In this document: positions 1 through 64,000 of the stretch, piece by piece | Layout of the letters: the number at the start of each line of letters is the position of its first letter | How positions within the stretch are numbered: the first letter of the stretch is position 1 | Program-made: the position numbers and the translations under genes | Notes under the pieces: generated by a model | What the model saw: the letters and a program-made list of their open reading frames with translations, nothing else | Told to the model about the DNA's origin: nothing | The model's database searches: none | Assembly: GCF_000003815.2 (NCBI RefSeq) | Contig: NC_049980.1 | Location: 15,054,932 to 15,118,931 of the forward strand | Direction of reading: 5' to 3' | DNA: 64,000 nucleotides | From: Branchiostoma floridae | Taxonomy: Eukaryota; Chordata; Leptocardii; Amphioxiformes; Branchiostomatidae

Positions 1-1392
1 AGGGCTAGGGTTAGGGTAAGGGGTTTGTAGTAGAAAAGTTGTTTCCGAGGAATTGTGTTTTTTGGTCATAATTCGGTCTGAAATGGATAGAAAACATGCA
101 AATTTCGACCATTTTTCTGAGAGTGCTTAGGATTAGTATTAGGGTTAGGGTTCCTGTTAGGGTTAGGGCTAGGGTTAGGGTAAGGGGTTCGTGGTAGAAA
201 AATTGTTTCCGAGGAATTGTGTTTTTTGGTCATAATTCGGTCTGAAATGGATAGAAAACATGCAAATTTCGACCATTTTTCTGAGAGTGCTTATTGTGAG
301 TGTTAGGGTTAAGGGTACCTGTTAGGGTTAGGGCTAGGGTTAGGGTAAGGGGTTTGTGGTAGAAAAGTTGTTTCCGAGGAATTGTGTTTTTTGGTCATAA
401 TTCGGTCTGAAATGGATAGAAAACATGCAAATTTCGACCATTTTTCTGAGAGTGCTTATTGTGAGTTTTAGGTTAAGGGTACCTGTTAGGGTTAGGGCTA
501 GGGTTAGGGTAAGGGGTTCGTGGTAGAAAAATTGTTTCCGAGGAATGGTGTTGTTTGGTCATAATTCGGTCTGAAATGGATAGAAAACATGCAAATTTCG
601 ACCATTTTTCTGAGAGTGCTTATTGTGAGTTAGGGTTTAGGGTACCTGTTAGGGTTAGGGCTAGGGTTAGGGTAAGGGGTTCGTGGTAGAAAAATTGTTT
701 CCGAGGAATTGTGTTTTTTGGTCATAATTCGGTCTGAAATGGATAGAAAACATGCAAATTTCGACCATTTTTCTGAGAGTGCTTAGGATTAGTATTAGGG
801 TTAGGGTTCCTGTTAGGGTTAGGGCTAGGGTTAGGGTAAGGGGTTCGTGGTAGAAAAATTGTTTCCGAGGAATTGTGTTTTTTGGTCATAATTCGGTCTG
901 AAATGGATAGAAAACATGCAAATTTCGACCATTTTTCTGAGAGTGCTTAGGATTAGTATTAGGGTTAGGGTTCCTGTTAGGGTTAGGGCTAGGGTTAGGG
1001 TAAGGGGTTCGTGGTACAAATATTGTTTCCGAGGAATTGTGTTTTTTGGTCATAATTCGGTCTGAAATGGATAGAAAACATGCAAATTTCGATCATTTTT
1101 TCTGAGAGTGCTTATTGTGAGTGTTAGGGTTAAGGGTACCTGTTAGGGTTAGGGCTAGGGTTAGGGTTAGGGGTTCGTGGTAGGAAAAATGTTAGCGAAG
1201 AATTGTGTTTTTTGGTCATAATTCGGTCTGAAATGGATAGAAAACATGCAAATTTCGACAATTTTTCTGACAGTGCTTAGGATTAGTATTAGGTTTAGGG
1301 TTCCTGTTAGGATTGGGGCTAGGGTTAGGGTAAGGGGTTCGTGGTAGAAAAATTGTTTCCGAAGTATTGTGTTTTTTGGTCATAATTCGGTC
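1..1392. repeat. TTAGGG-containing satellite, about nine copies of a ~165-bp unit
   Basis: Tandem array whose unit joins a block of telomere-like words (TTAGGG, CTAGGG, TAAGGGG) to a unique block that includes GGTCATAATTCGGTCTG and AAACATGCAAATTTCGA. That anchor recurs near 64, 228, 391, 557, 720, 885, 1055, 1213 and 1378, so the period is about 158-170 bp. The copies are very similar to each other. The array stops sharply at about 1393, inside the anchor of the ninth unit. It suggests subtelomeric DNA or an interstitial telomeric satellite. Short reading frames through it are repeat translations, not genes. Confidence 0.9.
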
Positions 1393-1399
1393 TGAAATG

Positions 1400-2480
1400 G
1401 ATATAGTCCAGCGACATAGCTGAAAAATTGTGCAAATTTGTCTTAAAGCACCAAATTTGGCACACGTGTAGTTGAATGTATTCTAAACAGAAATAGATAT
1501 GGAGGCATCTCAAGTTCTGCCCAGAATTGATTTTATGGCACCTTTTGGGCATTTTTAGACCAAAAATGTATATTTTGGGCTTTAGAGCCCTGGTATTACA
1601 ACCTAATGATCTGAAATTCGGCACAGACGTGCATTGGACATATGCCCCCAGGATGTTATCAACCCTTTTTGCGTACGACACTTCAAAAATGAGCTATTTT
1701 GGGATATTTGGCCATTTTTTACTACAAAATGTATATTTTTGGCTCCTTTGTCCTCATATTAAAACCTATTGACAAGAAATTTGGTATAGAGATGCATTAG
1801 ACATATGCTCCCAAAATGGCATCAACACTTTTTTCATACATCACTTCAAAAAAGTTTTATTTTGGGATTTTTGACAATTTTTGACAAGAAATGCATATTT
1901 TTGGCTCCTATGCCCTTGTATTACGACCAAATGACCTGAAATTTGGTTTGAAGGTAGTGTAGGGCAAGTGCGGGCAGTATGTCGTATTCTGTTGTGGCAA
2001 CATTGCCAAAATTGTTGACTTGGGGGATTTTTTGCTATTTTTAGACTAAAAATGTATATTATTGGCTCCTGTGCCTTTGTATGAGAACCAAGTTCTGTGC
2101 CAAGTTTTTAATCCAAATGACCTGAAATTTGGCATTGACGTGCCTATAACATATGGTCACAGGAATGCATTCACGCTTTTTGCATATTTCAGTTCAAAAT
2201 GGTTGATATTGGGATTTTATGCCATTTGTAGACAAAAATGTACATTTTTGACTCCTGTTCCCTGGTAATTAGACCAAATGACTTGAAATTTGTTGTCGGA
2301 ATGCCTTTTACATATATAAACAGGACTTTTTTCATGCCTTTTGCCTACACCACTTTATGATGGTTAATTTTGTGATTTTTTACCATTTTTAGACCAAAAA
2401 TGTATATTTTTAGCTCCTGTGCCTTCGTATTTAATTCAAATGACCTGAAATTCAGTGTGGATGTAGCTATCACATTATGG
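1400..2480. repeat. Second, degenerate ~160-bp AT-rich satellite
   Basis: Six or seven diverged copies of a unit carrying ATGACCTGAAATTTGG, GACCAAAAATGTATATTTT and TTTTGGGATTTTTG. The anchor occurs near 1609, 1770, 1934, 2118, 2279 and 2439, so the spacing is about 160-165 bp with one longer interval. The sequence differs from the first array but abuts it and has nearly the same period. Small ORFs here are repeat translations. Confidence 0.8.
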
Positions 2481-2711
2481 ATTAGAGAGGAGTAACTTGG
2501 AAGAGTCCACTGAGTATGGGGTTTATTTGGAAGAGTCCATTGTTGCACGGAGGGCAGATTTGGAAACAAATTCAATGTCGGATTAATATATAGTTTTATT
2601 GCACAACAATTGTACAGGGTACAAAGTATGGCATCTACATAACTACAGTTCTATAACTTAACGCTTATCTAACTAATACAGAAGTTGTAGTATGGGATAA
2701 ATTTCTTACAG

Positions 2712-2990
2712 TTATTGGAGGCTTTTACAATCATTGGAGGAATTTCTAATGTCTAAACCTTCTTTGATATATTTTCCTATATCTGCCATGCAGGGATTGT
2801 CACATGTCATGATGTATTTGAATTTGCAATTCAGGTCCATCGAGATAAACCCTTGTGTATATTATTAAGATGACAGCCTTGTGTACAGAGAATTTCGTAT
2901 ATCACAATATTTGGGACATACAACCATAAAGTGATATTCGTCTTCAATTAGCTCTGGACAGAATGATTGGGATGTTGGTATTGTTCTTGG
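2712..2990 (-). pseudogene. Non-LTR retrotransposon ORF2 C-terminal fragment, frameshifted
   Basis: On the minus strand the sequence encodes the zinc-knuckle-like tail typical of LINE ORF2 proteins (IEDEYHFMVVCP, then a Y...R..L spacing), ending in a stop. A shift into another frame continues with NCKFKYIMTCDNP and ADIGKYIKEGL, then stops at 2712-2714. This resembles the very C-terminus of CR1/L2/RTE-like proteins. No reverse transcriptase core or start codon is present. It is a dead, 5'-truncated copy next to the satellite arrays. Confidence 0.6.
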
Positions 2991-3042
2991 GCGGGTAAAA
3001 AAATACGAGAAAACATTCAACTCACACAAAACAGGGCTACAA

Positions 3043-3385
3043 ATCAGACAGTGCAGGTGTATGGACACTACTGGGGTACATATCAGACACTGCAGGGGTT
3101 ACGGACTCTACTGGGGGTACAGATCAGACACTGCAGGGGGTACGGACTCTACTGGGGGTATAGATCAGACACTGCAGGGGGTAAGGACACTACAGAATGA
3201 ATGAGCATTGCAGGGCGTACGGACACTACTGGGTGTACAGATCAGACACTTCAGGGAGTAAGGACACTACTGGGGGTACAGGTCAGACACTACTGTGGGT
3301 ATATGGACATTACAATGAGAACTGACATTACTGGGGGTATTGACACTACTGGGGGTGTTGGCACTTAACTAGGGGTACAGACACT
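3043..3385. repeat. Minisatellite, ~41-bp unit
   Basis: Imperfect tandem repeats of a unit containing GATCAGACACTGCAGGGGG and ACGGACTCTACTGGGGG. Successive copies of the second word start at 3101 and 3142. The first copies are best conserved. From about 3290 the array decays to shorter TACTGGGGGTA words. Confidence 0.8.
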
Positions 3386-5627
3386 ACTTGGCAGTAATGG
3401 GTATGGTACATCGTACCGGTACAAAACGGGAAAAACGGACCTGAAAAAAATCAGTTGACCAGAGTTTGGACCAATGAGAAAATGAACACTTGACAGGCAT
3501 CAACAATAACAAGTGACCATACTCTGTGACGTAATTATGGTTTATGTCGGTTGTGTTGTTTTCTGTGTGTGTGAGTGTCAATTATGATTTGACCAGTTAT
3601 TTCCTATAAATTGAGTTTGTTAACGTACCTGGCCTGTTTATGTGTGTATGGTGTTCAGTATTAGGTTTATGTTGGCTTGGCTGTGTGTTGTCTGTGGTGA
3701 CCAGCAGGGACTGGTTGTTCGTCTGACAGTGTGTCTTTCACACTAGCTAAATGCTAGCCGAATAGTGTAAGCTATAAATTTTGCACAACTTTAATGATGA
3801 CTTTATTTTGTAACATTTATTAGATAGGAGTACATTTTTACCTAGGCGTCTTTCCTGCTAATTCATGAAAATCAATTGTCTCTCTTCACCTTCTGTCCTT
3901 GCGGTATCCCTGTTACCATAAGCCAGACGACAAGCGAACACTTCATTGATGCTACAATATGGTCGCAAATGTCCTTACCTGCCCGATGGTCAGTGAAGTC
4001 AAATTGCTGGCAGAGACAAAATCAGCACAGTGACTACTGTCCCAATTCAATTCAAATCATTTTTGTTAGTGAATGATTCCCGAACTTGATACTAGTAGTC
4101 TAAAGCACAATTTGGAGAATGGCACAGATAGCTGACCAGCCCTGACGGCAATTGAAAATGTGGACAAAACAATTCACATCATACTTGCCATCGTCTCCTT
4201 GTGATTAAGTATTGCAGCGACGTGCAGCTCGAAAAGTATGTCATCTGCTCTTTGTACTTTAATGAGAAGAATTTCATACCTCAGTCCATAACTACGAAAG
4301 CCAATTGCTTATCTTGCAGCTACAAAGAAGACTGTTTTGTAAGATGCTGGCTAGCTGCGAGAGCAAGGAGCCCCGGTAGAAATCAGACGGTACACAGGCT
4401 TAGATCCTGCCTATACTACTCGTAGCAAATGGAGCTTTGAGCTGTAAATGGCTAAAGACAACTGTTCAAACTGTTCAAATATAAAACATAGTAGACGCCT
4501 TTGTTCCTCTGTGAGGATGCCCTTATCAAACATATTTTGTACTTGAATAATGATGAGACTATTTTTTCACAGCCCTTGCTTTGTTTCCACTAACGTATTT
4601 GCATCTGTAAGCAGCAGCACCCATAGCTGCAGTACACTGTGCACCAGTCAGAGTTGCCCTGAGGATGGTGCCGACGGTCACTGAAAAGTCAGTAAAAATA
4701 AAACAAGGGTTGGGAAAAAATGTATCTTCATCCAGTGACATACGCGTACCAACATGATGGAAATATCTTTTAGACTATTGTCTATCTCAGCACATCGCTC
4801 TCAGGCAATGGCTATTGTTAGCAGCAGTAAGTTTAAGTTCTGACTTATTATGCCCCGCAAAACCACATTGAGAACCCTGATATGGCGATTGATATTCTTC
4901 TCTCCAGCAACATTAACAAATCTTAACACCATCCACCGGGTGCATTACCTCCAATGTGCTGAGGGAGCATGGGAGGTAATGCGCCTTAGAAATGACTAAA
5001 CTTTCAAGAGATTAAAAGTCTACTTTTAGTGGTTCAAGTAATCCCCTAGTACATCCTCTTAAATTCAATGCTTCATCCTCACTTTTTGGTCTGGAAAAGC
5101 AGGGAACCCATTTCCTATGTGGAAATACAAAGTTTAACCTTACTCTCGTATCTTCATACAGAGTATCATCTTCAGATCTATGAGGATAGCCATCGCAATT
5201 TCATTAATTTTCCGTTTTAATCATATGGCTGTCAACGTTTTACATACCAAACTGTTATCACACATACAAAGAATGACCCAATTTGGCAGCCCCTAACCCT
5301 CCGACCTTAGCATAGTTTGCTTGGTTTTCCTGTGCAATTACACTTTTGAAGGCACCCATCTATACAAAAGTCAACAAGATACGTTTCTATCTGGATGACA
5401 TGAGCAAATTTATGTGTCAGAGAACTCGATCAAGAAAAGTACAAAAAAATGCATTCATCCCAGACTAGCCTTGTTTTTGACCTTTGTTATGGTCTTGTTT
5501 CTAGATAAATTTTCAATATCCATGACGTAGTCCTGCATCCACGTGTATTGGGTATTAATCGGTGTCACTTATGTGGAGTACTAGTAACCCCCATGGAGAG
5601 CCTTATAATCGTGTACGACATATATAG
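3386..5627. other. Non-coding stretch, no gene recognised
   Basis: No exon of a known family could be seen on either strand. It was searched for the upstream sulfotransferase exons (phosphosulfate-binding loop and RDPRA-like motif) without success. A short imperfect hairpin lies at about 4943-4983 (GCATTACCTCC / GGAGGTAATGC). Confidence 0.5.
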
Positions 5628-5912
5628 TACAACTTTGCCGGCGTTCCTACTCACCCGGATGTTTCCCATTGGATGCAACTCAACACTAATGCAACGGGCG
5701 GAGGGCCATTCTCCAGGACGAGAAACTCAAAGGAAAGTGTCAACAGCTGGCGATCAAAACTCACATTCAGTCAAGTCAAAATCATACAGGACTACTGTGC
5801 CGAAACAATGCGTCTTCTGGGATACAAGTTTATAGGTGATGATATGATGTTGAAAAATACGTCCACATCTCTTCTGGAAGAAATCAATCAGGATGTGATG
5901 GTTATACAGTAG
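5628..5912 (+). CDS. Carbohydrate sulfotransferase (CHST family), C-terminal exon only
   Basis: This frame encodes 94 residues and a stop. It starts directly after an AG (TATATAG, 5621-5627) that would be the splice acceptor; the frame is closed by that TAG upstream. The peptide begins YNFAGVPTHPDVSHWM, then has SRTRNSKESVNSWRSKL and VKIIQDYCAETMRLLGYKF. This matches the end of Golgi carbohydrate/GlcNAc-6-O sulfotransferases: the (L)Y.F.G.P..P.V..W segment, the T+RNS....WR..L motif and the final C...M...GY. Such enzymes use PAPS to sulfate glycans. The PAPS-binding motifs would lie in upstream exons that are not visible in the preceding 5.6 kb. It may therefore be the last exon of a long gene or an orphan copy. 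No clear AATAAA follows closely. Confidence 0.6.
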   Translation, partial: YNFAGVPTHPDVSHWMQLNTNATGGGPFSRTRNSKESVNSWRSKLTFSQVKIIQDYCAETMRLLGYKFIGDDMMLKNTSTSLLEEINQDVMVIQ

Positions 5913-6033
5913 ACTGGGGATACTTATGATATGCTAATGTAGAAGCTTCTTAAAACTCGTGATTTAATATCGGTCACAACAATAGTCTTCATTATCAAAG
6001 ATAGGTAAATGTCTCTAAATATAGAACAGAACA

Positions 6034-6372
6034 TTGCAATGTTTTGTAAACGCTTTATTAACGTTACATATCAATTCCAAAATGAAATGCTTTCCTCAGG
6101 CAAATACATGGTACCAACGAGGTCTTACTCAGTACCAATCTTCATTTGCCTCCTCATTTACACCACGACTTATCACAATTTGGAACAAACTTCCTGTTGA
6201 AACCAGAGGGCTGGGAGCTACAGCCACAAGCCCGTCTGATGTGTCTGCCTTTAAACGAAAACTATCTTCATTTATGCATAACCGATTCCGACAAAACTTC
6301 AAGCTAGAGCAGGCTTGCACATGGTCACTAGCATGCTATTGCGCCACTTGCATTACCACAAGGCCACGATAA
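6034..6372 (+). pseudogene. LINE ORF2 reverse-transcriptase C-terminal tail
   Basis: The frame reads QYQSSFASSFTPRLITIWNKLP, broken here as QYQSSFASSF plus TPRLITIWNKLP, then SPSDVSAFKRKLSSFM. This is the conserved C-terminal signature of LINE reverse transcriptases (S-F-x-P-R-x-I-x-x-W-N-x-L-P, then a helix S-x-x-x-F-K-x-x-L). The catalytic core is absent, so the copy cannot mobilise itself. The in-frame stop at 6370-6372 may be the native ORF end. Confidence 0.65.
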
Positions 6373-6537
6373 TTTGCCCTGCATTATGACCACATGTATA
6401 TCTATTTCATAGATTTGGACTCAATAATGTATGTGTGTTGTTAAGTTGATTTATCCTGATTTGAACTTTACATTGATTATGATATTTGTTCTTGTATTTA
6501 TGTGTATTATGATTTGATGTATCATTGTTATGTTGTA

Positions 6538-6586
6538 GGTATGGCGGCTTTGAAAAGGTGTCCTTTGACACCTGTTCCGCCATACC
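6538..6586 (+). repeat. 3'-UTR stem-loop of the LINE
   Basis: The outer arms GGTATGGCGG (6538-6547) and CCGCCATACC (6577-6586) are perfectly complementary. Inside is a second stem, AGGTGTC (6556-6562) with GACACCT (6567-6573), closing a four-base loop. 3' stem-loops are known recognition signals for the reverse transcriptase of some LINE clades; that role is inferred here. Confidence 0.65.
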
Positions 6587-6780
6587 CTCCATTGTCAGTG
6601 TGGAGAATCCAAATAAATAAATGCCATCAATCAACTCCCTCTTAGTCACTTTTGTATCACCCCGCCGTCACCACGCTTGCTAGTAGCAGGATCCAATAAA
6701 ACGCGTCCGCCCTACAAGCCGTTTTATCGTAACAGACAAGAGTTATCCGAATGAAAGCTCATCTGTGTAGGTAAAATTCC

Positions 6781-6996
6781 ATAGTGAAAAGTTTAAACTT
6801 TGTTCCAACACAAGGGAAGAAACTCACCATAAATTTTCGGCCGAACACTCCGACCTTCATCAGATGAATGATTCGCTGCACTAATCCGGAAGTCGTCGGA
6901 TGACGTCAGGTAGCAGCGAATCATAAATGGCGGGAAGGCGAAACCTGCCACCGTCACGGTTCAATGAGGGTTGATGTGCCCTGATGTAGATAGCCT
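6781..6996. repeat. Left 216-bp arm of the Penelope-like element
   Basis: Exact reverse complement, by eye, of 7290-7505. It carries an inverted copy of the endonuclease C-terminal codons and the 3' UTR, including a hammerhead-like motif on the minus strand. Confidence 0.9.
6827..6867 (-). ncRNA. Hammerhead ribozyme-like motif, left arm
   Basis: Exact inverted duplicate of the motif at 7419-7459, so it reads outward on the minus strand. A transcript of either strand crossing the element would contain one candidate ribozyme. Confidence 0.45.
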
Positions 6997-7405
6997 AGTT
7001 AGGCAGCTTTTGGTGGCGCCTAGGGATAAGACGCCCAAAGAACACAAGTGCGGCGTGGTTTACCACATCCGTTGTACGGGACAGAACCTCAGAGGTCCGT
7101 GCACCGAGTCGTACATCGGGGAAACGGCACGATCATTAAGAACCCGTTTCATGGAACATAAACGTCGCAGTTCAACATCTTCAGAAGTGTCTCAGCATAT
7201 ACACGTCGAATCTCCGGGCCACTCCGTGTCTCTGGACCAAGTTCGCATCTTGGACTCTGAACAGGACTGGTTCGTGAGGGGCGTCAAGGAGGCTATCTAC
7301 ATCAGGGCACATCAACCCTCATTGAACCGTGACGGTGGCAGGTTTCGCCTTCCCGCCATTTATGATTCGCTGCTACCTGACGTCATCCGACGACTTCCGG
7401 ATTAG
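6974..7405 (+). CDS. GIY-YIG endonuclease domain of a Penelope-like element
   Basis: This encodes 143 residues from the first ATG. Visible motifs: GVVY at 27-30 (the GIY part), SYIGET at 46-51 (the YIG part), R58 and H62 in LRTRFMEH, E106 in KEAIYIR, and N118 in SLNRDGG. These are the expected catalytic positions of GIY-YIG nucleases. Cysteines 26, 34 and 43 with HIHVESPGH (75-83) form the Cys/His set seen around the endonuclease of Penelope-like elements. In intact elements it is fused to the C-terminus of the reverse transcriptase and nicks target DNA. Here no reverse transcriptase precedes it, and the first codons lie in the inverted left arm, so the start codon is probably accidental. The frame is otherwise intact. 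Confidence 0.8.
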   Translation: MCPDVDSLVRQLLVAPRDKTPKEHKCGVVYHIRCTGQNLRGPCTESYIGETARSLRTRFMEHKRRSSTSSEVSQHIHVESPGHSVSLDQVRILDSEQDWFVRGVKEAIYIRAHQPSLNRDGGRFRLPAIYDSLLPDVIRRLPD

Positions 7406-7505
7406 TGCAGCGAATCATTCATCTGATGAAGGTCGGAGTGTTCGGCCGAAAATTTATGGTGAGTTTCTTCCCTTGTGTTGGAACAAAGTTTAAACTTTTC
7501 ACTAT
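7290..7505. repeat. Right 216-bp arm of the Penelope-like element
   Basis: Reverse complement of 6781-6996 with no mismatch seen. It covers the last endonuclease codons (including the catalytic asparagine), the stop, a hammerhead-like motif and the element's end immediately before the target duplication. Confidence 0.9.
7419..7459 (+). ncRNA. Hammerhead ribozyme-like motif, right arm
   Basis: In order: stem I strand TCAT (7419-7422), core CTGATGA (7423-7429), an extra A, stem II GGTC...GGCC, core GAAA (7448-7451), a two-base loop AT with a single closing pair (helix III), cleavage-position T (7455), and stem I partner ATGG. This fits the minimal-helix-III hammerheads described in Penelope-like elements. 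The extra A between core and stem II, shared with the second element, and the weak stem II lower certainty. Activity is untested. Confidence 0.5.
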
Positions 7506-7517
7506 AGACAAGAGTTA

Positions 7518-10126
7518 GATTGCAACACGAGGACGTAACACACCTGATATATTCAGATATAGTCGGAGGGGTCTGTAGTTAAAGCTGATATGCATAATGC
7601 ACAGTCCTTTAAGCGCCTTCTAGCGAAGAGCTTTATAGTTGCATTCCGTATTTCCATTGACGTACGTTTAGGAATCTAGGAAGCTCATTTTCACCAGTCA
7701 ACACAACCCTTGTGCATGTTCCACAGATCTAGCTGCTAACGATATTCGTATACAACCAATTTGTTCCTGAATCGCCTTCTCCAAAGCAGTTCATCACATA
7801 TGTACAGATCGTATCACTTTTACAATATCAAAAGCTGGACGTAAATTTCTAACCTGTTGCATGTGCCCTTTTTGAAAGAACACCACATCAATTACAGCTG
7901 TATCAAATGTATACGTACTTCTACATCTACAGCGTGCAGTATTCGGCTCACATTTGTTAAATAATTATACTATCGTGGCTGGAAAGCGTTCTGAGAAACG
8001 CCTTGTTGGATATTTATGAAATATGAACGTGAACGTGTCCATAATAACATTCATACAGTCACACTGTTTTAATACAGCAAACGGGCTGGCTGACTCAAAA
8101 CGGAGCGGAGGCTACAGACAAACATTGCTTTACAATCCCGGTTAGAAATGATGAAGATAGCGTTGCATTGATAGAGGTACTTGGTGACGATATTTTTTTA
8201 GGAATTTGCCTTATGCAGTTTGATTTCATCCTTTAGATATGGAATATTGCCATGATCACTTGCATGCACATTACCAATGAATTGTTTGAATTATAAAGAT
8301 ACCGTATGTCCTTATATGAAAAGACAGCGGAAATATATATATGTATAGCAGTTGCTTGACAATGTATAAATACTATAAAATGCAAACATATGTCACTGCT
8401 ATTCCTTCGATTAAAGGTCATACTGAATATATAAAAACAGATATAAAGATTACTGTTGTGTAGTTTCTTCCATACATCCCACCAGGAACGCGAATGTACA
8501 TATCACATGGGTGCAGCAAATCTTGATGCTGCGTTTTCGGCTTTTAGAATAATTATGTCTCAATATGTTGTTTGGCTTGTGGCTGTTGTCACCCTTTCAG
8601 TACGCTCCAAGTTGTCAGGATTGTTAAGGTAACCAGCAGTACAGATCCTCCTGTATAGATGGGAACCACAGGTACGTATGAGTGGAGGTGTATCTAAATA
8701 AGATAGGTTGATTTTGATATTTTGGTATGAAAACACAGCAGTGAACATATTATCAATTAATCAATGGTTTATTGTGATTTATGCTCAGCGAAACAAATGT
8801 ATGTTCGCAGCCGATCCACAGACTGGATTGCGCACTGTTTACTAATATTAAAAACTGTTGATTTATAAGTTTGATTTACAAGTTATGCAAAGTAATTCTA
8901 TAAGCATTCTAAAATCACAATGAATGCTAACTTACACTGATAAATTTTTGAAAGCTGAGTAAACTCTGGTGTACAGTACTCGTGCAGTCACAACTTTTAG
9001 TTTTTTGTAGCAGGGTTAAAGTTGGAGATGCAGATCAGAAGGAATAGGATGATATGGATGTGGTAACGGCAACCGCTTGTTTGGACTTTTGTAAGAAAAG
9101 ATATCAATTAACAAAGCAACAACGAGGCGATAAACAGCAGCGAGGGTAAAGGGGAACTATATTGAAGATGGTCAGGTGAGATGTGTTTATCAGAAGTTTA
9201 CAGCAAGCTAGGCGGGTGATGTCATGCCTGTAAAACCTTTTGAAATCTGCAAATGGATATGAAACACACGCATGGTGCTGGAATTTGTGAATGAGCTGTT
9301 GGCATCTACATGTATATGTCATTAAGGTAAAGCTTATTAGGGTAACGCTACTCACTTGTGTTGCTGAAGCAGTTTTCCTGTGGCTGAAAAGTCTTCGGAC
9401 CTGGGAAAACAACAAATTGTCAATCATGTTCTTCATTATAGATCTACGCCTTACTAATGACATAATAGATCAGGCTGCTGGAAATGTAAAGTGTTTTTTT
9501 CCCTATGCTATGGTGCTGGGCCAGAATACATTGAAAAAACTTATTTCACATTCCAAATGCAATTCTAAAGCGTTAAAAACTGTAGCGCAGTTTCTTTCTA
9601 ATCAGCATCATGATAATTACACAGTTTCACGAGTACAAAATTAAACACTGCGGATCGAATTTCCCATGTGGTTTTCTCTGTAGTTGAAGAGGTTACGTGT
9701 ACGATTCTTGCAAAAGTTTACATTTATCTACTGTCTACGTACTGACGATAAAGTTTAGATGCAGAAATCGCTCGGAAAAGTTTTGCAGATATTTTAATTC
9801 TCATACAAAACCGTTTTATCTTCTACTTGCCGTATTGCCAAGTAGCGCTCTTGATTAAATCGTGCAATGAGTGACCTCATGAGTGGCAGTGTCTATGCCA
9901 GTATAGATCTTTACTCCCTCCAAACTACTACGACGTCTGGTATTCAACCGTTATTTTGAACGACATGTATCGCACCAAAGGCACTCTAGTTATGTTGGGC
10001 AGTAAATAACCATATCTTTCAATAAGGCATCGCATCTGAAATTTAGTATTTCCAGCATAGTATTTTCAAAGTAACATAGTCGTGAATTCACTGCTGTCAG
10101 GTTGTTGATAATTACAGTTGGCGTTT
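7518..10126. other. Non-coding stretch, nothing recognised
   Basis: AT-rich sequence with only short reading frames, none resembling a known protein. It lies between the Penelope-like element and the presumed last exon of the CUB gene. Confidence 0.45.
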
Positions 10127-10302
10127 TTATAGACCTCCGAACCATCGTTCAACTCTGGCTTTATTCGAACATTTTGAACACTGGGACAGGGCAAGACGAG
10201 AATACATGTCCAAACCTCCTGCAGCTCCATCAGAAGAATAGTAGACGTTCTTGGACCAGTTGTCCGGCATGGGCTGGTCAGATGCCGTGGCACCACCTAC
10301 AG
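10127..10302 (-). CDS. Possible last exon of the CUB gene
   Basis: A phase-1 acceptor (GTCCCTACAG) opens a 58-codon frame beginning VGGATASDQPMPDNWSK and ending at a TAA (10129-10127). It has a small cysteine cluster (SQCSKCS) but no recognised domain, and no AATAAA shortly after the stop. A donor could also lie within it, making it an internal exon. Confidence 0.35.
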
Positions 10303-13300
10303 CTGTAGGGACGACACAGGAGAGAATTGGGTCGTTCTCCCCTCAACATCGATCAGGTATATATTTGTTTGAAGTGCACCATTTGACTTTTGTCAAGTTT
10401 CAATCAAAACAGTCTGGCCGGGCGCTCAGACAACTGTGGAGTTTTACCAGGCAGACGTCAATAATTGATAACATCGTTTCGTGTTGATATACCCCGCTGA
10501 AATCGCATGTAAATCATTGAGCTAGACGGTACTGTACCAGATATTAACTAGAACACCACTCTTCCATTTACTGCTGCTTTAATCAACACTTCGACTCAAT
10601 CAAAAACCCTCGCGTTTCATGGGCGATTGGAAGATCGGTGATTGTGGCGAGTAATTTCCCCAACTCAACCTTAATTAAATCACCATAAAGAACCCGTTGC
10701 CCTCTTAAGACAGTCGGGGGAAGAAATTACCGTATTGAGGTCGTGCAGTACTGCCGCGACACAAGAAGGCTTTTGTTTGCTGAAAATTGAATATGGATTG
10801 CTCGAGGTACCCAGTCGTAAGACACAAAGTGACTTTCTGTGTCGGAAATCCAACCAGCTTAGTCTTTCCATTAGCCATGAGAGTAGTCGGCCACAATCAA
10901 GTTTTCTTTAAAAGAATCTTGTCTCCCGACACAGGAGATGTGGCGGGCACTTAATTAAGTAAGGTTGCACAGTACGGGGTCATTCATTAGTTCTGTCACA
11001 TGCCAACTGCATCACTCCTGCACGCCATTCATTCCATGGTGTACCCACCTTTATAGTGTAACCAGAAGCCACGCTGTCTCCACTGTCCCGTCTTGAAGAA
11101 TACCCAGGCGACGTTGCTCCTGCTCTTGAAGGGTGCGGGGTACTTCTGATCGCAGTACGTGAAGTCGTAGGACGTGTTAGAGTTCCCGATGCGTAAGTAG
11201 TCCGTGGCGAAGTCACAGCCGTAGGAGTAGCTGAGCTGGAAGTCCAGAAAGTTTACCTGTATGGCCTGTCCTGGCTTGGCGTGGATGACCCAGGTGCAGT
11301 TGATGTAGGGGGGGTAGTTGGTGCCGAAGGGATAGCCGGGGCTGTAGATGTAACCCTCCTGAGACACAACCTTCACCGCCTTGCTGCCGCCACACTCACT
11401 GTAAGCGTCCACCACTTCAGGGGAAATGGACCGTGCAGATGGAGTTAGTCAAAGACTGAACAGAAGTCTTTTAACCATGCGATGAATCACAGACGCATAC
11501 ACATGCCCTCAGAACACCCGATATAGATACAAGACTACACAATCATTCTCCACATGTTTATAAATGTGACGCTTGATACAGTATTTCATGCCATTTCCAC
11601 TAGAAGCTGCAACTCCTGATCAGTCTAATGTTTCAAAAATAGCTCAACGAATTTTATGGATAAAAACTATTACAAACATTATTTGTGTGTTAACGTATGC
11701 TATCTTTCAAATCATACTTCCTACGTCATACTCCAATTATGAAATCAATGATTACAAAAATCCAGTTTTTGACGCTGCACGGTTGCCCAGCGATCGTCAT
11801 CTGGTGGACACATTTTACCCGTCAGTCACATTAGATGTTATAACTTATAAGAATGCATAAGATAATTGGTCGTCATGACGTCTGGCCTTGAGCCATTACC
11901 TTTTCCAGGAAATACCTTGCACTTGGCTATAACACCTTTTCACCCTCAACCCCAAAGTTTTTACAGCTTTATAAATTGGCTTACCCTGAGGTTAATGCAT
12001 TTGACCAAATATAGCAAAAGTGCTTATCGGCTTCCATTTGAGCCATATACACTTTTATAGGTAGAGTTAGATTTCATACTGAAACTGATGTGTCATGGTG
12101 CCTTGTGTGCTGGGAGATCATGTGGTAACAGTTCCGGGTGCTCAAGCTCATTCAGGCCATGGTTTGAGATAGACAGTTTCTCTAGATGATTCTGTGTCTA
12201 AGGTAATTTCTCCTAGCAAAGTAAATTGGTATATCTGCACTGCACCAAATTGCGAAATGGTGCCAATTTGCCGCCTAATTTGCAAGTTTTTTCAAAATTA
12301 AAAAAAGAAATGAAATTGGAAGTGTGTGCAAAATGGCACAAAACGACGAACATCACTCTATGGCTGCAAATCTCTTTTTGATGAACTTAATTCGCTTCTT
12401 GATGAAGTTAATTCAGTATGGCTATCTTGCATACTGAGGAGATGGTATTCCAGACGCGGACGTTTGGTTTGGTTCATCTGGACGTCATACGCAGTGCCTC
12501 GCGTTAGTGTAACCGCAAGGGATTTGGCACAGATTTGCAAAGTCGACGGCACAATTTCTCAGCGCTATTTGGCGCAGTCCACTGAGATATACTCTTGAGT
12601 GCAAAGGGGGAGGTTGGTGCCCACTGACCAGATATGAAACTACAACATAGATCTGATCTTCAGTGCTGGCAATAGAGCTCCATCAACACAATCATCAGAT
12701 ACATAGACACTCAAACTGAGACAAGTAACACGCTAAAATAAAGCGCAGAAAGGCATGATACATACTTAGACACAACAAAGGACTGAAAGAAAGAGAGTTT
12801 CGAAACAATTAGAGGGCAGGAGAAGGTAAAGACGATTATATGTGGAGAAATCATGAATAACAATTTGTGACACGTGTCAGATTGCTGTGATATTTTGCTT
12901 CCAAATCGCTGGCTATGTGCGGCAGGTTGTCTCGCGGGAATAAAATTATATTAATACAGGTCAGAGGTCGTACGTGCGCGCTGTTATGGTACGGTAGCCC
13001 CTTTCAACCGTGCGAAATGGGCTGGATAGGTGACCTTGCAGCACAGGTAACATATCACAATATCATGCCATTAGTGCGCCGGCACGCACGCTCCAACCCG
13101 CAGCCACGGGTACCATTCTATGAAATAGGTCATCCGTACAAAATAGATAAATACTTACACACATCATAACAGTTTCTAACATACAGGTGGCAACGTTTGC
13201 AACTGTAGATTGTGCAATTCACTTGGAAAGAAATTGATAAAACAGACGTCAGCATTGACAATGAATGTTGCTTCTTTCCATGGAAATCAATAGATGGATT

Positions 13301-16300
13301 TTTCATGCAGAGGATTTACCAAGAAAGTCTGGGGCTAAGGAGACTGACTATTGAATATCCATTCAGCTGAAATACTAACCTACACCAACCAGACATATCA
13401 ATGTGCAACTTAGTACCCTCATATCTGATCACTTAACAGGCAGCCTTTTACTGCAAAATCAATGGAAAAAATTGACTAAAAACTAATGAAAAAACAAATT
13501 GCAGTTAATATGGTCTTTAGTGGATCAGAATTATCTTTCATGTGTGTGCGAGAGAGAGAGGCCAGAGAGAGAACGAGAGAGAGAGAGAGCGAGAGAGAGA
13601 GAGAGAGAACGAGAGAATAGGTCATAGCAATGCGACCCATTCTGGACATGTTTTTTTATTATGCCCGTACCCTCATCCACGCATACATGTAGAATCTGAA
13701 AATGCAACATTTTATGGACATACCACTTGAGAAAAGTTGGCCCAGGAAAGACGTTATTACAAGTTGGTTTTCAACCCTGTCCATGCTGTTTATGGTCTCC
13801 TAGGGAGAAACCTTGCATGGTGTGAACAGAGTGGTGTATACACATGACCAAGTTATGTTCACACGTCAGGCACTTAACCTTACACTTGTGCACTTATTTC
13901 ACCTGACTAGTGGTCGTAAACATCTGTAACGTTTTGTCTACTAGTAGGAACATTTCTCTTCATGTTACATACATTGACTATGCCTCATCCAACCCAAAAT
14001 ATATCTATGGTTAACGTGTATAACGTGATATACGTGATTAGGATGGAAAGTTATCTCAAAGCGATTCATGGATTTAACTTTAAGATTCTATGCATACATA
14101 TGTAAATATCAGACGTATTGGATTACAACGTTTGACGTCCTTTCTTCCAGTTTTATGGTGGTTGTGTCTCAGCCAGTTGTACTTGAAGTACGATTCTAAT
14201 AATGTTCATCTTCCTCTACTTCACACTATTAAAAAATACATAATGACACAATCATGTTAGTCGATAATTGATTGGCATGATTAACATACTATTACTCCAG
14301 TTTTCATCAACGTTACCTACAGATCGAAAATGTTGAAAATTCATTTGTTCCTTCTTTACTTATCCTGATTCAAAGTTTTCAACTGAAACTTCCCTGCAGT
14401 TACAAAGTAAGCCGCTAGAGATCCTAAACGCATGTCCCTTCTTCCTAACCACAACAGCTATCCACCGAGAAAACTTCGTGACAATACATGTAGCTTGCTC
14501 AGAAGGTATTCAAACCGGCAGTTCCAAAGAAAGCAACAAGGGAATCTAAAATCTAATCAAGTTTTATGAAGAACTACTCACAGACCAAATGTTAAGACAA
14601 TTAATCCAGGCATTCTCGAGTTATTGTGGCTGATAGAGAGACACACGATAGAGACATGCGAACCCTGCCGAAAACATAAGCGAAAATGACACAGACTGAA
14701 TAAATGTATGGACTGAAGTAACAAGCAACTGATAACAAATTATCTGGTATGTTTTGATGGAGCGCCTGAAAGTTGTGACAGCTCCACTCACACAGTATCC
14801 GGGTTGCGTGCTGGGAGCGGACAGACGTCCGTGGTCGATACGACTGGACGGAGATTAATGGACTGTCTCCCTCTTTGATGAATAGAACGTCCCACATTAT
14901 CCATCTCCGCAACACTCAATTCATTACTGCAAACACCAGACCAAGCTTTTTAAGCGGTAAACACAGCTGATCCTGACTTAACATGCTCGGGAAGTGCATT
15001 ACCGATGGAGGGTTTAGAGTAGCACCACGCACGGCCATGATTGATCAGACGGGGCTTACTGTAGCCTACCCGGGAATGAACAGCAGCAACTACAATCTGC
15101 AGTAGTTATCCTCGCACAAATCAAATCAGAGCCTGTTTCTGATCTAAACACACTAACTCTCCCCCTTTTCTCTAAAAAATAGAATGCCCAAATTATTGTG
15201 TATACGTATGTTAACTGGCAAAATTTTGACAATCATAAATCTCTCGAAACAATAGATAGTCTTTTCCTAAGTTGACTACTTCTAGAAAGTGATACAGCAT
15301 CCAAAGACCATTAAAAGCAAGTTAGATCGCATACTGCCGACTTAAGAAGGCTCTGGTGGTTTCAGCCATGCAATAAGTTACGGATTGATCGTCCAGGCTC
15401 TGCGCCATTAAGTGTTCCTGTTCTAGTCGGAACGCATCTGCCTGCTGGATGAAGTTGACTTAACGTGAAAGGCGTATGCAGGCAGCGTAGTGTGGAGAAT
15501 GGAGGTCAATTCGGCGGGACGGTACAGAGTATGCACGCTGGTGTTAGATAGAGCTACAGCAGTTTTAACATAGCTGAAGACATCATTGACGGTATCAATA
15601 CTTGATTCGTTATAAAAGTCTTGTTTTTGGTACATTGTGTCACAGTTTACTACTTAATATTTTGGACTGGTAGCAACTGTTTGAAAGAAGTTCGAGGAAA
15701 GATCTAGAGAATGATTTTATCACTATCTCTAGTTCTGACCTAGCCATTGACACCCCCAAAAAAGCTTTAAAAAGTTGTCACAGTTATACATTCATACAGG
15801 TGGTTGTTAGAAAATGAGATGCACTGAACGCAAAGTATTCTATAAGAATTTTGAAATAAGAAATGTACCGAGCTGCTGACCGAAAAGACTCGTAAAACCT
15901 TCCTGAGAAGCACTCGCGTGCAACTAGAAGGAAATTAATTAAAGGCATTTCATGGGAAAAGGCAAGTTTGGACACGCGCGAAAAGACGAATCTATCAGTT
16001 TGCGGTGACCTTCGACATTCCATGTCTGCTTTTTGTGACATGGGTGCCTACCTTCGGAAAATAGATGATGTGTATGGCTCCAATAGGGGACAGAGCTACG
16101 ATTCTTAACTAAAACGTTTTCACATGCAGTCATCGATTCATTGGTCAAAAACTTCTAGGTTGAATCTAATCTAATATCGTTTCTTAAGCTGTCAAATATA
16201 TTCACCTGAGTGAAAACGTAAAGCGGGTGATGCAGAGCATCGCCACAAAATCCTCCCTCGTTATCCAAGTTCTCAGAGATTTATAAATCATCCAATAGGT

Positions 16301-19300
16301 CAACGTCTTATCCTGATTATTACCTTATCTATGGCTATCTAAAACGTTTCTCCGCTCGGACGGCCGAGCCTGACAGCCTTTTGACCAGGTGCCAATATGA
16401 TTGATTCGAAGCCATCAATTCTTGCCCGAGTCAATAAGCTGCTACAAGTCCGGCTTATCCGAATGCCCGCTGCGTCCATTCCTGAGTTTAATGTTTCCGA
16501 TAATACGCTATGAGGTCGAGTGCCTTAGAGAAGGCAGCTGTGCGGTGTGCAATGTGTCCCTTCTGTACACCAGACAGACCCCACTTGTACCATCAGAGAT
16601 CCAGCTGTTACCCACAATAACGTCTGACGAGGGGGATGCTGATCTACATCATTGCCTTTCCATATATGATAATCCTACTGAGTCTTATAAGCTACTAATA
16701 GCAGTACAACGTTATAGGTTTTAAAACTTAACGTTATACAGAGATGAACATTTTCAGTTAAAGCTTTATTTGCAAACTCCTGCCACAGGCAAGGGAACAA
16801 ACCAAGGGAAATATCTAGTCTATAGATCTCTTCGATGTTTCTGCATATATTACTAGGGCTTGACCCCTTCCTTTGGGGTACATGCGTGGCCAATGTACAG
16901 TCCCACGTTTTTAATGATAAGGGGGTTTGATAAAATTGTACTTTTTTCAAGTTTTCCATGTTAATGAATTCAAAGCATGTCGACTCTCTACGACATATCA
17001 ACAGCTGAACGGTTTTGCAATTTTGGACGAAACACATACACATCTAATATCAGACAAACAAATTACCTGTATTACTGTAGGAAGAATAACCCAACTTATG
17101 ATGTATGTACAAAACTCAGATTTTTGGCTACCTATTTGGCTACGGCTTGCCGAAAAGTAGTCCTGATATCTGTCAAGATTTACCAGAATACTCTATCCTC
17201 AGGCAAAAATACTATTTCGATTCGTAAAATGCCAGGTTAACGAATGTTGAGCTTATTTTCTCGCCCGAAGGCTTTAGCTTCTGTGAAGCTGGCATTCGAT
17301 TGAATTCCGTAGTATTTATCCATACGATACTCCGCTGAAACCGTCCGTTCTGCTCCAATCACAGCGAACATTAGTTTGAGAGCTTCGGAAGCTGTCGGAG
17401 GTCAGCAAAAGTCAAGCTGATGACCTTTGCGCGGGGAATTGTTATTCCCGCCAGTTTTACAATCCTCAGTCCAATACTTCTAAAGCTGCGAGCAAGTGAA
17501 GAAGGCCTATCATGGATATCAACTGCACGGAGTAGACTTAGGGCCGGAATCTAAATTGATGTGAGAAGTGCTGCTTCTGTCTTTCCGAGCTTTCCCCTGC
17601 ATGTTCCGCCGTACCCAGCTGGGCTGACAGAGTGGATATTCTCGCTCCAGGGAGCTTCGTGGGCAATTTCATATATATTTCAGGAATTATCTAGCTGCGT
17701 GCACTTAGACACAGCCATGTGTACAATTGGTTGGTTTTGAACTCTCAGTGTGGATATCTCGTAAGCTGCCTGTAGCACTAAAGTCTGTATGGATGGAACA
17801 GCTCCCTTTCCGAGCATATCAGTCCGACACATGCCGAGGGGAACACTTTTTGCAAATGGGTCTTAGAGATAAAATGATTCTCTAGATTTTTCCTCGACCT
17901 TCTTTCGAACAGTTGCTACCAGTGGATCAGTCCAAAATATTTAGTAGCGGGGTTTTCTAATGAAAGGGGTAGTTCTGGAATATACTATTCCTACTATCAA
18001 CAGTGACCACACAATCTACGTATAACACATTTCATATACTCATTTCTTGCTTGTCTGTCACCGATTTGCTATATGAAATGACATGATATCTAAAATATAA
18101 GATGTCTGCCCCCTCTCCACCAGAGGCTACCACACCGCTGGCCAACCATAAATCTGATAGACCGCTCAATAAAGCCCATAGAAAAAAGTTTGTGTGGCGT
18201 TTTCTATGTTTTGTCATGGTGTTTGTTGTTCTTTGAATGTCTTTCAAATCATTCTGCACGTATAAATCCAGTTTATGGTCACTTATGTGAGAAAGGTGCG
18301 AACACGTGAAAACAAATAAGAACATTAGGAAACATTTGGAGAAACAAACCTTCATATTCGATGGTGAAGCCCGAGTGGAAATCATTTCCAGTCGTCCGCC
18401 GGTAAAACTTGAGACAGGCCAGGTGGTTCGGTACGTACACCACGTCTGTCGGCTCGGACGTCCCTGTGTAAGTTCTTAACCTCCTCGAGTCGCTGCAGGA
18501 CCCGTCTCCAAAGATCTGTACTTCATCCTTGACGGTGGAATTCCTGGTAACTTCCGAGTTCAGGTCGTAGCCGTAGACTATGATTTTGATGCCGTGTCCT
18601 TGCTGCAGGCTGATGACCCATGTGCAGACCCTGTCGTCAGCAGACATGGGGGTGGGGTAAGGTCTGGGGTAGGCTGGGGACCGGACCCACCCACGGTACG
18701 CTGTCAGGGTTCTACCGCACGCTGAAAACAATTGTAACAATCATTTCATCAGGTTTACCAGAACCTAAGTTATGTAATCTGTTTGTTACATCTTTACACT
18801 TACCTCAGTCCTCGTGACATTTATAAAGACAAACGAACATACATACAAACATTCAGCTCCGATGCAGGTCTACGTACCGACATATTATATTCTTTGGTTA
18901 TGGCTGACGGAATTTTAGAGATCAGTGGTAAACTCGTCATTAAGTTTGTAAGTAACATGAAATAACTTATATAGTTGCACCTTGCTTTTGATTAAGTTAT
19001 GATGTGCTTAATTGTCCATGTCCGTCAGTCGACATGTTTGGCACTAAGGACTGACAAGTAAATCAGGTCAGGTAAATCAGTGTGAAAGATCCATAGAAAA
19101 GAGCAACTTTTGTACATAAGAACGTCAATTAAGATAATCTAAACGGGATTCGTCCTTGAGGCACGACGCAATTAAGACATCCCTGATGACCTGATAATGA
19201 CCATCATCATGAATTAAACTGCGGCCTTTAGAATATTTCTTCAAGTCCTATGGAGGCAAGTGAGCTAATGAGGACATATTTTAGACGACCTTGCAATTGA

Positions 19301-21034
19301 ATTTTCTCGTTTCCATGGCAATCGTCACGGCGAACGAACAAATCTTACTCACATTTGCTCGGTTCCGATCTTGTACACCGGGCCACACTGTCAGCTGGGG
19401 TAGAGAAAACAGGCTTTTGTTAGTTTGACGAGAACTAGCACTGGGAATGTGTGTGTATCTATGTATGTGTGTATGTATGTGTGTGTGTGTGGGGGGGGGG
19501 TGTCTTCATGCGTGTGGAGTATGATGTGAATTGAAATGTCTTTCCAACCTTTCAAAGTCTTTGTGCAACTTCGACACATTGTGTGTGTCAAACCCGTCGA
19601 CACAAACTTAAGAAAACAAAGACAAGACAGAAAAGTCACATTGTTCAAACATTGCGCCCAAACTATGAATTGTCAGCAATAGGACGATACAAAAGAGAGA
19701 GGAGAACTATGCCCTGTGATGATATTCAGTAGGCCATAGAACAGAGATGCACCACCAAATCCTGCTGATGAGACTACAGATAGTTACGTCATGTGTCAAT
19801 TCTGGCCGGAGTCCAGGATGTACCAGTCAAAGGGATTATCGGATATCATTGGATAAATGGGCACGGGGGCAAAGTTCGTTACTACATGAGTGAGAATGTT
19901 AAGATTCTATTTTCCGCTTCAAACGCCACGTAATCACAGCTGAGCAGCGCGTATGGCGGGACAATTCTGTTTGTCTGGATATTTCTGCAATCTGATCCAT
20001 AGGACGCTATTTTCCTTTTGGATGGTACATATTGTCATCTAATTTTGTAAAGAACTGCGGATTTTGGTTCCTCCGTCATTACAAAATGTTTTTGAAAGCT
20101 GTATGCAAATGACGACTACATTTACATGATGTATGCAAGGTAAGGTAAAATTCAACTGTAACTTACTTAAACATGTCACAAGTAAGAAATCCATACCATT
20201 CACCTCTAAGGCATTTTCGTATTGAACGTACAAATCCGGTCCTTATTTGTATGTTTGCATTGTGTTACATTTATTGAAGTCCTATTGTGGAGAACACTGG
20301 AATAACAAAGTTTCCGCATTAGTTATGGAAAGAAGCTCCTCATTTTGGATAACTCAATTGTGTCTCTTTTTGTCTATGCTACCTGATTGCCATAATGGGG
20401 AACATCCCTCATTCCGCTCTTCAGTTATCCGCCTTGGAATATTTTCAAAAAGGCCCCTGCAATTCCAAATTAAACTGCTAGGATGAACAAGCCTATGCAA
20501 CTTTATCCTGACGTCAAAGGCTATCTGCCAATCATACACTAGACCCTGCAGTTAGAGAACAAGTAGCTGGGGGGCCAAACCTGCACTTCTTACTGAGCAC
20601 AACACCCCAATTTGGTTCCCGTAACATCTTAGTTCAAAACTGATACAAAAGCCGCCCGTTCCGCTGCAGCACTAGTAAGCCGCTAGCGGGCCCAAAATCT
20701 AATCATTCTGGGGTCTCGTCGAGACCTACCCACAGACCAAATATGAAATCCAATCCACTTTCTTGAGTTACCGGCTCCACAGACAAACACACATAAACGC
20801 ACAAAAACCCTCATGCTAAATTCTCAATGTTTCATGGAGATGATAGATGCATTAATGTAACTGTAGATGATGGATCCATGGAAAACAAGGGTCTGTAATA
20901 ATGTATGTACGTCATACTCTGTATGCTTTAATTACGCTCGGCATGATCCCGTAATGGATAGCAGTAGTGTACAGTGTACATTTACCCAGAGTTGAACTCA
21001 GCAGCAGATAACTGATGAGAAGTTTGGCAGCCAT
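10127..21034 (-). CDS. Predicted secreted two-CUB-domain protein (five-exon model)
   Basis: Coding exons, in transcript order: 21034-20986 (signal peptide), 19394-19353 (linker), 18721-18350 (CUB 1), 11414-11049 (CUB 2) and 10302-10127 (tail and stop). Each internal junction is phase 1 and the sum is 1005 bases, giving 334 residues. The start MAAKLLISYLLLSSTL is a typical signal peptide and the new joint creates Ala after it. CUB 1 runs from CGRTLT to FTIEYE, CUB 2 from ECGG to FWLHYK; each has two pairs of cysteines. CUB modules bind proteins or glycans outside cells, so an extracellular binding role is likely, but the partner is unknown. The two CUB exons are firm; the signal and linker exons fit well. 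The last exon is the weakest part, and further exons may lie in the 7-kb intron. Confidence 0.6.
11049..11414 (-). CDS. CUB domain exon 2
   Basis: It encodes ECGGSKAVKVVSQEG, YIYSPGYPFGTNYPP, INCTWVIHAKPGQ, a second cysteine pair (GCDFATDYLRI and TYCDQKYP) and ends GFWLHYK. Chosen acceptor is CCCCTGAAG|TG, which gives phase 1 at both ends (366 bases) and matches exon 1; TTACAG|TG twenty bases further in is an alternative. Donor is AAAG|GTGGGT. The exon is much more GC-rich than its flanks. Confidence 0.85.
13541..13619. repeat. (GA)n microsatellite
   Basis: GT/GC-headed run of GAGAGA broken by AAC, GCC and AGC interruptions. The reading frame through it is only low-complexity Arg-Glu repeat. 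Confidence 0.9.
14395..14660. repeat. Dispersed repeat, copy 1
   Basis: It shares with 20625-20800 an ordered set of words: AGTAAGCCGCTAG, AAATCTAATCA, ACTCACAGACCAAAT (CCCACAGACCAAAT in the other copy) and a T(C/T)TCGAGTTA-like tract. The two lie in the same orientation. Class unknown. Confidence 0.45.
18350..18721 (-). CDS. CUB domain exon 1
   Basis: The exon starts at TTGTTTTCAG|CG and ends at GAAG|GTTTGT, phase 1 both ends, 372 bases. It begins CGRTLTAYRGWVRSPAYPRP, then VCTWVISLQQG, DEVQIFGDG, a second cysteine pair (CSDS and LACLKF) and ends GFTIEYE. The G-x-x-x-S-P-x-Y-P start, the C-x-W strand and the closing F-x-I-x-Y strand are the CUB signature. Confidence 0.85.
19353..19394 (-). 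CDS. Short linker exon of the CUB gene
   Basis: This 42-base exon lies between a good acceptor (TTTTCTCTACCCCAG) and a good donor (T|GTGAGT), phase 1 on both sides. It encodes ADSVARCTRSEPSK once joined to the signal exon. The fit of splice sites and frame is the only support. Confidence 0.45.
19440..19502. repeat. (GT)n microsatellite with G-tract
   Basis: GTGTGTATCTATGTATGTGTG words running into (GT)n and then ten G residues, in the presumed CUB-gene intron just upstream of the linker exon. Confidence 0.85.
20625..20800. repeat. Dispersed repeat, copy 2
   Basis: Diverged second copy of the repeat at 14395-14660, better preserved around TCTCGTCGAGACCTACCCA, which is itself a short palindrome (GTCTCGTCGAGAC). 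Confidence 0.45.
20986..21034 (-). CDS. Signal-peptide exon of the CUB gene
   Basis: ATG is followed by 16 codons with a hydrophobic core (LLISYLLLSSTL) and then a G|GTAAAT donor in phase 1. Upstream, TTTTTTGCAG ends at 21060 and could be the acceptor of a 5'-UTR intron. A phase-1 intron straight after the signal peptide is the usual layout for secreted modular proteins. Confidence 0.6.
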
Positions 21035-22854
21035 CGCAACTGTAAGCTTGTCCCAGGGATCTGCAAAAAAGGATGAATTAATCTCATGAGGTCGAACATT
21101 TTCTGAAAAAAAGATGATTTGAATCTTCAATATTAGTCAAATTAGTTATCTGTTCCAATTATCTTCCATCTTCCTGTGCTTATATGGAATGTACTGTGCC
21201 CTTAAATTTATCATTGACACGTAGGGGATGAGTGGCTTTTATTTTTCATGAGAACGCTGCATCTACTCTATGGTCTTGTTCAATGAATGAAAGACCTTTA
21301 CTGCACGTTTATACCGTTGCAGGCTAAGTACAGGTCACAGTGATAAAGAAGAAGCACAATGACAGTAGAATGTCGTATCTTTCAGTTCAGTTCAGTATCT
21401 AACTACATCTATCGAAATGACTTCATTAGCAAAGAAAAGTAACTCTATCACCATTATGTCATTCCTAAAGCCATGCTACGCCCCATGTACACGCCCAACT
21501 AAACATCTCTACATCTTATTGACAGCAATTTGCAGCAGTACGCACGGAAGTCAATTTTCAGTATCATCACTGACTACATGAGTAACGTTTCTCACAGGTC
21601 ATGATAAGAGCGCATATTGTACCCCCGGGTAAGGACAACACCATTAATGGCCAAGTAACGGCAAGATATATGTACACGCCTGGCAGTGAAACTAATCAAC
21701 ACTACATTTGGAACTCATTATATCATAGGACCTAGGCGTCATCACTTAATCTTGTTGCCTCAACTCCCCGCATTCTGCACGCTCTCTACAAACTTGCATT
21801 CCCGACGGAGTACACAGCAATGAACTCTAAATCGAATCAATCTCTATGAAAAAGCGCTTTGCTGTGACAGATTCATCCTTAGCATTCTCGATGACATTTA
21901 ATTTACTTTGGTTCCCTCAAGTTTGCGTGAACTCTTTACGAATCAGCGCCGAAAGTTCACGACGATCTCGCGAGGAACTCCGTAAGTAATCAAAGCACAA
22001 ATTAGCAAAGAAAACAAGATAGATAGCTCATGGACCTGTGCCGGATGAAATGTCTTTCTTTAGAATTAATCAAACGCCTTGTAACTCCTTGATTTATCTC
22101 TTGTCCGTTCTTGCTACATCCCTGCCTGTGTCTTGGCGACAGATTGTCGTACCCAGTGCCGGGATTGACTGGCTAAAACTCTCCACATGACAGGTTCGCC
22201 TGAAGCCTTTTCCTCCGGCCTTCCGGCAGAGACATAGACGTGATGATGAATAGAGTGATGTGATAATACTCGTAAACCTGCAATAACATTGCTGCATGTT
22301 CAAACGGCGCTCGTGATACATCTGGTAATTTGACATATTTGTGTACTGTAGCAGCTCCATTGCTGTAAGACGAGACTGCGAAAATTGATTAGATAGTAAA
22401 CTGTCAACAGATAGCTTGAGGAGACAGGAGTGCTAGACAGACAGACACGAGTGCAGTGTACTGAGGTTGCTTCAAAGACATGGTATCATATCACTTCAAA
22501 CCGATTATGAAGATGGGAAAAGCTAGAACAATGGCCCAAGAGATTTTCGGGAGAAATGAGATAATGTCCATTAATCTCGCAGAAAGTAGGCGAGAAAACG
22601 AATTATTGATTTTTCCTGTCCATCCAATGTTTCAAGATGGGAACCAATAAGTACGTACACATGAGACATCCTGTCCGCGCACGGGGACCCTGCAACACAC
22701 CGCCCTCATCGGGATAATATCTGCCTCTTTCCCCAGAGTCACATATCTTTCGTTCGACCTACTTTATGAGATTTTTAGCACGATATGGCATGCAACTCTA
22801 CACGCCATATTGAGTTGCTGTTCCCATGTATGACAGCTTTTTTTTTACATTGGG

Positions 22855-22975
22855 CCACACTGATTTCATAATATGGATGGCATCCTCTGGGTATCCCAAA
22901 ACTGATATAAGCGTGTGAAAAACAAGCTGGGAACAAAGTTACCTCTAAGATGAAATCTAAATGGCGGGAACTAAA
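22855..22975 (-). repeat. Unclassified dispersed repeat, copy 1
   Basis: Read on the minus strand it matches 47395-47510 on the plus strand: CATTT-GATTTCAT, GGAGGCAACTTTTGTT-like and ATCAGTTTTGG-GT-CCCAGAGGATG-CATC. The two copies even show the same spurious peptide ISFG(I/V)PRGCH. Neither end could be fixed. Confidence 0.45.
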
Positions 22976-25439
22976 CAAATGGCTAAACTCACGGGACATA
23001 ATACAAAATGTATACTAAACAATAAATTCTTTATTTTTGTTCTTTTGCATCCTCATCCTGGACTAAGGAAGACTTGACTCATTTTCATATGTTTGGTTTT
23101 GCAATATACGGCATATTTGTGCTCATTCTGCAACTTCTTTGCATCATGATGTACAGTATGGTTGCAAACTTCTTTTTTTTGGAAATGGTTGAAAATTGAT
23201 GCGCGCTTTAGCTGCAGCTTCGAATTCAATAGGCAATGCTTGTTGTAGTCACCATGTAAAGCCAGTCGTGAAGTATTCCTGGCAATTAGTACTGATCAGT
23301 ACTTACCTCGATCTATTAGGCATAACTTTTCACACGAGCAAACTGTCTTCCACTCTTGCTTCATGTGTTAACTTTCAGGTGCAATAATGTGTGTACCTAT
23401 ACCTAAAAAAATACGTTGGTCGATACCGAAAGAAAAAGTACTTGAATATGATGTATTGCTTGGTAAATCTTTACTTCTCTTGTGTCATTTATATGCGACC
23501 GGATACAGATTACTTGAATAGTCTTAGTATTTCGTCTTTTCCCGTGACCGGGACACGATGTACAAGTATACCATTGTTGAAGTTTGTTTTCAATTAGCCC
23601 TCGGGTCTGGATTTGCAATAATAAAGTATTTCAAAACGTTATTGCTTTGGCTTGAAAGCGTAGCATTTAGTTTCCCCATCGATATGTCCTGGTCTTGTTA
23701 TGCATGACTGTGGTGAAGGGAAATGTCCCAGTCAGCCGACAACCTACAGGGTCAAGGAGACGTCGGGTAGAATACAGAACGGGAGGCCTGATATGTATAG
23801 TTGCATGCCTTGGACCCATTATTATGTGTAATCATGCAAATAATGCTTAAACTAAGACCAAAAAAAATAAAGAATTGATGAGTCTGAGAAATACTGGTTC
23901 TATTAACATGAAGACAATGATTTTGTTATTCTGCTAGATATTAGCGGTGCCTACGGCTACACATTGATAATCATTCGCGATCAATATTTGTGAAAGAGGG
24001 CACTATCACTACAATATCTAAGTCAAGAAAGGTGCAACGGAACCCTAAAATTTGGTACAAAATACTTTCATTGGTGAAAAAGAATATCAGTTAAATCCTA
24101 TCCCCAAGTTTCATGACGCCAAAAAGTATCCGCCTGAATTCTGCATGAATCATCTATTTTATTTGATAAGATGTATACATGTGTTGCGTATCATTAATCT
24201 ACCTTTATTTATCAATGTGTATCGAAATTCAAGTTCTTGGAATTTGCTACCAGAGCTCTATCGAGTGTATCTTTGTCGTCGTTTGTCTCTATGCATTTCA
24301 GGGTTGGTTTACTACTGGATCCATGGATGAAATTACACCAATCGACAGATAGAGATCGTACCCTACTTCGTAATCCTTAACAAGAAAGTAAATGAAAAAC
24401 CTGGCCTCTTTCGCGTGGGATGGCCTCGGCGTGTATTGGAGTTGACATATCTCATTACCTTGCAAACGTTGGTCTCTTTAATTATATCTCTAATGAAGTC
24501 ATAAATCTTTCTGTCATGCTTGTTTAAGTTTCTAAGAATATCGGTAATGGATTTATATTGTTACGTCTACGATGGAAATGGCGGTTGAATGTAAAAATAC
24601 ATTTGTCAGCGTACTCTTGTATACAGGCAACCTAATGTTTCATAATGTTGAACAAAGTCTTCACTTACACTTATACACGCATGAACACACTTATAACTTA
24701 ACACACATGGAATGTTCAGTTTTCGCGAGAATCGCTTAGGAGTTGGTGCAGTGGAAGACTGACGGTCTCACTTGGGCTGTGGACGTTAGCGCTGCCCAAC
24801 GAAGACGAATGTGGAGCTTTACTGCCCGAACATGCACGGTACATCATGCACAAATTACAGGGATAAACTCGCCATCGTCCGAAAGTCTCTCAAGCACCGT
24901 GTATCAAGAACGAATTTCCTCCGGACGTTTATATTAGCTACATGTACTCAACTGTACGATAAGACCGATGTTTCAACGGTACAAGGGAAGCAGTAGTAAT
25001 GCTATACTGCTGTAATGTAGAGAAAACAAGGCTTATGTAGCTACAGGTACGATATGTATGATGAATAAAGAACCCGATTCATCACTTGGCTTGGTAACCT
25101 AGCGATGGGATATGAGGTAAGTTCATTTTGTGCGGATTTAGAAATACAATTTTCAAATTATGGAAGAGCCCAGTGGATAAAGGTATGGATCTGCCGGGAG
25201 CGATGCGATTACCCATTTAATATTTGTCAGTATTAAATTCCCATAGGACGAAATCAGAGAGTTACAGTGACTGTTCATCTACTGCTGACATTTACGTTGG
25301 ACGAACCATGCCTGCAAAATTACTCTGTGAAATTTAATGTACCACAGAACCCCTACGGGTACTTCGATCGGGCGCTGATATGCCGATGACTATATGTGCA
25401 GAAGAATATATGACCTGAAATATAAATGTACATATAGAC

Positions 25440-25516
25440 AGAGGGGGAGCGAAAGAGAAGGTGAGAGAGAGAGACAGAGACAGAGAAAAAGACAGAGAGA
25501 AAGAGGGAGAGAGAGT
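25440..25516. repeat. (GA)n microsatellite
   Basis: Interrupted GAGAGA/CAGAGA/AAAGA tract. Confidence 0.9.
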
Positions 25517-28500
25517 TTTGTTTCTCTTATATATGTTTTAAAATCATATGGTCAGAACTCGCGATCGTTGCACGTAAAAGTTGTTCGACCACAGCTAGAA
25601 TTTCCAATGTTTTTGTTTTCACCTTGCTCAACGGCCCCCACCCCCAAAAACATTCATGTCCACCAACCCGAGAAGAAAATCGCAATAACGGTGTGCCCTT
25701 GGAGCGCTCTATTCGGAAACACTGTGATATCTTATCCTGTTAGCGCTGTGAACATTAGCGTAGCTGCGCGATCAGACCGTGACATTTACATTGTTACGTA
25801 CTGAAGACTGACCTTTGCCATCTTCATAGTGGTTGAATATTGTCGACACCTGGGCAAATAAAACCCATGGAATATTGAAAAATCATTTGGAGCTGTAGGG
25901 AATACCAAGAGATATGGAGGAGGCTGTGTAGAAATATATAGAAAATTAACATCAAAATGAGAATGCTGTTTTATATCATACAGTGAGGGACATTTAAAGG
26001 ACATTGTGATCATTAAACCATCATCAACTACCTCCTCATCATGCCAATGATCCTTTATATCTAGAACTTTATCAGGTGCAATATGTTTTCATCATTCCGT
26101 TGATATGTTTCTCATGCAGATAATATTACAAGGTATTTCAGAAGTACAAAGAATCCTTTCTAGACAACATTGCAGCATGAGGGCTTCTATACTGTCATTA
26201 AGAAAGTCCCGTCTCTGTAAGGCATCTAGCTCCAGAACGCCCTCTACAAGTCGCCCATGTCCTGCTTTCTACTTTTGCACGTATTGATTTTCCTTCAAGG
26301 TACGAATTTCCTTCTCCATTTGCTGGTGATGTGTCCTTCATCCACTATCTTTTCAATCCGTGACTGCTAAATGTAGCACCGCAAACTCCGAGACTATTCA
26401 CCCTACGGAATGAGCGATATGGAATCCTATCAGCTTGCAATGAAAACATGATAACATACCTCGCGTATCGCAATTTCTTTTTGATATTGCTGATTCAATT
26501 TGCGGATTTTTACATATAGATTGTGTACTCCCGCTGTGAAGGCATTCACCTTGTTTTTTTTACTACAAGATTTCTCTGGACATGGTTTTTTGGGGTCTTA
26601 GACATGGACAAAACGCCCATGTCCGTGGCAAGCAGATTAGCGCTATTAGAAAAGTGAATCCCCATGAAAATGTACCGGTGTTTGCAACATAAAATACCTA
26701 CACGATAAGGTGCAAATAACGTTAAAACCTGGCAACGGTGTCCTCAATTAATGAAATTATCACAATGGTAAATATTGCACAGTAAAAACTGTCTGATTGT
26801 AACAAACAATTTGTGGAACAGATACCCCCATTAATACTTTACTCTATTAATGACAAATATATATAGCTATCAAACCGATATTTAGATGTTCGTCTGAATT
26901 TCACGGCACGCTTGTCACTAGACAGGCGTAGTTGGGTATACCTCGCTGATAGGGGTCACAGACTCAGTGATAATTTCAGTTGCATCTCACTTATTTGTAG
27001 AACGTCATATTGTACTGAAGAAATTATGTCTGTGGTATGGATGATTCCTGACTTCGCAAAGGGACTGCACAAATGGGCTATGACAAGGCTGCGAAAGCAG
27101 CAGCTTCAGGAGCATTGGAGCATGAGCCAAATGCAGCATTTTCCGGCAGCACTAAGAACCCCAGGATTAGCGTAATGGATAGCAAGCTGCGTAACAGCCG
27201 ATAAAGAAAAGGCATTAAAAGGCATGCTTCTAGATGCAAAAATGCACACACTGCGAACGTAATGGTCTTCTTCTGCAGTGGGAATTCTAAAAAGTCCGGA
27301 CTAACTTTCTTCAGTGACATCAGAACATCCTATTGCCACGATAAAAAACATCATCATGAACAGAATGACTCTTAATGACGACGCTAATCAGGATTATGTA
27401 GCCTCTTCTGATCTTTTCAGTCGTTAGTCGGGGCATATAACGTGTTGATAAAGTTATCAAGGTCCTCATGAGGATACAAAGAAGCTATCTAGGGATCCAA
27501 AGTCTGAGTAGGAAACATATTCAGGACTTAACAATTCCTTAATAGGAACACGTGGCATTACAAGTAAGCTTTTCCTGTCACAAGGATAATATTTCAACGA
27601 CCAATACCTTCTTTGAGCCTCAAAATCGAGCCAAAAACAGATACAAACCTTATTGTAGTCTGTTGCTTTGGTCAGGCCTCACCTGAAAGCTCTTGTCTCG
27701 TGCCTTGAAGCGTGCCAATCCCAGCGGTGCGACTACACTCCTGAATCTGAAAGCACGAAAATGTGATATGAGGTCGAACATGTTCCACAGGCAACACACT
27801 TTGATTTAGGGGAGGTCGGGACCGACGCTGATGTGGCCCTAAATGGAAGATGTGTCGGTGCAGAAAGCAGAAACGCTGTAAAAGGGTAGAAATTAAAAGT
27901 CAAATTTGGGACGTCTGCACATCTGTGCCTACCACCACGCACCACACAACTTACCTCACAGACGGGCTCATGCTGAAAGCCTCAACCCACAAGTACCTGA
28001 CACCCGCAAGGCATGTCGGGACACGGATCACGGTTTAACATTTTAACTGGCGAAGGAGCACGGAGAGCCCGCAAGTGATTTTGAACCAGTTCGCCTGTTT
28101 GTTCGGAGAGATGCCTGGGAGTTCTGTTTCATTTATGTGGGTCAAAGGTGTGAGCTTCTCATATTGGAAATTAAATCTGGAAAACCTCCCATGGACAGAC
28201 TGTCAGTTTCCTGGGAGAGCTGATATGTCAGCTGCAACAGATACATGCGTGTGGGGGAAGTAGGTAGAAATTAAAGTGTATATTACAACCAGCCTTGTGG
28301 AGATGGGCAGGACCGGTGCGGATGTAGAAACATGATGTAGTGTGTGGTGATGCATACGTCGGAGAGCTTATCACAAATATGTGCAGCTGCAAATATGCTT
28401 TTGATTAACTATCTTGTTTTTATTTCCTGACAACATGTCAAACCTACTAGCGCAATGACATAATGTTAACATTGGTAGATACGTAATTGGGGAATATATC

Positions 28501-29627
28501 AAACTAGCATTAGCATACCAGCATACATGCATGTGCACTATTCATACTCATGCCTCATATGTAACGAATGTAGTACAGAAATTTCAGCCTACTATAAACC
28601 AGCTGTTTTTACAAGAAGGTTATATTTTTGGTACCGTTTGTGAGTCTGTCTGTCAACAGCATAACTCGAGAAGACTTGTATAGTTGGTAGGTGGGTAGGT
28701 ATCAGGAAACAAAGGTGAAGTTCGATAATGGGTCGCCTAGCGACTTCCTAAGGTACTGCAGTTAACCATTTTTTTAAAGACCTCGTGTTATGAACATGCT
28801 GTGGTCGTGATGATTTTGAGGCGATTTTAGATAGCTGTTGGGGCAGAGGGTAAGTGCTGTAAGTTTGGGGCCCCCTTAGCAACTTTTTTGAATGTGCACG
28901 CGCCGATTTCCGTTCATACTTTGGACGAGAATGACTGACTAAAGTGTTAATGGATCGTCATAATTTTTTGTAAACTCATATTTGCGATCACCTAATCGAT
29001 GGCACGATAAGATACTAATCATACAAATCAACAGCTAGTTTGCATAATTAAATAGGAAAGCTTATAAATCCACTGCATGTGATGATTGAACATATGTAAA
29101 TGAGAACGAGAGGAATGTCGGTAGATATCATTTATGCTAATGAAGACCTATTTTGCATGATTAATGAAAAGATACTGTAATTCAAACGATAAACGGTGGA
29201 AATTTTCCATACTTGTGGCATCAAGAAGCTGGGTAAAGGAGAGCATTATTAGGCATAATCATAAATCATGCAAATCAGGATCACATGTACATAATTTAGA
29301 AGGAAAGTCTACAATAAATAGCCTTCTTTGCTAAGATAAGATAAGATAAGATAAGACTTTGAACAAATTGTACTTCTGGGTAGAAATGAAGAACAACTGA
29401 GGCAATTTATGCTGATAAGGACCTTATTAGCATAATTAATGTGAAACACTTATGATACTTCAGTCGAAAATGTTAAAATCATTTGGCAAAGATATGAGGT
29501 CGTGGAACTGTATATCCATGAAATACCTATGTAAGAGATGATTTGATACTTTTCCGGTAATACTTAGAATATCCAAAGTACATGCAAGCTAAGTTTCAGG
29601 ATAATGAGATCGTGACAAGGACGATCT

Positions 29628-29902
29628 ATACGCCAAAAATAGTTACTCAAGCAACTGGATATGGTTTTGAAACTGTCATACGTTTCGGAAAGAATCCACT
29701 TTCCTTCGTCAGTGACACTGAAGTGATCTGCAAGAAACAGGTCTTTTATACTCTAACTATGAATGAAGACAATTTCAGATGTCCAATAGGAAAGGTTGTA
29801 AGACAATTCAGACTGAAGACAATTTGGATTCCAAAGAAAACAAAGCTAAGCCAAAGTCAAGCTGAAGACAATTTGGATTTCAAAGGATATCAAGGTTAAG
29901 AC
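29628..29902. repeat. Left 275-bp arm of the second Penelope-like element
   Basis: Complementary to 30059-30333. Differences are seen next to the ribozyme motif, where TGTCATACG stands against GGTCAGACG in the other arm (read in the same sense). Confidence 0.85.
29675..29716 (-). ncRNA. Hammerhead ribozyme-like motif, second element, left arm
   Basis: Inverted counterpart of 30245-30286. The cleavage-site base is A instead of C (still an allowed H base), and the four stem I pairs are kept. Confidence 0.5.
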
Positions 29903-30058
29903 TAGGTTGACCCTCAACAGAAAAGGGGGGCTACGCATGGAACTTTCCGGCACTTGGGACATAGCACTACCACCCCCCACCCCCCACCCCCGCCAACAAA
30001 ACTTTTAGCTCCTGTAACTAAAACAACAGGAGCTAATTGACTCATTTGCATTAACTGT

Positions 30059-30333
30059 GTCTTAACCTTGATATCCTTTGAAATCCAAATTGTCTTCAGC
30101 TTGACTTTGGCTTAGCTTTGTTTTCTTTGGAATCCAAATTGTCTTCAGTCTGAATTGTCTTACAACCTTTCCTATTGGACATCTGAAATTGTCTTCATTC
30201 ATAGTTAGAGTATAAAAGACCTGTTTCTTGCAGATCACTTCAGTGTCACTGACGAAGGAAAGTGGATTCTTTCCGAAACGTCTGACCGTTTCAAAACCAT
30301 ATCCAGTTGCTTGAGTAACTATTTTTGGCGTAT
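30059..30333. repeat. Right 275-bp arm of the second Penelope-like element
   Basis: Begins GTCTTAACCTTGATATCC and ends TTTTTGGCGTAT; complementary to the left arm over its whole length. Confidence 0.85.
30245..30286 (+). ncRNA. Hammerhead ribozyme-like motif, second element, right arm
   Basis: Stem I GTCA (30245-30248), core CTGACGA (30249-30255; the fifth base is free in the hammerhead consensus), an extra A, stem II GGAAAG / CTTTCC (six perfect pairs), core GAAA (30275-30278), two-base loop CG closed by one A-T pair, cleavage-site C (30282), and stem I partner TGAC. All conserved positions are present, with the minimal helix III known from Penelope-like elements. This is the better of the two families of candidates here. 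Confidence 0.6.
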
Positions 30334-30532
30334 CTTATTACCTGGATGTCTAACCTACATCGACGTATACGGACGATCTATGTTCTATCATATTGCAAAG
30401 ATGGGTTTAATCAGGTCTTCTGATAGCCATGTCCCACTGTCATGCAATCCATATTCAGTTGTACGTTTACTGACTTCGTGTACATGTTGTATCAATAGAT
30501 GGGGGGTTCCCTGCAAGACTGAATGGTTTGAT

Positions 30533-30556
30533 CAAGGAGGTTAAAAAACCTCCTTG
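30533..30556. mobile_element. Ultrashort foldback insertion, copy 1
   Basis: CAAGGAGGTT-AAAA-AACCTCCTTG forms a perfect 10-bp hairpin. It is flanked by GGTTTGAT at 30525-30532 and 30556-30563, the last G of the hairpin being the first of the right repeat. A second copy with a different flanking repeat is at 46561. Read as an insertion with an 8-bp (or 7-bp) target duplication. Confidence 0.6.
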
Positions 30557-30582
30557 GTTTGATACCTCAAATGTAAAACCTT

Positions 30583-30720
30583 TAGCCCCCTTCCCACTAG
30601 ACGGCTAATTGGATCTATGTGATTGCATAACTGGAATATGACGCAAGATGTAAAAGCGTGGTTTGAACGACACAAATCCTAAACAATCCGGTCTTTACAG
30701 CTTTTTCGATCAACTATTGC
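30583..30720. mobile_element. Foldback MITE, one end visible
   Basis: It starts CCCCCTTCCCACTAGACGG, like the termini of the copies at 33452 and 40404, and contains ATGACGCAAGATGTAAAAG-GTGGTTT, the internal tract of the same family. The other end is not clear. Confidence 0.35.
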
Positions 30721-30895
30721 AAGTGTCTCTGTTAGTTTAACGTTGCATGTTAATAACCGGCATTTAACAACATGTACAGGTGCCTTGTATTAGGTAGTGG
30801 CAGCACCAAAGCCGACAAAAACTGCCGGGACTGTGTTCATAACTTTTGACGTACCCTAGGTCACACCTGATAACTTTCTAGTAATAGGAAAGGTC

Positions 30896-30905
30896 TATAT
30901 AAAAG
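30896..30905 (+). promoter_or_regulatory. TATA-box-like site
   Basis: TATATAAAAG stands about 190 bases upstream of the small frame at 31088. The match to the TATA consensus is good, but no transcript evidence exists. Confidence 0.25.
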
Positions 30906-31087
30906 TACGATTTACAGAATAAAAGAGGCAGTCATAAAAGAGGAATTCAAACAAGGATTGCTAGTTTTGATGGTCATTTCTGGTCATTTCTTGCCGTTAA
31001 AGTTAAGCCCAGTTGATTGGTTTTCTATCGCTATCTGAAGTATCCAACAACCACGGTAAACCCACCTGTCTAGTCAGGACATGCACG

Positions 31088-31372
31088 ATGGATGGACAGA
31101 AGTTATGTTTAGTCTTTACTTACTGTTACTATCTACTGGCTAAGCTATCTGGACGATCAGAAGAGTTGACTAGACAACTCAACAAAGTTGAACACCTATT
31201 CACGGCTGAAGACCCAAGGAAAAGGAAAGGAATCCAGTTATTGATTCTCGGGGAGGAATCATCAGCGCATCAAACCCTTATAATGTCCATCGGCGTGGAT
31301 ACTGAAGGCCATTTTTCCAGCAGGCTCAAGTTCGGATCAACCGCCTCGCCTGAAGCTACGACAGCCCAGTGA
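31088..31372 (+). CDS. Small uncharacterised ORF
   Basis: It encodes 94 residues from the first ATG (MDGQKLCLVFTYCYYLL). The start is hydrophobic like a signal peptide, followed by a charged stretch (SGRSEELTRQLNKVEHLF) and a polar end. No family is recognised. Support is only the TATA-like site upstream and the amphipathic composition, so it may well be chance. Confidence 0.2.
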   Translation: MDGQKLCLVFTYCYYLLAKLSGRSEELTRQLNKVEHLFTAEDPRKRKGIQLLILGEESSAHQTLIMSIGVDTEGHFSSRLKFGSTASPEATTAQ

Positions 31373-33451
31373 CCCAGCGCAAATGGCAGGGTCACCATTC
31401 ATCAATCCGACCTGCGTATCGGTGGCAATGTGTGCCGACAGCATGCGAAAACTGCCGATCATCATAAATTCCTATACGTATGTGACAGTTAACTGGTTAT
31501 GGCATTCAAGGGCACAGTGTTTGCAGGACTATCACTAATCAGCCACAACGAGCTCCAAGTTTTGGGTGTCCATTTCTCGTGGCAATCGTGACTTCTATGG
31601 TAGAGTTTTTGCTCAAAGCCACGCTAAATCCCGTTGGGATGTGTCTTTGTGCGACAGCTTAGCGCCCAGCGGGAAATTGCCTGTCATACATCGTCCATTC
31701 ATGGCTTCTGGCTCTTCGGGGTCGTAAATTTCCTGCGTGCCAGCTTACCTCTCGGATAAGAAGTCATCACGAAATCGGCATCTGCGACCCAGTCAGCCAT
31801 TTACAAAGCCAATTACCACAAGAAAGATGGCCTCACCCAGCGCTATTGACTGGAAATCGCGCGATCGTAAGAGGTGTGTCTGTCAAAGTCCTGAATTTGA
31901 AAAATAGGGTGTCATTACAACGTGCATTTCATCAGCCGTGCAAAAATAAGAGAAAGGTAACAGACATTAAGCAAAGGTAAGCAATTATGAAAAGGGTATT
32001 GAACTTATTGGTGTGTATCCCTTGCATTTGACCGTCTTGTTGGCAGTATGCCAATCATATGTATGGCATACCTGTCATCCTCCTGTTGCTTGACAATACC
32101 GGGAAATGGCAGGTCTTAAGGCCGTTAAGGGAGATTAAAGCGAACCGTCATCAAATGCGACGTGAAAAAACGAACAGGCTCTTCTTCGCGTGAGAATGGC
32201 CTTGTGAAAGACTGCAGGTATATATTCTCATCTACTCAGTCGGAGGATCACTTCATGTTCACAGAAATCACACATTACATTACATTTTACATTACATCAG
32301 TCTAAAGATTGATTCTGCATCTGGGGAATATCTGTCAGCAGCACAACAGTCGCAAGGCTCTTGGCTATAAACTCGGGCAGAAGCAGGGTAGTGTTGCTTG
32401 AAACAAAAAGTGATTGGGATTCTTTTGCAGCTATATCTAGGAAATGGATTTGCAAAATCTTTTATATCTAATTGCGTTAAGTCAAGTTAAGTTTATTCTG
32501 ATACCTTAACAATATACATATAACGTTACATATACATATACAAGCACTGATGTACAAAAAAAGTTCAAAGGGAGACAAGATACAGAATCCTACTCTAGAT
32601 CATACGTGTGCTCCTTGTTCATGTAACCAAAATTTGCAGTCACTGTCTGTACTAAGATGCTGTCTTTACGTATACTTACTGTAACATACTGCTCCAGCTA
32701 GTAATAAAGCGGCGTTGGAAAGACTTCAAATTCGCCCTGGCTCGGAGAAATGTTTTGCTGTACACGCAACTATGTATGTCGTAGAGAGTGTCCCCGATGG
32801 TCCTGAATACGTGTGGCAAAAATGTTCCGTACATGCCATGCAAGTTAGGTTCTTTACGTTGCCATTTTGCTATGTGTCCATTGCCAGTTTGGGTGGGCTT
32901 TTTTTCGTACAAAGGTACCCCACAGATGGATGTACATCAATTCAGCTCTGGTGTGAACGTTTCAAGCAAGATATATTTCTCACTTCTCTATACCAAATAA
33001 CGGTGGTAAGCTTCATTCATTCTGGGTACATATGTCAACTGTGGGGTGTAGTGATAGTCCAGGAGTAATCTTGCACGTCGGGATACTGACTATAAATCAA
33101 ACTGTGTTTGATACAACATGTCCCACTGATTTCATCTGACATCGCACACAGCGTGTCAGAATACTACCTAACCTGGACGTGCTGCGTTAAACTTTTGATG
33201 TAACGTTATGGTACAACGGCAAGGGACAACTGTACCGAATAAAAGATTGTTACGTAAATCTGTTTTGTGCTATTTCCCTTTTATCCAAGTGAAGCAAAGA
33301 GAATCGCTCGATAAGCCCAATAATTCGAAGACGATATTAACTTTTAAAGGTCTGACAACACTCCCCATACCGCTGTTCCTAGAGGTACCAGGTAGAATTC
33401 CAAATTCATTAAGGATTAAAAGTATTGAAAAGATTGTGTCATGGTGGAACC

Positions 33452-33658
33452 TCCATTCCACTAGAGCGGAGACCTCTCCACGACGAGGTTCGATCGAGCA
33501 ATTTGACAGAGCGGCCAACGATGTTTAAACTAGATAAAAAACGAATCTTCTAACGCTTTGTGTCTTTTGTAGCAATTTTAGCCGTACGTTTATACGTTGC
33601 ATAATATTCAATCATGAAGTCAAGAGTTGCATACTTCGATCGCTGCCCAGTGGAATGA
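33452..33658. mobile_element. Foldback MITE of the CACTAGAG family
   Basis: The terminal inverted words are CATTCCACTAGAGCG (33454-33468) and CGCTGCCCAGTGGAATG (33641-33657). It carries the shared internal tract AACGCTTTGTGTCTTTTGTAG. About 205 bp. Confidence 0.5.
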
Positions 33659-35099
33659 GGGCCTTGTCCTGGCACCTTCACGAAAGTAACACCAGAAATA
33701 TGCAGACGAAAAGCTCTGGTTGGCTCTCGTATTTCTACAGTTGGTTTTCAATATTGAATGTCAGGGAGACCGTAGGTAAAGAATTCCGTAATCAAATTCT
33801 TTCACAAGAAAAAAAAAGAAGAATGGAGTTTTGTGATATTGCTTGGGCGGTAAGTACCCATGATTTATCCACCCTGTACTTCTGACGTTCCCTGGGCAAT
33901 CTCTCAGCATGACAGAACATAATGAGCTACACCTCCAGAGGGCTGTAGATCACGAAAATGTTCCTTCATTCCATTTCAATACTGATGCTGAGTAAGTACA
34001 TAGTAGGCGGTTAGAAATGAAAAATGTAACGTTCCCGTCAGCAATAATGGCTGTTTGTACGTACATGTACTCTAGTAGTCCAATGACTGAAAGACATATT
34101 TCATAACCGCATTTTGAAGAAGTATCCAATAACAAGCATGCATCATAACTTTCCAGCTTGTCGGTACATTTTTCGACATTATTTTCAGACCTCATGGTAG
34201 GGAAATTGTCATCAGGAAGTTCCTGTTATCGTGTGTCTACTGCACGATTGATCGCGTCACATATCCTGTAATTGAATCAAGACGACAAATTCTCTCCTAA
34301 GAGGCTTGTAAATGTCGAACGTACACCACCGGATATTCATCATCGTCGTCACAGAAGGATTTCCAAACCCGCCTCGTTGGAGACATTATCATCGGTCAGA
34401 GCGGCACTGCCACGCGGTAATCAAGACCGAGACCACCCTCGCGCTGGCAGGGAGCAAAGGTCCCGGCGATAGTCAACTGATTACGTCGTCATGAGGGAGT
34501 TGTCTGCCCGGCAAGTCTACTCGAGCCACAGCCGGAGAGAGAACAGAATTACCGTGCGGATTATGGGGCATTTACTCGCTATTTACCATTTCCCTAATTA
34601 CGGAGCCGGGCCAAATCGCCTTAATATTAGGTATTGATATATTTGAAGCTTGCGTCGCTCGACGCTTTCCATTCATTTCGTATTAGTTTATTCCAAACTC
34701 ATATACCACAAGGAATTGCCACAAGCTGTGGAATAACTTTTTTTGGTCATATTTCGACATCATTAAAGCTCATTTTGTTCCAAGTTATGCTTCTGCATAT
34801 ATCGTAAGTAATGGTGCTACTCTGAATACACATAGTTAATACTTCATTTTTACTTCTAGTAAATGTCATGAATATTTACCTACCAAAACGTATTTCATTT
34901 TACAGTACTTTATGTTTGAACAAACTTAAGAATCATTGATATCATGGAATGCCTGAGCATATATCACCGTCAAATTGAGGACGTTGACCTTTAAAAAAAC
35001 TGAAAACGCTGCTCTGTGGGCGCCAAGTGTCATGTCATATTCGCTTCATTTGTTGCCTTGTCAGTGATGATATATGCGCTACCAAACCTAGCTGCTGCA

Positions 35100-35330
35100 G
35101 CAATGCCCGTCCATGGGTGGTGATCACTGAGCGATCTTACAGCGACCAAAATTGGATTCGTGTGGCCATTGATTGCACAATTGAAATATGGCGCACGAAG
35201 TAAAAGTATTATCTAAAAGAGGTTAGAATACATAAACTTTTATTTTTAAAAATCGTTCACAATCTATGAATCTGTTTAAGCGACCTATCGTATCTTAAGT
35301 CTCTCCGCGGTCTCAGCCTCTAGTAGAAGG
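35100..35330. mobile_element. Foldback MITE of the CACTAGAG family
   Basis: The left part has ACTGAGCGATCTTACAGCGACC and the internal tract TATGGCGCACGAAGTAAAAG. The right end is GCGGTCTCAGCCTCTAGTAGAAGGG. The left terminus is degraded. Confidence 0.4.
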
Positions 35331-35994
35331 GTGTGTAACATGCAGAGAGTGCCGCCTTTATTCCACGACAGGAGCGCCGGCTACTTTATGAAGAAAGTTT
35401 GAGAATATGAGACCCATTTTTGTAACTTCTCGACTTCCCGACGCACCATCAATCATCACCATGACAACCATGACTGATGCACTCATTTGTCGTTATCTAA
35501 ACAATTAGCGCACGCCCCCTGACTAATGTACAATCCTGTCGCGTGTGAACGTTGAGGCGTCACGTTGATGGAACAGAAGATAGCTACTCATTCCGTGCCA
35601 GCCAGATGAGGTGATGGGGATATCGTGTCTCCACTTCTCCTGGGGTGGGTGACACAAAATGTACAGTTTGGGCCACTGGGGAATCGATGATATCGGCTTG
35701 GCTCGCTCCTGAAAGGTTGGGGAAGACGAGAAATAATACCATGCCGGCGCTAACGGTAGGACTGTGGGCTGACAGCCAGCACAAAACTATTTCTGGAGTC
35801 CAAGCATCGTCCTTACGACCGGCTTGTCTTACCACAAGACGTTTGCCGTAGGGAGATTTACTAGGAGTCTTTGGCCACCATAAGATCTCAAATGTCACCC
35901 TTCAATTACAGCAGTCTCACTATCATGGCCGCAATCATTCACCCTATTTCTGTCTAATTCTTAAATCCGTAATTATTTACCCTTATGAAATCCA

Positions 35995-36190
35995 TATTCT
36001 GGCTAGAGCGTTGGAATCAGAATCAGTAGGTCCTGAGTTCGATACTCGCCATGCCCCTGCCCCCATGACGGCGGAGTGACGCCCACCGAGCCTCACGGCT
36101 AATCTGTCTAAAGGTGCCCAAAACACCTACAGATTTGGTGCTGCCAGTGTGTCAACAAGTGCACACTTGCCACTAAGACCCGTGCTTTTT
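35995..36190 (+). mobile_element. tRNA-derived SINE candidate
   Basis: GGCTAGAGCGTTGGAATC at 36001 looks like a tRNA D arm, and GGTCCTGAGTTCGATACTCGCC after it looks like a T arm with a pol III B box (GTTCGATAC), with anticodon-arm-like sequence between. The first half of the D arm is missing. A GC-rich body follows; T-rich sequence appears near 36230. It does not fold as a complete tRNA. Confidence 0.4.
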
Positions 36191-38557
36191 TTTAAAGATG
36201 TTCCTGGTTGTTGGAAAAAAGACGAGTTTTTCTTTTCTTTTCTTTTTTTTTACAAAAGAGACGAAGTTGAGTTGAGACTTGTTGCAACTATTTCTTACAG
36301 AGACAGGTCTGTAGGAATCTCAGCGCCGTAGTAATAATGTTGCAATAACTCTACAATATAAGGCGCATACAGCTGACAGAAATAACACATGTGATGGGGG
36401 GAGATGAGTGGTTGTGTCTACTTCCATCCATCACTAGTGTTTTGTCTGCTGTTTGACGCTTTTGACAAGTGACATGTTTATTGCAATTACGCGGCTGGAG
36501 TGCCTCTTTTTCTGACCTTTGACTTTGCACAACTTTTACATTGTCTGACCGCTCAAGGAAAGGAGCTCCCAACCGCCAATGTCTATGTGAGCGAAGCTAG
36601 GTATTAAACATCTTTTCAAACTTTGGTAATGTAGTATAATGATTTTTCCCATTTTCTTTACAGACAGCGTGTCAGATAAACACGCCCAAAGATTCACTGA
36701 ATCATCAAACGACCGTGTTCGATCTGTAAACACAATTCGCTGTCTCAGACGAGAAACTAATAAAACGTACATCACAGTAGGCTAATCTCTAAGCCGATTT
36801 ACCGGTGGCATGAGACAGTATCAAAAGCCGGTCAAGTAGTGCCTAGGCGGTTGGACACTACTTGACTGGATGTTGAAACTGGCTTACAAACGTGCCGACG
36901 GTAAAACTGCTTGATGATTAATACTACTTTTAGTAGGCTTGGTGATAGGGGAATTATACCCGCGCGTGGTTAAAGATTTAGTTGTTATCAGCTATACGTT
37001 TTCGTTCACTTGAAGTAATTTGATGTTTGGTAATTAAACTTAGACAACATTAATGAAGTATTACCATCCGGGTATAGGAAATCTCTGCGCATTTCGGACA
37101 CAGTCACATTCATGGCGTCAGTGTAACGGTGCGATTAAGGTACATGAAGGGGGTAGGAGACCCTATCACTGATAGGTCATCCTGCAACCCAAAGTAAATC
37201 TGTGTGACCCGTGATATTTGATCATTGATAAAAAGGTATGATTCAAAAGACAAAACAGGCAAAACAATTTTGAAAAGTGGCCCTTCGGCTATGCAATTCT
37301 CCGAGCGACCTGTCAAACATTTACTCGCTTAAAGGTAGCTCAGCAGTTACAGGCTCAAGTGGAAAATGAAAAATGTATCTGGAGAGTTTTTAGAAAATTC
37401 TACTGTGCTCAGAACATCAATCTTTGTGTGACATGGTTCAATGTTTCTGTTCCTATTTAGGTTTATTTTATTTCGATACATGTGGTATAAGCATTTTCCT
37501 GAAAAAATAGCATATATTTCAGTCGGGTAACTGACTGTTCTTAATGAGCCCACACTAAGTGACTTTCTGTGACGTTCTTCCATCCTATCGCAATCAGTAG
37601 TTCTGGTCTACAAGCTCTATAACGGCGTCACTTAAAAAATCCAAACTCTGTCACATCATATCAGCAACTCAAATTTACAACGTTACATAAATAAACAATC
37701 CATCTTCGACAACATGAAATGAACAAGAAAATCAAGGTCAGCACTTAAACAACCGTGAGTTAGCATTCGACATGGGACAAATGTCAAGTTCGAATTCACT
37801 TGTTAAAACAGCTGTTTACACATATAGGAGGATTAAGGCCTGGTCCAAAGCAAAGGCACTTGAACATATTTCCATTAATTTTGTACAAGATGATTTTCAG
37901 AAACGTATGCCATACCGGACCAATGTAATAAAACATACTAAATAATCGCAATGTATTAGATACATACTGATTAGACAATTTTTCGACTTATCTGCTATCA
38001 ATTCTTCTGCTTATGGTAGTATATCTTTATGTGAAATTCTATATTAGTCGAAAATCTACATTCTATGAGTAGCTAAAGTTAACGTATATCTAGAATGCAA
38101 TAAATTTTTGTCTTCAAGGCAGGCTTCAATATCAAGAATCACTGATGCATATGGTATATTCAACAACTTTCACACATTATGTATCTTGTCGTCGCTTTAG
38201 TCTTCCAAAGTGTCGAGTCTGCTTCTCTTTCATACATTGAATTGAAACTTTCTACTGTACATGTGACTCTCTGGCTGGATCCGAATAGAGAGTTCACCTC
38301 AGGTCTCCACTTTTAGCGGTCACATTCGTCCTATGTTGTCAAAAGAGTTTGAAACCGTAATATTTTCAAGCAGTCCCTGAACCAGCAGAACCATTCAACA
38401 ACAAATTTCTAAGACAGCTCTTTCAGAAACAAACAAAAAAGTTGAACCTTGTAGGGCATATAAAGTACTGTACCAAAGAATGCACTCAGTTTGTCATCAT
38501 AGGACGAGTGTGACGGTGAGCCCGTACTGGTGTAAGGTGGTATCTAACTGCACTGGA

Positions 38558-38755
38558 GCACCGGTGCGACACTGCGGGGTTCTAAAGACAAATTTCAAAT
38601 AAATTTCAAAGATAAAGGACGAGTTTTCTTACGTTTGGTGTAATTTGTTGTCTTCTAAGTCATACTTTTACGTATCACCCAATATATAGATTATAAAAAA
38701 GCGGCGAAAATAACAGTGCCGCAGTGAACGAACCCCGCAGTGCCACACTGGTGCC
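38558..38755. mobile_element. Foldback MITE just 3' of the YeeE/YedE gene
   Basis: The arms GCACCGGTGCGACACTGCGGGG (38558-38579, extending to 38582) and its partner at 38730-38755 pair with about three mismatches. The interior contains TTACGTTTGGTGTAATTTG, shared with the copy near 55150. It ends about 40 bases beyond the stop codon of the transporter gene and so probably lies in its 3' UTR. Confidence 0.55.
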
Positions 38756-38794
38756 CCAAGCGCACCACATTTGCGGGTAGAGTCGCTGTACCGA

Positions 38795-41700
38795 CTAGTA
38801 GGACACATAGTTGAGGGGGAAGTTTCCCATGTCTGCCCGTGCTGCACCCCACATGATGAAGCCGATGATGGTCCCGCCCGCGAACATGGCCGCCACCGCG
38901 AAGAACGAGATGACCACCAGCAGTGCCGTCCCGGACAGACCATGTCCACTGGAATATTACAAACAAAACATGACGTATATTTGCATAATGTAGATAATGA
39001 TAGTAAAGATAGTTAATTCAGAAAAGAACTCCTGGGTCTGAATTATTCGCCAGAAAAGATGTTGCAATACAAAATAATCACAGGAAAGTAATAATAAAAC
39101 TATACATTTTCACAATAATGAAGCAATTCAAAGGATAAAAAAACATTCAGAATATTTTGCAACATTCAACATATACGAATTGATACGTCATATAGCCTTT
39201 ACTCAAGCAACTGGATATTTTCAGGTAACGTTAGCATCAACTACCTCTCGTCAGTTATTGTTTACTCATTGTTAACTCTCCAGAAAATGTAACATTCTTG
39301 CGACATTATTTCATTACCTACCCCTAGGAAGGCAATTTTTGCAAGCCCCAACCTCTACCCGTTCATGGCTCTATGGAGCGCCCTATACTGACCAGTGGGA
39401 CGACTGCCCAAAACCGTGATTTAGTCAGGCTACCAAGATATTATTTTCCAAGATCTAAGGGCAGCAGGAAATGAGGTTCTCCAGCGAGGTCGTGACCTGA
39501 GAAGAGAAGGCGAGATTTACCTCATGCATCTACAGACAGCCTTCTGGACAGATAGGTGCTTACCTGGTACACCCAGCCCCCAAACGGGCACCAAACAGCA
39601 TGATGAGACCCCCGAAGAAGCCAGACGCCATGGACACGCCCTTTACCGTGCCCAGCGTTTGGGAAGAGGCCGCCGAGATCAGCGCACCGACTACGGCCCC
39701 CGCGACGTAAACCACCTGTGGGTATGACAAATGTATACTCAAGTGATGAAATATTCCTGTTCTATTGTGATTCTATCTTCTATCTCTGTAAAAGAGATGT
39801 AAGTGAGATATGTTTTACAGAATTGATACAGCTTGCTCGAGTCGGATATTGATGTTCGCATACATCACCATGCAGTTTATAAATTATTCCCAAGACCTAG
39901 GACGTTATATAGGACGTTCTGCATAACGTCTTTGCCAAGACCAAGTCACAATTTCCTTTCATTTCATGCAATGGTTTTCACTGCAGTGCACCATTTTCTC
40001 ACAGGGAGGCATGGTGTACCAAGCTTTGGTTTTCTGCTTCAAATTCTGAGCTAAATTCAGACAGAGAAGTTTTATTCGGTATTCTGTTCTTCTGAAACAA
40101 GACATAATGTTACTTGTGCACGTAACGATACAGAAAATCTTGTTTGTTCCCTACCTGCCACCAGTTTCCCAAACCGGTCCTGTACCTGCTGAGGTACGGG
40201 GACATGCGCTGCAGTCTGTCGGTCACCAGGACCTGGGACACCACAGTACAGTAGCTACTACTGCCCCCTAGCGTGTCGCCCACGCTCAGCGTGATCACCA
40301 GCTGCAGCAGACCGATGAGGATACCTGGAGAGTGGTAGTAGGCGTAGATAGTTGTGTAATAACGCGCGTACGATTGTTGAAGTGTTCGTGGATCTAGCTA
40401 GCCTCCTTTCCACTAGACGATTACTGCTACGACCGCTAGTACAGCATTTGCGTAACCTTTCATAATTAGAGTATGATACAGGATGTACAAGTATGGTTCA
40501 ACTTAGACAGGTAAAAATTAAAGATCTAATCCTTATCTACGAAATATGCGATATGTCAAATGTTTGGTCGCTCAGCGGCCGCAGCCTCTAGTGGAAGAAC
40601 GTGTAAACCAGAAGCATGGAGGGGCATGAGGGTGTCAGCATCGTATTTATCCTGCCTACACTACGCCGAAGACATCGCCACATTCACAGATAGGTCATTT
40701 CAGATGTCATATTTGTAATTTTGTGAATTATATCTAAAATTGTAAAATTGATAATTCTTTCTTACCTCCTATCCATGGTGGCCAAGCTCTAAGGCTCATG
40801 AAACAAGTCCAGTCTCCGTTGTTTGGTACCTACAAGGTGAAGTGGGCATATTCTATGAGGACTCGAATTGACAAACTGGCATGGTGGCATGCCAAAATCA
40901 TCGAGCTATACTATCAACGCTAATGTAAGAGTAAACGTTACGGACAGAAAGCCTGAGGGTAAGTACGAGGGACTGAAAGAGAATATATAAAGAAGAAATG
41001 ATAGCAGGTGACGTTATAGTAATCTCTATTTTGCATCTTGTGCGTTATTTCATCAAGGTCCACACAAGTGTACCTTTGGTCGCAGAACTGTTCCTCAGCG
41101 ATCGGCATCTAGTTAGAGGGTACCTTACCTGGACACATGACACAGAGCTTGTGTTGACATGTGCGTACTCGCATAGCTCTGTCTCCCAGGGTTTGACGTA
41201 CTCCAAGCCGAAGATGAGGAGTGCAATGGCGAACGTGAAGGCAAAGGACAGAGCGGCATACGGAAGCGGTACCCAGTCGTCAAGGCTGTAGAAAACAGAC
41301 GCCATATAAAATGTATATAGCTGTATAGAAGTATAGATATGTACATATATAGATGTATAGAAGTAGAGATATATGGATATATAGATATATAGATGTATAG
41401 ATGTATTCACTATTTTTAGAGCAGCATGGTCTTCTGCTATACAGTTACACATATATATACGTACATTGGAAACACAGCAAGGTTAAAAAGTACTTTCTAT
41501 ATACTATTGGGGCCTATGCGCAGTCAAAACGACATTTCATTGCAAACACTGAATTTCCTTGTTGTTTTACTTATAATTCAACAACAACGAATGAAATTTT
41601 TACTCTTACGTTGATTAACTTTTTAAGAGAATAGACAAGAAGTACAATTTAAAAGGCGACGTACTGTTTCTTCTTGTAGGGCCCGGTTGGTTTGGTGTAC

Positions 41701-44700
41701 TGCACAACCCATGGCTCAACCGCTGCATACAGCGCAACTCCGACAAGGCAGCCGAGAAGGGTCAATACTGGACAGGACATAAAGACAGATTAATATTGTT
41801 AGCATCATCCTGAATACAGACTTTGCCGTGTGAAACATCATAAACACAAATATCATTTGTCTTACCGATACAAATCAACGCTATGAAACTGCAACTAAAA
41901 TTGGAATATGGTATGATTGAAAAAAAGGTTTTATTGTATAATTATATAGTTGATACTTGTTCATCCATTTCTACGACTTCATTTTATCAAAACTACATCA
42001 CATCCGAATTCCATGCCACTTACGTGCCGAGCCCATCCCCACGCCTGCTCCAACCTGTGCCAACACCATTCCCGGGCACTGCAAAAGAGAAAATCGTAAC
42101 GATTCATCAAAACATATATAAGTTATGAACAGTTGGAAAGAGTGCCTAAATCTATCACCTTGCAGCATATGGATTGGATACCCAAAGTTTAAAACAAAAT
42201 ATGCACATTGCCCTTTCCATCTTTATGTTTTATTTACAAACAACAATGCCCTACTGACCGCCCCGCTGATGGTCATGCCCATGCCGAGCAGCAGCCCTCC
42301 CACCACACTGGTCAGCACGCCCTTCTCCTGATGGTTGATGAAGACCTGGCGGATCTCCTGGAACACGGGCCGGGTCACGGGGAGCAGCGCCATCACACCC
42401 AGGCAGAACAAACCTGTCGCCATGGCAGCCAGGAACGCTTTCATCATGATGAACCGCTGGTACACGAACTGGTCCCGGATGACGTTTGGTTCAAAAACTG
42501 AGAAATGGAAACGTTTAGAGGTCATTTCTTCCTCAGAACACTTAAGCGCCTAGTGGCATGCGTACGTGGTACGAAGAGCAACAGGTTCTATTGCTGTTTT
42601 AGCAGCGAGGTCATTTACGGGAAGCTTAAGGCTTCTATCCTTTCCCTTAAATGTACTTGAGACACATCCTCCAATACGCCCTTCTCCTGGCGACCATGTT
42701 ACGCCGCTTCCGTAAAACGGATGAAGCCCTATAACCAAGATGCCCTTGTCTCCGAGTTACCAACTAATTGGAACTGGGCGCTTAACTTTGAGACTACTAC
42801 CAGTCGCCAATCAACAATTTTTAAGACGATTCAGGTGACACCCATCACCCTTCTTTAGCGTCACTAGAATGAACTGACAGAATAAGTCAATACTAAAGAA
42901 CGACCGAGCACTCGAGGTTACTAACTCGTAATCGTCGTATACAAATCACAGAATTGCAAATCAATGGATAGTTCCCATTAGAAACAAAAAAAATAGCAAG
43001 TTTCTTTTAGCTGAACTTTGTCTCATAATTCCGAAAGGAAACTGACTTCATATAAAACGCCATCACGCCTGATGCTCTACTTTGTCGAAAACTTTCATTT
43101 CCGTAATCCTAAGAAAATGGAGTAATTCTACATATATCTCGACTTACTTGAGCAGTGCAACAATGGGTTGACTGGTGCCCAATGTACACGGAAAATTGGC
43201 TTTTATTATCTATTATGTGACAAGTATATCTAATCGAGTTCATTAGTTCTTTTTTCTGCGCAATATTGTATCATGTCACCGATCATATCATGGTACCTAA
43301 CTCGTAGAATTTACATTTCAAAACTTGCTTGGTCCAAGACACCAAGGACATTATATAGAAGTGTGTCCTTGGTAACCTTGGAGAGACCATTCTATTCAAC
43401 TAATGGTCGCAGGGGACCGGACAGTCTTCGGGAACGAAAAGTATGATCTAAAAAGCAACAAAACACACAGAACGTAAGACGAATTAGTCATGACCCAACC
43501 ATGATTTGTATATATTCTCTAATGAATGCTTTTATATTTCATCCCCGGTTTCATCCCGACCGCGCTCCGGTCCGGAGCATTTATTGTATAAGTGTGTCTA
43601 GGCGCTCTGCATTGCGTCTTTTAAAAACAACTTTCACAGCAAGCCAGCCAGTCGGGCGAGCGATGCACCGTACATAAGGGTAGAGTTACACAGTCAACAG
43701 CCCAATACAATAGTTCTCAAGGACGTTCTTAGGTCAAAGGTTAACGTCCGGGAGCGTGATGTTGTTCCCTGGCGGTGACACGAAAACTGTTGACTCATCG
43801 TGGCGAAGCACGAAATTTTCTACGGACTCTGCGGATTTTCTACGGCATGTAACGTCAGCATCTAGGTATCCAATCAACAATGGGACTTCTTGTTGTTGAG
43901 CAAATATTTATCTGACTTGTCCCATGTCCGGAGACGTATATCTTAACTCCTGCCAATAATCTATGTCTAAAACGACATGGCTTTTGTCTCGATATTGACA
44001 AATAATTGGCGTATACATGTTTGTGGTGTCTACATCATAGATATACAAGACTACTGAGGATATACAACATCTGTCTGAATAGTACGTACATACATCGATG
44101 GAGCTCAGGAATGTCAAGGTCGATATCTTTGGAACAACAACAATGGCTGTATCAGTAGCCTCCAACTTAGTACTGTTTCACTGTTGACATATGGACATGT
44201 GCTATATTTGATACTAGTGCATCAAATTGTCCGAGACAAGTAGAAAGACAATTTATGCACTTATGTTCCAACACAATTTCAGTATGATAAATCATCTAGA
44301 CATTTATAACTCCGAATAACAAACAAAAAATAGCAACTTACTAAGAATAGCAACATGATGAAGTTGTAGAGTGGACGCACAACACGCTATATAATATAGG
44401 ACTGCGATACCATCCAATAGCATTATACAGAGCTTTTGTACAATTGTTACATTTGTATAGTAAAATTTTATTTGACCTGATTTTGTTGTGTCAATGTTAA
44501 TAAATGATTCAATGGACCATTTCTTACCTCTTGTTTTTTCCAGGGCGATGCCAAACAGAATTCCTCCTAAAAAGCACGCCATAATCTTCACACAAACATG
44601 CCACCACTTCTGGCGTTCTTTGGGGTCGCTCTCCAAACTAGCCTTCTCATTTGTAGTATCGGAAAGCGCCTCGTCCTTTTTCCTGTCAGCTTCCGCTGAT

Positions 44701-44843
44701 AATTGGTATTTCTTCTTCGCCATGTCGCTGCTTTCTTCGGTTGTTGTCGTTAAACTTGCCTCCCTGTCAGCCCAGGCCACTACCTTGTCACCACCGACAG
44801 GTGCTTCCGGGTGAACTGGCTGGTGTGAGTCTCTTGTCTGCAT
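38795..44843 (-). CDS. YeeE/YedE-family sulfur-compound transporter, nine exons, complete
   Basis: Exons in transcript order: 44843-44528, 42497-42259, 42078-42024, 41767-41665, 41285-41129, 40829-40766, 40324-40155, 39715-39564, 38948-38795. The sum is 1410 bases: 469 residues and TAG. All introns begin GT and end AG and every phase matches. Residues 1-80 are hydrophilic; TM1 is about 81-100. The N-half has FEPNVIRDQ, FIMMKAFLAAMATG and GGLLLGMGMTISGACPG (C186); the C-half has GGLIMLFGARLGAGCTSG (C417) and GHGLSG. These paired glycine-rich re-entrant loops with cysteines define YeeE/YedE proteins; a bacterial member carries thiosulfate through conserved cysteines. C137 (LFCLG) could be a third. 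Transport of thiosulfate or a related sulfur species is the family-based guess. Start: the only ATG before TM1 besides M41; a CCAAT-like ATTGG lies about 35 bases upstream. The donor of exon 2 (GCG|GTCAGT) is slightly off consensus. Confidence 0.88.
40404..40598. mobile_element. Foldback MITE in intron 6-7 region of the transporter gene
   Basis: The terminal words CCTTTCCACTAGACG-like (40404-40418) and GCCTCTAGTGGAAG (40584-40597) are inverted repeats. Inside are ACAGGATGTACAAGTATGGTTCAAC and TTTGGTCGCTCAGCGG, shared with other family members. It sits in the intron between 40324 and 40766. Confidence 0.55.
41300..41410. repeat. TATAGA-type microsatellite in an intron
   Basis: Imperfect repeats of TATAGATATATAGATGTATAG in the intron between exons 4 and 5 of the transporter gene. 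Confidence 0.8.
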
Positions 44844-45812
44844 AGTCACGCCTCCTCCAGCCTTATTGACCAATCAGATGCTCGCGGATAATCAAGATTG
44901 ACAGTTGGGTGTGGACAAAAGGACAAGACAAGTGATGCCCAGACGTAGTGCAATGCACGAGAGAAAGAACTCACCCTCCGGCAAAGCTTTCCACCATCAA
45001 TTTTTCATGAAACCCATACCCGCGCATGCCTGTCGACTTGGGTTTCTGGTTGGCATTCATGTAGATTACAATAGTATGTCAATAGCTGGTTACAAAGGTT
45101 TTGTTTGCCCTTTGTTCACATCCACGGCTCTGTAATAAACATTGCACACTGTCGCGTTAATGTTTTATAGCACTAGGCAGTGATTACTGAGCAACCACAC
45201 AGAGAACAAATTTGGACTTGTGTAGCTAGGGATTTTATGAAAGGAATGTGGCGCCAAATGTAAAATTATGGTTCAACGGACATTAAAGCACTTAAAATGT
45301 TTTGAAAAACGTTCTTGATGCGCGATCTGTAAGCGGTTGCGGGCGCTTAGTGCGTGGTCCCATACTCTAGTGGAAATGAGCCTAACCACAAGAGATCCAG
45401 GCAGATGATGAATCACAGGAGAATAATACAACCTTGTCCATGACATCATACATTTTGAATCCTCTTACTTGATAAGGCTTTAGTGTAGACACTGAGTTAA
45501 GACATAAGTGGACCTCATATTTCATACTTAATAACCACCAAGAATTAAAGAATACTTCATTTTGTCGTGAAAAATTCATTCATCTTTTCTTGATGCCGTC
45601 ATTGCCGTGTATACTAAGTCTCTTCATTAGGACTGTGCTGTCCCGTAATCTCTTAATCTAAAGACTTGCAGTAAGTAGTGACCTTGTTCCCAGCCACACC
45701 GGCCCCCATTTTGGCAATGGTTATGTCATTCTTTTTGTGGAGTATTTTTTCCGTCTCGTATTTGTTATGAACAAGGTCAGTAACATTGTCTTTTATTTCG
45801 GACTAGGACTAT
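44844..45812. other. Upstream region of the transporter gene
   Basis: This likely holds its promoter and 5' UTR: CTGATTGGTCAATAAGG on the minus strand just before the ATG includes a CCAAT-box core. No exon is recognised. Confidence 0.35.
45180..45376. mobile_element. Foldback MITE of the CACTAGAG family
   Basis: It contains GTGGCGCCAAATGTAAAATTATGGTTCAAC and ends GGTCCCATACTCTAGTGGAAATG. The left end (ACTGAGCAACC) is weakly matched. Confidence 0.4.
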
Positions 45813-46138
45813 NNNNNNNNNNNNNNNNNNNNNNNNNNNNNNNNNNNNNNNNNNNNNNNNNNNNNNNNNNNNNNNNNNNNNNNNNNNNNNNNNNNNNNNN
45901 NNNNNNNNNNNNNNNNNNNNNNNNNNNNNNNNNNNNNNNNNNNNNNNNNNNNNNNNNNNNNNNNNNNNNNNNNNNNNNNNNNNNNNNNNNNNNNNNNNNN
46001 NNNNNNNNNNNNNNNNNNNNNNNNNNNNNNNNNNNNNNNNNNNNNNNNNNNNNNNNNNNNNNNNNNNNNNNNNNNNNNNNNNNNNNNNNNNNNNNNNNNN
46101 NNNNNNNNNNNNNNNNNNNNNNNNNNNNNNNNNNNNNN
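45813..46138. other. Assembly gap (run of N)
   Basis: 326 undetermined bases. Reading frames drawn across it are artefacts. Confidence 1.
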
Positions 46139-46435
46139 AAAAAGAAAAGTTCTAAAGAACTGAATCAAGAAAGAGGCGAAGCTTTGCCAAGGACCAGAAC
46201 TTGACGAAAGCGGATTTGAAACGTTTAGGTGAATCTCTTTCAAAGTTGCAGATTTCAAGGCCAACATAAAATCGTGTGACTGTCTGAGATGCCTCGTGTT
46301 TCACCAATGATGCGATGACGTGATCAGCAAACCGCGATTTGGGCTACTACAACTGTTACCATTCATCACAATAACTTCGCTCTGTGTCAGTGTGTGCATA
46401 GATTAGTCTGTGTAACGCAAACTCCGCTGGGAGTC

Positions 46436-46492
46436 CAGGGCTGATTGGCCCCTCCCCGCGCGGCAATGTAGGACGGGCCAATGAGAAGCGCG
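46436..46492. promoter_or_regulatory. Possible promoter: two facing CCAAT boxes around a GC box
   Basis: CTGATTGGCCCCTCCCCGCGCGG is followed 20 bases later by GGGCCAATGAG. The two CCAAT cores face each other and enclose a CCCCTCCCC box. It could serve the LRR gene 2.2 kb to the right or the transporter gene 1.6 kb to the left. No start site is known. Confidence 0.3.
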
Positions 46493-46560
46493 ATTAAATC
46501 AGGCTATGGATAAATCAGTCATATTGTACACGTGTACGTAACACATGTCTGCGATCGAAC

Positions 46561-46586
46561 CAAGGAGGTTAAAAATAACCTCCTTG
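46561..46586. mobile_element. Ultrashort foldback insertion, copy 2
   Basis: CAAGGAGGTT-AAAAAT-AACCTCCTTG, flanked by GATCGAAC at 46553-46560 and 46586-46593. Same hairpin as 30533-30556 but in an unrelated site with a different 8-base repeat. Confidence 0.6.
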
Positions 46587-46593
46587 ATCGAAC

Positions 46594-48649
46594 TCTTGCT
46601 CCGACAACTTATCATACATATATATACATACTTTCTTTCTAACGCCACAGTTTAGTCTAGAGGGATTTTTCTAATTAGGCTATGTTGATTTGATTATATG
46701 GATGACATCCGCGCTCGCACCGATTTTCGGCCGTTTCCGAAAAAAAAAAGTTTTCGACCACACAATAAATTGTGCAAAGCAGCTGTAAAATGAGCACAAA
46801 TGTTCCGTAGATTGAAAAAGAAAGTATCAGAAAACAGATAACTTAAATCATAGTCTAATGCCATAGAATGCCAAAATAAATCTAAAGTCAAAGAATAATG
46901 TGAAAGGACAGAAAGAAAAAAATCTACTGTTGGTAGGGGGAGGTACCAGTACAGAAAACCCAGGTCCCGTTCAGGTCCAGAGGATCATTTTCAGGTCCGG
47001 ATCTGAACCTGGACCTTATGGTAATTGGTCAGTTTTGCTACAAATGAATCTGTTTGGTGGATTATTGAACTCCCACTGGCATTTAAAAATCCCATCTCCA
47101 AGTAATAAAGGCTAACTGTCTCTGTACCTTTGACTGTAGAAATTTGGTACAATTGACTATAAACTCTGCTTGACTCCCTCTTGTTGTCTTCTTGGCCCCC
47201 GGTAAGACCCCAAATGCCTGCCGACATAGTGTGTCCATTTTGTAATTGGCGAAACCTGTTCCTCTGATTATTTCCAGGTCTGTTTTTTTTCGGATTGGTC
47301 CAAGAAGAAAAAAAATGTCTTGCACCCGTATAATGTACCGGTCCCTACACCTAACTGTTGGTATACCATACTATGTGTGCTTAGTCCTATGTTCAACCTT
47401 CCTGGCCACTTTGATTTCATACTGGAGGCAACTTTTGTTTTTGGCCAAACTTTTTTTTTATTCGCTCGCTCGCATCAGTTTTGGAGTTCCCAGAGGATGT
47501 CATCAAATCAACATGGCGTTATATGAAAGAATGAGTTAATGCTATGTATACGTGCTTTTATAGTTGGTGTCTTATATTGGGCTTCAAATAACCCAATAAA
47601 TGTTCCCCCTAAAAGACAAACGCCGTTGTAATGAATCAAACAGGTGTCTATTTACACATCTCATGGTCCTATTCATCCTTGCAATCAAAACATGTCACAT
47701 TAAACAATTAGTTCAGAAGACTCCTATCAATAGGTTTCTACATTACCTTTACACGTGAGGAGCACAGTAGATGTTTTAACGATTATTATTATCAATCATA
47801 GATCACAGCATAACAGAAAAAGAAATAATGCTGCTGTCAATCACTTAGTGGAAATGGCTTCCTGTGCCACACGTGCACGTGCACGGGGTGCACCGTGAAT
47901 AATTCAGAAAGCCATATGGATGTCATCTTCTGTAGACTACGGGCCAAATCTAAAGAGGGAGCTCGATAAAACAGAACAAAATGCGTGATTTTACAATTTG
48001 TTCAAAATAGTCCAGCCATACACGATGTAGGAAGACCAGTAGTGACAAAACATGATGTTACAGCCACAAAATCTCTTGTTGGTGCATTCAGGAAGTGCAT
48101 AAAGTGAAAACTAGTGCGGCAGCTCAGTATCATTTACTAACCGCGCTGGTATCACTTCTACAACTTCAGGCCATTACGTGTCCTACTTTCCTGTTTTCGG
48201 TATTATTATTTTTTTCGAAATCAGGATAAAAACGTAGATATAATCCATGAAGTCTACTTGCTGTGGCCCAAAGAAGCAATTTCTGCGCCTGTCACCAGCT
48301 GATTAACCTTACACGGAACAGATGGGTCTGCACACTCTTCAGCTTCAAGCTTGCACCACACGCGGAGCTTTCCCTCAATATTTGTCTCCTGTTACCATGG
48401 CTACAGTACAAGGATTTAATCAAGTTTTCCTTCATATGTTTAGAAACATTAGAACGGGATGGCGGCAATTTGTACTCCACTTGTCGATCACTTTTCTGTC
48501 ATCATTTACCACAGTGTGCCGATGCAGGTACAGAGAAACGGCTGACTGAAATTGAGGTGCCTGGGATGTTTCTTCAGAAAATCATCCACATACAGGGTAC
48601 TGTGCGTAGGTGATTCGAAGCACAAGGAAGAATTGGAGACGAAAGCGAG
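46594..48649. other. Region upstream of the LRR gene
   Basis: No exon recognised. It includes an unclassified dispersed repeat (47395-47510), many T-rich tracts and, near 47866, a CACGTGCACGTGCAC run. The last few hundred bases are likely 5' UTR or promoter of the LRR gene; TTTCTTCAG at 48577 could be a UTR splice acceptor. Confidence 0.35.
47395..47510 (+). repeat. Unclassified dispersed repeat, copy 2
   Basis: It matches the minus strand of 22855-22975 over CCACTTTGATTTCATACTGG, CAACTTTTGTT and CATCAGTTTTGGAGTTCCCA plus GAGGATG. A fragment, TATATGGATGACATCC, also occurs at 46695. Confidence 0.45.
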
Positions 48650-50458
48650 ATGGGCTTCGGGATGGAGAAACACCTTCGCAGTTTTGCCTCCAGCGTGTTC
48701 CTGGTGGCTGTGTTGGTGGGTGTGATGACCGTGGCTACAGGAGGCAGCGTGGCGGAACGGGTGGTTCTGACTGCGGACAACTTACACCGACTACGGATTC
48801 CGGGACATGGGATAAGGCGCCTGGTCTTCCATCGACAAGACATCGTGGACATCGAGGTCGGCACGTTCAACACGTGGTTTACAGTCTACAAACTCGACAT
48901 GTCGATGAACAAACTGACAAACCTTAGACCTGGTGTTTTCAAAGGGCTACCGTTTTTGGTGAGTTTATTCCTTCAGAACAATCTTTTGACTGCCGTGAAT
49001 TCGGAAGTATATTTCCATATCACATCACTCCAAGTACTGTCTTTAAATAAAAATAGAATTTCACAAGTATCAGAGAATGCCTTTATTGGGCTTCCGAAAC
49101 TGAAAGTTCTTGATATTTCTTACAATCGGCTTAAGACGTTTCCCCTCGGGGCTGTGTCGAACATTGATAGCCTGATGCTGAGGTCAGTAAAACTGAACAT
49201 GAATGGAATCAGCACTATTCCAACAGAACTGCCAAGGATACATAGCAAAGCAAGGTATCAATTAGCGGGAAATCCTCTCCGATGTGACGACAACCTGTAC
49301 CTACTACAGGACGCCGTAACTGTAGTGGACATCAACAACACACGGTACACCCAGTTCCAACAGTGCCAGGTGTATAGAGGATGTTATAAGTGTACACAGG
49401 GTGGATTCTATCATCAGCAATGGTGCAAGCAGCTCACAAAGAACCCTATCATTGAGTCTCCACTAACGATCTTCTATGAGGAAGGGACTGATGTCAATCT
49501 CCCTTCAAGTGGGATCAGACACGGAACTCGGTCGCGGTGGTTAACGCCGCGAGTAAACACGTTAGTACGTGATGAAGGGCTGTTCTCAGTGATAGCGAAC
49601 ATGTCCGGTACCCAGGGCGGGGTCTACCGCCAGCAGACCCGTATCAGGGACTGGGCACTAGGACTCGGCAACATCCAGTATCATCATTGGGTCGACACTC
49701 TCCTTTGTACAAAATCGCCCTCGGCAACTTTTAATCCTACTATGAATGCCGTGGCCAAGACGACGCAGAATTACGAGTTTTCGACGTTGACCCCCGACTT
49801 GCCTCAGTCTGCAAATCTGACAGAAGGTGTCCGAGTTATCTATAGAATATACAGATACTTTGTGGAGCACATAACCACCAACTCCGTGTCAGTGCACTGG
49901 ATGCGCAAAATGGAACCCTCCTGCCCGGATTCTTTTTTGGAGGTCAGGATTACGTCTGACGAGCTACAACAACAGCATGTGATTTCGGCGGGAGTGGACA
50001 TCTACAATGCGACTAGTCTTAAGCCTTCGACTATGTACAAAATCTGTGCTGTATCTTTCTTTTCGAGAAGCTGCTCGGAAATGAAGAAGGAAAACGACTT
50101 AGGGTGTACAACGTTCAGGACAAATGATCCTTACAAGCCAAGCCAGAGTAGCACGGAATACAGCGGTTACGTAATTATAACCGTAGCTGTGTTGTCATCT
50201 CTGGCGGTAGTTGGACTTGTTTGCCGGTACTGTACATGTAGGAAGATTCATTCGGTGGGCAAGTGTTGTCAATTGTTGTTGCGTCCCGATGACGCTACAG
50301 AAAGAGGTGTGTACTCTGTGTCTGATCTGGTATCTGTTTACCATGTCTATGCCACCATTCCTGACCATTTGGTGAGTCCCTCCCCTCCAGCGCCACTAGA
50401 CCCTTTCGTCAACCATGATTATTGCACAATCCCTGATGACGTCGCCAGTCTACAGTAA
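48650..50458 (+). CDS. Single-exon LRR / Ig-like / FN3-like type I receptor
   Basis: 602 residues, intronless. Residues 1-35 contain a signal peptide (VFLVAVLVGVMTVATGG). LRRs span about 55-200 (five or six repeats, e.g. LQVLSLNKNRISQVSENAF), with no LRRNT cysteines before them. An LRRCT-like cap follows (NPLRCDDNLYLL, cysteines 212, 239, 245). Residues 271-352 fit an Ig pattern (EEGTDVNLPS, W297, ANMSGTQGGVYRQQT) but both Ig cysteines are replaced. Residues 403-492 look FN3-like (SVSVHWMRK, LKPSTMYKICAVSF). TM is about 506-525. The cytoplasmic tail has HVYATIPD and HDYCTIPD. LRR-Ig-FN3 proteins act in adhesion, axon guidance or innate recognition; the ligand is unknown. The start context GCGAGATGG is good. 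AATAAA lies 23 bases past the stop. Confidence 0.9.
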   Translation: MGFGMEKHLRSFASSVFLVAVLVGVMTVATGGSVAERVVLTADNLHRLRIPGHGIRRLVFHRQDIVDIEVGTFNTWFTVYKLDMSMNKLTNLRPGVFKGLPFLVSLFLQNNLLTAVNSEVYFHITSLQVLSLNKNRISQVSENAFIGLPKLKVLDISYNRLKTFPLGAVSNIDSLMLRSVKLNMNGISTIPTELPRIHSKARYQLAGNPLRCDDNLYLLQDAVTVVDINNTRYTQFQQCQVYRGCYKCTQGGFYHQQWCKQLTKNPIIESPLTIFYEEGTDVNLPSSGIRHGTRSRWLTPRVNTLVRDEGLFSVIANMSGTQGGVYRQQTRIRDWALGLGNIQYHHWVDTLLCTKSPSATFNPTMNAVAKTTQNYEFSTLTPDLPQSANLTEGVRVIYRIYRYFVEHITTNSVSVHWMRKMEPSCPDSFLEVRITSDELQQQHVISAGVDIYNATSLKPSTMYKICAVSFFSRSCSEMKKENDLGCTTFRTNDPYKPSQSSTEYSGYVIITVAVLSSLAVVGLVCRYCTCRKIHSVGKCCQLLLRPDDATERGVYSVSDLVSVYHVYATIPDHLVSPSPPAPLDPFVNHDYCTIPDDVASLQ

Positions 50459-50480
50459 CCCCCAGCGTGAACGTGAAGAC

Positions 50481-50486
50481 AATAAA
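50481..50486 (+). terminator. Polyadenylation signal of the LRR gene
   Basis: AATAAA 23 bases after the TAA stop (50456-50458), implying a very short 3' UTR if it is used. Confidence 0.55.
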
Positions 50487-53400
50487 AGTCACACCGGTTA
50501 CACGTGGCATATTAAATGAGATGGGACTTCAATTCCATTAGCAGAGACATAGTGAATAACAATGAGGTTCTTTGCAACAGGCGTTACAACAGTGGACGTT
50601 TCTATGACTATTCATCACCTGTCTCGGAGCAATTATTACCGACTGTACTTCGAACTGCAGCTAGGTGTCGCTGCTGAAGTATGAACAGTTGAGGTCCCTT
50701 GAACTATGACTGTACTGAATCTACATCACCCCACCGCCGTCATCACTATTCATGGCTGGAAAGGATATTCAACATTGTGCTGACATTATATGCACGGATG
50801 AGCTCGAGAGACATGCAGCGTCCGACAAACCCAAAACATCCATGCAGCTGACACTTACCCCACTCCCACCCATGTCCCGGAAAGAATAGTGAGATAGACA
50901 TACTGCACGGATAGCATTTCTGCATGGATACTCAATTCAAAAATGGAAAAGGAACGATATGAACAAATTATCACAATGTACATGTATGAGAAGAGGTAAC
51001 GTGCGGGAATTAATCATAACGTTGCATGTATGGAGACCTGGTGAGACAAAATTACATATGCACTACAACATGCGCTGACAAGAGACTTGATTCGTTTTCA
51101 AAATTCAAAGATGTAAGGTTTTATGCTTAGGATATGTCAAGTATGCTAGAAGACTTGATCCTACGGAGTTACCTGTTAGTCCAACTGCTGCCTTATGGAT
51201 CCATGTAAATAGACGTGCCACTGCACATTCTAGCAAAAGCCTCTTGGAGCTGCCCGATGGCACACAAAGTTTTGCCAGCACGCTAAGTTCTACGGCGTGT
51301 CTGCGTACTCCAAAATTCGTCGGATTCCCTACAAGTTCGTACGGAGGCGGTACTAACCACTTACGGATCCCAAAAGATTGCCCACCTTTTGGCACGTAGA
51401 CAGCATGTATTTGCATGTGCGGCGGGTTGTGCCCTTAGCTTTAATGACACATTGTGCAATCATCAATTTTCCATCAGTTTCTTCACTACTGAAATTCAGA
51501 AGGCGTGGTGATCTTGCATTTCTTTTCAATTATTGTAGCTTTCAGGTGAATAACATATTTAACTGTTACATACTAATGTATATGTACCATCAGCATGAGG
51601 ATGGGACTAGGTAAGGTAAGATAAGGTAAGGTAAGGTACCATAAATTTTAAATTGTTTGATTTAGTTTCTACGTCTTATGGCTTGGCAAGTTTGGCAGAT
51701 GATATCAAATTGCCCACTATTTGATGTTTTAAAACCTTCGTTTCAATAAAATGAAGTGTTGTTGCATTGATGTAAGTGCAAGTGCAGTCTCTGGGTTGTT
51801 GGTCTTGAAAGATAGATCAGAAAACTAAGACAGGAGTCGGGAGTTGCAGTGTACTCATCTAGCAGTGTCATGTGTTCAGGTAACGATCTACCAATGGCTC
51901 TAGATCTCTTGCTTTTATTTTCTGGTCTGACTAAAATGTATCAACACATGCCTGCCCTATAGAACATCATTTCGACATTCCACTGTTGTTCATTTTGACT
52001 AGGCAGGGGCTATTGACATTTTATTAACAGTTGCCGGGCCTCCCAAATGTACCGTTTAAGCGTTTTCGGGATCCCCCATACAGACTCTCTTCTAGTGTGT
52101 ACCAAAGGAACTACGTCATGATATGTGGACTGGCTGCCTTTTGATTTATATTCCAGTCGATCCGACACTTTACTATTGGAACACGTTTTACACAGACCAA
52201 AGATAGCCGTGTGAAAGATTTGTGGCTGGGAAAATACTGTCCCTTTAACTTCATATGGAATATTTCCTAACGTGCATTTGATCTTCTGTTTCCAATAAAG
52301 TCCCACTGGTAACTGAATACCGAAGTCGCTTATCCAGAGACCAGGTTGTTTTCGTCCCCCTGTAGATACTGGTCACTAACGTTTGTTTAGTCAACTGTTG
52401 ACGTGAAACTGTGAATGGCGGATTCGTGCCACAGTTGACAAGGAGCAGAGTGTTGGGTAGACCGAGCGCCCGCGGTAATTCAGGTGTTTACCTTCTATTC
52501 CAAGGAGAGAAAACAAATGTAAATATTTCTGGATCACTTTTCTTCATTCATCTTTCCACGGGAGACAACTGTTTTCATTTCACACATTCTCTGGAAAAGT
52601 AGGATAACAGCTGAGACTACCTCAGATAAGGACGCGATGATAGCCTTGATAAGGATCACCTAGTATAAATTTCAATGTGATGCACTCCAGGTCGTGCTGA
52701 TGACGGTAACCTAGACTCCAAGACACTGACATTTCTGCCCTGCATGGCTTTTTGGGTATTGTGCTATTATGGGTTTGTTTGTTTCGCATAAACGACAAAC
52801 CGCCTTAAAGCACAACATTTATGAAGCTATGTAAGATCAGGGCCCAGCCGCCCAGGCCACCTGACGCTCATTTAGGTATTGTGTTTATTTCGTGGAGAAA
52901 ATACTGCTAGGACATTGTCTATTCGCGACCTTGATTTGAGAAAAAGGGATATCTATCGGCCTAACTTAATAGCCTTCAATACCAAGTCTCTGGCTTGTGT
53001 CTAGTTTATTTTACGGACACCATTAGCGTAGTCTTCCATCAGGCGCTGAAGAGAAGGTCAAGCGGCCGTTCTGATTACAGTTTGCACAGAGAATTCCGAC
53101 TAACCACCGCAATGGCACTATTGGTGTCCCTGTCACAGTAAAACTGTTTGCCTTGATTCCATAACGGGAACTTCTCGGTCGGCTATGTGTCATGGCTCCT
53201 GTCAGGACCGTTTCCTCCTGTACACTGTTGATTTAGGACAAACAACCTCATCTAAAGCTACACCGAGATAGTGCACCAGACGGAGAGATAATTAGATCGT
53301 AACAGACTTCATCACATATCTATTAAGACTAGGAGGAGCTCCTTCTGCGACAAATATCCTTGAGTAAGATGCTCAGTATCGCCAGACTGCTGAAGAGCCA

Positions 53401-56400
53401 TGAGTGAGAGATGGGGAGAATTATGGCGATTCTGACACAGTGGAGGGAGTGTGTCCTGTTTCTGTCAAGTGTGTGAGGGGTTGCACCCTAGTCGTGCTGG
53501 TGTGTGAGCATCACAACGTCCCTGGGGCTACGCCGGACTGCAGGACCAGCACACGCGCCACACATTTTCTTCTGTTTCCCGAGCGGAAAGCAAGGTAAGT
53601 AGTGGGCGTTACTCTCAACGTTTTAAACTTAAAATTTGTCTGGACCAAAGTAAATCTGTTTGCTTGTGTCTAAAGATCGACGAATGATAGGTGCGCAAAG
53701 ATTTACCCGTGAATGTTTCGTAGCGAGTGTTGACTACTAATCCGGCCTGGAAGGGAAGATATAGTTGGGCCTGGCTGTTACAGATGCACCGAGAAAACGG
53801 GAAACATGAAGGACGTACCCAGTACAGTTTTTAAAGTGATTGTCATTTCGACGATTTGCAACAGCTTACTCATTGCGATCATGAGGCATGCCTCTGCAAT
53901 TGTCACCAAACCGACAGGGGGATGAACATTCCGGAACATTCCAACATTCCCACGGCGCGTATGGGATCAGGTGGACGACTTCACATGTCAACTCCAGTAT
54001 ATCACCATTACAAAGGCTGGTGTCGGCTTAATTATTAATCTCCAAGCAGAGGTTTGGCTCTGCAGCTAGTTTCTTTTCGACGTCTTTCAGGCGTTTCTGT
54101 CAGACTTGGCTGGTGGACGAAAAGAAAACCTGACAAGACAGAAAGCCCGACAAAATGACCTACAAAGTTGTCGAACACAGTTCAGAGCCTACTCTCTGTT
54201 TGGAGAGTAACGTTAAAGTTTGACCGACCAACAAACAAACAAACAAACAAACAGAAAACAAGAAGAACACGAACAGGAGCAACGACAAATATCTGTCGTC
54301 TTTTTTTGCCCTGGTATATGATGGTCCCTACACAGTTCTACTTTTTATGTCCCAAATCGACATGTAGGCCAAATTCTTGTCCATGAGCCGCTGGGAACCC
54401 TTTGTGGCTAAACAGATCATCGGTCGACGTGCAAATGACGGGGTCATACCACTCCTTACGATGTGACATGCCCTTTTACTGGTTCATTCAAAGACGGGGA
54501 TGCGCCAGGTGCCATATATCAAACAGGAGGAACTGTTTTTAATCATAAATGATGAAAATTTCAAACTTGTGACATTTGTAAGTTAGTTGAAGTTGTATAT
54601 CACCATGCATAAATTATGTAAATGTTATCACCCCCATACATACAGGTATGAGGTTACCGAACTGTAGTTTCCCCCTGCATCTGACTATTTCTTTACTAAC
54701 ACACAAAAACCAACTTAATCAGACATAAACACAATCCGGTCTCTGGTCGAACCTTACATCTGTTTGGAGATCAGTGGGAGCTACATGTACAGTATAATGA
54801 ATTGGGGGAAGGGCAGCCTAGATTGAAGCTGTTTGCCCTTGCTCTCAGAAGGACCTATGAATGGTTAATAATGGGCTTCTAAACCAACGTATAAACCCTG
54901 CTATTGTATACTCAAGGAGACTGGGCGAAATTTATTCCTTCAATTATTCATTTAATGTCCATCTATTATTCCTAGTGTCCCGCCTTTTAGCAATTGAACT
55001 GCTACGTGCTAAATGTTAGGAAGAAATGAGCAGCGAAACTAGATGATGCGACCGCGCTGCGATCGCTGAGCGACCAAAGAGTTCACGGATCACTCAAGGA
55101 ATGAATGAATGAATTTTGTAGATTCATAGATAGAGAACCAATTGTTTTACGTTTAGTGTATTTTGCTGTCTTTTCAAAGCATATTATAGAATCATAAACC
55201 ATAGGCATGAGGATTGAACTAGGTAAGGTAAGGTAAGGTAAACCATACTCTACTTAAGAAAGAAAGGGTCACTCAAATCCAATTTTGGTCGCTGTACGGT
55301 CGCTCAGCGATTGTTGTCCAATGGAAAAGGGACCTAACGCTTGTTTACCTTTAACAACGGGGTAACCTATATACGTTGTTTTAAAAAAACAGGGTATTTG
55401 CTGACGGGTAGTGGTTTCACATTGCAAATTTGCAATATTTTCAATATTTGAAAAAAAAACAGTTCGTCGACTTGACATCTCTGAGTACCCTAACAACGGA
55501 TATAGGTTACCCCGCGAAAGGTGAACAAGCGTTAAACAAATTTGCTGTCCACGCACTTGGAACGGGTGATTCCGTACAATATAAGATACGTCGAGGAGTA
55601 CTCACGGTACCCTTAAGGGGAGAAAATGATGAATTTAATTTTCCTTACATCTCTGCTGCAGAATAGTACATTTTACTGTAAAGCACTAACTTCAAACCAT
55701 ATGTGGTCAATCAAGGTCATAGCATACTTTGTTTTTAAGGCGTTACATGCGAGATCCCGGCGTGTACTTACCCCGCAAGTTCTTACACCAACATGCCCAT
55801 TTGACTAATTTGTTTCTAATGGGTTTGTTGGCGGTCATCGCGGTCTGGTTTTGATCTCAGAGCAATACTGCGTGATCGCGCCAAATGGAGCGGTGTTTAG
55901 AAACACAGGAATGTTTTCATCGCTATTTCACTTAGCGCCCCAAGATCACAAGCAAACACTACCCTCAGTTTTATGGTCGAACCACGAAACGACTTTTATG
56001 AAATAATCGTGCAAATGTATGACGACCCACAATCGGTGTCGAATCTTGAGCGTGGGCACGAAATATAAGTCTGTTGAAACTTTGCAATCAGACGTCTGCT
56101 GTGTGCTAATGTCGACTATAGCAGGACAGAAGATTGATTCATTTGTTATTTGCTCGCTTTTAGCTGAACAAGCTTAGTTTTGTTGGTTTGTTTAGGTGTC
56201 GGCTTTAGTCGCCGTGTTATAAAGCTAGGGATCATCCATGATTATAGGAGTGTAACAGTGAGTGTATATATATGCTGGGCTTTCCCGTCGGGACTCTGTG
56301 CCTTTTTCCTTTTTTAAACCCTAGCATGTCCCAATAATGTTCTCCTGGGAAAGATACTTAACACATATGTCCTCATTCGACTCAGGTGAAAATTAGTACC

Positions 56401-57453
56401 TTGCATCGGTTATGGACGTCTTCTTGGATGGGACAGTATAGCCGGAGATCCCGTATTTGAGGAGAGTCACACCTAAAGCAAAAGCCCACCACACTTGTCG
56501 AAAAAAAACAGGCATTTATCCGGCCGGTGTGAGTGTATCAAACTTTACAGTCCGATCATATACAGCTTCTGCCTACAGTGCAAAATTTGGTTTGTTGTGT
56601 CTAAAGGTGGTTTTTGCCGGTTAGGAAAAATAAACAAACATACAAACAAACAAGACCTTCTATCCGTTGATGACTTCATCATTTTTACACCAGATGTAAC
56701 GTGTTAGAGGAGGGAGACAGTCAGGGGAATGTATTGAGCAGGAGATGCTTAATCCACAGATGGTCGGAAGAAACATAATTGTGGAAAGGAGAAACATGCA
56801 CACATCACGTCGTTACACCTCACAGTCTCATGTGGACTTAGTTTACTTAATAACTCCAAGTAAAAAATGTCTAAGCACATCAAATAGAGAACGTGACGAA
56901 CACTTATGTGATTGCCAACTTTCTCCCAGTTTTGGCAAAATAAGAATCAAGGATTCATCTTAATTATCCTCATCTAGGAAATATATGGAAGCGATGAAAA
57001 TGTAACGTACAAATTCACAGTACAACGTAACAACTTGATGGATCATTAGTAATAATGAACATTTGCGGATGCGCTCTCGGAGGTTGATTAAATATGAATA
57101 CAAGTGTGAACAGAAGGGATATAGACTGCTATAGGTTTCCAACATTCATTATTGCTAGGTCTAACCTCTTGTTTAAAGGCAATGGGTACTTGTGAAATGC
57201 CCCAGGTTTCCATCATATATTACAAGTCGGCTGTGTACCTGCGGTGGAAGTTATTGTAACTTCTCAGCACCCTTCTGCAAGCGGTTTGATAGGGGCGTCT
57301 TCTTGGGTGGGAACACGTGGTTACGAAACACGTGAAAACGATTTCAGGGGGATCGCCGAAAACAAACAAACACACATAACTATATGGAAAATTGCTAGCA
57401 TTTTATATCGAACACTGAAATTAAACTATAGGGACTCATCACTCAAAATTGTC
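50487..57453. other. Gene-free stretch after the LRR gene
   Basis: No recognised exon in about 7 kb. It contains (GGTAA)n runs at 51605-51636 and 55221-55243 with similar flanks, a (CAAA)n run at 54232-54256 and a MITE near 55.05-55.34 kb. A GC-richer segment at about 53370-53600 ends in a good donor (AAGCAAG|GTAAGT) and could be an unrecognised 5' exon. Confidence 0.4.
55050..55335. mobile_element. Foldback MITE of the GGTCGCT family
   Basis: The left part has GCGATCGCTGAGCGACCAAAG and the right part TTTTGGTCGCTGTACGGTCG and CTCAGCGATTGTTGTCCAATGG. TTTTACGTTTAGTGTATTTTG in the interior matches the copy at 38558. A (GGTAA)n run and A-tract lie between. Confidence 0.45.
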
Positions 57454-57632
57454 GGACGAACTCCGTCGACCTTGTTCACAGAATGACCCTTCTATGTAGC
57501 CTGAGTATCATCCTCCGTAGTAACCGCTGGCTCACGAAGCGAAAGTCGTGAGCCAGCGGTGACTACGGAGGATGATACTCAGGCTACCTTCTATGACCCT
57601 TGTTCTGTGAACAAGGTCGACGGAGTTCGTCC
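57454..57632. repeat. Outer foldback split by a second foldback
   Basis: GGACGAACTCCGTCGACCTT (start of the 30-base left arm, 57454-57483) is perfectly complementary to 57603-57632. In between sits a separate 90-bp foldback with its own 9-bp target duplication. Removing that insert leaves a hairpin with a short loop. Confidence 0.75.
57497..57586. mobile_element. 90-bp foldback MITE with 9-bp target duplication
   Basis: The 41-base arms start TAGCCTGAGTATCATCC and end GGATGATACTCAGGCTA, with one mismatch and the 8-base loop AGCGAAAG. CCTTCTATG flanks it at 57488-57496 and 57587-57595. A 9-bp duplication is usual for Mutator-like elements, but the family is not proven. Confidence 0.75.
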
Positions 57633-57636
57633 AAAC

Positions 57637-60600
57637 ATTTAGAGGGGTATGTTAGTGTTGGATATAAAGCGTTAGCAATTTATCATGATAGATGAACTTT
57701 CAAGCTAACACATACTTAGTAACTATATCATGGCTAAAATAACGTTTTAGTTACATTGTCCCTCTTTTAGCTTTAGGTGACGAGTTTGGATTTACGCATA
57801 GATTTACATTTGTCCCGTGTTCTTGTATTTCTTATTATGGATATCCTAATGTATGATGTTCAATATTTTATTTTCCATACTGCACACGTGGCGGCGAGGC
57901 TGTACATGTTGTATATAACTTGATTCCCCCGTCACTTTCTATGTTTTTTGTATGTTTTTGTATGTTTTGTGAATGGGAAAATAAAGAGACAGATATGTTT
58001 GGAGTTGCATTTGAAAACTTCACGTCACTGTTTCTGTTTACTACTGTTTTGATAACAATAAACGCCCAATCCGACATACAATTAATTGATAACCCCAAAC
58101 CATCTCCCGTACGCTCTGCGTATGTCTGCAACTATTTAGCCGGACAATCTTCCCAATACAAATACAATGTCAATTTATACTTTAACAGTAATTCTGTTGA
58201 CAAATAGACTTCGTCAACAATGTATATCTTTATTTCCTATCGTTCCCCTGTGACTACTTGTCCACAGTCACTTGATCGCGAGTTGTGCAAGATCTCCAGG
58301 GGAAAAACATTTGTCATCGTAATGTGTTGAAAATGGCAAGTTTTCTCTCTCTCTAGCACATAGCGGTTGTCCTTTGCACCCGACACTTGAGGTACATTGC
58401 CTGGTCTCCCCGCACCTGCCGGATATACCTAGTGTCGAGTCCGAGACGGGCGGACTGCACCATACTAGTGTCTCGTACCACGAATGACGTATTCTCACTA
58501 TATGTAAGTATCTTTCACGCTTTCTCATGAGATCTGGATTACAGTTACACTAGTTTTATATATATATATATACTGTAGTACACTGAAAAGAGGATCTCAC
58601 TTCAGAAGCCGTTTAAACTGTATTTTTCCGACCTTTGTTTTCTATGCAGTTGACTGCGCATGCCTTCGATAAACTCTGTCTCTAATAGCGATTGCAGGCA
58701 CAAGGTTTAAGGTCTCTCAGCTGCAAATACCCGGTATTTCAGGATTTCATCCATTCAACCCATACCACAGCAAGCACGCTCTGAAAACTCCGGCACCCAA
58801 TCATTATCTCTGTGATAAGTGCTACGCCATACAAGACTTCATTTGGAGGCCAATATAAACATTTTAGCGTTGATGCAAAAAGCCAAATTTTCACCTGCAT
58901 CTGAGAGCCCAGCCTATCAACTATCAGGTCACTTGAAACATCAACTTGCGAATTAATAGGGTACACGAATGACTTCTTTAACTGGCAACAAAATAATTTT
59001 CCAATTACCTCGAGTAAGCAAAGTTGTTAGTAACACGCTAGTAAAAATGTAAGGGCAGGCCTGCCTAAATATGCCTCGCGCATGCCATAAACTGTTGTGT
59101 GACAGAATGTTGTTTGGCTTTCATAGGTGCGTGCCAACAAACATACCTGGTGCACGTACTTGACTTGATCTATTCGATAATGTATGCTGATTGTTTTCGT
59201 ATCATGAGCATGTAATGGCACAATATTCTGTGTTACGCCGATAACTGGACAGACTTTACCTTATCATGTCCTTTCTGTACATGTACAAACTAAACATGAG
59301 AATAATGATTACCTGAAGTTTGCAGACACACAAAATGCGTTTATCAATAAACAATGAAGACACTATTCTTTGGAAGTTATACAGTGGATCTCATATTACA
59401 ACCTTTCCTATCGCGTCACCATGGTCTAGTAGATTTCATGTTGTGGCGTTTCCAGGCAGCGTATTTGACCTTGCTACGATATGCCGTTTTTCTTGAGCTT
59501 CTATTCTTAATAAACGCCAGACTAGGAGTATGCTATAGAGCTTAATAGTATTTGCTGTTTAGAGCCAACACCCTTCACCTGTGGTAACCAATACATCTTT
59601 GCCTTCTGCAACGCCATCCGTGAGGACGTGATGTCAATTTTGATTAATCATTCTTGTGTTATAACAGCCAAACATCAGACTCACAAAACCTCAGAGACTT
59701 AAACTGCTACGTCAGCTTATCTTGAAATATAACGTTTACCGTGTAAATAAGGGTTAAACGTCAAAACCATAAATCTACTAATTCCTGTGTCAAGCGTGAT
59801 GTTGAACTTCAGAACCGATGTGTCTACGCCATACATTAAGAACATATCTTCAAAGCCTTAACACAATGAAATAACGCCAAGATCATTTTTGAAGACTGCG
59901 CACAAGACAGATCTCCCACTTATTTTCCGACATACCATCATTCTAAGGAGGGTAAAGCTCGGAAAATTCCAAGCAAAGCCTTCTTCTCCATCTATGTTGG
60001 CAGAGCCAAAGGTAGCATCACTCACAGATCTACCTTAACTAGCATTGTCTTCGAGATCAGCTTCTTAAAGATTCTTCAAAACAACCAACTATGCTGCTCG
60101 AAGCAATTATTGTAACTCCTGAATTGTAAACGTATATTGTATCAATTTGACAGCGTTATGGCCGAAACCCTCACACATACCTACACAACCTACGGGGCCA
60201 TGACCTGCACCACTTTTTCCCATTGTCAACAGATATCTGACCCTAAACTGACTACAGACTATGCCTATGTCAAACTATGCAAATCAGGCAGTTCTGCCCA
60301 CTGATGAAAAAACACTAGCAGGACAGAAATCGACCTTGACCTTCGTCTTCCAAAAACTTCCGGCAAACTAACGTTAACTGTCAACTACGGTAATAAAAAG
60401 TCAGATAATAATGTAATAAGGAAGAGAACCACTAGATTTCATGCGCCGTTGAATGTAAAATGATTTCCAATGTCAAATGAACGCAGATTTTCATTTTCGT
60501 CGCCGCGCTCTCTCTGCGACCTAGAATTTGAAAGATCGCTCAACGAATTCGTACAGAAAAAAAAGATCTTTTTGCGCTTTGTGTTTTTTTTTCTTTTAAG

Positions 60601-61407
60601 TCACACTGTAACATTTCGTATGATATACCTAGGATGAAATTAAAGGCTACTACACACATCCGTTTTAGGTCGCAGTGAGAGCGCAGCGCGATCACCGACT
60701 ACGGTGGAAAGGCGGTTTTAGGCCCCACACCGGAGCCTGGTAACCCGGTGTACAATCCTGTCATGGCACGTCTTTACGTGACCTACACACTACTTCAACG
60801 TAACCATAAGCAAACAGAACGTGCTGTATACACATGTCTTAGGGCTGGACTTTGATAGCAGCTGTATGGTTTCTTCTGTCTTTTCCAGCCGTATAATTTC
60901 ACCCAAGTGTTGATACGCGGATGACAACAGCCTGGCACAGTTGGGAGGTGACTGAGTGATGGCCGAAATCTAAGATTTAACGACTTTCTTTTTGGAAGCG
61001 GTGGAAGACGTATAGGCTTAAAGTAGTTGTCTGTAAATTCTCCTGTTGATATTCATCAACTAACACTATCTATACAGTTTTAACTACCTCTGAATGCGTT
61101 TTGTATGAATGATCTGTAGGGCACTATGTATACGGCGACTGTAAAAACTGTATGTCCACCATAAAAAAACGTATGACCACAATAAGCAATTCAATCAAAG
61201 CGAGGTTTACAACTATTATACATCATCTGTAGCTATAAAACACCAGCCACAGTGAGCCAGGTCTCAGGTGTAACCGTTTAACTGCAGGGTTTAACGGCCT
61301 TTCTGTGCACTAATACTCACCCGCTGGCGTAAATCCCCCCCTTTCTGACTGTATAGCTACAATGTAACTGCGCCTGATACGGCATCTACACCCAACGTTA
61401 TGGCCAT
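57637..61407. other. Gene-free stretch
   Basis: No exon of a known family. A (TA)n run lies at about 58557-58573 and a degraded MITE at 60500-60715. The 86-codon minus frame at 58268-58528 has no recognisable features. Confidence 0.4.
60500..60715. mobile_element. Degraded foldback MITE
   Basis: CGTCGCCGCGCTCTCTCTGCGACCT on the left pairs partly with AGGTCGCAGTGAGAGCGCAG on the right. TTTTGCGCTTTGTGTTTTT and TTTTAAGTCACACTGTAAC inside match the family of 33452 and 38558. Confidence 0.4.
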
Positions 61408-62108
61408 TAGAGTCCATTCCAAGACACCATGCGGATGTTTGTGGCCATTGTTTAGAATTGATTTTAAAGTTTTGTAATTATATGTCTAGGACATTTGATA
61501 CTTCAGAAATATTTGTAACACTGTTTCAACTTTATAAATATATCCCTGGTCCTGTAAAACTTTGGAAATATTCATCGTGTGGAATTGGATACTTCTAATG
61601 GTTTCTAAATAATGATAACAGCAATCTACCATTATTTACCATTTTCTACCATTTTTTGTAAATGGTTCAGTGGGCTGAGAAGATAGCAATTCACACATTC
61701 TTGCAAAGTATGGTTGGGTGCCATGCAACAATGGCCCACCACAAAGGATTCACCAGTGCCCACCAGTGAAATCTAAAAATATACAGATACAACAATAGGG
61801 CTTACTTTTATGGGGGCAATAAACTAATTTAACCATTTCGCCAGGTTTACCATTTTTTTTTAAATATTTGTAAATGTGAAATAATCACACAGAGGTTTCA
61901 CAATAATTCTAAATAAAGATATTTTTGTACAGTTACTTTCAAAACGTTTCTAAAATATTCAAAGGAATTCAAATATATGAGTACTTTCTCAGTCAATTTT
62001 TTGAAAATAATTTAATTATTGTGGCTCAGATATTCTTTTATTCAAAATAATTCAGACTAATTATAAATATCGCCTAAAAACCCTCATGGTGTCTTGGAAT
62101 GGACTCTA
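61408..62108. mobile_element. 700-bp non-autonomous DNA transposon, TA-flanked
   Basis: The perfect 24-base terminal inverted repeats start TAGAGTCCATTCCAAGACAC (61408-61431) and end at 62108 (62085-62108). If TA is the duplicated target, the element starts GAGTCC and ends GGACTC, as in Tc1/mariner-type elements. The interior is AT-rich with no transposase frame and has ACCATTTTCTACCATTTTTT repeats. Confidence 0.7.
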
Positions 62109-64000
62109 GTTTTACCATTATTAATTATGCAAAGCGAACTTTAACTGTCGTGGGCAGATAGTTCACGTCATTAACTGCATTTCTATCATAGTTCTCTTCT
62201 GACTCCTATGGCCCAGTCCTGTGAGATATCATAATCAGCCCCCCTCCGCCTCATCAGTCTCCCCCAGTGTTGTTTGTCAGCAGTCCTGGGCTGCCCAGTA
62301 CCCTAAGCATGTGTTGAACTGTGAAGCTCGGTGTCATGGGCCCTTCCTGGTGACTATCTGACTAATGAAGGAGGCTAGCACAGGCAACCTGGGTGATATC
62401 ATAGAGCAGATGCAGGCTCTCCCATGGGCAAATTACGACCTCAAAAGTTACAACATGTCATAAAATGTCCATACAAAATAACACATCATACGTAAAACGT
62501 GATCCTTCCATTTTAGATCCCGTGCAAAACCATACACCCAAGCGCCTACTCCTGCAAGATTAAAGCGGCTTCTTTCCCTCAAGAATGTCAGAGCAGTTGT
62601 AGCAGATTCAAGTTTTTTACGTTGTTGGTTTCTTTTGAATGTTGTAAGTATGGATTTGGTTCGATTAACGGCCGCATTGCATTTATCATATTCTTTCTCA
62701 TCTTTCTCATGCCTTATGCCTAACAATTGGGGCAGCACAGAAGATCTGACAAGTGACAAGCGTTTTTCTATCTTTCTTCACTCTATGCTCTTGTCAATGC
62801 CTCGATTTGTGTTATTTCCATCTATTCATTAACTCTATCCTTCGCATCTTTTCCGTTGCTCGATCAATAACGTTGACTAGTACCGCTGAATGTGATACGT
62901 GGCTGTGGCACGTCAGGTCTCTTAGTAGATCCTGGTATTTTCATCATATCAAAGCCTGACTACTTCAAAGGCCTTTGGCACATAAATGACATAGAGACTC
63001 ACATTCTGACCCATCATTGGGAGGGGCCCTTATGTCATCTTTGCTAAAAATAGCCTCCGTAAATTACACTTTGATTAATCCAATGGCCGACAAATGTGGT
63101 CTTAGCATAGACGGAACCCGTATGCAGAACCCGTCTATGATAAACCACGTTTGTTACTGATATTGATGATACGAAGGAACTGCTGACCGTGCTTACAGTG
63201 TTAGTGAAGTGGCCGTCGTTATTCAATAGGCAGGGTCAAAATTACTGCAAATTACATTTGCCAAGAAAGTCATGTTTCCGAGAATACTTCAACATTTTGA
63301 GAACTCTTAAGTGAACTTGAAACTTTAAAGTGGATAGAAGGATGTACACCGTATCCACACGCATTTTCTTTATTGAACAAACATACTAATAAGCAAAATA
63401 CGGCCCACTCGAGTTGAAATAGCGGCCCACTCAAATTGAAACAACTTATATTGGCGCCGCTGTTAAAACAAAATGAAAACATAAGTATGCTACTCATTAC
63501 ATATAATTATATATGTTATTTGATTAAGTCACACCTCTATGAGTGCAAGACTGCAAGCAAAAGCTTGTGCTAAGACGATTTCATTTTGGTAGTCTAGAGC
63601 TGAGATGCAATTTTTTCTGAAATTCAGAAAAATAGAATCTGTCAACCAAAACATTGAATTGGACTGGCCTGACGTTATCTTGATAACAGTGGCTCTGAGC
63701 AACCTGATACTCGAGAGTAGCAAGGACGTTGGTACTGTAAGGTCACATTGCAGGTGGAAGATGACCCGGAAACACAAACACACAGGCACACTCCAAACTA
63801 TATCTCCATTTGTCATGGAAATAACTATTAACAAAACTGCAGAAGTTTAAAACACATGGGATCAACCTATCCTCCCCAGTTTTCCGTCAACATAAGTCTA
63901 CTCTAGTCGGTAAAAGTGATTGGCACCCAGGGGGCAAGGCTGGGTCAGCCTGCTAGCTTGATCTACTTGCCTGGCACCTGTAGCTGTCAATAAGATACGC
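62109..64000. other. Right end of the window, no gene recognised
   Basis: A 103-codon minus frame at 62448-62759 is rich in charged residues (HEKDEKEYDKCNAAVNRTK) but matches no family I know. The remainder shows no splice-flanked coding signal that I can support. Confidence 0.4.

Follow-up and report, generated by a model that had tools for sequence, protein, structure and literature searches.

Introduction

In TsuA/YeeE (6leo, 8j4c, 8k1r), a fused protein with three relay cysteines, the relay of StYeeE is described as consisting of C293, C91 and C22, with YeeD giving a fourth cysteine (PMC11073785). The YedE1E2/PmpAB permeases (COG2391; Cupriavidus, Serratia, and Acinetobacter yeeE-yedE-pdo2) are instead encoded by two genes, YedE1 mostly first, and consist of two homologous halves with one conserved cysteine each, in a CPG and a CTSGH loop. 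YedE1E2 is reported to import zero-valent sulfur via two such cysteines, and the fused YedE3 is reported not to have sped up zero-valent sulfur uptake (PMC10812762). The yeeE-yedE-pdo2 operon is described as being under the persulfide sensor BigR (PMC7315123). One YedE subgroup has been tied to selenium (PMC9312934), and YeeE/YedE is listed as a selenoprotein with the motif GUxSG (PMC13188914).

An animal gene of the YeeE/YedE family is already known from the sponge Aplysina aerophoba, in which the host gene is described as expressed and raised by day, as is SQOR (H2S detoxification) (PMC12879404).

Here we analyze a YeeE/YedE gene of the amphioxus Branchiostoma floridae, found in a 64,000-nucleotide stretch of genomic DNA (the window). 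Like the YedE1E2/PmpAB permeases, the B. floridae (Bf) protein carries one conserved cysteine per half, in a CPG and a CTSGH loop, but it is one chain with the opposite order of halves, an added N-terminus and an added inter-half loop. The experimentally tested YedE1E2/PmpAB members are either distant from the Bf protein or were compared with it by means other than sequence alignment.

Gene structure and neighboring features

Exon-by-exon rebuilding placed the gene on the minus strand at 44843-38795, in nine exons separated by eight introns:

44528..44843, minus strand: exon 1, start codon, hydrophilic N-terminus (residues 1-84) and first hydrophobic segment; ends in phase 1
42259..42497, minus strand: exon 2, FEPNVIRDQF..RFIM motif, common to the alphaproteobacterial subfamily
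42024..42078, minus strand: exon 3, opens with the C186 codon (42078-42076), CPG loop
41665..41767, minus strand: exon 4, 103 nt, equal in length to the paralogue exon
41129..41285, minus strand: exon 5, fifth hydrophobic segment with LE..KPW, and the first part of the loop that carries sequon N282
40766..40829, minus strand: exon 6, inter-half loop and AWPPW; paralogue counterpart not found
40155..40324, minus strand: exon 7, YedE1-like half begins (SSSY motif); 170 nt, as in the paralogue
39564..39715, minus strand: exon 8, C417 (codon 39571-39569), GAGCTSGHG loop; 152 nt, as in the paralogue
38795..38948, minus strand: exon 9, remainder of the loop, last hydrophobic segment and stop codon

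All eight introns start with GT and end with AG, and the coding sequence of 1410 nt specifies 469 residues and a stop codon, with no internal stops. Splicing was judged from genomic DNA by reading frame, GT-AG boundaries, domain continuity, and the intron phases shared with the paralogue described below. The rebuilt model reproduces the nine exons and eight frame-preserving junctions of the preliminary description, and its two intact cysteine loops were found at the residues it had given, SGACPG with Cys at residue 186 and GAGCTSGHG with Cys at residue 417. The Pfam family Sulf_transp (PF04143) matched the protein with 131.2 bits (cut-off 27; E 7.7e-38) across residues 104-445 and profile positions 2-309 of 310. 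Since the profile is covered nearly end to end, both halves of the family are present. The earlier characterization of the family as mainly bacterial stands.

Several other features were observed in the window. An uninterrupted 614-residue frame at 48614-50458 on the plus strand contains leucine-rich repeats (LRR_8, E 1.6e-27), and a transmembrane segment and a tail with tyrosines can be made out by eye; it is a single-exon LRR receptor-like gene adjoining the sulfur gene. Exon-sized CUB-domain frames at 11029-11448 and 18279-18740, both on the minus strand (E 1e-16 and 6e-12), probably belong to CUB proteins that are secreted or membrane-bound. A 145-residue frame at 6968-7405 on the plus strand (YIGETARSLRTRFMEHKR) resembles by eye a GIY-YIG-type endonuclease piece of a retroelement and had no Pfam match at 0.001. 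Positions 1-1403 are occupied by a tandem array of a 164-base unit, in 8.5 copies with 94% matches.

Conserved cysteines and comparison with TsuA

Seven of the Bf cysteines lie within the aligned halves, and only C186 and C417 among these are conserved; each is present in 73 of 73 aligned rows when UGA is read as Cys. C84, C288 and C299 fall outside the aligned halves.

A sequence profile (A6) aligned with the crystallised StYeeE over its full length (E 3e-21), placing C417 and C186 on C293 and C91, the first and second TsuA cysteines. Together with the shared Pfam family and fold family, as judged by sequence, and the half order common to fused TsuA, this match speaks for a TsuA-like importer in which thiosulfate would be relayed via the cysteines through the membrane. 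The position of the third relay cysteine argues against such an importer: StYeeE C22, which is an alanine in the crystallised StYeeE-YeeD fusion, corresponds to F107 of the Bf protein. The NCBIfam TsuA models also scored far below their cut-offs (38.7 against 400 bits, and 18.6 against 645 bits). No match to the TusA/YeeD family PF01206 was found in the B. floridae genome by a search whose control was positive in 11 of 14 genomes, although it could overlook an intron-interrupted domain of 70 residues. The protein thus departs from the TsuA label in two of the features tested, the model scores and the third cysteine. The preliminary description had named the protein a thiosulfate transporter of this type; given also that the nearest prokaryotic relatives found are YedE1/YedE2-like pairs, we have withdrawn that assignment and regard TsuA-type thiosulfate import as unlikely.

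The cysteines of the two-gene permeases can be compared by position and motif, not by sequence alignment, and on that basis C186 and C417 would be equivalent to Cys101 and Cys104 of Cupriavidus. The tested Cupriavidus pair is a short form, as judged by size and unaligned, and two short-form pairs in our tree (L018, L019) lie far from the animal proteins.

Bacterial relatives and the order of the two halves

An earlier profile search of genome contigs gave no confirmed relative. A second search, with a mixed alignment that included bacterial rows, found at least 491 confirmed relatives among 597 stretches, and the best 80 of the 491 were kept. No single frame matched both ends of the Bf protein in any of these 80 loci. 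YedE1-type genes match the C half of the Bf protein, and YedE2-type (DUF6691) genes match its N half. On sequence grounds, we therefore describe the protein as a YedE2-YedE1 fusion, with an N half (C186, CPG loop) akin to YedE2 and a C half (C417, CTSGHG loop) akin to YedE1. Across 147 partly overlapping loci the YedE1-type gene came first in 141 and second in 1, three were ambiguous, and two were read as one frame, one a true fusion and the other a truncated locus. The Pfam model for DUF6691 (PF20398) matched all four bacterial YedE2 genes scanned and had no match in the Bf protein at E up to 1; this lack of a match in the N half counts against a permease of the YedE1/YedE2 type.

The best match was to a Geminicoccaceae MAG (L021), from whose name the class Alphaproteobacteria was taken. 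In the sample of this class 16 of 385 genomes matched at E up to 1e-15, 13 of these 16 with both halves at 1e-35 or better. The sample of the phylum of the best match yielded 10 of 398 genomes, with only two strong matches, both among the 13. Matches at E up to 1e-20 were found in the phyla of Flavobacteriales (9/247), Desulfosediminicola (41/198) and Planctomycetaceae (22/199), the best of them at E 3e-33. Genome sampling was confined to this class and these phyla. In the orders of two relatives with small genomes it covered a single genome each, that of the relative itself.

The 13 closest alphaproteobacterial loci (L021, L111-L122), which we call FEP-type, carry the motif EP..I..Q...F.M.K, as does the Bf protein. 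They share with it the extended form VFEP..I..Q...F.M.K, a fifth hydrophobic segment and an SSSY-like motif. They differ in consisting of two genes and in having, between their third-last and second-last hydrophobic segments, a stretch of about 14 residues that the Bf protein lacks. Identity to the Bf protein, taken over both halves, is 34.4-41.6% (mean 38.7) for the 13 FEP-type rows, 41.5% for its own paralogue and 22.4-31.0% for the 58 other rows. The patterns of the mixed-alignment search would, when compared by eye with the FEP-type sequences, miss most of them. Among the prokaryotic relatives found, the closest as judged from sequence are thus split YedE1-then-YedE2 pairs of an alphaproteobacterial subfamily.

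We had considered the half order of the animal fusion to be unique. This view was softened by four fused prokaryotic single chains of 339-359 residues (L140, L163, L164, L165) in which the CPG half precedes the CTSGH half, as in the Bf protein. These fused forms sit on their own branch, apart from the animal and FEP-type group (support 99 with all four, 100/100 with three). Three profile searches of viral contigs found no relative, and phages gave two records at E 0.2 that covered a single motif region. Plasmids gave no match at 1e-5; the 198 weak plasmid records at E up to 10 were used as leads only. An AlphaFold model of a bacterial YedE1 (L168) has a mean pLDDT of 59.5.

UGA codons and sulfur-gene neighborhoods

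In the sample from the Desulfosediminicola phylum, assigned to Desulfobacterota from that name, 16 of 45 listed places had one UGA inside the match, and one of the 16 also had a UAG. In all four UGA-bearing homologues that could be read the codon falls at the C417 position (GGUTSGHG, GGUPSGHG twice, and DGUPSGHG). These YedE1-type genes (L148, L149, L150, L154) have an in-frame UGA in place of the CTSGHG cysteine, giving the motif forms GUTSGHG and GUPSGHG; homologues free of UGA (L147, L151, L152) have Cys there. Judging from the codon and its context, UGA at this position presumably encodes selenocysteine. Together with the published selenoprotein listing, it is what one would expect if this site bears a reactive thiol or selenol.

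On a Deinococcus plasmid a metallo-hydrolase, two rhodaneses, TauE, YeeE and DUF6691 lie in a row, with DsrE beside them. We take the metallo-hydrolase for a persulfide dioxygenase. Homologues of the metallo-hydrolase and of TauE occur in 37 and 28, respectively, of the 80 wider-family loci (the best 80 of at least 491 relatives). None of the five Deinococcus queries (metallo-hydrolase, two rhodaneses, TauE, DsrE) matched any of the 13 FEP-type loci at E up to 1e-4, in flanks of about 6 kb or less. Three of the 13 have a small membrane protein as a neighbor, which we take to resemble DUF2892, and no sulfur gene is common to the 13. The link to sulfide detoxification drawn in the preliminary description is only indirect, as the metallo-hydrolase homologues occur in loci of the wider family but were not found in those of the closest subfamily.

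The varied sulfur genes next to the bacterial relatives, such as TauE/SafE and rhodaneses, and the selenium-linked YedE subgroup (PMC9312934), would also be consistent with a carrier of some other small sulfur or selenium species (sulfite, sulfide or a selenium form), in which the cysteines bind the substrate and do not relay a persulfide. The selenium YedE/FdhT model (NF033796, NCBIfam) scored only 29.9 bits on the Bf protein against a cut-off of 350, and UGA at the C417 position would suit a residue with a redox role more than one that binds passively. We consider a carrier of this kind quite unlikely.

Tree, origin and predicted location

For the 73-row tree, 71 of 150 two-half loci were chosen to span the groups, with duplicates and one truncated locus dropped, and both animal proteins (the Bf protein and its paralogue) were added. 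The animal and FEP-type rows formed one group with support of 97 in this quick tree and 100/99 in a bootstrapped tree of 40 rows. In the best 40-row tree the animal pair is placed within a set of 12 of the 13 FEP-type rows (97/90). An alternative tree with the 13 FEP-type rows as their own clade was not rejected (p-AU 0.074). Nesting of the animal proteins inside the alphaproteobacterial rows, with which the best tree agrees, was accordingly not adopted. A phylogeny with animal and bacterial homologues had been suggested in the preliminary description; on the bacterial side it joins the animal pair to an alphaproteobacterial subfamily, and on the animal side the two B. floridae proteins are the only eukaryotic rows, with phyla partly covered. 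Trees of this composition do not distinguish mitochondrial inheritance from later transfer.

The preliminary description had noted a hydrophilic N-terminus of about 80 residues, possibly for targeting. The extension is real and spans about 84 residues. Its composition, 17 D/E against 13 K/R over residues 1-84 and 5 against 3 in the first 30, is that of an acidic excess and does not support a mitochondrial presequence. Of the protein's nine hydrophobic segments, five precede the inter-half loop and four follow it. Within this loop lie three of its ten cysteines and its sole N-glycosylation sequon (N282). The segment layout, the sequon and the loop cysteines hint at a secretory-pathway protein, and nine segments with the sequon at N282 would fit a cytosolic N-terminus. 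The cytosolic C-terminus of StYeeE, which we deduce from natural YeeE-YeeD fusions (PMC11073785), would by analogy fit the opposite orientation of the Bf protein.

These features bear on whether the protein might be a sulfur carrier of the mitochondrial inner membrane that came with the alphaproteobacterial ancestor of mitochondria and supplies sulfide oxidation in that organelle. Sulfide oxidation in animals is mitochondrial, and both animal proteins show alphaproteobacterial affinity. Set against this are the net acidic N-terminus, unlike a presequence, the sequon in the inter-half loop, which weakly favors the secretory pathway, and a tree in which other eukaryotes are absent. We regard a mitochondrial carrier as distinctly improbable.

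A paralogue in the same genome

A protein search of the same genome found one further relative, on contig C1 near 18.54 Mb. Eight exons are readable, in two parts, with GT or AG at each boundary observed; neither the first exon nor one of the inner exons was found, and there are assembly gaps nearby. Intron phases equal those of the Bf gene at 8/8 junctions, the first, fifth and sixth being seen from one side only, and the fifth falls in a loop of which the paralogue has a shorter form. Three exons (103, 170 and 152 nt) are equally long in the two genes, and an extra intron divides the paralogue's counterpart of exon 2. The two proteins are about 42% identical, and the paralogue retains both cysteine loops.

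Shared phases and cysteine loops in so diverged a paralogue show an old, intron-bearing family of two genes. A recent, isolated bacterial insertion lacking animal relatives is contradicted by the intron-sharing paralogue and by the published sponge host gene (PMC12879404), and the earlier statement that this is a host gene stands. Assembly contamination or a decayed gene copy can be dismissed for practical purposes, as nine in-frame GT-AG exons lie inside a 35-Mb contig (in a genome of 513 Mb and 431 contigs) and the diverged paralogue with the same intron phases lies on a separate 35-Mb contig.

Discussion

Our preferred interpretation, to which we give a probability of about 0.5, is that the Bf gene is a nuclear gene of the animal and encodes the bacterial YedE1/YedE2 sulfur permease in single-chain form, and that its product may act as a sulfane-sulfur carrier. 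A sulfane-sulfur relay by C186 and C417 is the most likely reading of the sequence data, at about even odds. It is favored to that degree by the UGA site, the invariant cysteines, the BigR operon and the metallo-hydrolase neighbors of the wider family, set against 0/13 in the closest subfamily. The half order of the Bf fusion, which is that of fused TsuA-type proteins, and the reported failure of YedE3 to speed zero-valent sulfur uptake count against a sulfane-sulfur permease. As the Bf protein is one chain of 469 residues and not two small proteins, we treat it as probably YedE1E2-like in its working and do not file it as YedE1E2.

In the proposed relay, sulfane sulfur (polysulfide or persulfide) would be captured on one face of the membrane as a persulfide on one conserved cysteine, passed to the other conserved cysteine about halfway through the membrane, and given up on the opposite face to a small thiol (glutathione, for example). 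The sulfur would there be available to ETHE1, the persulfide dioxygenase of animals, or to rhodaneses. The sequence data establish the gene structure, the architecture of two halves, the two invariant cysteines, the lack of the third TsuA cysteine, the negative search for a TusA-family partner and the grouping with an alphaproteobacterial subfamily, whereas the substrate, direction, membrane and downstream partners are what we infer.

Among the matches listed, by title or by the start of the abstract, the sponge paper (PMC12879404) was the only one on an animal YeeE/YedE gene, and no paper on YeeE in amphioxus was found. The Aplysina gene belongs to the same family and resides in an animal host; it is likened to the Bf gene through its published description and not through its sequence. 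Among those matches we did not meet, for an animal, the YedE2-YedE1 fusion, the affinity to alphaproteobacteria, the lack of the third cysteine or the substrate predicted here.

More broadly, and only tentatively, some animals may have a dedicated sulfane-sulfur carrier: a fused, reverse-order form of a two-gene permease of alphaproteobacteria that was taken up early in eukaryotes or animals (from the ancestor of mitochondria or from an alphaproteobacterium of later date), underwent an old, intron-keeping duplication, would move polysulfide or persulfide across a cell or organelle membrane for sulfide handling and redox defence, and was lost elsewhere. To our knowledge, how persulfides and polysulfides pass across animal membranes is not settled. 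The Bf gene offers a testable animal candidate, with two cysteines, bacterial two-gene relatives and a prediction of sulfane sulfur, not thiosulfate, as the substrate. It is also a case in which a gene pair of bacterial type takes the form of a single animal gene, rich in introns, whose tree carries an alphaproteobacterial signal.
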